NCBI GenBank assembly: GCA_937873225.1
Contig: CALMVN010000183.1
Location: 1 to 40,615 of the forward strand
Length of the DNA stretch: 40,615 bases
Direction: 5' to 3'
Source of the DNA: an uncultured Acetobacteraceae bacterium
Lineage (GTDB): Bacteria; Pseudomonadota; Alphaproteobacteria; Acetobacterales; Acetobacteraceae
Positions 1 to 40,615 of the stretch are shown one piece after another (position 1 is the first letter of the stretch; every line of letters begins with the position of its first letter). The notes under the pieces were generated by a model. That model was not told the origin of the DNA. It did not search any database and worked only from the letters and a program-made list of their open reading frames with translations. The position numbers and the translations under genes were made by a program.

Positions 1-213
1 GTCGAAGCCGCCGCGGTACCCGCCGCCCCGGTACGGGCCGACGAAGTAGCCGCCGCCGAAACCGCGGTCGTAGCCGTCGTAGCCGCCGGCGTCGTAGTAG
101 CCGCCCCCATACCCGTAATCGCCGCCATCCACCGCGCAACCGGCCAGCGGCGTGGCCGCCAGCAGGCCGAAAGCCAGGACGACGAACGGGACGCCTGCGG
201 ATCGCGCGGTCAT
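1..213 (-). CDS. Gly/Tyr-rich lipoprotein, partial (runs off the left edge)
   Basis: Reading the minus strand from the ATG at 213 gives a short basic n-region, a hydrophobic stretch (VPFVVLAFGLLAATPLAGC) ending in an LAGC lipobox, then a low-complexity Gly/Tyr/Asp-rich tail. The cysteine predicts lipid attachment after signal peptidase II cleavage, so the product should sit in a membrane facing the periplasm or surface. The start overlaps the stop of the upstream VOC gene in an ATGA, which suggests translational coupling. The C-terminus lies outside the window. Gly/Tyr-rich tails occur in many small envelope lipoproteins of unknown role, so I assign no function. It is too short and truncated for the ORF track. 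Confidence 0.7.
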   Translation of the reverse strand, partial: MTARSAGVPFVVLAFGLLAATPLAGCAVDGGDYGYGGGYYDAGGYDGYDRGFGGGYFVGPYRGGGYRGGFD

Positions 214-1154
214 TGTGCGGCTCCCGTGGCGGCGGTCGACCATTCGAGCAGGCCGAACAGGGCACCCCCCGGATCGGCGACCAGGGCGATCCTGCCGCCA
301 TGCCGGTCGAGGTGCGGCGGCAGCACCACGTGGCCGCCCAGCGCGGTGACGCGGTCCGCGGTCGCGGCGGCGTCGTCGACGCGGACATAGCTGATCCAGC
401 GCGACCGCGGGTTGGTCCAGCCGGACGGGAACGGGTTGACGCTGGCCCGCGCATAGCCGTCCGAGGCCAGGATCAGGTGCCGGGCGTCGCTCGCGTCCGG
501 CAGCGCGAACACCGAGTCGCCGAACACCGTCCCGTAGAACGCGGCAGCGGTCTGCGGATCGGTGGTGACGAGCGAGCTCCAGATCCAGTCGCCGGGATCG
601 GCCAGCAGGTCGGGCGGATCGCCGCTGTCCGAGGCCAGCATGGCGAACACCGCACCCTGCGGATCGGCGAGCACGGCGCCCTGCCCGAGATGGGCGAGGC
701 TTTGCGACCTGAGCAGCAGCTTGGCGCCGTTCTGCACCGCGAGCGCCTCGGCCTTGTCGATGTCGGGAGTGGCGATGAACGAGACCCAGGACGGGCGCCT
801 GCCCGGGCGAAGCGGCCGCTGCAGGATGCCGGCCACGGTCTGACCGTTCAGCGAGGCCTGCCCGAAGAAGCCGGCTTCGGTGGTGATGTTCTGGAACGAC
901 CAGCCGAACAGCGATTCGTAGAAGCGCTCCGCCGCCACCAGGTCCGGCGTCACCAGCTCGGCGAACACCAGCTTGCCCGCGTGGTGCTCGCCGCTTGCCG
1001 GCGCCACCAGCGGCGGCAGGTCGGTGGACGCGGCCCGGGCGGGAACGGCGCCGCCGACGACGGCAGCACCCAGCAGCAGGGCCAGGACCCGGTGCATCCG
1101 GCGCGGCCGGCGATCGCCGGTCCTGTCCGGACCGGGTGCGGACGGGTGAAGCAT
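210..1154 (-). CDS. Exported VOC-family (glyoxalase-like) protein with two VOC domains
   Basis: The protein has two vicinal-oxygen-chelate repeats. The first starts around GKLVFAELVTPDLVAAERFY and the second around WSSLVTTDPQTAAAFYGTVF, each with the G-Q-or-D-P-x-G-A-x-F/FG-L end typical of the fold. I chose the ATG at 1154 (MLHPS) over the ORF-track start at 1187 because an AGGAGG-type ribosome site lies just upstream. A basic n-region and hydrophobic segment (MHRVLALLLGAAVVGGAVPARA) predict export. The VOC fold covers glyoxalases, dioxygenases and resistance proteins, and the substrate cannot be told from sequence. The gene follows the aspartic protease by 99 bp and overlaps the next lipoprotein by 4 bp. 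A signal peptide on a VOC protein is uncommon, since most act in the cytoplasm. Confidence 0.85.
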   Translation of the reverse strand: MLHPSAPGPDRTGDRRPRRMHRVLALLLGAAVVGGAVPARAASTDLPPLVAPASGEHHAGKLVFAELVTPDLVAAERFYESLFGWSFQNITTEAGFFGQASLNGQTVAGILQRPLRPGRRPSWVSFIATPDIDKAEALAVQNGAKLLLRSQSLAHLGQGAVLADPQGAVFAMLASDSGDPPDLLADPGDWIWSSLVTTDPQTAAAFYGTVFGDSVFALPDASDARHLILASDGYARASVNPFPSGWTNPRSRWISYVRVDDAAATADRVTALGGHVVLPPHLDRHGGRIALVADPGGALFGLLEWSTAATGAAQ

Positions 1155-1253
1155 GGTGGTCCTCCTTTGGCGGCGGGTGGTCGCCAAGACCCGGGCGGTC
1201 GACGCAACGGAATAAGCGGCGACCGCCTTCGCGGTTCCGCCGGACCCGCTCCG

Positions 1254-4150
<2,897 letters not shown>

Positions 4151-4154
<4 letters not shown>

Positions 4155-4858
4155 GGGAGGCTCTCGATCCGGGCCGCCAGCGCCGCCCCCAGGAAGGCGA
4201 GCGCCGCGGCGCCGCCGCTGCCGGCGGTGCCCCCGGTCATGCTGGCCGGCAGCCCGTCCTGCAGCACCTGCGCATCCCGGCTCGCCAGCGCCAGAAGCAT
4301 CGGCGGCTGGTTCCGCACCGTCACCCGGAGCAGCGCGTCGTGCGCGGCAAGCGGCGCCGCCTCGCCGTGCAGCACGCCGGCGTCGAGCGGCGCGATCCTG
4401 ACCCGGACGTCCCGCCGACCGAGCAGGCGCACCACCGTGCCGGGGGGGAGGCTGCGCGCCAGCAGCCGCTCCGACAGGCCCTGCGACGGTTCCTCGACCC
4501 AGAGCAGCGCGGAATCGATGCCGAGCAGGCGCGGCAGGTCGCAGGCGACGCATTCGCCCAGGTCGGTCGCCCGGATCAGCGCCAGCACCGCCTCGCGCAC
4601 CCGGTCCGACAGGCCCAGCGCCGCGCGTCCGGCCTGAAGCACGGTCTCGGCCCGGGCGCTCATGCTGGCCGCCTGCTGCCGTGCCGCGTCGATCATCGCC
4701 GCCATGTGGTCGGCCAGGGTATCGCCGTGCACGCGGCGCGGCGGCGACAGCACCTCGTACAGGTCGGTCTGCGTCGCCAGCCAGTCCGGGTTCTCGGCGA
4801 GGAAGCGCGCCACCCGGTCTTCCTCGCTGTCCCGCCCCGGCGCGTTCTCATTGTCCAT
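4151..4858 (-). CDS. DUF484 family protein
   Basis: The protein is about 235 residues, starting [16 protein letters not shown]. The N-terminus carries [19 protein letters not shown], the characteristic opening of the DUF484 family, followed by a helical linker and a GAF-like C-terminal half. Its biochemical role is not established. The family is often found next to xerC, as here, where the stop overlaps the xerC start. I prefer the ATG at 4858 to the ORF-track start at 4906 because conservation begins near there and a GGGAG lies 13 bases upstream, but this start is not certain. priA is divergent, with about 146 bp between the two starts. Confidence 0.85.
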
Positions 4859-5004
4859 CGGGCGGATCGCTCCCATTCTGGAGAACACCGCCCGCACTGG
4901 ATGCAACCCTGTCCGTCACGCGTATCACGCCGCAGAGATTAGACCTCCCCGCCGCATCGGCAAGCCGCCCCGACGCGTCCCGTGCCGCCGCCAGGCGGGT
5001 TCCG

Positions 5005-7200
5005 GTGCTGCTGCCCTACCCGTTCGCCGGCGCGTTCGACTACGCGTGTCCCGCATCGCCCGCGCTGGAGCCGGGCGACGTGGTGCTGGTGCCGCTCAAC
5101 CGGCGCGCCGAGGTGGGGGTGGTGTGGGACGCGCCGGACGGGCTGCCGGCCGACCTCCTTCCTCCAGGCGCAGCCCCGGTGCCCGATGGCAAGCTGAAGC
5201 CGGTGTCCGCCCTGCTCGACGTGCCGCGCATGCCGGCCAGCCTGCGACGCTTCGTCGACTGGGTCGCCGGCTACACCCTGACCCCGCCCGGGCTGGTGCT
5301 GGCGATGGCGCTGCGGATCAACGCGGCGCAGCCCCTGCCCGTCACCACCGGCTGGGTCCGCTCCGGCAGCAACTCGGTGTCGGTCCGGTCCACCCCGGCG
5401 CGCAACCGGGTGCTGCAGGCGCTGGCCGACGGGATGCCGCGCGGCACCGCGGAGCTCGCGCGCCTGGCCGGGGTCGGGAGCGGGGTGGTGCGCGGCATGG
5501 CGGAAGCCGGGCTGCTTCGCGAACAGGAGGTCGCCGCCGCGCCGTCGTTCGGCCGGCCGGATCCGGACCATGTCGGGCCGGGCCTGTCCGCCGACCAGGA
5601 GCGCGTGGCGGCGGCCTTGCGCGGGCTGGTGCAGGCGCGCCGGTTCCAGGCCGCCCTGCTCGACGGCGTCACCGGCTCGGGCAAGACCGAGACCTACCTG
5701 GAGGCGGTGGCGGCGTGCCTGGCGGAAGGCCGCCAGGCGCTGGTGCTGCTGCCGGAGATCGCGCTGTCCTCGCAATGGCTGCAGCGTTTCCAACGCCGGT
5801 TCGGGGTGGAGCCGGCGGTGTGGCATTCCGACCTCGGCTCCAAGCGCCGCCGGATCACCTGGCGCGCGGTCGCCGGGGGCGAGGCGCCGGTGGTGGTGGG
5901 CGCGCGCTCGGCCCTGTTCCTGCCGTTCCCCGACCTCGGCCTGGTGGTGGTCGACGAGGAGCACGAGACCGCGTTCAAGCAGGAGGACGGGGTGTCCTAC
6001 CACGCCCGCGACATGGCGGTGGTGCGGGCGCGCCTGGCGGAGGCGCCGGTGCTGCTGGTGTCCGCGACCCCCAGCCTGGAAACCCTGACCAACGTCGAGA
6101 CCGGCCGCTACCGGCACCTGTCCCTGTCGGTCCGGCACGGCGGCGCGCGCCTGCCTGAGGTGGCGGCGGTGGACCTGCGCGACCACCCGCCCGAGCGCGG
6201 CCGCTTCCTGTCGCCGCCGCTGATCGAGGCGGTGGCGGGAACCCTGCACCGGGCCGAGCAGGCGATGCTGTTCCTCAACCGCCGCGGCTACGCCCCCCTG
6301 ACCCTGTGCCGCGCCTGCGGCCACCGCATCCAGTGCCCGAACTGCACCGCCTGGCTGGTCGAGCACCGCGCCCGGCGCCAGCTCGCCTGCCACCATTGCG
6401 GCCACACCGAGGCGGTGCCGGTGCACTGCCCGTCCTGCCGCGCCGAGAACAGCCTGACCCCGATCGGTCCCGGCGTGGAGCGCATCACCGAGGAGGCGCG
6501 CACCACCTTCCCCGACGCCCGCATCCTGGTGATGGCCAGCGACACCCTGCCGGGCCCGACCGCCGCCGCCGAGGCGGTGCGTCGCATCGCCGAGCGCGAG
6601 GTCGACCTGGTGATCGGCACCCAGATCGTCGCCAAGGGCTGGCACTTCCCCGGGCTGACCCTGGTCGGCGTGGTCGATGCCGATCTCGGCCTCGCCGGCG
6701 GCGACCTGCGCGCGGCCGAGCGCACCGTGCAGCTGCTGCACCAGGTCGCCGGCCGCGCCGGACGCGCCGAGCAGCCGGGCCGCGTGCTGCTGCAGACCTA
6801 CAGCCCGGAGCACCCGGTGATGCAGGCCCTGGTCGCCGGCGACTTCGCCCGCTTCATGGAGCGCGAGGCCGAGCAGCGCCGTCCCGGCCATTGGCCGCCG
6901 TTCGGCCGGCTGGCGGCGCTGATCGTCAGCGCCGACACCGCCGAGGCGGCAGACCAGGCGGCGGCGGCGCTCGGACGCAGCGCGCCGACGGGGGAGGGGT
7001 TGCAGGTGCTGGGCCCGGCGCCGGCGCCGCTGGCGATCCTGCGCGGCCGGCACCGCCGCCGCCTGCTGCTGCGCACCCGACGCGAGGTGGCGGTGCAGCC
7101 GATCCTGCGCCACTGGATGACCGCCTGGCGCGCCCTGGCCCCCACCGTGCCGCGCTCGGTTCAGGTCGACGTCGACGTCGACCCGGTGTCGTTCCTGTGA
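5005..7200 (+). CDS. priA: Primosomal protein N' (replication restart helicase PriA)
   Basis: PriA is an SF2 3'-5' helicase that reloads the replisome at stalled forks. The chain has the N-terminal 3'-end-binding region ([12 protein letters not shown]), Walker [12 protein letters not shown] near residue 220, the DEEH box ([12 protein letters not shown]) near 317, and eight zinc-ligand cysteines in four pairs (CRAC, CPNC, CHHC, CPSC) around 435-490. The C-terminal helicase motif is [12 protein letters not shown]. The start is difficult: in this frame the only ATG/GTG/TTG codons upstream of the body are at 4681, deep inside DUF484, and at 5005. The GTG at 5005 gives 731 residues, the usual PriA length, but begins a few residues inside the first conserved strand, so a CTG start slightly upstream is possible. 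Confidence 0.93.
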
Positions 7201-7224
7201 ACGTCGTTCATATAAACGACGTTC
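7199..7224. repeat. Perfect 10-bp inverted repeat at the priA stop
   Basis: GAACGTCGTT and AACGACGTTC are exact reverse complements separated by CATATA, and the left arm overlaps the priA stop codon. The element lies between two convergent genes, so a two-way terminator hairpin is the simplest reading. However, no T-run follows on either strand. A protein-binding operator-like site is the alternative. The AT-rich centre is unusual for this region. Confidence 0.75.
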
Positions 7225-7237
7225 AAGCGGAAACCGC

Positions 7238-7516
7238 CTAGTCCTCGTGCTTGCGGTGGCCGCGGCCGCTCTGCGTCTTTTCCGCGGCGACTCCCGCGGC
7301 GTGCTGCTTTTCCAGCTTGCCGGCGGTGGCGGTGCTGGTGTTGTCGCCGGCGACCGCGCCTTCGACCGCCTTGGAGGCAGCGCCCTTGGCCGCACCCTGG
7401 CCCTCGGTCGGCGACGGCGCCGGGCCGCCCTCCGGAACGTTGTCCTCCGGCCTGGGGTGATGCCCCTTCACCGTGCCGTGGCTGGTGATCTCGTCACTGC
7501 GTTCATGCTTGCTCAT
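7238..7516 (-). CDS. Small hydrophilic protein of unknown function
   Basis: This 92-residue, highly charged protein is rich in Gly, Ala, Lys, Glu and His. It begins MSKHERSDEITSHGTVKGHH and has no hydrophobic segment and no recognisable domain. It looks intrinsically disordered, like many small stress-associated proteins, but that is only compositional resemblance. A good ribosome site (AAGGA) precedes the ATG at 7516. Upstream, on the same strand, is an imperfect match to an EcfG-type stress promoter (see 7546-7570). It is convergent with priA and divergent from the epoxide hydrolase. Confidence 0.7.
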   Translation of the reverse strand: MSKHERSDEITSHGTVKGHHPRPEDNVPEGGPAPSPTEGQGAAKGAASKAVEGAVAGDNTSTATAGKLEKQHAAGVAAEKTQSGRGHRKHED

Positions 7517-7545
7517 CGCTGATCCTTCCGAAGCGTCCGCCGTTC

Positions 7546-7570
7546 AACCCGTCGCGGTTTGGGGAGTTGC
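7546..7570 (-). promoter_or_regulatory. Possible EcfG-like promoter for the 92-aa protein
   Basis: On the minus strand GCAAC, 16 bases, then GGTT are present. The alphaproteobacterial general stress consensus is GGAAC-N16/17-CGTT, so each element has one mismatch while the spacing is right. The site ends about 30 bases before the start codon. This is weaker evidence than the match at 35636-35660. Confidence 0.3.
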
Positions 7571-7595
7571 CCCCACCGACCGGAGGAGGATCGGC

Positions 7596-8738
7596 ATGCA
7601 ACCGTTCACCGTGGCGTGGGACGAGGCGACGCTGGACCGCATACGCGGGCGGCTGCGCGACCAACGCATCCCGCCGACGCCCGAGCACGCCGGATGGCGC
7701 TACGGCTGCGATCCCGGGTTCCTGCGCGACCTGTGCGCCTACTGGGCGGACGGCTTCGACGTCCGTGCCGCCGCCGCCGAGCTGAACCGGTTCCCGCAGG
7801 TGCTGCACCGGGTGGAGGACATCGACCTTCACGCCATCCACCTCGTCGGCGAGGCGCAGGGGCGCCGGCCGCTTCTCCTCACCCATGGCTGGCCGGGCTC
7901 GGTCTACGAGTTCTGGCAGGTGGCGGAGCCGCTGGCGTTCCCGTCCCGCCACGGCGGGAACGCCGCGGACGCGTTCGACCTCGTGATCCCCTCGCTGCCC
8001 GGCTTCGGCTTTTCCGGCAAGCCCGCCTCGCCGGTCGGCGCGCGCACCACCGCGCGGCTGTTCGACCGCCTGATGCGCGACGGCTTCGGCTACGGCCGCT
8101 ACCTGGCCCAGGGCGGCGACTGGGGCGCCGGCGTCAGCGCCTGGCTGGCGCTGGAGCACACCGCCTCCATCCGCGCCATCCACCTCAACTACCTGCTGGT
8201 GCAGCCGGACGCGCAGCCGGACACCGACGAGGAGACGGCATGGAAGGCGGCGTTCGACGCGTCGGAACAGGCGCTCGGCGCCTATGCCCACCTGCAGCGG
8301 ACCAGGCCGTCATCGCTGAACTACGCCATGGCGGACAACCCTGTCGCCCTGGCCGCCTGGATCGTGGAACGGTTCCACGACTGGGCTGACCTGCGCGAGC
8401 AACCGTTCGAGGCGGTGTTCTCCCGCGACCGGCTGCTGACCAACCTCATGATCTACGTGGCCAACGACGCCTTCCCGACCTCGACCTGGTACTACGCGGC
8501 TGCCGAGGCGGAGGGCGTGCGCCGGATGCCGCCAGGCCGGCGCGTGACCGTCCCCACCGCGTTCGCGGCTTATCCCGATCCGCGCTCGCCGACGCCGCCA
8601 CGCTCCTGGGTCGAGCGCGGCTACGACGTCACGCGCTGGACCGAGCAGCCGCGCGGCGGGCACTTCGCCGCCATGGAGGCGCCGGACCTGTTCGTCGAGG
8701 ATCTGCGCGCCTGGGCGCGGGCATTGCCGCCGGATTGA
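7596..8738 (+). CDS. Epoxide hydrolase (EHN-type alpha/beta hydrolase)
   Basis: The 380-residue protein opens with the epoxide hydrolase N-terminal segment (PFTVAWDEATLDRIRGRL) and continues as an alpha/beta hydrolase. The HGWPGS oxyanion motif is at about 97 and the nucleophile is Asp175 in GGDWGAG. An aspartate rather than serine at this site marks epoxide or haloalkane chemistry. The catalytic histidine is His356 in GGHFAAME. It would open epoxides to diols in the cytoplasm. I took the ATG at 7596, which has a strong GGAGGAGG site, rather than the earlier ORF-track start. A short hairpin follows the stop. The natural substrate is unknown. It lies directly upstream of the broken alcohol dehydrogenase, so the two may once have worked on related compounds. 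Confidence 0.9.
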   Translation: MQPFTVAWDEATLDRIRGRLRDQRIPPTPEHAGWRYGCDPGFLRDLCAYWADGFDVRAAAAELNRFPQVLHRVEDIDLHAIHLVGEAQGRRPLLLTHGWPGSVYEFWQVAEPLAFPSRHGGNAADAFDLVIPSLPGFGFSGKPASPVGARTTARLFDRLMRDGFGYGRYLAQGGDWGAGVSAWLALEHTASIRAIHLNYLLVQPDAQPDTDEETAWKAAFDASEQALGAYAHLQRTRPSSLNYAMADNPVALAAWIVERFHDWADLREQPFEAVFSRDRLLTNLMIYVANDAFPTSTWYYAAAEAEGVRRMPPGRRVTVPTAFAAYPDPRSPTPPRSWVERGYDVTRWTEQPRGGHFAAMEAPDLFVEDLRAWARALPPD

Positions 8739-8753
8739 GGCGTCCCGGACGCC
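8739..8753 (+). terminator. Short hairpin directly after the epoxide hydrolase stop
   Basis: GGCGTC-CCG-GACGCC forms a perfect 6-bp stem with a 3-base loop starting at the base after the stop codon. There is no following T-run, so intrinsic termination would be weak. It could be an mRNA 3' end protector. Confidence 0.35.
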
Positions 8754-8801
8754 GATCGCGTCGTTGCAGCCGTGTTCCTTCCGGGTACCAGGAGCGTTTC
8801 C

Positions 8802-9290
8802 ATGAAGGCAGTCGTCTGGCACGGCATCGGCGACATCCGCCTCGACGAGGTGCCCGATCCGAGGATCGAGGCGCCGACCGATGCGGTGATTCGCCTGACC
8901 GCGTCCGCATCTGCGGCACCGTCAGTGGCATGAAGCCCGGCACCCTCCTCGGCCACGAGGGCATCGGTGTGGTCGAGGCGCCAGGCGGGCAGGTGCGCAA
9001 CTTCGACATCGGCGGCCGGGTGATGGTGTGCTCCACCGTGTCCTGCGGCGTGTGCTCGTGCTGCCGCGCCGGCGACACCGCGCAGTGCGACAGCGCCAAC
9101 CCCAACGGCCCGTCTGCCGGCACCAGCTTCTTCGGCGGACCGGAAACCACCGAGCCGATGAACGGGCCGCAGGCGCAGCGGGCGGGCATCCCGTTCGCGT
9201 CCAACACGCTGGTCAGGCTGCCGGAGCAGTCAGCGACGACCAGGCGATCCTGCTCAGCGACACCGTGACGGTATACGGCTGCGGCTGCGT
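8802..9290 (+). pseudogene. Zinc-dependent alcohol dehydrogenase, N-terminal remnant (frameshifted)
   Basis: An AGGAG site and ATG at 8802 start MKAVVWHGIGDIRLDEVPDP, the typical opening of a medium-chain zinc alcohol dehydrogenase. The frame ends early at 8934. Homology then continues in a second frame (AICGT, missing about ten codons before GMKPGTLLGHEG) through the structural-zinc cysteines (CGVCSCCRAGDTAQC) and GTSFFGGPE. It jumps to a third frame at VSDDQAILLSD, where a further short deletion joins it to TVTVYGCG. Homology stops near 9290, about half way through the protein. Two frameshifts plus deletions make it non-functional. The C-terminal part of the same family lies at 13593-13941, across a 4.3 kb block. 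Confidence 0.85.
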
Positions 9291-9313
9291 TCCGGCTTCC
9301 GTACTGTGTTCAG

Positions 9314-9510
9314 CTAGATGTTTTCCGGATCCCGGTCGTCGGCGTTCCCCTGGCCCTCGAACACCCTGATCCCATCCCGCTCGACCACCTCCGCCCGCAG
9401 CGCGATGGTTTGACCCTGATCGTTCGCCAGTACGCCCACATAGGCGCCACTGGCGTCGCGACCGAGCCGAAAGCGGTAGATGCAGCCGCGGCAGACGGAG
9501 CGGCAGGTGC
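9314..9510 (-). pseudogene. Unassigned open-frame fragment without a start
   Basis: On the minus strand a frame runs from just after the SDR stop to a TAG at 9314-9316, reading IYRFRLGRDASGAYVGVLA and ending NADDRDPENI. Its balanced composition looks protein-like, but there is no ATG start and I do not recognise a family. It may be the tail of a gene truncated when the block at 9.3-13.6 kb was assembled, or chance. Otherwise I see nothing in 9291-9511. Confidence 0.25.
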
Positions 9511-9511
9511 T

Positions 9512-10261
9512 TCAGACCTGCGCCCAGCCACCGTCCACCGACAGCTCGATGCCGGTCACATAGGATGCGTCGTCGGAGGCGAGGAACAGGGCAGGCCTGG
9601 CAACCTCCTCGGCCGAACCGATACGAGCCATGGGAATTTGGCCCGCCGCTTGCGCCTTCACCTGCTCGATCATCCCGTCCGGCATGCCGACCTTCCGCAT
9701 GAGGTCGGTGTCGATCTGTCCTGGCGCCAGCGCATTCACCCGGATGCCCTTGGCCGAAAGCTCCGCCGTAAGTGACCGTGCCAGCGACCGGATCGCTGCC
9801 TTGGTCGCCGAGTACACGCTGAAGCCCTGGCGTCCCTGCGCGCCCAGGATCGAGGTATTGAGGATGATTGAGCCGCCGGCTGTCATCAGCGGCACGAGCT
9901 TCTGCACGGTGAAATAGGTGCCTTTCAGGTTGGTATCGACCGTGAAATCGAAATCATCCTCCGACACCTGCTCGAGCGGCCCGGGCCTGCCGCCGCCCGC
10001 GTTGGCGAACAGCACATCGACACGGCCATGGTTCTGCCCGACATGGCTGGCCAGAGCATCAAGGTCCGCCAAGCTGGCGATGTCGCTGCGGAACGGCTCC
10101 ACCCGATCACCGATCTCCCGCGCCGCGGCGTCAAGTGCGGCCTGGTTGCGACCGGTGATGACGACCGTCGCACCCTCCTCGACGAACAGTCTGGCCGTGG
10201 CCAGTCCCATGCCCGCGCTGCCACCGGTAACGACTGCGATCTTCCCGTCCAACTTGCCCAT
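9512..10261 (-). CDS. SDR-family NAD(P)-dependent oxidoreductase
   Basis: This 249-residue classical short-chain dehydrogenase carries the cofactor motif GGSAGMG at 13-19, NAG in LFANAGG near 88, and the catalytic Ser137, Tyr150 and Lys154 (YSATK). The C-terminal ASYVTGIELSVDGGWAQV is the usual SDR end. The ATG at 10261 has an AGGAG site; the ORF-track extension upstream is not coding. It is divergent from a TetR regulator with about 100 bp between starts, and a perfect palindrome lies in that gap. TetR control of a neighbouring SDR is a common arrangement, so induction by a small molecule is likely. The substrate is unknown. Local GC is lower than in flanking genes. Confidence 0.9.
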   Translation of the reverse strand: MGKLDGKIAVVTGGSAGMGLATARLFVEEGATVVITGRNQAALDAAAREIGDRVEPFRSDIASLADLDALASHVGQNHGRVDVLFANAGGGRPGPLEQVSEDDFDFTVDTNLKGTYFTVQKLVPLMTAGGSIILNTSILGAQGRQGFSVYSATKAAIRSLARSLTAELSAKGIRVNALAPGQIDTDLMRKVGMPDGMIEQVKAQAAGQIPMARIGSAEEVARPALFLASDDASYVTGIELSVDGGWAQV

Positions 10262-10330
10262 GTCCAACTCCTGACGCGCTCTTCGCCGGCGGCACCCACG
10301 GAGTGGCGCAACGACAGCGGGACAAATATA

Positions 10331-10344
10331 TGAAGCATGCTTCA
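10331..10344. promoter_or_regulatory. Perfect 14-bp palindrome, candidate TetR operator
   Basis: TGAAGCATGCTTCA reads identically on both strands and lies in the gap between the divergent SDR and TetR genes, beside an AT-rich stretch (AAATATATGAAG) suitable for a promoter. Size and position fit an operator for the adjacent TetR repressor, controlling both genes. The ATG inside the palindrome is the ORF-track start of tetR; I therefore prefer the next ATG at 10361. Confidence 0.6.
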
Positions 10345-10360
10345 GTTCTGGGATTCGCAT

Positions 10361-11005
10361 ATGGCAACCAGCCTTCCCGCAGACCTCAACCGGCGGAAAA
10401 CACCGCGTCAGGCCCGATCCACTGTCACTGTGGAGACGATCTTCGACGCGACCATTCAGGTTTTGCTGGCGACGGGATCCACCAGGCTGAACACTACGCG
10501 GGTGTCGCACCGCGCCGGCGTCTCGGTGGGCACCCTCTACCAGTATTTCCCCAACAAGCAGGCCTTGCTTCTGGCCGTTCTGGAGCGTCACCTCGCGATG
10601 CTCGCGAGCGTCGTCGAGGACGCCTGCCTGACTCATCGGGACCAGAAGGTGCAGGTGATGGCCGAGGCCGTTGCAACGGCCTACCTGCACGCGAAGGCGC
10701 AGCAGCACGAGGTTTCCCGCGCCCTGTATCTGATCGCGACCGAACTGGATGCGAGGGGTTCAGTCGAGGCCGCCACGCGCCGTGCCGAACAGGCAGTCGC
10801 GGAAATGTTGATGACTGCCAGCGACGGTTGTTTCGCCGATGCGCCGCTGGTTGCCCGGGTTCTTCTGGCCGCGATCTTCGGGGCGGTGCGGGCGCTCCAT
10901 GAACAGGGTGCGCCGCCCAGGATCGGCGGCGATGTCGAGCAGGAGCTTGTCAGCATGTGCCGCGCCTACCTTGCGGCGGCAGGACGAACAGGCTGGACAG
11001 CTTAG
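10361..11005 (+). CDS. TetR/AcrR-family transcriptional regulator
   Basis: The 214-residue protein has an N-terminal TetR helix-turn-helix: TVETIFDATIQVLL then TRVSHRAGVSVGTLYQYFPN, the family signature ending in YxYFxNK. A mostly helical ligand-binding and dimerisation domain follows. I use the ATG at 10361 (MATSLP) because the upstream ATG at 10337 sits in the centre of a palindrome that looks like an operator. It is divergent from the SDR gene, which it probably represses together with itself. The ligand is unknown. Confidence 0.88.
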   Translation: MATSLPADLNRRKTPRQARSTVTVETIFDATIQVLLATGSTRLNTTRVSHRAGVSVGTLYQYFPNKQALLLAVLERHLAMLASVVEDACLTHRDQKVQVMAEAVATAYLHAKAQQHEVSRALYLIATELDARGSVEAATRRAEQAVAEMLMTASDGCFADAPLVARVLLAAIFGAVRALHEQGAPPRIGGDVEQELVSMCRAYLAAAGRTGWTA

Positions 11006-11068
11006 CGCCTCGGCCGGTCGTCTCGGACGATGCGGTCGATCTGCGCTGCCTGACGGGTTCTGGCGGGA

Positions 11069-11953
11069 TCACAGCCACTCCTGTGGAAACGCGGTGTCGA
11101 GGAACCGCATGAAGGCCTTGACCTTCGCACTCGCCAATCGGCCCGAGGCATGGAGCGCCCACAACTCGGCCGGGCGGCTTGAGGCCGGTCCCCAGCTGAC
11201 CAGCCGGCCCGACGCCAGATCCTCGGCAACAAGTACCCTGGGCAGCTTGGCCGCGCCGATGCCAGTCAGCACCGCATCCCGGATCATCGGCAAAGCCGGC
11301 AGCTGCAGGACCTGCCGCGTGCGGATCTCGGGCTCGTCCAAGCTTGCGATCCGCCACATCTCGGGGTTCGGCAACCCGCTCCTGACCACCACGGGCACCG
11401 GCTGCACGTTAAACGGATCGGGCGTGACCGGAGGTCGGGCCAGAGTGGGCACCGCAACGACCAGGACCTGGTCGCGCACGAAGCACCGCCCGACGAGACC
11501 AACCTCCGGCTTGGGATTGAGACGAATGACGACGTCACAACCCTCCGCGATCAGGTTGATGGCGCGGTCCTCCATCGTCACGTCGAGGATCACGTCGGGG
11601 TAAGTCTTGGTGAACTCCGCCGCGACCCGGCCCATCAGCAGCTGGCCGAAAACCTGGGGCACGTTGATGCGCAGCCGGCCCCGCGGCTTCGCGCGGCTGT
11701 TGCGCAGCATCTCGGCCGCTTCCTCGATCTCGCCGAGCGGGCCGGCCGTTCTGGCATAGAGCAGCTCTCCTTCCTCGGTCAGGTGGACCGAGCGTGAGCC
11801 GCGCTCGAACAGACGCACACCCAGGCTTGCCTCCAACTCCATCACCTTGCGCGACAAGCTCGCCTTGGGCCGTCCGCTCACGCGGCTGGCTTGGGTGATG
11901 CCGCCGTTCGCGGCGACCAAGACGAAGTCGGTCAGCGCCTCGAGGTCCAGCAT
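11069..11953 (-). CDS. LysR-family transcriptional regulator
   Basis: The 294-residue protein starts MLDLEALTDFVLVAANGGIT, with the winged helix-turn-helix in the first 60 residues (ASRVSGRPKASLSRKVMELE and LGVRLFERGSRSVHLTEEG). A periplasmic-binding-like effector domain follows (RLRINVPQVFGQLLMGRV, DVVIRLNP). This matches the subgroup with short C-terminal ends that often controls neighbouring oxidoreductases. I place the start at 11953 because the family begins there; the ORF-track start at 12031 adds 26 residues without similarity. It is divergent from the NmrA-like gene and probably regulates it. The 115 bp between the starts showed no convincing LysR box on reading. Confidence 0.88.
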   Translation of the reverse strand: MLDLEALTDFVLVAANGGITQASRVSGRPKASLSRKVMELEASLGVRLFERGSRSVHLTEEGELLYARTAGPLGEIEEAAEMLRNSRAKPRGRLRINVPQVFGQLLMGRVAAEFTKTYPDVILDVTMEDRAINLIAEGCDVVIRLNPKPEVGLVGRCFVRDQVLVVAVPTLARPPVTPDPFNVQPVPVVVRSGLPNPEMWRIASLDEPEIRTRQVLQLPALPMIRDAVLTGIGAAKLPRVLVAEDLASGRLVSWGPASSRPAELWALHASGRLASAKVKAFMRFLDTAFPQEWL

Positions 11954-12068
11954 CGTTCCAGCCGTGGGACGTGAGGTCTTAAATGACCGGCTCAAGTTGT
12001 CCGTAGCAAGGGCCATTCTAGTCGTGGGCACTCATCGGGTCGCTATCCAGCTGATCCCTACCAGGACC

Positions 12069-12950
12069 ATGACAATGACCATTCTCGTCACCGGCGGAAC
12101 CGGGACCGTCGGTTCCCACGTCCTTGAACACCTGTCCGGCCAGGGCGCCGACGTGCGGGCCCTGACCCGCGATCCGGCGAAGGCCAGGTTTCCGAACGGC
12201 ATCGTGCCGGTCCGCGGCGACATGCTCGACATCGAGTCCATGCGCAGCGCGCTGACAGGGGCGAGCACGCTGTTTCTCCTCAACGCCGTCACGCCCGAGG
12301 AGCTGTCACAAGCCCTGCTGACGCTCAACCTCGCCCGGGAGGCCGGTCTCGAGCGGGTCGTCTACTTCTCCGTCTACAAGGGCCAGGACTTCACCAACGT
12401 CCCGCATTTCACGGCAAAGCACACCGTCGAGCAGATGATCGAGCAGTACGACATCCCGGCGACGATCCTGCGGCCGAACTGCTTCATGCAGAACGACGCC
12501 ATGTTCAAGGACGCCGTCCTCGGACCTGCCGTTTACCCTTTCCCCATCGGCGCCAAGGGCGTGTCCATGGTGGATGCGCGCGACGTCGCCGAGGTTGCGG
12601 CCAAGGCTCTGCTCGAGCGTGAGCGCGCGAGCGAGCCGCTGCCACACCAGATCATCAACGCCGTTGGTCCGGAACCGCTCACCGGCACCGGCATCGCGGC
12701 GATCTGGTCCGACCTGCTGGGCGAGCCGGTCCGATATGCTGGCGACGACACCGCACCGTTCGAGAAGCTGCTCGGGCAGCACGCGCCGAGCTGGATGGCA
12801 ATGGACCTTCGACTGATGCTCGACCGGTTCGTGCAGGACGGGATGCACGCGGCACCGGCCGACGTCGAGGAGATGAGGCGCCTGCTCGGCCGGCCACCCC
12901 GCTCGTATGCGGCCTTCGCGACAGAAACCCTGGCGCATTGGCGCCACTAA
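12069..12950 (+). CDS. NmrA/SDRa-family NAD(P)H-binding protein
   Basis: The 293-residue atypical SDR begins MTMTILVTGGTGTVGSHVLE with the GxxGxxG dinucleotide site. NGIVPVRGDMLD, ASTLFLLNAVTPEE and FTAKHTVEQMIEQYDIPATI follow, as in NmrA-like NAD(P)H sensors and quinone-reductase-like proteins. These lack the classical YxxxK site in its usual place, so it may be a reductase or a redox sensor. An AGGA site precedes the ATG at 12069. Divergent pairing with the LysR gene suggests regulation by it, and the membrane protein 77 bp downstream is likely co-transcribed. Confidence 0.87.
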   Translation: MTMTILVTGGTGTVGSHVLEHLSGQGADVRALTRDPAKARFPNGIVPVRGDMLDIESMRSALTGASTLFLLNAVTPEELSQALLTLNLAREAGLERVVYFSVYKGQDFTNVPHFTAKHTVEQMIEQYDIPATILRPNCFMQNDAMFKDAVLGPAVYPFPIGAKGVSMVDARDVAEVAAKALLERERASEPLPHQIINAVGPEPLTGTGIAAIWSDLLGEPVRYAGDDTAPFEKLLGQHAPSWMAMDLRLMLDRFVQDGMHAAPADVEEMRRLLGRPPRSYAAFATETLAHWRH

Positions 12951-13027
12951 TCCTTCAAGGCGTCCACGGGCCTCGTTCGAAGCGGTGACACGAACGAGCA
13001 GGGCCGGGCAGGAAAGGAACACACGTC

Positions 13028-13555
13028 ATGACTACTGCCATGTCCGGCACGGGCGCTGCCGGCGAGAAGACCGGAACACGATTGGCTGCCAAGGTGGGTG
13101 CCAGCCTCTTCGGGCTATGGGGCATCCTGCACCTCTGGGTCGGCTACGAGGGGCTGCGCCAGTACATCGCCAGCCCGGCGAAGGGGCAGTGGAAGATGTT
13201 CATTGGCGGCAGCAAGGCACCGGTCGACGCCTTCACCTTCCCCAATGATCCGGTCACGGCGCACGTTCATGCCAACCTGATCCTGAACTTCTGCATCGAC
13301 GTGTCCGGCTACGGCGCTCTCGGAATCATCGTCTCCTGGCTACTGTTCAAGCGCGGGTCTTGGCTGGCCTACTTCCTGGGCGTGTTCCTGATCGGCATCT
13401 GCGACGGCAGCTTCACCATCCTGCAGCTCACGTCCGGGATCATCGCGGTGAGCATCCCGTCGGTCAGCGGGCCGATCATCTGGCTGCTCGCCGCGCTCGT
13501 CACCCCTTTCGGGTTGCCGGTCCCGAGGATGGGCGCCGCTTCGCAGGCGCTGTGA
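13028..13555 (+). CDS. Integral membrane protein of unknown function
   Basis: The 175-residue protein has about four hydrophobic helices: near 22-40 (VGASLFGLWGILHLWVGYEG), 86-108, 112-137 and 140-162. A conserved-looking loop contains HVHANLILNFCIDVSGYG. I do not recognise a named family. A strong GGAAAGGAA site lies before the ATG at 13028. It follows the NmrA-like gene on the same strand and may be part of its operon. The remains of the alcohol dehydrogenase begin about 40 bp after its stop. Confidence 0.75.
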   Translation: MTTAMSGTGAAGEKTGTRLAAKVGASLFGLWGILHLWVGYEGLRQYIASPAKGQWKMFIGGSKAPVDAFTFPNDPVTAHVHANLILNFCIDVSGYGALGIIVSWLLFKRGSWLAYFLGVFLIGICDGSFTILQLTSGIIAVSIPSVSGPIIWLLAALVTPFGLPVPRMGAASQAL

Positions 13556-13592
13556 ATCCTTTCAAGACTCACCACGACAACCAGAAGGTGAC

Positions 13593-13941
13593 GATGGCCG
13601 CGATGCAGATGGCGGAGCGGGCGGCGCGCCGACGCGGGCGCTGGAACGGGCGATCGTTGCTGGCCGAAGCCGGCACGCTCGGGATCATCGGCGTGCATCC
13701 GCCTTCGGCCGGGACCCTGCCGGTCGGCATCGCCATGAACAAGAACCTGACGATCCGGACGGGCAACTGCAACCACCACGCATACATCCCGAAACGGGTC
13801 GAGATGCTGCGGGTGGGACTGGTCGACCCGGTCACCGTCCTGACCAAGGTCGAGCCGATGCTGGACGTGATCTCGGCCTACGAGGCGTTCGACACCCGGC
13901 AGCCGGGCTGGATCAAGACCGAGCTCGGGCCCGCGGCCTGA
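13593..13941 (+). pseudogene. Zinc-dependent alcohol dehydrogenase, C-terminal remnant (frameshifted)
   Basis: In one frame the sequence reads GGAPTRALERAIVA; after a frameshift near 13661 it continues AEAGTLGIIGVHPPSAGTLP, AMNKNLTIRTGNCNHHAYIP and EAFDTRQPGWIKTELGPAA to a TGA at 13941. This is the C-terminal third of the same zinc alcohol dehydrogenase family whose N-terminal half lies at 8802-9290. The two pieces do not overlap in protein coordinates and the middle part (most of the nucleotide-binding domain) is missing. The fragment has no ribosome site of its own that I trust, so it is most likely dead sequence. Confidence 0.82.
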
Positions 13942-13949
13942 TCCGCCTG

Positions 13950-13980
13950 GTCCGGGACGGGAAACTCCTCGTTCCCGGAC
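13950..13980. terminator. Hairpin between the convergent dehydrogenase remnant and xylA
   Basis: GTCCGGGA and TCCCGGAC form an 8-bp stem around a 15-base loop. It lies ten bases beyond the xylA stop on the minus strand. There is no T-run, so this would be a weak or factor-assisted terminator. Confidence 0.4.
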
Positions 13981-13990
13981 GCCTGCGGCT

Positions 13991-15310
13991 TCAGAAGAAG
14001 CGGCCGACCAGGTTCTCCAGCCGCTCCTGGCCGCCGGAGCGCGGCTGCGGCGACAGGTTCTGCTCTTCCGCCCGGGCGGCGATGCTTTCCAGGGTCTGGC
14101 CGCCGCTCAGCATGTCGCGCGCCGCGTCGGTGTCCCAGCCGGCGTAGCGATCCTTGAGCGCCTGCTCCAGCCGTCCGTCCTCCACCATGTGGGCTGCGAT
14201 CAGGAAGGCGCGGGCGCAATGGTCGATGCCGCCGACATGGGCGTGCACCAGGTCCGCCGGGTCGATCGACTGGCGCCGGATCTTGGCGTCGAAGTTGCAG
14301 CCGCCAAGCCCGAGGCCGCCCGCCTTGATGACGTGGTAGAGCGCCATCGCCGTGTCCTGCAGGCTGTTGGGGAACTGGTCGGTGTCCCAGCCCAGCAGCG
14401 GGTCGCCGCGGTTGAGGTCGAGCGAGCCCAGGATGCCCAGGCTCGCCGCGGTGGCGATCTCGTGCTCGAAGCTGTGCCCGGCCAGCAGCGCGTGGTTGGC
14501 CTCGAGGTTGAGCTTGACCTCGTTTTCCAGGCCGTAGCGGCGGAGGAAGCCGTACACCGTCGCGGTGTCGAAGTCGTACTGGTGCGCGGTCGGCTCCTTG
14601 GGCTTCGGCTCGATCAGGATCTGTCCCCCGAAGCCGATCCTGTGCTTGTACTCGACCACCAGCGACAGGAACCGGCCGAGCTGGTCGATCTCGCGCGTGA
14701 GGTCGGTGTTGAGCAGCGTCTCGTAGCCTTCGCGGCCGCCCCACAGCACGTAGTTGTCGCCGCCGAGCGCCAGCGTCGCGTCCATGCAGTGCTTCACCGT
14801 TGCGGCGCTGAAGGCGAACACGTCCGGGTCGGGGTTGGTCGCAGCACCCGCCATGAACCGCGGATGGCTGAACAGGTTCGCCGTGCCCCACAGCAGCTTC
14901 GTGCTGGAGCCCTGCATCTTCAGGCCGAGGTAGTCGACCATCTCGCGGAAGTTGCGGAGCGCCGTGTTGAGGTCGTCGCCGTCGGGGGCGATGTCGCGGT
15001 CGTGGAAGGTGTAGAACGGCACGTCCAGCACGCGGAACAGGTCGAACGCGGCGTCGGCCTTGTCGCGGGCACCCTGCATCGGGTCGGGGTTGCGCATCCA
15101 TGGGCGGTGCAGCGTGGGTGCCCCGAACGGGTCGCTGCCGTTCATCGCCAGGCTGTGCCAGTACGCGACCGCGAAGCGCAGGTGGTCGCGCAAGCGACGG
15201 CCGAGCACCATGCGGTCGGCGTCGTAGTAGCGGTAGGCGAGCGGGTCGTCGCTGTCGGGACCGGCGAAGCGGACCGTGTCGAGGTCGCTGAACAGGGTGG
15301 TGGTGGCCAT
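13991..15310 (-). CDS. xylA: Xylose isomerase
   Basis: The 439-residue enzyme converts D-xylose to D-xylulose in the cytoplasm. The active-site histidine segment is [13 protein letters not shown]. Metal-binding residues appear in [26 protein letters not shown] and [20 protein letters not shown], and the WGGREGYE motif of the long (class II) isomerases is present. Length matches class II. The gene lies 57 bp downstream of the LacI-type regulator on the same strand, so the two are probably one transcript, divergent from xylFGH. No xylulokinase gene follows; instead the next sequence is the dehydrogenase remnant. Confidence 0.97.
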
Positions 15311-15367
15311 GACGGGTTCTTTCAGATGGGTCGGGCGGGTGGTCGGGCAGGCGGTCGCGGTTCCCGC

Positions 15368-16408
15368 TTAGGGGACGTTGTCGCGAAGGAAGATCTGCGT
15401 GCGCACCGGCCTGGGCAGGAACGCGGCTTCGGCGCGGGCCAGGGCACGCAGCGCCGCGACGGCGTTCTCGACCTCCTGCTCCTGGTCCTGGTGCAGCACG
15501 GCGGTGAAGGTCCCGGACAGCAGCGCGTCGCGGGCGTGCGCGGTGAGCTCGTGCGCCACCACCACCGGAGCAGGCAGGCGCGCGTCGGCGCGAAGGGCCG
15601 CGATGATGCCGCGGTTGCCGGCGCCGGCGCTGTAGATCCCGAGCAGGTCCGGGTGCCGGCGCAGCATGCGCGCGGCGAGCGGCCCGGTCACCGCGCTGTC
15701 GTCCAGGCCCTCGATCGTCGGCAGCAGGGCGAGATGGGGGAACTCGCGTCGCAGCACCTGCTCGAAGCCGAGCCTGCGGTCGGCGTGGTCGTGCAGCGTC
15801 ATGCGGCCGACGATCAGGCCGATGCTGCCGCTCGCGCTGCCCTGGGCGCCGCCGGTCATGCGGCCGATCAGGGAGGCGGCCACCCGGCCGGCCGCCTTGT
15901 TGTCGATGCCCAGGAACAGGCTCCGCCTGGACGGCGACACGTCGGACACCAGGGTGACGACCGGGATGTTCTTCTCCACCAGCCGGTCGATCTCGTGCCG
16001 CACCGGCGGCGACTCCACCGCGACCACCGCCACCCCGTCGCACTCGGCGCCGTCGATCGAGGACAGCAGGGCGGCGAGGGCAGCGTCGTCGAGCGCCGCG
16101 TAGTCGAGGGTGCGCACCAGCACGCGCTGGTCCGCCAGCGCGGCGGCGGCGGCGGCGATGGTGTCGTGCAGCGCGTTCATGAAGCTGTTGGTGCCGCGCC
16201 CGGGCAGCACGAACAGGTAGCGTTCGCGCTTGCGCGTCGCCAGCCCGGCGGCGAACGCGTCGCGCCGGTAGCCGAGCCGGCCGACCGCCGCCTGCACCCG
16301 TTCCACCGTGGCCGCGCGGACGCCCTTGCGCCCGTTCAGCACCCGGTCGACCGTCGCCAGGCTGACGCCGGCGGAGGCCGCGACCTCGAACACCGTCACC
16401 TTCGGCAT
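15368..16408 (-). CDS. LacI-family regulator, probable xylose-responsive repressor
   Basis: The 346-residue regulator has an N-terminal LacI helix-turn-helix (TVFEVAASAGVSLATVDRVL then the hinge NGRKGV) and a periplasmic-binding-like sensor domain with CDGVAVVAVE, GLIVGRMTLHDHADRRLGFE and GIYSAGAGNRGI. It is nearest the subgroup that binds sugars used by ribose/xylose-type ABC systems. The ATG at 16408 has a GGGAGGTG site. Its position between xylA and divergent xylFGH makes D-xylose the likely inducer, as for LacI-type XylR proteins in other alphaproteobacteria. Effector identity is inferred. Inverted repeats at 16501-16564 are candidate operators. Confidence 0.88.
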   Translation of the reverse strand: MPKVTVFEVAASAGVSLATVDRVLNGRKGVRAATVERVQAAVGRLGYRRDAFAAGLATRKRERYLFVLPGRGTNSFMNALHDTIAAAAAALADQRVLVRTLDYAALDDAALAALLSSIDGAECDGVAVVAVESPPVRHEIDRLVEKNIPVVTLVSDVSPSRRSLFLGIDNKAAGRVAASLIGRMTGGAQGSASGSIGLIVGRMTLHDHADRRLGFEQVLRREFPHLALLPTIEGLDDSAVTGPLAARMLRRHPDLLGIYSAGAGNRGIIAALRADARLPAPVVVAHELTAHARDALLSGTFTAVLHQDQEQEVENAVAALRALARAEAAFLPRPVRTQIFLRDNVP

Positions 16409-16500
16409 GCCACCTCCCGGGACGGGCATACGGCCCGGTTCTGAGGCACGTCAATCAAAAAACGGCTGGCCTTCCGTCGCCGGTGCCGGGCCGGCAGGGC

Positions 16501-16564
16501 ATCGGATCCGCAACGACCGCTGCGGTTGTTGCGACGCAACAATTTTTCCCGGCCTGGATCCGAT
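16501..16564. promoter_or_regulatory. Nested inverted repeats in the xylR-xylF divergent region (candidate operators)
   Basis: The outer arms ATCGGATCC (16501-16509) and GGATCCGAT (16556-16564) are exact reverse complements. Inside them, 16526-16542 is a 17-bp perfect palindrome (TTGTTGCG-A-CGCAACAA), and 16509-16533 is a 25-bp palindrome with one mismatched pair. The two share GTTGTTGCG. LacI-family regulators bind such palindromes, so this is the best operator candidate for control of both arms of the xyl locus. The rest of the 383 bp gap (16409-16791) contains an AT-richer stretch before xylF but no promoter that I can define. Confidence 0.6.
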
Positions 16565-16791
16565 CCCGCGTGACCATTTGATCGTGGCGGCGGCATTTGT
16601 CCGAGCAGGCGCCGCAGCGGGATCGGGACGGGTCGGCACGCCCGGCAGCATCCCCTTGCCTTACGTGCCGCAATTTGCTTTCGTTGCACCAATGTCGATG
16701 ACGAGGTGGCCGTGCGGCCGCCGGCAGCGGCAACTGACCGGCCTGTCCATGCCCCCTTGGACAAGGGCCGGCGCAACGGAGGAATCATTTC

Positions 16792-17844
16792 GTGTCGCAT
16801 CTTTCCAACCGGATCGCGTCCGGCGGCTCGGGCCTCACGCGTCGCCTGCTCGCGGGCGCCGCCGTGTCGCTCGGCCTGGCTGCCTTGCTGCCGGCCGCGG
16901 CCCATGCCAACGCGGCGCACCCCAAGATCGGCTTCTCGATCGACGACCTGCGCCTGGAGCGCTGGGCGCATGACCGCGACTACTTCGTCGCCGCCGCCAA
17001 GGCGCTCGGCGCCACCGTCAACGTCCAGTCCGCCGACGCCAGCGAGAGCCGGCAGAACGCGCAGATCGAGAACCTGATCTCGCGCGGCATGGACGTGATC
17101 GTGATCGTGCCGTTCAACGGCAAGGTGCTCGGCAACGTCATCAACGAGGCCAAGCAGGCCGGCATCAAGATCATCTCCTACGACCGGCTGATCCTGGATT
17201 CCAACATCGACGCCTACGTGTCGTTCGACAACGTCCGCGTCGGCCACATGCAGGCGCAGGGCGTGGTGAACGCCGCTCCCACCGGCAACTACTACCTGCT
17301 GGGCGGCGCTCCCACCGACAACAACTCCAAGCTGCTGCGCCAGGGCCAGATGGAGGTGCTGCAGCCGCTGATCGACAGCAACAAGATCAAGGTGGTCGGC
17401 TCGCAGTTCGTGCCGGAGTGGAGCGCCACCACCGCGCTGTCCGACACCGAGAACGCGCTCACCGCCAACCACAACAACATCCAGGGCATCGTCGCCTCCA
17501 ACGACGCCCTGGCAGGCGGCGCGATCCAGGCGCTGGCCGCCCAGGGGCTGGCCGGCAAGACCGCCGTGTCGGGCCAGGACGCCGACCTCGCCGCAGCACA
17601 GCGGATCGAGAAGGGCACCCAGACCATGACGGTGTACAAGCCGCTGAAGCTGATCGCCAGCACGGCGGCGAAGATGGCGGTGCAGCTCGCCAAGGGCGAG
17701 ACGCCGACCTACAACAGCAAGATCAACAACGGGCAGAAGGACGTGAACACCATCCTGCTGACCCCGATCCCGCTGACCAAGAGCAACGTCGACCGCCTGG
17801 TCACCGACGGCTACTTCACCCAGGCGCAGATCAACGGCCAGTAG
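16792..17844 (+). CDS. xylF: D-xylose ABC transporter substrate-binding protein
   Basis: The 350-residue protein is the periplasmic xylose receptor. A signal peptide covers about residues 1-39 (LTRRLLAGAAVSLGLAALLPAAAHA); the paired arginines could also allow Tat export. The mature protein begins HPKIGFSIDDLRLERWAHDRD, with the typical XylF segments NAQIENLISRGMDVIVIVPF, ISYDRLILDS, YLLGGAPTDNNSKL and SGQDADLAAAQRI. The start is a GTG with a strong GGAGGAA site. It is the first gene of xylFGH. A stem-loop lies in the 87 bp before xylG. Confidence 0.96.
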   Translation: MSHLSNRIASGGSGLTRRLLAGAAVSLGLAALLPAAAHANAAHPKIGFSIDDLRLERWAHDRDYFVAAAKALGATVNVQSADASESRQNAQIENLISRGMDVIVIVPFNGKVLGNVINEAKQAGIKIISYDRLILDSNIDAYVSFDNVRVGHMQAQGVVNAAPTGNYYLLGGAPTDNNSKLLRQGQMEVLQPLIDSNKIKVVGSQFVPEWSATTALSDTENALTANHNNIQGIVASNDALAGGAIQALAAQGLAGKTAVSGQDADLAAAQRIEKGTQTMTVYKPLKLIASTAAKMAVQLAKGETPTYNSKINNGQKDVNTILLTPIPLTKSNVDRLVTDGYFTQAQINGQ

Positions 17845-17870
17845 CGCCGCGCGCTCCTGGCCTGCCACGC

Positions 17871-17899
17871 GGACCGGATCGCTTCGTGCGGTCCGGTCC
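17871..17899 (+). promoter_or_regulatory. Intercistronic stem-loop between xylF and xylG
   Basis: GGACCGGA and TCCGGTCC form an 8-bp perfect stem with a 13-base loop. No T-run follows. In sugar ABC operons a hairpin after the binding-protein gene commonly protects upstream mRNA or causes partial termination, giving more receptor than transporter. That role is inferred here. Confidence 0.5.
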
Positions 17900-17931
17900 C
17901 GATGCCTATCCTGGGACGCTGAAGGGTTGCG

Positions 17932-19473
17932 ATGATGTCCGAGTACTTGCTTGAGATGCGGGGCATCACCAAGGACTTCTCCGGCGTCAAGGCGCTGGAC
18001 GGCATCGACCTGCGCGTCCGGCCGGGCGAGTGCGTCGGCCTGTGCGGCGAGAACGGCGCCGGCAAGTCGACGATGATGAAGGTGCTGTCGGCGGTCTATC
18101 CCTACGGCACCTGGGGCGGCACCATCCTGTGGGAAGGCCGCGAGCTGCGCTGCGCCTCCATTCGCGAAAGCGAGGATGTCGGCATCGTCATCATCCATCA
18201 GGAGCTGATGCTGATCCCGCAGCTCTCGGTGGCGGAGAACATCTTCCTCGGCCGCGAGCCGCGCGCGCTCGGCGGGCTGATCGACTTCGACCGCATGATC
18301 ATCGAGGCGTCGAAGCTGCTGGCCGGCCTGCGCATGGGCCACATCAACGTGGCGATGCCGGTGTCGAACTACGCCGGCGGCGAGCAGCAGCTGATCGAGA
18401 TCGCCAAGGCGCTGAGCAAGAACGCCCGCCTGCTGATCCTGGACGAGCCGACCTCTTCGCTGACCAAGTCGGAGACCGCGATCCTGCTGCGCCTGGTCCA
18501 GGACCTCAAGGCGCGCGGCACGGCCTGCGTCTACATCTCGCACAAGCTGGAGGAGATCGAGGAGATCGCCGACACCGTCACGGTGATCCGCGACGGCCGC
18601 TACATCGGCGACGCGCCGATGCGCGACATGACCACCGGCGACATCATCCGCATGATGGTCGGGCGCGACATGAGCAACCTGTTCCCGCGCGAGGAGCACC
18701 CGATCGGCGAGGTGGTGTTCGAGGCGATCGGCATCACCTGCCTCGATCCGGAGAACCGGGAGCGCAGGCGGGTCGACAACGTGTCGTTCTCGCTGCGCAA
18801 GGGCGAGATCCTCGGCGTCGCCGGGCTGGTCGGCGCCGGGCGCACCGAGATGGTCAGCGCCCTGTTCGGCGCCTATCGCGGACCGCATTCCGGCGAGGTC
18901 CGGCTCGACGGCAAGCGCATCTCCGTGCGCACGCCGCAGGAGGCGGTGCGCCAGGGCCTGTGCATGGTGCCGGAGGACCGCAAGGCGCACGGCATCGTGC
19001 CGGGGCTGGGCGTCGGCTACAACATCACCCTGTCGGTGCTGGGCGACTTCACCACCGCCGGGCTGATCGACGAGAACCGCGAGTTCTCCGTCATCGGCGA
19101 GGCGATCAGGCGGCTGCGCATCAAGACCGCGAGCCCGGTGCTGCCGATCTCCAACCTGTCCGGCGGCAACCAGCAGAAGGCGGTGATCTCCAAGATGCTG
19201 GAGCCCAGGCCCCGGGTGCTGATCCTGGACGAGCCGACGCGCGGCGTCGACGTCGGCGCCAAGTACGAGATCTACCGCCTGATGTTCGCGCTGGTGCGGG
19301 ACGGCATGTCGATCATCATGGTGTCGTCGGAGCTGCCCGAGGTGATGGGCATCAGCGACCGGGTGCTGGTGATCGGCGAGGGCGAGCTGCGCGGCGACTT
19401 CATCAACGACGACACCTTGACCCAGGAGCGGATCCTGACGGCGGCGATCACGCCGACGCGCCGCGCCGCCTGA
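17932..19473 (+). CDS. xylG: D-xylose ABC transporter ATP-binding protein
   Basis: This 513-residue double-cassette ATPase of the ribose/xylose type energises sugar import at the cytoplasmic face. The first cassette has Walker [10 protein letters not shown] near residue 40, signature [15 protein letters not shown] and Walker [12 protein letters not shown]. The second has a degenerate P-loop (GLVGAGRTE), as usual in this family, signature [15 protein letters not shown] and [16 protein letters not shown]. Start ATG at 17932 has a GAAGGG site; the next codon is also ATG. xylH follows after 13 bp. Confidence 0.96.
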
Positions 19474-19486
19474 GGGAAGCCCGATC

Positions 19487-20698
19487 ATGACCGAGACCAC
19501 CTCCATCGCACCGGGCCCGGACGCCATCGCCGCCGCGCAGGGCGAGCGCCGGCGCACCCTGAAGCTGGAGCACTTCAAGGGCGCCTTCGCGCGCTACAAG
19601 ATCCTGGCCCTGGTGGTGGCGATCGCCATCATCTGGGCGCTGTTCACCGAACTCACCCAGGGCGACTTCCTCACCGCGCGCAACCTGTCGAACCTGCTGC
19701 GCCAGATGGCGATCAACGGCATGGTCGCGTCGGGGATGGTGTTCGTCATCATCTCCGGCGAGATCGACCTGTCGGTCGGATCCCTGCTCGGGCTGACCGG
19801 CGGGCTGGCCGCGATCTTCGACGTGACCTACCACCTGCCGCTGTTCGTCAACATCCCGCTGGTGATGCTGCTGGGCGCCCTGGTCGGCGCCTTCAACGGC
19901 TACTGGGTGGCGTTCCTGCGCGTGCCGTCCTTCATCGTCACCCTGGCCGGCTTCCTGGCGTTCCGCGGCGTGGTGCTGGGCCTGACCGGCGGCGTCACCA
20001 TCGCCCCGGTGTCGAGCGCGCTGATCGCGGTGAGCCAGAGCTACCTGCCGGACGTCGCCGGCTACGCGCTCGGCGTGCTGGTGTTCGCAGCCCTCGCCGT
20101 GTCCGCCCTGCGCAGCCGCACCAAGCGGGCGGAATACGGCCTGCCGGTGCCGCCGCTCGGCGTCGACCTGGGCAAGCTCGCGGTCGCGGCGGTGGTGATC
20201 GCCGGCTTCTTCGCCATCCTGGACGCCTATCGCGGGGTGCCGCTGCCGGTGCTGATCGTGCTGGTGCTGCTGGGGCTGTTCACGGTGATGGCCCGGCGCA
20301 CCGTGTTCGGCCGGCGGATCTACGCGGTGGGCGGCAACCTGGAAGCGACGCGTCTGTCCGGCGTCAACGTGCAGGTGGTCAAGCTGCTGGTGTTCATGCT
20401 GATGGGCGCGATGGCGGCCCTGGCCGGCATCGCCACCACCGCGCGCCTGGCCGCGGGCTCGCCCTCGGCCGGCACCGGGCAGGAGCTGGATGCCATCGCC
20501 GCCTGCATCATCGGCGGCACCTCCATGCGCGGCGGTGCCGGCACCGTGTTCGGCGCGCTGATCGGCGCGCTGATCATCGCCACCCTGGACAACGGCATGT
20601 CCATGCTGGGCGTCGACACCTTCTGGCAGATGATCGTGAAGGGCCTGATCCTGCTGCTGGCGGTGTGGCTGGACGTGGCAACCAGCACCAGGCGCTGA
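19487..20698 (+). CDS. xylH: D-xylose ABC transporter permease
   Basis: The 403-residue permease has an N-terminal cytoplasmic segment of about 35 residues, then about ten membrane helices. Family landmarks are FVIISGEIDLSVGSLLGLTG, VPSFIVTLAGFLAFRG, YAVGGNLEATRLSGVNV and IIGGTSMRGGAGTVFGALIG. It pairs with XylG to pass xylose through the inner membrane. The longer central insertion with extra helices (about residues 180-265) is typical of XylH compared with RbsC. It is the last gene of xylFGH; no clear intrinsic terminator follows. Confidence 0.95.
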   Translation: MTETTSIAPGPDAIAAAQGERRRTLKLEHFKGAFARYKILALVVAIAIIWALFTELTQGDFLTARNLSNLLRQMAINGMVASGMVFVIISGEIDLSVGSLLGLTGGLAAIFDVTYHLPLFVNIPLVMLLGALVGAFNGYWVAFLRVPSFIVTLAGFLAFRGVVLGLTGGVTIAPVSSALIAVSQSYLPDVAGYALGVLVFAALAVSALRSRTKRAEYGLPVPPLGVDLGKLAVAAVVIAGFFAILDAYRGVPLPVLIVLVLLGLFTVMARRTVFGRRIYAVGGNLEATRLSGVNVQVVKLLVFMLMGAMAALAGIATTARLAAGSPSAGTGQELDAIAACIIGGTSMRGGAGTVFGALIGALIIATLDNGMSMLGVDTFWQMIVKGLILLLAVWLDVATSTRR

Positions 20699-20790
20699 GG
20701 GACGATTTCGAGGCCGTCCGGCAAGGGCCAGCGCATCGCAGGATGGTCGTCTTCCTGGCGCCGGAGGTTTCACGCTTATAAGGTGGCGGC

Positions 20791-21057
20791 ATGGAGGCTG
20801 CCGTGACCGCAACCCGGACCGTCGAGATCCCCGTGTCGGAAGAAGCCGCCCGTGTCCTGGCGGACGATCCCGGCCGCGCACGACAGGTCAGCTTTCTGGT
20901 CGAGCAGGTGCTCATGCAATCCCGGTCCGACCTTGCCGAGCGCCTCAGCGAGCTGCTCGGGCGTAGCTCCGCAGCAGCCAGGGATGCAGGACTGACTGAT
21001 TCCGACATCGACGCTGAGCTTCGTAGCCACAAGGCTGAGCGTCGCCGTCTTCGGTGA
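20791..21057 (+). CDS. Putative antitoxin of a PIN-domain toxin-antitoxin pair
   Basis: The 88-residue protein begins MEAAVTATRTVEIPVSEEAA and has a short beta strand followed by helices (ARQVSFLVEQVLMQ), a layout compatible with ribbon-helix-helix-type antitoxins, and a basic C-terminus. Its stop overlaps the toxin start as GTGA. An alternative GTG start at 20803 is better placed behind a GGAGG. A TATAAG sequence just upstream could be a -10 element, giving a very short leader. Assignment rests mainly on context. Confidence 0.7.
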   Translation: MEAAVTATRTVEIPVSEEAARVLADDPGRARQVSFLVEQVLMQSRSDLAERLSELLGRSSAAARDAGLTDSDIDAELRSHKAERRRLR

Positions 21058-21467
21058 TCGTCGTCCTTGATGCCTCAACGTTGGTCGGGGCGGCTCTGCA
21101 TCCTGACGGTATGCCGCGCCGCGCGATAGTTGAGGCTACCCGTGGTCACCAAGTGGCGTTGTCAGAGGCTGCTTTCGGTGAAACTTCCGAGCTCTTGAAG
21201 CGGCCCAAGTTCCGCCGTTCGATCTCCCTCGGGACAGTCGACCAGATCCTCGGCCTGCTCACGATGGCCGCGTCCTGGTTCGAGCCATCGGAACGGGTGC
21301 GGGACTGCCGTGATCCCGGGGCCGACATCTACCTTGAGCTGGCGCTCGTCGCCGGGGCCGAGGTGATCGTCTCCAGCGACCGGGACCTGCTTTCGATGGA
21401 TCCCTGGCGCGACACCGGCATCATCACGGCTCGGGCATTCCTGGAAAGGATCGGTTCGCCTGCCTGA
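21054..21467 (+). CDS. PIN-domain toxin (COG1569-like putative ribonuclease)
   Basis: The 137-residue PIN protein has the conserved acidic residues of the nuclease site: Asp in VVLDASTLVG, Glu in SEAAFGETSELL, Asp in VRDCRDPGADIYLELAL and Asp in VIVSSDRDLL. This matches the putative toxin component PIN family. These enzymes cleave RNA and are held inactive by the partner antitoxin. The GTG start overlaps the antitoxin stop. Local GC is lower than in flanking genes, suggesting transfer. After it, 21468-21631 shows no feature I can support. Confidence 0.85.
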   Translation: MIVVLDASTLVGAALHPDGMPRRAIVEATRGHQVALSEAAFGETSELLKRPKFRRSISLGTVDQILGLLTMAASWFEPSERVRDCRDPGADIYLELALVAGAEVIVSSDRDLLSMDPWRDTGIITARAFLERIGSPA

Positions 21468-21631
21468 CCGACTTGCTGGCACGCCAGCCAGCCAACCATC
21501 ACGGGCTCGGTGCCGCGCGGCGATAACCCATGGCCGGGCCTCCGTCCCGTTCACCTGATGCCGATCCTTGGCCTTTGCTCCCCCTGGCCGTACGACCAGA
21601 GTGCCCCTCGACCGGCGGGCGATCAGGCGGC

Positions 21632-23620
21632 ATGGTGCGCCGCATGATCGCTGCCCCCGCACGCCTGTCCCTGCCGTTCCTCCTCGTCGCCGGGACCGCG
21701 CTCGCGGCGCCGCGGCCGCTGCACCTGTTCGTCCAGGCGGCGGCGTCGCCGGACGGGAGCCGGGTGGCGACGCTGGAAGCGGACCAGCCGGCCGACGAGG
21801 GCGTCGACCCGTCGCTGTCGATCGTGGTCCGGTCCGCGTCCGGACAGGGCGCGGCCGTCACCATGCGCCTGCCCTGCCAGGGGCCCGCCTGCGTCCCCTC
21901 GTCGCTGGCCTGGTCGCCGGACGGCCGCCGCCTCGCCTTCGTGCTCAGGCAGCCCAAGGCGTCGCACCGCTTCGTCTACGCGGTGCAGGCGGATGGCACC
22001 GGGCTCGCCCGGCTGCTGGAGTTCGACGGCACGCTGCAGGGCCTGCGCTACGGCCCGGACGGCACGCTCGCGGTGCTGGCGACCGCGGGCGCGCACAAGG
22101 AGCCCGGCGCCACCCAGGCGGCGGCGAAGATCACCGGCGAGATCGGCGTCAGCGAGGACGAGCAGCGCATCGCCACGGTCCGCAACGGCGCCCTGCGCTA
22201 CGAGTCGCCGGCCGACCTCTACGTCTACGAGTACGACTGGCGTCCTGATCCGGCGCAGCCGGGCCATGCCCGCTTCGTCGCCACCGCGGCGCACGGCAAC
22301 GGCGACAACAACTGGTGGGTGGCCAAGCTGTACCGGGTCGAGGCCGGGCAGGCGGAGGTTCTGTATGCGCCGCCGCAGCGCCAGCAGCTGGCGAACCCGG
22401 TGGTGTCGCCGGACGGGCGCACGCTGGCCTTCATCGGCGGCATCATGAGCGACTTCGGCTCCACCGGCGGCGACGCGTTCCGCCTGGCGCTGGACACGTC
22501 GTCGGCGCACCCGCCGGTGCTGCAGAACCTGGTGCCGAACATACGCGCCAGCGTCACCGCGCTCACCTGGTCCTGCGGCGACGGGCTGACCGCGACCGCG
22601 CTGGCCGGATCCAAGGCGGAGGTGCTGGCGCTCGGCGGCGCGGACGCGCAGCGCGTCCTGTGGTCGGGCGAGGAAACCCTGTCGACGCAGCGCGGCCATT
22701 ACGGCGTGTCCTGCGGCGGCACCACGATGGCGGCGATCCACCAGGACTTCACCCGGGCGCCGGAGCTGGAGGCGCGCGGCAGCAACGGATGGCACGACCT
22801 CACCCGGGTCAACGCGGGCCAGACCGTGCCGGCCACGGCGCGCAGCATCACCTGGCGCGACGACCAGTTCGACGTGCAGGGCTGGCTGCTGACGCCCAGG
22901 GGCACGTCGGACGACATGACCGGCGCCAAGGGGCCGATGATCGTGTCGGTGCATGGCGGCCCGTCCGCGGCCAACGTTCCCAACTACCTCACCGGACGCA
23001 GCGAGGAGCTGTTCCTGCTGCAGGCCGGCTACCGCGTGTTCCTGCCCAACCCGCGCGGCTCGTTCGGTCAGGGCGAGACCTTCACCGCCGCCAACGTGCG
23101 CGACCTCGGCCACGGCGACCTGCGCGACATCCTGACCGGGATCGACGCGGTGGAGCGCGCGGTGCCGGTGGATGACCACCGGCTCGGCCTGACCGGCTAC
23201 AGCTATGGCGGCTACATGACGATGTGGACGGTGACCCAGACCAACCGCTTCCGCGCGGCGGTGGCCGGCGCCGGCATCTCCGACTGGCAGAGCTACTACG
23301 GCGAGAACGGCATCGACCAGTGGATGATCCCGTTCTTCGGCGCCTCGGTGTACGACGACCCGGCGATCTACGCGAAGTCCTCGCCGATCTCCTTCATCCG
23401 CCAGGTGCGCACGCCGACCTTCGAGTTCGTCGGCGACGCCGACGTCGAGTGCCCGATGCCGCAGACGCAGGAGTTCTACCACGCCCTGCACACGCTCGGC
23501 GTGCCGACCGAGTTCGTGGTCTATGCCGGCCAGGGCCACGGCCTGCGCGATCCCAAGGACGAGGCCGACGCACGCCGACGCACCCTGGCCTGGTTCGCGC
23601 GCTACCTCGGCGCGTCGTAG
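21632..23620 (+). CDS. Secreted S9-family (prolyl oligopeptidase-like) peptidase
   Basis: The 662-residue serine peptidase has a signal peptide (MIAAPARLSLPFLLVAGTALA), an N-terminal beta-propeller with WD-like repeats (LAWSPDGRRLAFVLR, VVSPDGRTLAFIGG) and a C-terminal alpha/beta hydrolase. The triad is Ser524 in GYSYGGYM, an aspartate in VGDADVECP (602 or 604) and His636 in GQGHGLRDP. The propeller limits access to peptides. The start could be the ATG at 21632 or 21644; the ORF-track start at 21530 would bury the signal peptide. It is convergent with the GT41 gene and the 3' ends overlap by 19 bp. Confidence 0.92.
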   Translation: MVRRMIAAPARLSLPFLLVAGTALAAPRPLHLFVQAAASPDGSRVATLEADQPADEGVDPSLSIVVRSASGQGAAVTMRLPCQGPACVPSSLAWSPDGRRLAFVLRQPKASHRFVYAVQADGTGLARLLEFDGTLQGLRYGPDGTLAVLATAGAHKEPGATQAAAKITGEIGVSEDEQRIATVRNGALRYESPADLYVYEYDWRPDPAQPGHARFVATAAHGNGDNNWWVAKLYRVEAGQAEVLYAPPQRQQLANPVVSPDGRTLAFIGGIMSDFGSTGGDAFRLALDTSSAHPPVLQNLVPNIRASVTALTWSCGDGLTATALAGSKAEVLALGGADAQRVLWSGEETLSTQRGHYGVSCGGTTMAAIHQDFTRAPELEARGSNGWHDLTRVNAGQTVPATARSITWRDDQFDVQGWLLTPRGTSDDMTGAKGPMIVSVHGGPSAANVPNYLTGRSEELFLLQAGYRVFLPNPRGSFGQGETFTAANVRDLGHGDLRDILTGIDAVERAVPVDDHRLGLTGYSYGGYMTMWTVTQTNRFRAAVAGAGISDWQSYYGENGIDQWMIPFFGASVYDDPAIYAKSSPISFIRQVRTPTFEFVGDADVECPMPQTQEFYHALHTLGVPTEFVVYAGQGHGLRDPKDEADARRRTLAWFARYLGAS

Positions 23621-25536
23621 CGCCCGGCCGCCGCGGCACGCCATTCGGCCCACATGCCCGACATCGCATCCTCGAAGTGCCGGGCGAAGCGGGCGGCGTC
23701 GAACAGGGGCGAGGCCAGCACCCGCGCGCGCAGGTCGCCGCGCAGCCGTGCCAGGCGATCGAGGTTCGACGCGAGCCGGTCCGCCCGGGCGACGTAGTCG
23801 TCCTCGTCCTCCGCCAGCCAGTCGGCCAAGCCGGCGTTGCGCATGATGGTCTCGCCGACGCGCGACAGGAAGCGGTCGCCCGTCCGCGTCAGCACCGGCA
23901 CGCCCATCCACAGCGCCTCGAAGGTCGTGGTGCCGCCGGGAAACGGGAACGGGTCCAGCGCCACGTCGACGCGGTGGTAGGCGCGCAGGTACTCCGCCCG
24001 CGACGACGCCCCCTCCAGCAGCAGGCGGTCGCCGGCGATCCCGCGTGCGGCGAAGCGCGCGCGCAGGGCCGCGCACACCGCCGCGTCCCCGAGGGGGGCC
24101 GCCTTGAGCATGAGGCGGCTGCCCGGCACCGCCCGGAGCAGCAGGGCCCAGGTGGCGACGACGGCGTCGTTGATCTTGGCCAGGGTGTTGAAGCAGCCGA
24201 ACGTCATCGATCCGCTCGTCCGCGCCGGCAGCGGGGACACCTCGACCGCCGCCGCCGGAACGGAGAAGCAGTAGTAGATGTCCGGCAGCGGCCAGGTCCG
24301 CTCGACGAACTCGCCGGACGAGCCGGGCGGCGATACGTGGGGATCGGTGACGACGTAGTCGATCTCGGCCAGGCCGGTGGTCGCGAAGTATCCGAGCCAG
24401 GCCGCCTGCACCGGCGCCGGCCGCCAGGCGAACACGGGCAGCCGGTTCCCCGCCGTGTGCCCGGACAGGTCCAGCAGGATCTGCACGCCGCTGGCCTGGA
24501 TCGACCGCGCCGCCGCCTCGTCGTCCAGGCCGGCGACCGGGTGCCACGTGGCGAAGCGGGGCCTGATCCGCGCGGTCAGCTCGTCCTCGGCGTGGTCCGT
24601 CGGAAAGGCCAGGAAGGTGATCCGCGCGGGGTCGACCTTGTCCAGGAAATCTTCCAGGAAGTAGCCGACCGGGTGGTTGCGCAGGTCCCCAGATACCAGG
24701 CCTACCCGGATCGGCCCTGACGGCGGTCCCGGAGGCCGGTCGGCCAGCGGATGCGGAACGCGCGCGGCGGCGAGGGCGCCGAAGGCCTCCGCCATCCTGC
24801 GCATGGCTTCCGGTGCCCGGCCGACGCGGTAGTTCTCGGCCAGCAGCCGGTTCGACCGCAGGGCGAAGTCGTCCGGCTTGAGCCGCAGCGCGTCGTCGTA
24901 GGCGACGCACGCCTCCTCCACGCGCCCGCAATCGCGCAGCGCGTTGCCCAGGGTGTTGCAGGCGTCGGCGTCGGGCTCCAGGGCGATCGCCCGGCGCAGC
25001 GACCGGATCGCCTCGTCCAGGCGCCATCGCCGCGCCAGCGCGTTGCCCAGGTTGTAGTGCCCGTCGGCCCGGTCGGGACGCGACGCCACAGCCTTGCGGA
25101 AGCACGCGATCCCCTCGTCCGGCTGCCCGAGCGTGGTCAGGATGCTGCCGAGGTTGGTGTGGGCCGAAGCGTGTCCGGGCTGGAGCACCACGACCGTCCG
25201 GAAGCACCGGGCGGCCTCGTCGAGGCGGCCGAGTGCGGCGTGGGCGTTGCCCAGGTTGTAGTGGAACTCCGCCCGCGTGCCGTCGAGCGCGACCGCCCGG
25301 CCGATCAGCCCGGCCGCCTGGTCGTGATCGCCACGCTGATGCAGGAGCACGCCCAGCAGGTGCAGCGCGTCCGGATGCCGCGGGCCGGCGCGGAGCACCT
25401 GGCGGTACAGCGCCTCCGCCTCCGGCAGGCGTCCGGCCCGGTGATGCCGGACCGCCTCGGCAAGCGATCCGCCGACCGCCGGTGCGGTCGAGGTCGGCGC
25501 CCCTTGTCCGCGTGCCCTGCGCTGCTGCCGGTTCAT
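23602..25536 (-). CDS. TPR-repeat protein with O-GlcNAc transferase-like (GT41) catalytic domain
   Basis: The 644-residue protein has about six to seven tetratricopeptide repeats at residues 25-260 (for example AEFHYNLGNAHAALGRLDEA and DGHYNLGNALARRWRLDEAI). A GT41 domain related to eukaryotic OGT/SPINDLY follows: IRVGLVSGDLRNHPVGYFLE, LLDLSGHTAGNRLPVF, APVQAAWLGYFATTG, MTFGCFNTLAKIN and DPFPFPGGTTTFEALWMGVP. Such proteins transfer a sugar from a nucleotide sugar to Ser/Thr of protein targets. The target and donor are not known here; flagellin or other surface proteins are documented for some bacterial relatives. The ATG at 25536 begins a basic tail. Confidence 0.9.
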   Translation of the reverse strand: MNRQQRRARGQGAPTSTAPAVGGSLAEAVRHHRAGRLPEAEALYRQVLRAGPRHPDALHLLGVLLHQRGDHDQAAGLIGRAVALDGTRAEFHYNLGNAHAALGRLDEAARCFRTVVVLQPGHASAHTNLGSILTTLGQPDEGIACFRKAVASRPDRADGHYNLGNALARRWRLDEAIRSLRRAIALEPDADACNTLGNALRDCGRVEEACVAYDDALRLKPDDFALRSNRLLAENYRVGRAPEAMRRMAEAFGALAAARVPHPLADRPPGPPSGPIRVGLVSGDLRNHPVGYFLEDFLDKVDPARITFLAFPTDHAEDELTARIRPRFATWHPVAGLDDEAAARSIQASGVQILLDLSGHTAGNRLPVFAWRPAPVQAAWLGYFATTGLAEIDYVVTDPHVSPPGSSGEFVERTWPLPDIYYCFSVPAAAVEVSPLPARTSGSMTFGCFNTLAKINDAVVATWALLLRAVPGSRLMLKAAPLGDAAVCAALRARFAARGIAGDRLLLEGASSRAEYLRAYHRVDVALDPFPFPGGTTTFEALWMGVPVLTRTGDRFLSRVGETIMRNAGLADWLAEDEDDYVARADRLASNLDRLARLRGDLRARVLASPLFDAARFARHFEDAMSGMWAEWRAAAAGRYDAPR

Positions 25537-25582
25537 GCGGCCATCGTCCGTGCCGCGCCCGATCCCGGCGCCGGACGCTCCG

Positions 25583-28500
25583 TCAGTGGCTCGCCGGCGG
25601 CACGTCGCCTTCCGGCGGATAGGCCGGCAGCAGCGGCGGCGGCGGCGCCACCTTGTGCGGCGTCCGCGCCAGCTGGTCCAGCAGCGTCTTCACGCCGGTT
25701 TCCAGCTGGATGTCGTGGTCGGTCAGGAACTCGCCCGGCACGTCCTCGACCTCGATGTCGGGGTCGACGCCGTGGTTCTCGATCACCCATTGGCCGTCGG
25801 TGCCGTACAGGCTGTGCTCCGGCACGGTGATCGAGCCGCCGTCGAGCATGGCCCAGTTGCCGCGTATGCCGCGCACGCCGCCCCAGGTGCGGGTGCCGAT
25901 CAGCTTCCCCAGGCCGTACTTGCGGAAATAGTACGGGAAGATGTCGCCGTCGGAGGCGGAGTAGTGGTTCATCAGCACCACCTTCGGCCCGTCCAGCAGC
26001 TCCTGCGGCGTCTCCTCCGCGCTGCGCTCGCGGTTGGTGCCCATGCCGACCAGCACCCGGCGCAGCCGCTCCAGCACGATCTGGTCGATGAAGCCGCCGT
26101 TGTTCCAGCGGTCGTCGACGATCAGCGCCTGGCGGTCGAGCTGGGCGTAGAACTGGCGGATGAACTGCTCCATCCCCAGGCTCTCCATGTCCGACAGGTA
26201 GACGTAGCCGATCCGGCCGCCGGACAGGCGGTCCACCTTGTCGCGGTTGTGGTCGATCCAGTACTGCTCGCGCACGCGCAGCTCGTTGACCAGCGGCTGC
26301 ACCGTCACGTCATGCCGGCCGCCGCCGGTGGCGGAGCTCGACACCGTCAGCGTGACCGGGCCGGACAGCCCCACGAACAGGCTGTACGGGTTCGTTGGCG
26401 CCTTGAGCTCCACGCCCTCCACCGCGAGCAGGTAGTCGCCCTCGTGCACCCCGACGCCGGGCTCGGTCAGCGGGCTGCGGTAGTCGGCCCGGCTGTTGTC
26501 GCCGGGGTAGATCTTCGCGAAGCGGTAGCGGCCGGAGGCGGCATCGAGCGCGTAGTCGACGCCAAGCAGCGGCGTCGTGACCGGCTCGGTGCGGTCCTCG
26601 TCGCCGCCGGTGGTGACATAGGTGTGCGAGTTGCCGAGCTCGCCCTGCATCTCGCCGATCAGGAACGTCAGGTCCTCGCGCGAGCCGAGCAGCGGCAGCA
26701 GGCGGGCGTAGCTGTCGTGCACCGCCTGCCAGTTGTCGCCGTTCATCGCGCTGCTGAAGAACAGGTCGCGCTCGAGCCGCCACGCGTTCTCGAACATCTC
26801 CGCCCATTCCTGCCGCGGCTCGACCCGCACGCGCAGGTCGTCGAGCTTGAGCGCGTGGTCGTTGCCGTGACCCGGCTTGGCATCGGCGACGTGCCAGGCA
26901 TGGCCGAGCTTGTACATCACCCGGCTGCCGTCGGCGGACAGGGCGTAGTCGTCGTTGCCCTCGACCACCACCTCGTCCTTGCGCGCGGCGGTGTCGAACA
27001 CGTGCAGCGCCGGCCTTTCCCCCGGCAGGTTGCCCTCGATCAGCGACGGCGACTCGGTCTGGTAGAAGATACGCCCGCCGCGCATGTCGACCGCGTCGAT
27101 GTCCGCCGGCGGCACCGGCACCGGCACCGCGCGCCCCATCAGCCCGTCGAGGTCGACGTGGATCGGCGCCGACACCCCGGGTGCGGCCGTCGCGGCGCCG
27201 GGAGCGTGCGCGTCGTGGCCCGGCAGGCCCGTCTGCGCCGGCTGGTCCGGGTGCGGCGCCGGCGTGCCCTCGTCGGATTGCGGCGCGAACGGGGACGGGG
27301 TCGCGGCGGCGAGCGTCGCCATGTACAGCCCGCTCGACTTCAGGGTGGCGACGTTGAACTCGCTGTCGGAAAAGGTCGGCAGCTCGTGCCGGTTGGACAC
27401 GAACAGCAGGTACTTGCCGTCCGGCGAGAACACCGGGTCGGAGTCGCTCGCGGTGGGCGCGCTGACCACCGTGTCGCGGTTGCCGGCGATCTCGTACAGG
27501 TGGATCTCGCGCTGCTGGTGGTTGCGGACCGTGCTGTAGGCGAGCCACTTGCCGTCGGGGGAGAAGGACGGGTCGTGGATCTCCCGCTCCTGGTCCTGCG
27601 CCACTTTCCGCGGCTCGGCGCCGTCGGTGGTGACCAGCCACAGGGTGTGGTTGCCATCCGGCACCGCCAGCGTGCGCCCGTCCGGGGACCAGACCGGGGT
27701 ATAGTAGAACCCGGTCGGGAAGTGGGTGAGCAGCGTTTCCGCACCCCCCAGCGCCGGCCGGATCGCGACCTCCTGCTCGCCGCTGCCGTCGGTGGTGTAG
27801 GCGAGCGTCCGCCCGTCCGGCGACCAGGCGGGATGGTCCTCGTCGGCGTTGCTGGTGCGGGACAGGTTGCGGATCGCGCCGTGCTCGGCCGGCACGGTGA
27901 CGATGTCGCCGCGGGCCGAGAACGCCGCCCTGCCGCCATTGGGCGACAGCGCGTAGTCCACCCGCTGTGCCGTGTCGGTGGCCCGGATCATGCCCGCCGC
28001 CTTGACCCAGCGCGTGGTGGTGCGGGTGCCGTCGTCCGGCACGTCGGCGTTGACCTGGTGCAGCGCCTCGTCCGGCAGGGTGATCGCCCACAGGTGGCCG
28101 CCCTGCTGGAAGGTGATGGTGCCTCCGGAGGTGCCGCCGTCGCCCACGCCGTAGGACGGGAAGTCGACGTCGTAGTCGGTGAAGTGCGTGACCTCCCGGA
28201 ACTGCCTGGTATCGAGATCATACACCCAGATGTTCGCGCGTCGGTGCTCGTCGCGGTCGGACAGGAAGTAGATCCTGCGTCCGACCCACATCGGCGCGGT
28301 GTCGGTGCCCTTCCAGTCGGTGATCCGGGTCAGCGCCCGGGTGGCGAAGTCGTAGGTGTAGATGTCCTCGGCACGGCCGCCGTCGTAGCGCTTCCAGGTA
28401 CGGAAGTCGCGGAAGATGCGGGTGTAGGCGACCGTGTGGTCGTTCGGCCCGAAGCTCAGCAGCCCGCCGCGATCGAGCGGCAGCGGCGTCGGCAGCCCGC

Positions 28501-28996
28501 CCGCGAGCGGCACCTGGAACAGGCGGTTCACCGAGGGGTTCCAGTCCATGCGCCGGGACATGAACACGATGGCCTTCGAGTCCGGGGTCCAGGTGACCAC
28601 CATGTTGTCCGGGCCCCAGCGGGTCGGCGCACGGGCCACCACGTCGGAGTGGAAGGTGAGGCGCCTGGCCTCGCCGCCCCCGGCCGGGATCACGTAGATG
28701 TCTTCGTTGCCCTGCGTGGTGGCGGTGTAGGCGATCCACTTCCCGTCCGGCGAATAGCGCGGCATCACGTCCTGCCCCGGATCCGCGGTCAGGCGCAGCG
28801 CGGTGCCGCCCTCGCGCGGCACCGTCCACAGGTTGCCGTGCGCCACGAACACGATCCGGTCGCCATGCGCGTTCGGGAACCGCATCAGCGTCGGCGCCGC
28901 CGCCCGCGCCGCACCAGGGGCAAGCAGGCCCGGCAAGATGGTGGCAGCGAGCAGCCCGACCGCCAGCGTGGCGCGGGACCAGGTCGTTTGGGCCAT
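25583..28996 (-). CDS. Tricorn-like protease (S41 family), exported
   Basis: This 1137-residue protein has a signal peptide (MAQTTWSRATLAVGLLAATI, ending ARAAA). Two beta-propeller regions follow, built from repeats such as PRYSPDGKWIAYTATTQGNE and PVWSPDGRTLAVPDG. A PDZ-like segment (GVGVHEGDYLLAVEGVELKA) leads to the S41 catalytic core. Candidate triad residues, by analogy with archaeal tricorn, are His in GNSHTY (about 790), Ser in NHYSASDGDIF (about 1010) and Glu in ENHGVDPDIEVEDV. It would degrade peptides in the periplasm. The ATG at 28996 has an AAGGAG site. It lies just upstream of the glycosyltransferase on the same strand, with 46 bp between them. Confidence 0.93.
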   Translation of the reverse strand: MAQTTWSRATLAVGLLAATILPGLLAPGAARAAAPTLMRFPNAHGDRIVFVAHGNLWTVPREGGTALRLTADPGQDVMPRYSPDGKWIAYTATTQGNEDIYVIPAGGGEARRLTFHSDVVARAPTRWGPDNMVVTWTPDSKAIVFMSRRMDWNPSVNRLFQVPLAGGLPTPLPLDRGGLLSFGPNDHTVAYTRIFRDFRTWKRYDGGRAEDIYTYDFATRALTRITDWKGTDTAPMWVGRRIYFLSDRDEHRRANIWVYDLDTRQFREVTHFTDYDVDFPSYGVGDGGTSGGTITFQQGGHLWAITLPDEALHQVNADVPDDGTRTTTRWVKAAGMIRATDTAQRVDYALSPNGGRAAFSARGDIVTVPAEHGAIRNLSRTSNADEDHPAWSPDGRTLAYTTDGSGEQEVAIRPALGGAETLLTHFPTGFYYTPVWSPDGRTLAVPDGNHTLWLVTTDGAEPRKVAQDQEREIHDPSFSPDGKWLAYSTVRNHQQREIHLYEIAGNRDTVVSAPTASDSDPVFSPDGKYLLFVSNRHELPTFSDSEFNVATLKSSGLYMATLAAATPSPFAPQSDEGTPAPHPDQPAQTGLPGHDAHAPGAATAAPGVSAPIHVDLDGLMGRAVPVPVPPADIDAVDMRGGRIFYQTESPSLIEGNLPGERPALHVFDTAARKDEVVVEGNDDYALSADGSRVMYKLGHAWHVADAKPGHGNDHALKLDDLRVRVEPRQEWAEMFENAWRLERDLFFSSAMNGDNWQAVHDSYARLLPLLGSREDLTFLIGEMQGELGNSHTYVTTGGDEDRTEPVTTPLLGVDYALDAASGRYRFAKIYPGDNSRADYRSPLTEPGVGVHEGDYLLAVEGVELKAPTNPYSLFVGLSGPVTLTVSSSATGGGRHDVTVQPLVNELRVREQYWIDHNRDKVDRLSGGRIGYVYLSDMESLGMEQFIRQFYAQLDRQALIVDDRWNNGGFIDQIVLERLRRVLVGMGTNRERSAEETPQELLDGPKVVLMNHYSASDGDIFPYYFRKYGLGKLIGTRTWGGVRGIRGNWAMLDGGSITVPEHSLYGTDGQWVIENHGVDPDIEVEDVPGEFLTDHDIQLETGVKTLLDQLARTPHKVAPPPPLLPAYPPEGDVPPASH

Positions 28997-29131
28997 CCGG
29001 TCGGATCTCCTTCGGCAGGACACGATGGGAGCCAGCGTTCGTACAAGCGGTCAAGGGCAATGCCGCTTCGGAGGCGGCGGATTGCGGATTGCCTGCTTGC
29101 TGTCCCGTTCAACCCGGTGCGTGCGGACGGA

Positions 29132-29698
29132 TCAAAGATCCTGCGCCACCAAGGCGGCAAGCTGCCGCAGCAATCCACTCATCGCGGCCACCTCGGCCGC
29201 ATCGCCGGCCGGCACTCCAGCCGCGGCGAGTCGGACCCGGCGCTGCGACAGCACGATCGGCGGGGCCACCTGCTCGACCGTCCAGTCGGCGTCGAGGGTC
29301 AGGGTGCCGGACGCGTCGAGATCGAAGGCGGTGATCGTCAGGCTGACGCGGCGGAAGGCGGGATCGAGCGGCGAGCGGGTGACCACCGCCGCCTGCGGCA
29401 GCCGCGCCTGCAGGTCGGCCGCCAGGGCCAGGCGGATGCCGACCGACAGCCGGTCGCCCCAGCGGCCGTTCCGGCTCGCCACCAGCTCGGACGGCCCGAC
29501 ACGGCGCAGGATCTGGCTGGTGTCGAGGTGGTCCGGCAGCAGCACCGGACGCAGCTCGACCACCTGCGCCGGCAGCGTCTCGACCGGGGTGGAGACGGTG
29601 GCCGGAGGCGGCGTCGCCAGCACGTAGCTGTGCAGCGCCGGCGCGGCACAGCCGTCGAGGGCGAGGACGGCCAGGACCGCCGGCATCGTCCGCCTCAC
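29132..29698 (-). CDS. PqiC-family ABC transport auxiliary lipoprotein
   Basis: The 188-residue protein starts with a short signal segment ending LALDGC, a slightly atypical lipobox. It then follows the PqiC/YmbA pattern (HSYVLATPP, VVELRPVLLPDHLDTSQILR, RNGRWGDRLSVGIRLALAAD). Such lipoproteins partner MCE-domain proteins to move lipids between membranes. The start is a GTG overlapping the MCE-gene stop as GTGA. It is the last of four genes in the transporter operon. 28997-29131 is a non-coding gap before the tricorn gene with nothing I can define. Confidence 0.85.
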   Translation of the reverse strand: MRRTMPAVLAVLALDGCAAPALHSYVLATPPPATVSTPVETLPAQVVELRPVLLPDHLDTSQILRRVGPSELVASRNGRWGDRLSVGIRLALAADLQARLPQAAVVTRSPLDPAFRRVSLTITAFDLDASGTLTLDADWTVEQVAPPIVLSQRRVRLAAAGVPAGDAAEVAAMSGLLRQLAALVAQDL

Positions 29699-30663
29699 TG
29701 CGCGCGGCCCCGCAGCACCAGGGACGGGTCCGCCTCGACGTCGTGGGCGATGCCGCGCAGGCTGTCCGCCGCGGCGGCGAGGTCGCGCAGGCTGCTCTCC
29801 AGGTTCAGCCGGTCCTCCGAACGGTCGGAGGTGAGCGCGTCCAGCGTGGCGGACACGCGGCGGGCGTTGTCGGCGGCCTGGTTGGCGGTGGCCAGCAGCC
29901 GCTTCACCTCCGGCCCGCGCGCGGAGACGACCTTCTGCAGCGACGCCGACAGCGCGTCGTAGTGGCCGATCACGCGCAGCGCCTCCGTGCGCACGGTTTC
30001 CACCGAGTCCTTGAGGATCGGCCCGGTATCGTGCAGCCCGTCCACGGTGACCTGCAGGCTGGCGATCAGCGGCGGCAGGCTGCGGTCCAGCGTGTCGGCC
30101 AGGTGCTCCACCGTGTGCAGGGTGCGCTGCGTGTCGCCGGCCAGGTCGCGCAGCGGCAGGTGGGTGACCTCGTCGCGCAGCCGCTCGAACGGCGACTGCG
30201 CCGACGGGATCTCCACCAGGCCGCCGGGCGGCCGGTTCGGCGGGCCGGAGAACGCCGCACCCGAGCCCGGCCTGAGGTCGAGCTCCACCGCCATCTGCCC
30301 GGTCACAAAGCTCTGCAGCGACAGCTCGCCGCGCAGGCCCGCCGCCACCAGCCGCTGCAGGCCGGCACGTCCCGGAGCCTGCATCTGCCCCGGATCGAGC
30401 TGCAGGATCACCGGGATGCGGACGTGCAGGGTGGCGGGGTCGACCTGCAGCGACACCGTCTCGACCGCGCCGACGCGCAGGCCGCGGAACGTCACCGGGG
30501 CGCCGGGCGCCAGGCCGGCGACGTCGCCCGGAAAGTAGATCACCGCGCGGTCCACCGGGCTCAGGAGGTGCAGGCGCCCGAACGCCAGCACCGCGCCCAG
30601 CGCCAGCAGGAGCCCGACCAGCACGAACAGCCCGACCACCGTCTGCCTGGCCGCAGCCGTCAT
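29695..30663 (-). CDS. MCE-domain (MlaD-like) substrate-binding protein
   Basis: The 322-residue protein has one N-terminal membrane helix (TVVGLFVLVGLLLALGAVLA). A single MCE domain follows at about 37-120 (VAGLAPGAPVTFRGLRVGAVETV, LQSFVTGQMAVELDLRPGSG), then a long helical C-terminal tail rich in heptad-like hydrophobics. MCE proteins form hexameric rings that pass phospholipids across the periplasm. The long tail suggests a PqiB/Mce-like needle rather than the short E. coli MlaD. It overlaps the ATPase stop by 4 bp (ATGA). Confidence 0.9.
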   Translation of the reverse strand: MTAAARQTVVGLFVLVGLLLALGAVLAFGRLHLLSPVDRAVIYFPGDVAGLAPGAPVTFRGLRVGAVETVSLQVDPATLHVRIPVILQLDPGQMQAPGRAGLQRLVAAGLRGELSLQSFVTGQMAVELDLRPGSGAAFSGPPNRPPGGLVEIPSAQSPFERLRDEVTHLPLRDLAGDTQRTLHTVEHLADTLDRSLPPLIASLQVTVDGLHDTGPILKDSVETVRTEALRVIGHYDALSASLQKVVSARGPEVKRLLATANQAADNARRVSATLDALTSDRSEDRLNLESSLRDLAAAADSLRGIAHDVEADPSLVLRGRAQ

Positions 30664-31433
30664 CCCGCCCTCCCGTCCGCGTCGATCCGCTCGCGGTGCA
30701 TGAACGCCCGGACCGTGGGATCAGTGCTCCCGTCGCGCAGGGCCGACGGCGCGCCGGTGGCGATCACCGTGCGGGTGTCGCCGTCGAGAAAGGCGCCGTC
30801 GTCGGCGATCGCGAACAGGCTCGGCAGCTCGTGGCTGACCAGCACGATGGTGGTGCCGAGCCCTTCGCGCAGCTCCAGGATCAGGTCGTCCAGCCGTCGC
30901 GAGGTGACCGGGTCGAGCCCGGCGGAGGGCTCGTCGAAGAACAGCACGTCGGGGTCCAGCGCCAGCGCCCGGGCGATGCCGGCGCGCTTGCGCATGCCGC
31001 CGCTGAGCTCGGACGGCATCCGGTCGGCCGCGTCCTCCATCCCCACCAGGGCCAGCTTGAACCGCACCAGGTCGGCGATGGCGGCGGCGCGCCTGCGCGT
31101 GAACAGCCGGAGCGGCAGGGCGACGTTCTGCGCCACCGTCAGCGAGCTCCACAGCGCCCCGCTCTGGAACAGCACGCCGAAGCGACGGTTGAGCGCCGTG
31201 CGCTGTGCGGACGTTCCCGGCCAGTACGCCTCGCCGTCCACCCGCACGGTGCCGGCCTCCGGCCGGAGCAGGCCGACCAGCCCCTTCAGCACCGTGCTCT
31301 TGCCGCTGCCGCTGCCGCCCATCAGGGCGAAGATCGAGCCGGTGCGTATGCGCAGGCTCACGTTCCGCTGCACCGTCACGCCGCCGTAGCCGAGCGTCAG
31401 GCCGTTCGCCTCGATCTTGACCGCGTCGCTCAC
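30660..31433 (-). CDS. ABC transporter ATP-binding protein, MlaF-like
   Basis: The 257-residue ATPase has Walker A GGSGSGKST, Q-loop FQSGALWSSLTV, signature LSGGMRKRAGIARAL and Walker B VLFFDEPSAGLDPVTS, followed by the switch histidine in LVSHELPS. The SGALxxSLTVxxNV and SGGMRKR forms are characteristic of the MlaF/Ttg2A lipid-transport group. It drives the MlaE-type permease encoded immediately upstream. The GTG start overlaps that gene's stop; the much longer ORF-track entry is read-through. Confidence 0.93.
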   Translation of the reverse strand: MSDAVKIEANGLTLGYGGVTVQRNVSLRIRTGSIFALMGGSGSGKSTVLKGLVGLLRPEAGTVRVDGEAYWPGTSAQRTALNRRFGVLFQSGALWSSLTVAQNVALPLRLFTRRRAAAIADLVRFKLALVGMEDAADRMPSELSGGMRKRAGIARALALDPDVLFFDEPSAGLDPVTSRRLDDLILELREGLGTTIVLVSHELPSLFAIADDGAFLDGDTRTVIATGAPSALRDGSTDPTVRAFMHRERIDADGRAG

Positions 31434-32671
31434 AGTCCCAGCGCGTCCGCAAGCACGGCGAACACGGCGTCCACCGCGATGATCCCGACGATGCCCGCCA
31501 CCACCGCCCGTGTCGCCGCCTCGCCGACTGCGGCGGCGCTTCGTCCGGCGCCGAGCCCGATATGGCACGACACGAGTCCGATCAGCAGCGCGAACGCGGC
31601 GCTCTTGACCGCGCCGAACGCGAACTGGCTCAAAGGCACCACGCGCACGAGGGCGGACGCGAACGCCACCGGCGGGATGCCGAGCATGCCGACCGCGACC
31701 AGCCCGCCGCCGACCATGCCGATCAGGCAGGCGTAGAGGTAGAGCAGCGGCATGGTCAGCACCAGCGACAGCGTCATCGGCAGCACCAGGGTGACGCGCT
31801 CGCTGATGCCCAGCACGCGCAGCGCGTCGATCTCCTCGTTGCCCTGCATGGTGGCGAGCCGGGCCGCGTTGGCGCCGCCGGTGCGGCCGGCCAGCACGAT
31901 GGCGGTCATCACCGCGGCCAGCTCGCTCACCAGGCTCAGGCCCACCAGCTCGCTGACGAAGCTTTGCGCGCCGAAGCGGCGGAGCTGGGCCGCGCCGATG
32001 AAGGCCAGGATCGCTCCCATCAGCAGGTTCACCACGCCGACGATCGGCAGCGCCGATGGCCCCGCACGCTGCACCGCATCCAGCAGGTCGCCGTTCTGCA
32101 TGCGCGCGCCCGGACGCCGGCCGCGCGGCAGCAGGCCGCCCCAGAGACCGCCCCAGAGACCGCCCAGGAGGCTGCCCAGAAGGCTGCCCAGCAGCTCCGT
32201 CACCGCGCCGATCGCGGCGAGCGCGGACAGGGTCGCGCCGCCCAGCGCCGCCAGCGGGTTCCACCGGCGCGGCCGGGGCGCGAACGCGGCGGCTTCGTTC
32301 GCCGCCAGCGCCAGAAGCCGGTGCATCGGCGGCGGAAGCCCGGCCTCGTCCAGCGTCCGGCCGTCGGCCAGCAGCCGCGTGCGCAGCTGCCACAACACAG
32401 TGATCAGCAGGCTGTCCCAGTTCCCGAGCGCCAACGCGTCGATCCGGACTTGGCGCATATCCCCGACCGCCCTGGCGATCGCCGAAGCCTGTGCCGTCGG
32501 CACCAGCCCGTCGCGGCCGCGCCAGTCGCCTTCCAGCACAAGCACGGCCGCCCCATCCTGCCGGTCGACCCGCCACAGCCGGTCCCTCCGTCTTCCCGGC
32601 AGCGCCCGGCGCCCGCTGAGGCGCCGGGACGCAAGGCGGGATCTGCCTGAGGCAACCGGGCGGGAAGGCAT
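31430..32671 (-). CDS. MlaE-family permease with N-terminal STAS-like domain and Gly-Leu repeat linker
   Basis: The 413-residue protein has a basic N-terminus and a STAS-like domain at about 40-115 (LVLEGDWRGRDGLVPTAQAS, IDALALGNWDSLLITVLWQL). A linker with five tetrapeptide repeats at about 158-180 (GSLLGSLLGGLWGGLWGGLL) follows. The MlaE permease fold comes next, with MLGISERVTLVLPMTLSLVL and the EIDALRVLGI coupling segment. STAS-MlaE fusions are known in this transporter family. It is the first gene of the operon; the ATG at 32671 has AAGGA upstream. The ORF-track extension to 33040 is antisense to the next gene. Confidence 0.9.
   Translation of the reverse strand: MPSRPVASGRSRLASRRLSGRRALPGRRRDRLWRVDRQDGAAVLVLEGDWRGRDGLVPTAQASAIARAVGDMRQVRIDALALGNWDSLLITVLWQLRTRLLADGRTLDEAGLPPPMHRLLALAANEAAAFAPRPRRWNPLAALGGATLSALAAIGAVTELLGSLLGSLLGGLWGGLWGGLLPRGRRPGARMQNGDLLDAVQRAGPSALPIVGVVNLLMGAILAFIGAAQLRRFGAQSFVSELVGLSLVSELAAVMTAIVLAGRTGGANAARLATMQGNEEIDALRVLGISERVTLVLPMTLSLVLTMPLLYLYACLIGMVGGGLVAVGMLGIPPVAFASALVRVVPLSQFAFGAVKSAAFALLIGLVSCHIGLGAGRSAAAVGEAATRAVVAGIVGIIAVDAVFAVLADALGL
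32137..32196. repeat. 12-bp-period in-frame tandem repeat inside the MlaE-like gene
   Basis: CGCCCCAGAGAC occurs twice exactly (32137-32148 and 32149-32160). It is followed by a related tract in which AGGCTGCCCAG recurs with a 12-base period. On the coding strand these give LLGS/GGLW-type tetrapeptides. Slippage would change the linker by four residues without breaking the frame. Confidence 0.8.
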
Positions 32672-32834
32672 GGCGGCGGCGTCCTTTGCCGGAAGGCTGA
32701 TCAGGATAAACCAGGACGGCACGATCCGTCGCCCCTGGCTTCCCCATGTCCGGCCTGCCCACGAACCGGCATTGCGTTGTCGATCCGGACCGGGACGGAC
32801 GCGTTGGTCGTCCGGCACACAGGAGACGGCGCGC

Positions 32835-34319
32835 ATGCGGCAGGTCACGACCCTCGGAGCGCTTCCGGAAAACACGCCTTGCGCCGTGGAGCTCGACGGA
32901 ACCCGCATCCTTCTGCTCCGCGACGGCGGGGAGGTGCGGGCGTTCTCCGCCGCCTGCCCGCATGCCGGCGCCCCGCTGGAGCAGGGCGCGGTCTGCGACG
33001 GCCGGCTGGTCTGCCCGTGGCACAAGGCGATGTTCGACATCCGCGACGGCGCCCTGCTCGAGCCGCCGGCGCTGCAGCCGCTGCGCCGCTATCCGGTGCG
33101 TGTGGAGGGCGACGCGGTGCTGGTGTCGTCCAGCCCGCTCGTGGCCGCGGTCCCGGCCGCAGCGCCGGACCCGCGGGTCATGGTCGTCGTCGGCGCCGGC
33201 GCTGCCGGGGCGGCGGGTGCTGCGGCCCTGCGCGAGTTCGGGTTCAACGGACGGCTGGTGGTGGTGGGCGACGAGCCGGGCGAGCCGTTCGACCGCACCG
33301 CCCTGAGCAAGTTCGTGCTCGAAGGCGGCATGACGCCGGAGGAGGCGGCGCCGCTGTGGCCGGAAGGCTTCGCGGAGCGGGAGCGGATCGAGCGGCTGCA
33401 CGACACCGTCACCGCCATCGACCGGAACACGCGGACGCTGACCCTGGCGGCGGGCGGATCCCTGGCCTGCCACGCCGTGCTGCTGGCCCCGGGAAGCCTG
33501 CCGCGTCCGCTCGACGTGCCGGGCGGGAACGGCCCGAACGTTTGCCTGCTCCGCACCCGGGCGGATGCGTCGGCGATCCTGGCCGGGCTGTCCGGCAGTT
33601 CTTCCGGCCGGCCGCGCGTGGTGGTGGTGGGCGGCAGCTTCATCGGCCTGGAGGCGGCCTCCGCCCTGCGCCAGCGGGACCTGCCCGTGACGGTGGTCTC
33701 GCCGCAGGCGGTTCCGTTCGAGCCGGTGCTCGGCTGGCGGATTGCCGCCATGCTGCGACGGCTGCACGAGGCGAACGGCGTGGTGTTCCGGGGCAGGGCG
33801 CGGGTCGCGGCGATCGAGGCCGGCCACGTGCGGCTGGAGAACGGCGAGCGGATCCCGGCGGACCTCGTCCTGGCCGGGGTCGGGGTGCGTCCGGCGACGG
33901 AGTTCGCCGCCGGGCTCGGCCTGGCGGAGGATGGCGGCCTCGACACGGATGCGGGGATGCGCGTCGCCGATGGCATCTTTGCTGCCGGCGACTCGGCGCG
34001 GTTCCCGTTCGGCGACGGGCGGATCCGGGTCGAGCACTGGCGGGTGGCGCAGCAGCATGCGCGGGTGGCGGCGCGCAACATGCTGGGCGGGAACGCGCGC
34101 TTCGAGCAGCCGCCGTTCTTCTGGACCTACCATTACGGCAGGCGGATCGAGGTGCACGGCCATGCGGCCTCGTTCGACCGCGTGGAGATCGAGGGCGACC
34201 TGGACGCGCAGGACTTCGTCGGGCGGATCATCCGCGGCGACGCGCTGGTCGGCCTGGTGGGATGCAACCGCGACACCGAGCTGGCCGGGATGGCGTTGCA
34301 GGTGCCGGCCCATCCGTGA
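32835..34319 (+). CDS. Rieske/FAD-dependent pyridine nucleotide-disulphide oxidoreductase (AIFL-like)
   Basis: The 494-residue fusion has an N-terminal NirD-like Rieske domain with [2Fe-2S] ligands Cys41, His43 (CPHAG), Cys60 and His63 (CPWHKAMFD). A FAD/NAD(P)H reductase follows, with VVVGAGAAGAAG near 118, a second dinucleotide site VVVVGGSFIGLEAA near 258, and the FAD motif DGIFAAGDSARFP. The C-terminal reductase-type domain carries HWRVAQQHARVAARNMLG. It resembles apoptosis-inducing-factor-like and ferredoxin-reductase proteins. Electron partner and role are unknown. The ATG at 32835 has an AGGAGA site. It is divergent from the mla-like operon. Confidence 0.9.
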   Translation: MRQVTTLGALPENTPCAVELDGTRILLLRDGGEVRAFSAACPHAGAPLEQGAVCDGRLVCPWHKAMFDIRDGALLEPPALQPLRRYPVRVEGDAVLVSSSPLVAAVPAAAPDPRVMVVVGAGAAGAAGAAALREFGFNGRLVVVGDEPGEPFDRTALSKFVLEGGMTPEEAAPLWPEGFAERERIERLHDTVTAIDRNTRTLTLAAGGSLACHAVLLAPGSLPRPLDVPGGNGPNVCLLRTRADASAILAGLSGSSSGRPRVVVVGGSFIGLEAASALRQRDLPVTVVSPQAVPFEPVLGWRIAAMLRRLHEANGVVFRGRARVAAIEAGHVRLENGERIPADLVLAGVGVRPATEFAAGLGLAEDGGLDTDAGMRVADGIFAAGDSARFPFGDGRIRVEHWRVAQQHARVAARNMLGGNARFEQPPFFWTYHYGRRIEVHGHAASFDRVEIEGDLDAQDFVGRIIRGDALVGLVGCNRDTELAGMALQVPAHP

Positions 34320-34336
34320 GGGCCCGCGTGAGCCGT

Positions 34337-35077
34337 TCAGCTCCGTCCGACCATGCGCTCGGTGAACCGTGGGGCCAGACGCAGCAGCAGGGGCAGCCAG
34401 CGCACCGCCCCGGGAAGCACCTCGTCGCGGTCCCGGGACGCCGCGCGCAGCACCTCCCGCACCAGCGCGTCCGGCGACAGCTTGCGGCCATGCCTGTGGC
34501 TGACCGCCGGCGTGTCCACCAGCGCCGGAAGCACCTCGGTGACGCCGATCCCGGACGCGGCCAGCTGGCGCCTCAGTGCCTTGCAGAAGCCGTGCAGCCC
34601 TGCCTTGGACGCCGAATACACCGGCGCCGCGGTCGACGGCGCCAGCCCGTAGCCGGAGCCGACCACGACGACGCGCGACGGCGCCGCGGCGAGCAGCCCG
34701 GGCATGGCCGACGCCACCAGCCGGATCGCGCCGCCAAGGTTGATCGTGATCTCGAGATCCGCTGATGCCGCGCCGATGGCCGGATCGGCAAAATCCAGGA
34801 TGCGGAGCACGCCAGCGTTGCTGACCAGAAGGTCGATCCGCGGCGACTCGTCCAGCACGACCGAAACGAAACCGCGTACGGCCTCGACGTCCGCCATGTC
34901 GCAGATCATCCCGCGCACGCCGGGATGATCCTGTTCCAGCCGGCGCAACCGGTCCGGGTCGCGCCCGCAGGCGAAGATCCGGTAGCCGCGGGCGTGAAGC
35001 GCCGCCACGAACGCGCGGCCGATTCCGGACGATCCGCCGCTGATCACGGCGACAGGGCGACGATCGGGGGCGTCCAT
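34337..35077 (-). CDS. SDR-family NAD(P)-dependent oxidoreductase
   Basis: The 246-residue short-chain dehydrogenase carries GGSSGIG at about 14-20, SNAG in LLVSNAGVLR, and the catalytic YSASK in AAPVYSASKAGLHGFCKAL. The C-terminal third (VLPGAVRWLPLLLRLAPRF) is similar to SDRs of the DltE/YdfG type, which act on lipids or steroids, but the substrate cannot be assigned. The start could be the ATG at 35077 or at 35089. It is convergent with the Rieske/FAD gene, with 17 bp between stops. Confidence 0.88.
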   Translation of the reverse strand: MDAPDRRPVAVISGGSSGIGRAFVAALHARGYRIFACGRDPDRLRRLEQDHPGVRGMICDMADVEAVRGFVSVVLDESPRIDLLVSNAGVLRILDFADPAIGAASADLEITINLGGAIRLVASAMPGLLAAAPSRVVVVGSGYGLAPSTAAPVYSASKAGLHGFCKALRRQLAASGIGVTEVLPALVDTPAVSHRHGRKLSPDALVREVLRAASRDRDEVLPGAVRWLPLLLRLAPRFTERMVGRS

Positions 35078-35120
35078 CCCGTTCGGCATCCACCGCGTCC
35101 GGAACCCGGAGCGACGGGGC

Positions 35121-35597
35121 CTAGGCGGCCAGCAGCTTCTCCGCCAGCGCGGTATGCTTCTGGTCGGCCTGCCTGGCTTCCTCGAGCGAGCTGTGCATGG
35201 GCTGGGCAACCTGGTCCAGGCCCAGCTTGGAGGCGTAGTTGCCGAGCGTGCCGAACGCGGCGATCCAGTAGTGCAGGGCGAGCTGGCCGGAGGCGACGAT
35301 GCCGAGGTCGCGGCTGGTGGCGTCCGGCGCCTTCTGGCGGATCCGCTTGCTGACCTCGTAATGCGCATCGAGGATCGGGTTGCCGGTGTCCTCGGCGCTG
35401 CCGACCTGCTCGATCGCCTGCCGGATCCGCTGCGCCCACTGCTCGGCGGTCGTGTTGCCGGCCTGCAGGGCGGACTTCAGCTCGGGATGGCTCGCGTCGG
35501 TCTCGATCTCGGCCGTCGCCTTCTTCGCCACCTCGCCGCCCGCCTTCAGCGCCTGGAGGCCCTGCGCGACCAACGTCTTGATTTCCTGCTCTGGCAT
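35121..35597 (-). CDS. DUF892 (YciE/YciF-like) ferritin-like protein
   Basis: The 158-residue, mostly helical protein begins MPEQEIKTLVAQGLQALKAG. It has Glu/His placed in helices (AEIETDASHPELKSAL, EEARQADQKHTALAEKL) in the pattern of the DUF892 ferritin-like four-helix bundle. Relatives are induced by general stress and may bind a di-metal centre. An AAGGA site precedes the ATG at 35597. A textbook EcfG promoter lies 39 bases upstream, so control by the general stress response is likely. The ORF-track start at 35744 is upstream of that promoter and unlikely. Confidence 0.82.
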   Translation of the reverse strand: MPEQEIKTLVAQGLQALKAGGEVAKKATAEIETDASHPELKSALQAGNTTAEQWAQRIRQAIEQVGSAEDTGNPILDAHYEVSKRIRQKAPDATSRDLGIVASGQLALHYWIAAFGTLGNYASKLGLDQVAQPMHSSLEEARQADQKHTALAEKLLAA

Positions 35598-35635
35598 CTT
35601 CGCTGTCCTTGCTGCGCATGACGCGCAGGTCGGGC

Positions 35636-35660
35636 AACGGCGCGCCATGTCGCCAGTTCC
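35636..35660 (-). promoter_or_regulatory. EcfG-type general stress promoter for the DUF892 gene
   Basis: On the minus strand GGAAC (35660-35656), 16 bases, then CGTT (35639-35636). This is an exact match to the alphaproteobacterial EcfG consensus GGAAC-N16/17-CGTT. It would start transcription roughly 30 bases before the DUF892 ATG, a normal leader length. The function of the gene family agrees with this control. Confidence 0.7.
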
Positions 35661-35771
35661 AGCCCGGCTTGTCGCCTGTCGATTTCGTGTAGCCGGCTTA
35701 TCGGTTGCAGCGTAGTTGGCAACCTTCCAGCACAGGACTGACATCTTCCTGACAGCCGTGGATTGAAAGGG

Positions 35772-36764
35772 TCACAGCCGGCGCAGCCAGACCTCCTCGA
35801 CCGCATGCGACACGTCCTTGCGCAGCACCAGGCTCGCGCGTTCCCGCGTGGGCGCGATGTTGCGCTGCAGGTTGGGCCCGTTGATCTCGCGCCAGATGCT
35901 GCGCGCGGTGTCGCGCGCGCTGTCCTCGTCCAGGTCGCGGTAGTGGTGGAAGTACGAGGCCGGGTCCTGGAACGCGGTGCGCTGCAGCAGCAGGAAGCGC
36001 TCGACGTACCAGTCCTCGATGTCGGCCGCATCCGCATCGATGTAGACGGAGAAATCGAAGTAGTCCGACGCCACCACCGGCGAGGCGGCCGTCTGCAGCA
36101 CGTTCAGCCCTTCGAAGATGACCACGTCCGGGCGGTCGATCACCTGGAACTCGGACGGCAGCACGTCGTACAGGTGGTGCGAGTAGATCGGCACCTTCAG
36201 GTTCCGCGTGCCTGCCTTCAGGTCGATCAGGAACGACAGCATGCCGTGCAGGTCGTAGCTTTCCGGGAACCCCTTGCGCCGCATCAGGTCGCGCTGCTTC
36301 AGCACGGCGGTGCTGAGCAGGAAGCCGTCGGTCGCGACCAGCCGGACGTCCAGCCCCTCGAACGAGGACGCCAGCACCGCCTGCAGCAGGCGCGAGAAGG
36401 TGCTCTTGCCGACCGCGACGCTGCCGGCGACGCCGACGATGTAGGGACGCGGCACCGGCTCCCGGTTGAAGAAGCCGTTCTGGATCGTGCTGTTGAGCGC
36501 ACGGGCGGCCGCGATGTTGAGGCCGAGCAGCCGGGCCAGCGGCAGGTAGACGTCCGCCACCTCCTCGGTCGAGACCGGCTCGTTGAGGCCGGCCTGCGCC
36601 TGCAGCACCTCGTCGGTCAGCGACAACCGCGCGCCGGCGTGGAACGCGCCCCATTCCTTGCGTCGGAAGCTCTGGAAGATCGCGTGCAGCCGCTTGTCCG
36701 GCAGGTCCCGCACGGTCGTGGCGGGATGCGCGCCCGACGGCGCCGGTTCCGCCTGCGTCAGCAC
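35772..36764 (-). CDS. coaA: Type I pantothenate kinase
   Basis: The 330-residue enzyme phosphorylates pantothenate with ATP, the first step of CoA synthesis. The P-loop is GVAGSVAVGKST near 110-121. DGFLLSTAVLKQRDLMRRKG, GFPESYDLHGMLSFL, VPIYSHHLYDVLP and VIFEGLNVLQ are all typical of the bacterial CoaA family. Length is normal. The start is a GTG, only 4 bp after the etfA stop, so it is probably co-transcribed and coupled with the ETF genes. Confidence 0.96.
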   Translation of the reverse strand: MLTQAEPAPSGAHPATTVRDLPDKRLHAIFQSFRRKEWGAFHAGARLSLTDEVLQAQAGLNEPVSTEEVADVYLPLARLLGLNIAAARALNSTIQNGFFNREPVPRPYIVGVAGSVAVGKSTFSRLLQAVLASSFEGLDVRLVATDGFLLSTAVLKQRDLMRRKGFPESYDLHGMLSFLIDLKAGTRNLKVPIYSHHLYDVLPSEFQVIDRPDVVIFEGLNVLQTAASPVVASDYFDFSVYIDADAADIEDWYVERFLLLQRTAFQDPASYFHHYRDLDEDSARDTARSIWREINGPNLQRNIAPTRERASLVLRKDVSHAVEEVWLRRL

Positions 36765-36768
36765 CCGC

Positions 36769-37707
36769 CTATCCCGCCTTCTGCAGTTCCGCGTTCAGCT
36801 CGGGCAGGGCCGTGAACAGGTCGGCGACCAGGCCGTAATCGGCGACCTGGAAGATCGGTGCGTCGGCATCCTTGTTGATCGCCACGATGACCTTGCTGTC
36901 CTTCATGCCGGCCAGGTGCTGGATCGCGCCCGAGATGCCGATCGCGACGTAGAGCTCGGGCGCCACGATCTTGCCGGTCTGTCCCACCTGGTAGTCGTTC
37001 GGCACGAACCCGGCGTCCACCGCCGCACGCGACGCGCCGATCGCGGCCCCCAGGCTGTCCGCGATCGGGTCGAGCAGGCGGAAGTTCTCGCCGTTCTGCA
37101 TCCCCCGTCCGCCCGACACCACCACGCGGGCCGAGGCCAGCTCCGGACGCTCGGACTTCGACAGCTCGGCCGACACGAAGCGCGACGGCGACGGGTGCTC
37201 CCCGGCGGCCGCGTCCTCGACCGGCGCGCTGCCGCCCTCGGCCGGGGCCGGGTCGAAGTTGGCGGCGCGCACGGTGACCACCTTGTGGGCATCCGACGAG
37301 CGCACGGTGGCCAGCGCGTTGCCGGCATAGATCGGCCGCACGAAGGTGGATCCGTCGACCACCGCGACGATGTCGCTGATCGGCTGCACGTCCAGCAGGG
37401 CGGCGACGCGGGGCAGCACGTTCTTGCCCGTCGCGGTGGAGCCGGCGAGGATGTGCTCGTACGGTTGCGCGAGCGAGACGATCAGCGCCGACAGCGGCTC
37501 GGCCATCGGCCGCGCATAGGCGTCCGCGTCGACCTTGAGCACCAGGGACACGCCGGCGATGCGCGACGCCGCCTCCGCCACGGTGTCGACGCCGCAGCCG
37601 GCGACCAGCGCGTGCACCTCGCCCAGCCGGGCGCCGGCGGTGACGGCGGAGCGGGTGGCGGGGCTGATGTGGCCGTCCGCATGGTCGACCAGCACGAGAA
37701 CGGTCAT
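36769..37707 (-). CDS. etfA: Electron transfer flavoprotein alpha subunit
   Basis: The 312-residue protein starts [20 protein letters not shown]. The C-terminal FAD-binding region includes [60 protein letters not shown] and the [17 protein letters not shown] segment that holds the FAD. With EtfB it accepts electrons from acyl-CoA and other dehydrogenases and passes them to ETF-QO. It lies 3 bp from etfB and 4 bp before coaA. Confidence 0.97.
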
Positions 37708-37710
37708 GGG

Positions 37711-38472
37711 TCAGATCACCTTGGCTTCTTGGCGCAGCCTGGCCACCAGCTCGGCGACCGAGGCCACGCTCACGCCGCCGGCCCGTGCCGGCGGCTCCGA
37801 CACGCGGATCGTGGTCAGGCGCGGGGCGACGTCGACGCCCAGCTCCGTCGGCGACAGCACCTGCAGCGGCTTCTTGCGCGCCTTCATGATGTTGGGCAGC
37901 GAGGCGTAGCGCGGCTCGTTCAGGCGCAGGTCCGCGGTGACGATGGCCGGCAGCGGCACCGCGATGACCTCCAGCCCGCCATCGACCTCGCGAGTCACGG
38001 TGGCGGTGCCCCCCGTGCCCTCGACCGCCAGCTCGACGCGGCTGGCGAACGTGCCCTGCGGCCAGCCGAGCAGGCCGGCCAGCATCTGGCCGGTGGCGTT
38101 CATGTCGTCGTCGATCGCCTGCTTGCCCATGATCACCAGGGACGGGGCTTCCCGCTCCACCAGGACTTTCAGCATCTTCGCCACCGCCAGCGGCTCGGGT
38201 GCGGCGTCGGTCTGCACCAGCACCGCCCGGTCCGCGCCCATGGCGAGTGCCGTGCGCAGCGTGTCCTGGCATTGCTGCACGCCGATCGACACCGCGACGA
38301 TCTCGGTGGCGATCCCCTTCTCCTTGAGCCGCACCGCCTCCTCGACCGCGATCTCGTCGAACGGGTTCATCGACATCTTGACGCCCGCCAGCTCCACCCC
38401 GGAGCCGTCGGCTTTCACGCGCGGCTTCACGTTGTAGTCGATCACGCGCTTGACCGGCACGAGCAGTTTCAT
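37711..38472 (-). CDS. etfB: Electron transfer flavoprotein beta subunit
   Basis: The 253-residue protein begins [20 protein letters not shown], the hallmark of Etf[21 protein letters not shown], the AMP-binding [20 protein letters not shown] and the dehydrogenase recognition loop near [20 protein letters not shown] are present. A ribosome site AGGAAAG precedes the ATG at 38472. It is in one run with ETF-QO upstream (31 bp gap) and etfA downstream. Confidence 0.97.
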
Positions 38473-38503
38473 CGTCGCTTTCCTGTGGGTGGGGAAGGGC
38501 GCG

Positions 38504-40144
38504 TCACATGCCGCCCGGGTAGTTGGGGCCGCCGCCGCCCTCCGGCGCCGACCAGTCGATGTTCTCGGTCGGGTCCTTGATGTCGCAGGTCTTGCAGTGC
38601 ACGCAGTTCTGCGCGTTGATCTGCAGGCGGGGCAGGGTATCAACGTCGACCGCCTCGTACACCCCGGCCGGGCAATAGCGGGACTCCGGCGAGCGGTACG
38701 CGTCCCAGTTGACCTCCTGCCAGCGCTGGGGGTCGCGCAGCCGGAGGTGCACCGGCTGGTCCTCCTCGTGGTTGGTGTTGGACAGGAACACCGAGGACAG
38801 CTTGTCGAAGGTGAGCACGCCGTCCGGCTTCGGGTAGCTGATCGGCGGCGACGCGTCGGCGCGGTCGAGCACCTCGTGGTCGGCGTGGCGGTGGTGCAGC
38901 GTCCACGGCGCGCGGCCGCGCAGCAGCATCGCGTCGATGCCGGCATAGGCGGCCCCCGCAACGGTGCCGTAGCGGGCGAAGGCGGGCCGGACGTTGCGCA
39001 CGGCGCGCAGCTCGTCCCACAGCCAGCTGCCGCGGACCTTGGCGGTGAACCGCGTCGGCTCGGCCGGACGACCCTCCGCCAGCGCCTCGGCCACCGCCTC
39101 GGCCGCGAGCATGCCGGACTTCATCGCCGCATGCGTGCCCTTGATCTTGGGCACGTTGAGGAAGCCGGCCGCGTCGCCGACCAGCGCGCCGCCGGGAAAG
39201 GTCAGGCGCGGGATCGACTGCAGCCCGCCCTCGGACAGGGCACGCGCCCCGTAGGACACGCGCTTGCCGCCCTCGAGGTAGGGGCGGATCGCCGGATGGG
39301 TCTTCAGCCGCTGCATCTCGTCGAACGGCGACAGCCAGGTGTTGGGATAGTCCAGCCCGACCACGAAGCCGTACGACACCAGGTTGTCGCCGAAATGGTA
39401 CATCCAGGAGCCGCCATAGGTGCGGTGGTCCAGCGGCCAGCCGAAGGTGTGCTGGATCAGGCCGGGCTTGTGCTGCGATGCCGGCACCTCCCACAGCTCC
39501 TTGACCCCGAGCCCGTAGGTCTGCGGGTCGACCCCCCGACGCAGGTCGAACCGCTGCATCAGCTGCTTGGACAGCGAGCCGCGGCAGCCCTCGGCGAACA
39601 GGGTGTAGGCGGCGCGCAGCTCCATGCCGGAGGCGAAGTTCGGGCCGCGCTCGCCCGCGCGCGTCACCCCCATGTCGCCGGTGGCGATGCCGGCGATGCG
39701 GCCGTCCTCCTCCAGCAGCTCGGCGGCCCCGAAGCCGGGATAGATCTCGACCCCGAGCTCTTCCGCCTGCCCGGCCAGCCAGCGGCACACGTTGCCCAGG
39801 CTGACGATGTAGTTGCCGTGGTTGCCCATGTGCGGCATCACCGTGTCCAGGAACGGCACGCGCAGCGCCCGCCGGCGCGTCAGGTACAGCATGCGGTCGT
39901 CGGTGGCCTCGGTGTCGAGCGGGGCGCCGCGCTCGCGCCAGTCGGGGATCAGCTCGTCCAGCGCGCGGGGCTCGATCACCGCACCCGACAGGATGTGCGC
40001 GCCGATCTCCGAGCCCTTCTCGACCAGGCACACCGAGGCGTCGGGCGACAGCTGCTTCAGCCGTATGGCCGCCGCAAGCCCGGCCGGCCCGCCGCCGACC
40101 ACGACCACGTCGAACTCCATCGCCTCGCGCGACAACCCATCCAT
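38504..40144 (-). CDS. Electron transfer flavoprotein-ubiquinone oxidoreductase
   Basis: The enzyme (546 residues from the ATG at 40144) re-oxidises reduced ETF and passes electrons to ubiquinone at the inner membrane. FAD binding is at [20 protein letters not shown]. The middle part carries [14 protein letters not shown] and the ubiquinone/membrane region around GGWMYHF-like [17 protein letters not shown]. The C-terminal [4Fe-4S] ligands are Cys in [10 protein letters not shown] and three in [13 protein letters not shown]. The start might also be the ATG at 40120. Upstream, two inverted repeats lie in the region shared with the divergent gene. Confidence 0.96.
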
Positions 40145-40164
40145 CAACAAGCGCCCGTTTGAAC

Positions 40165-40189
40165 CCGGGCCGAGGCCGCATCGGCCCGG
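40165..40189. repeat. 9-bp inverted repeat upstream of ETF-QO
   Basis: CCGGGCCGA and TCGGCCCGG are perfect reverse complements around a 7-base loop. The element lies 20 bases before the ETF-QO start on the minus strand, so it would be in the leader of the mRNA or at the promoter. It is not a terminator for any gene here, since the flanking genes diverge. Confidence 0.55.
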
Positions 40190-40255
40190 CACTGCTGGCT
40201 ATGTGCCCCTGGCAGGGCCCCGGATCAACCAGCCGCGGCACCGAACGATCGACGG

Positions 40256-40288
40256 CCGCGCGATCTGCCGCGGGAAGCGATCGCGCGG
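40256..40288. repeat. 10-bp inverted repeat between ETF-QO and the GlcG/HbpS-like gene
   Basis: CCGCGCGATC and GATCGCGCGG are perfect reverse complements around a 13-base centre, near the middle of the 205 bp divergent region (40145-40349). A regulator site serving one or both genes is possible. No sigma-70 elements were clear. Confidence 0.5.
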
Positions 40289-40349
40289 ATGGCGCGTTGC
40301 ATCGCCCGGTGCCGCAGGGCGACCAGCCAACAGCCGGAAGAACCGCACG

Positions 40350-40615
40350 ATGCAGACCAAGCACGTCCTGGCCATTGCCGATGCGCGTCGCCTGATGGCG
40401 GCGGCGGTCGGGGAAGCCGAGCGCCGGCAGCTCGCGGTCAGCATCGCCCTGGTGGACGAGCACGGGGTGCTCCTGCTGCTGGAACGGCTGGACGGCGCCC
40501 GCTACCACACCCCCGAGGCGGCGACGCTCAAGGCCAGGACCGCCGCCATCGCCCGGTCGTCGACAGCCAGCCTGGAGCGGCAGGTCCGAGAGAACCCGGC
40601 CACCCTATCGTTCCC
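40350..40615 (+). CDS. GlcG/HbpS-family heme-binding-like protein, partial
   Basis: From the ATG at 40350 (GGAAG upstream) the frame stays open to the window end and begins MQTKHVLAIADARRLMAAAV. ALVDEHGVLLLLERLDGARY and EAATLKARTAAIARSST match the start of the GlcG/HbpS family, whose members have a profilin-like fold and in some cases bind heme. The family is also found with glycolate oxidase genes, which may lie to the right. The C-terminus is missing and the ORF track does not list it in this frame. Confidence 0.8.
   Translation, partial: MQTKHVLAIADARRLMAAAVGEAERRQLAVSIALVDEHGVLLLLERLDGARYHTPEAATLKARTAAIARSSTASLERQVRENPATLSF

Follow-up and report, generated by a model that had tools for sequence, protein, structure and literature searches.

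A zinc alcohol dehydrogenase (ADH) gene in the priA–xylA slot of a Lichenicola-like member of the Acetobacteraceae has probably been disrupted by imported DNA, likely plasmid-derived and with involvement of IS5/IS427-type elements, and decayed afterwards. The gene lies in a window of 40,615 nucleotides, i.e. the whole stretch of DNA that was analysed. Judged from alignments, positions 8802–~9287 and ~13618–13941 represent the front and the back of this one gene, and the DNA between them is a block of foreign composition made up of two separate gene modules. At the right seam, positions 13559–13617 are a fragment of an insertion sequence (IS). A sequence-only reading had already proposed a single dehydrogenase gene that received a foreign block and decayed, which is supported here by the shared parentage of the two halves and by the composition and relatives of the block.

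Two halves of one dehydrogenase gene

The N-terminal part of the ADH pseudogene (8802–9287, plus strand) comprises a GroES-like domain (PF08240, 43.6 bits) and the start of the Rossmann motif. It begins with an ATG at 8802 and retains the structural-zinc cysteines (CGVCSCCRAGDTAQC); homology with intact ADHs ends at ~9287, at ..YGCG. Amino acid identity to nine ADHs of the family amounts to 55–70% (tblastn). Reading of 8802–9316 in three frames revealed two 1-nt frameshifts, attributable to single-base losses at ~8912 and ~9229. The start codon, the cysteines and both frameshifts had been claimed previously, and all of them are present in the three-frame reading and in the codon alignment. The latter, made with relatives, disclosed two additional lesions: a 24-nt in-frame deletion, corresponding to the eight codons DLHFVRGT and flanked by CGGCACC repeats, and a further deletion of 51 nt, flanked by GCGACA-type repeats.

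The C-terminal part (13618–13941, plus strand) shows homology from ~13618 (GGAPTRALE, compared to GDAPSQALE) to the natural stop at 13941, with 52–65% amino acid identity to the same nine family genes (tblastn). It carries one frameshift, a 2-nt loss at ~13654. A frameshift of its own had been proposed for this piece and is borne out; the start of homology, previously placed at 13593, had to be moved to ~13618. Thus, all three frameshifts of the earlier list of lesions are real, although the list had overlooked the two deletions in the N-terminal part as well as a gap of ~109 codons between the pieces (~0.33 kb; residues ~189–297 of the homologue L031). This missing middle accounts for most of the NAD-binding region. 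Aligned to L031, the halves map to residues ~1–188 and ~298 to the end, confirming that they lie in the same orientation, in order and without overlap; intact homologues in related genera measure 392–407 aa. The best NCBIfam match of the N-terminal half points to the zinc ADH family near glutathione-independent formaldehyde dehydrogenase (TIGR02819), albeit with 42.5 bits, far under the model cut-off of 637, and the ADH in the window differs from that family in being fragmented, frameshifted and devoid of most of the NAD-binding region. A chimeric open frame of ~115 aa (13594–13941) begins inside the IS fragment and continues through the ADH tail; it may be called a gene by automatic annotation.

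The flanking pieces could also be remnants of two unrelated dehydrogenases that happen to enclose the gene block, and the ~109 codons absent between them, due to which the halves do not abut, would agree with such a coincidence. This is highly improbable given the relatives of the two pieces. Searched against 300 genomes of the family, the C-terminal part retrieved nine genes at 56–64% amino acid identity, followed by matches of at most ~35%, except for a paralogue in its own genome at 51%; the same nine genes ranked first for the N-terminal part. In separate trees, both halves are nearest to the same two homologues (L030 and L031, from genomes G063 and G073), with moderate support for the N-terminal and weak support for the C-terminal tree. 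Thus, a test for two different parents did not refute the single-gene reading, which is further favoured by the shared strand, the preserved order and the lack of overlap. Moreover, the only close paralogue in the genome, on contig C204, is intact (402 aa) and more distant, being ~51–53% identical. The end branches of the two halves are long (0.32 and 0.50, against medians of ~0.09 and ~0.07), in line with what a gene in decay should show.

The presence of the intact C204 paralogue implies that the loss of the split ADH may have been tolerated. For the same reason, it is conceivable that the ADH decayed first, through missing selection, and that the block entered an already dead gene. The lesions are compatible with either order, and no direct evidence speaks against decay before insertion, which we consider possible, if somewhat unlikely. 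The preferred reading is insertion before decay.

The intervening block and its seams

Five open reading frames without internal stops occupy most of the space between the halves, arranged as the sequence-only reading had described. The first module is a divergent pair consisting of an SDR oxidoreductase (9512–10264, minus strand, 250 aa; PF13561/PF00106) and a TetR regulator (10337–11005, plus strand, 222 aa; PF00440). Both are intact, and the same divergent pair is found on a Rhizobium gallicum plasmid, with amino acid identities of 70% and 56%, respectively. The second module comprises an intact LysR regulator (11069–12031, minus strand, 320 aa; PF03466/PF00126), an intact NmrA-family NAD(P)-binding protein (12069–12950, plus strand, 293 aa; PF05368) and, 3′ of the latter, a probable membrane protein (13028–13555, plus strand, 175 aa) without any Pfam or NCBIfam match. 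This trio recurs on a plasmid of Paraburkholderia PREW-6R (67%, 76% and 71% amino acid identity), with the membrane protein in the same position. The Paraburkholderia NmrA protein is closer than any from the host's own family (at most ~60%), and a scan of genome contigs with NmrA returned distant, unrelated loci only. The membrane protein is rare elsewhere: 399 genomes of the phylum yielded one further match, a weak one (29%). In base composition, the block (64–67% GC) lies below the ADH pieces (69–70%) and the core flanks (69–76%).

The notion of the block as one travelling unit was rejected, as both modules occur together in no plasmid record. Divergent LysR/NmrA (HSCARG) pairs of Alphaproteobacteria show the same arrangement in Acetobacteraceae and Rhizobiales; the copy in the window, however, is nearest to the Paraburkholderia plasmid trio with its extra membrane protein. 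A speculative and rather doubtful extension would regard the trio as an uncharacterised redox-sensing cassette that plasmids and IS-bearing DNA have carried between Burkholderiales and Acetobacteraceae. If true, the locus in the window would be one landing site of the trio.

To the left, the block is preceded by the remnant of a small plasmid-type gene (9317–9511, minus strand) that lacks a start codon. Plasmid NZ_CP053709.1 of Lichenicola cladoniae encodes a protein with 67% amino acid identity to it, and four more homologues were found in the same genome (contigs C214, C215, C163 and C65), two of them on contigs that also bear ParA-like and integrase-like open reading frames (C214 and C163). 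Members of this gene family measure ~65–100 aa, share the core YRFRLGRDASGAYVGEL and are repeated in the genus, partly at least on plasmids or plasmid-like contigs. The left seam itself (9288–9316) has no assigned feature. Comparison of 9255–9360 with plasmids gave no significant match, and the best local score for an IS tip at this seam was 7, which was equalled in half of the shuffles. When the two seams were searched for short direct repeats, as had been suggested, the longest word in common was 5 nt, as in shuffled sequence, and no target duplication is detectable around the block. A CTAG near 9313–9316 resembles an IS427-type target but overlaps with the stop codon of the remnant gene and was not used as evidence.

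At the right seam, the minus strand of 13559–13617 represents a terminal fragment of an IS5-family (IS427-type) element, encoding the transposase C-terminus SAICIAAIVTFWLSW-stop. In a search of the host genome with the locus, positions 13562–13617 matched an IS on contig C170 with 82% identity over 56 bp, a comparison that involves a diverged fragment of only 59 bp. Its alignment to the end of the C170 element nevertheless scored 36, compared to at most 16 in 2000 shuffles. The C170 element has a length of 843 bp, belongs to the IS5 family and contains DUF4096 and DDE_Tnp_1 domains in two frames. Set against SAICIAATVIFWLP-stop, the transposase C-terminus SAICIAAIVTFWLSW-stop of the window is in accordance with IS5-family homology. 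Likewise, the fragment aligns with IS ends on plasmids of Paracoccus, Novacetimonas, Komagataeibacter and L. cladoniae, several of which are annotated as IS5 transposase. Each of the five genomes of the genus contains this IS family (5/5), in many cases as short stretches located at the ends of contigs.

The IS427 group of the IS5 family, which includes elements of Paracoccus, is characterised by a transposase split over two frames (PMC3281130). The relatives in the genus (~0.83–0.84 kb) resemble this group in having the transposase distributed over two frames and in their DDE_Tnp_1 and DUF4096 domains; the tips read GGCTCAGGAC, with an adjoining CTAG in the copy of genome G004. In contrast to these elements, the window keeps only the last ~59 bp. 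One end remains (13559–13617), and neither a second terminal inverted repeat nor a target duplication was found. The element itself is dead, and what is left is a fragment rather than an element. Still, an IS5-family terminus with the last transposase codons shows that the earlier statement, according to which no transposase or integrase is visible, is incorrect. The tip of the IS, at ~13559, is located a few bases 3′ of the stop of the membrane protein gene and points toward the block, with the interior facing the ADH tail; the interior is severed at position 59, where ADH sequence adjoins directly.

IS-like sequence at one seam, in a draft assembly of 348 contigs, raises the question of whether the split is a misjoin. 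Against this stand the decay lesions in both halves. In addition, no further copies of the halves or the long seam sequences were found in the genome, if the C204 paralogue and the C170 IS, both diverged, are set aside. Hence, a repeat that could have prompted a misjoin is not apparent, and an assembly artefact is very hard to credit.

The priA–xylA slot in sibling genomes

The epoxide hydrolase gene, the split ADH and the block together form a variable interval between priA and xylA (7199–13984). In the sibling genome G002 this interval is absent, and positions 7198 and 13985 of the window align 12 bp apart (L117, 17949/17962). The sibling genome G003 carries other genes in the same slot, including a formamidopyrimidine-DNA glycosylase-like gene (L115, 16772–17629). 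With the whole interval replaced by 12 bp in G002, the priA–xylA site is a variable chromosomal slot. The ADH starts 63 bp downstream of the epoxide hydrolase gene; a conserved pair of the two was dismissed, since neither gene was beside the other in the loci compared.

Comparison of the syntenic locus, proposed as a way to find an uninterrupted gene, did not provide one: the siblings with the locus have no ADH at all, no relative carrying an intact ADH at this site was found, and this ADH occurs in no other member of the genus. The outcome has no bearing on what the two halves are. Since an intact ADH was found at this locus in no relative, however, the interval could have arrived already split. 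The complete 6.8 kb would then have been acquired in a single transfer, with the disruption having taken place in another bacterium. Such a history agrees with the patchy distribution of ADH and epoxide hydrolase orthologues in the family, with the confinement of this ADH to one member of the genus, and with the other members of the genus in which the xylA locus is present; these show either no interval or other genes in the slot. Conversely, both the IS family and the remnant of the plasmid-type gene are characteristic of the genus itself, favouring assembly within the genus, and a donor was not found; we regard a single transfer as unlikely.

A tyrosine recombinase gene at 3156–4553 was examined as a possible agent of insertion. 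It is kept beside priA in both siblings (G002 and G003) and is therefore read as XerC, a housekeeping gene, rather than as a mobile-element integrase; its role as insertion agent was rejected. An island of the phage or integrase type is not indicated either, given that no mobile integrase is adjacent and that the longest repeat between the outer borders is 6 nt. Together, xerC and priA make up a conserved core neighbourhood (3156–7200). In G003, a DNA methyltransferase island adjoins xerC (L115, ~8030–11575). Right after priA, a small low-complexity protein may be encoded on the minus strand (7199–7473), beside a near-perfect inverted repeat (GAACGTCGTTCATATAAACGACGTTC).

A possible route of disruption and its meaning

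The sequence-only reading had left the route of insertion unexplained; the two seams now hint at one, with an IS5/IS427-type terminus at the right seam and, close to the left one, a truncated gene of plasmid type. IS elements cause deletions from their ends as well as replicon fusions (PMC9330008, PMC3281130), and we infer that the route was either integration of a plasmid or recombination linked to IS elements. The DNA that arrived or was rearranged would have comprised the small plasmid-type gene, the SDR/TetR pair, the LysR/NmrA–membrane protein trio and IS sequence. One way would be integration via IS copies, giving the order ADH-N, IS, plasmid DNA, IS, ADH-C; in this arrangement, the right-hand IS would have plasmid genes next to its outer tip, which matches the observation. 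The left IS may then have been eliminated by deletions, and a later deletion may have joined the IS interior (position ~59) to the ADH tail, taking with it the remainder of the IS and possibly some of the ADH middle. Free of selection, the ADH halves would have shed individual bases and, between small direct repeats, short segments as well.

The orientation of the fragment, with its tip toward the block and not toward ADH sequence, makes a simple jump of an IS into the ADH at the present seam impossible. Moreover, with neither an IS tip nor a target duplication found at the left seam, the data fall short of demonstrating simple transposition or a composite transposon; the latter was discarded after own-genome searches and seam comparison failed to locate IS copies on both sides. 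The insertion was not clean: ~0.33 kb of the ADH are gone and a target duplication is not detectable. The locus resembles a textbook IS-adjacent deletion with respect to the disrupted gene, the imported DNA, the IS terminus at the seam and the missing target sequence. It differs in that the seam lies inside the IS instead of at its exact end, and in that neither a further IS copy nor a target duplication has survived.

In summary, the disruption of genes by mobile DNA is a familiar type of event, of which the split ADH is an ordinary instance, and no new mechanism is indicated. It provides a worked example of a chromosomal slot, between priA and xylA, that gathers foreign modules, and illustrates that IS and plasmid scraps below the size of routine annotation can still account for the disruption of a gene.
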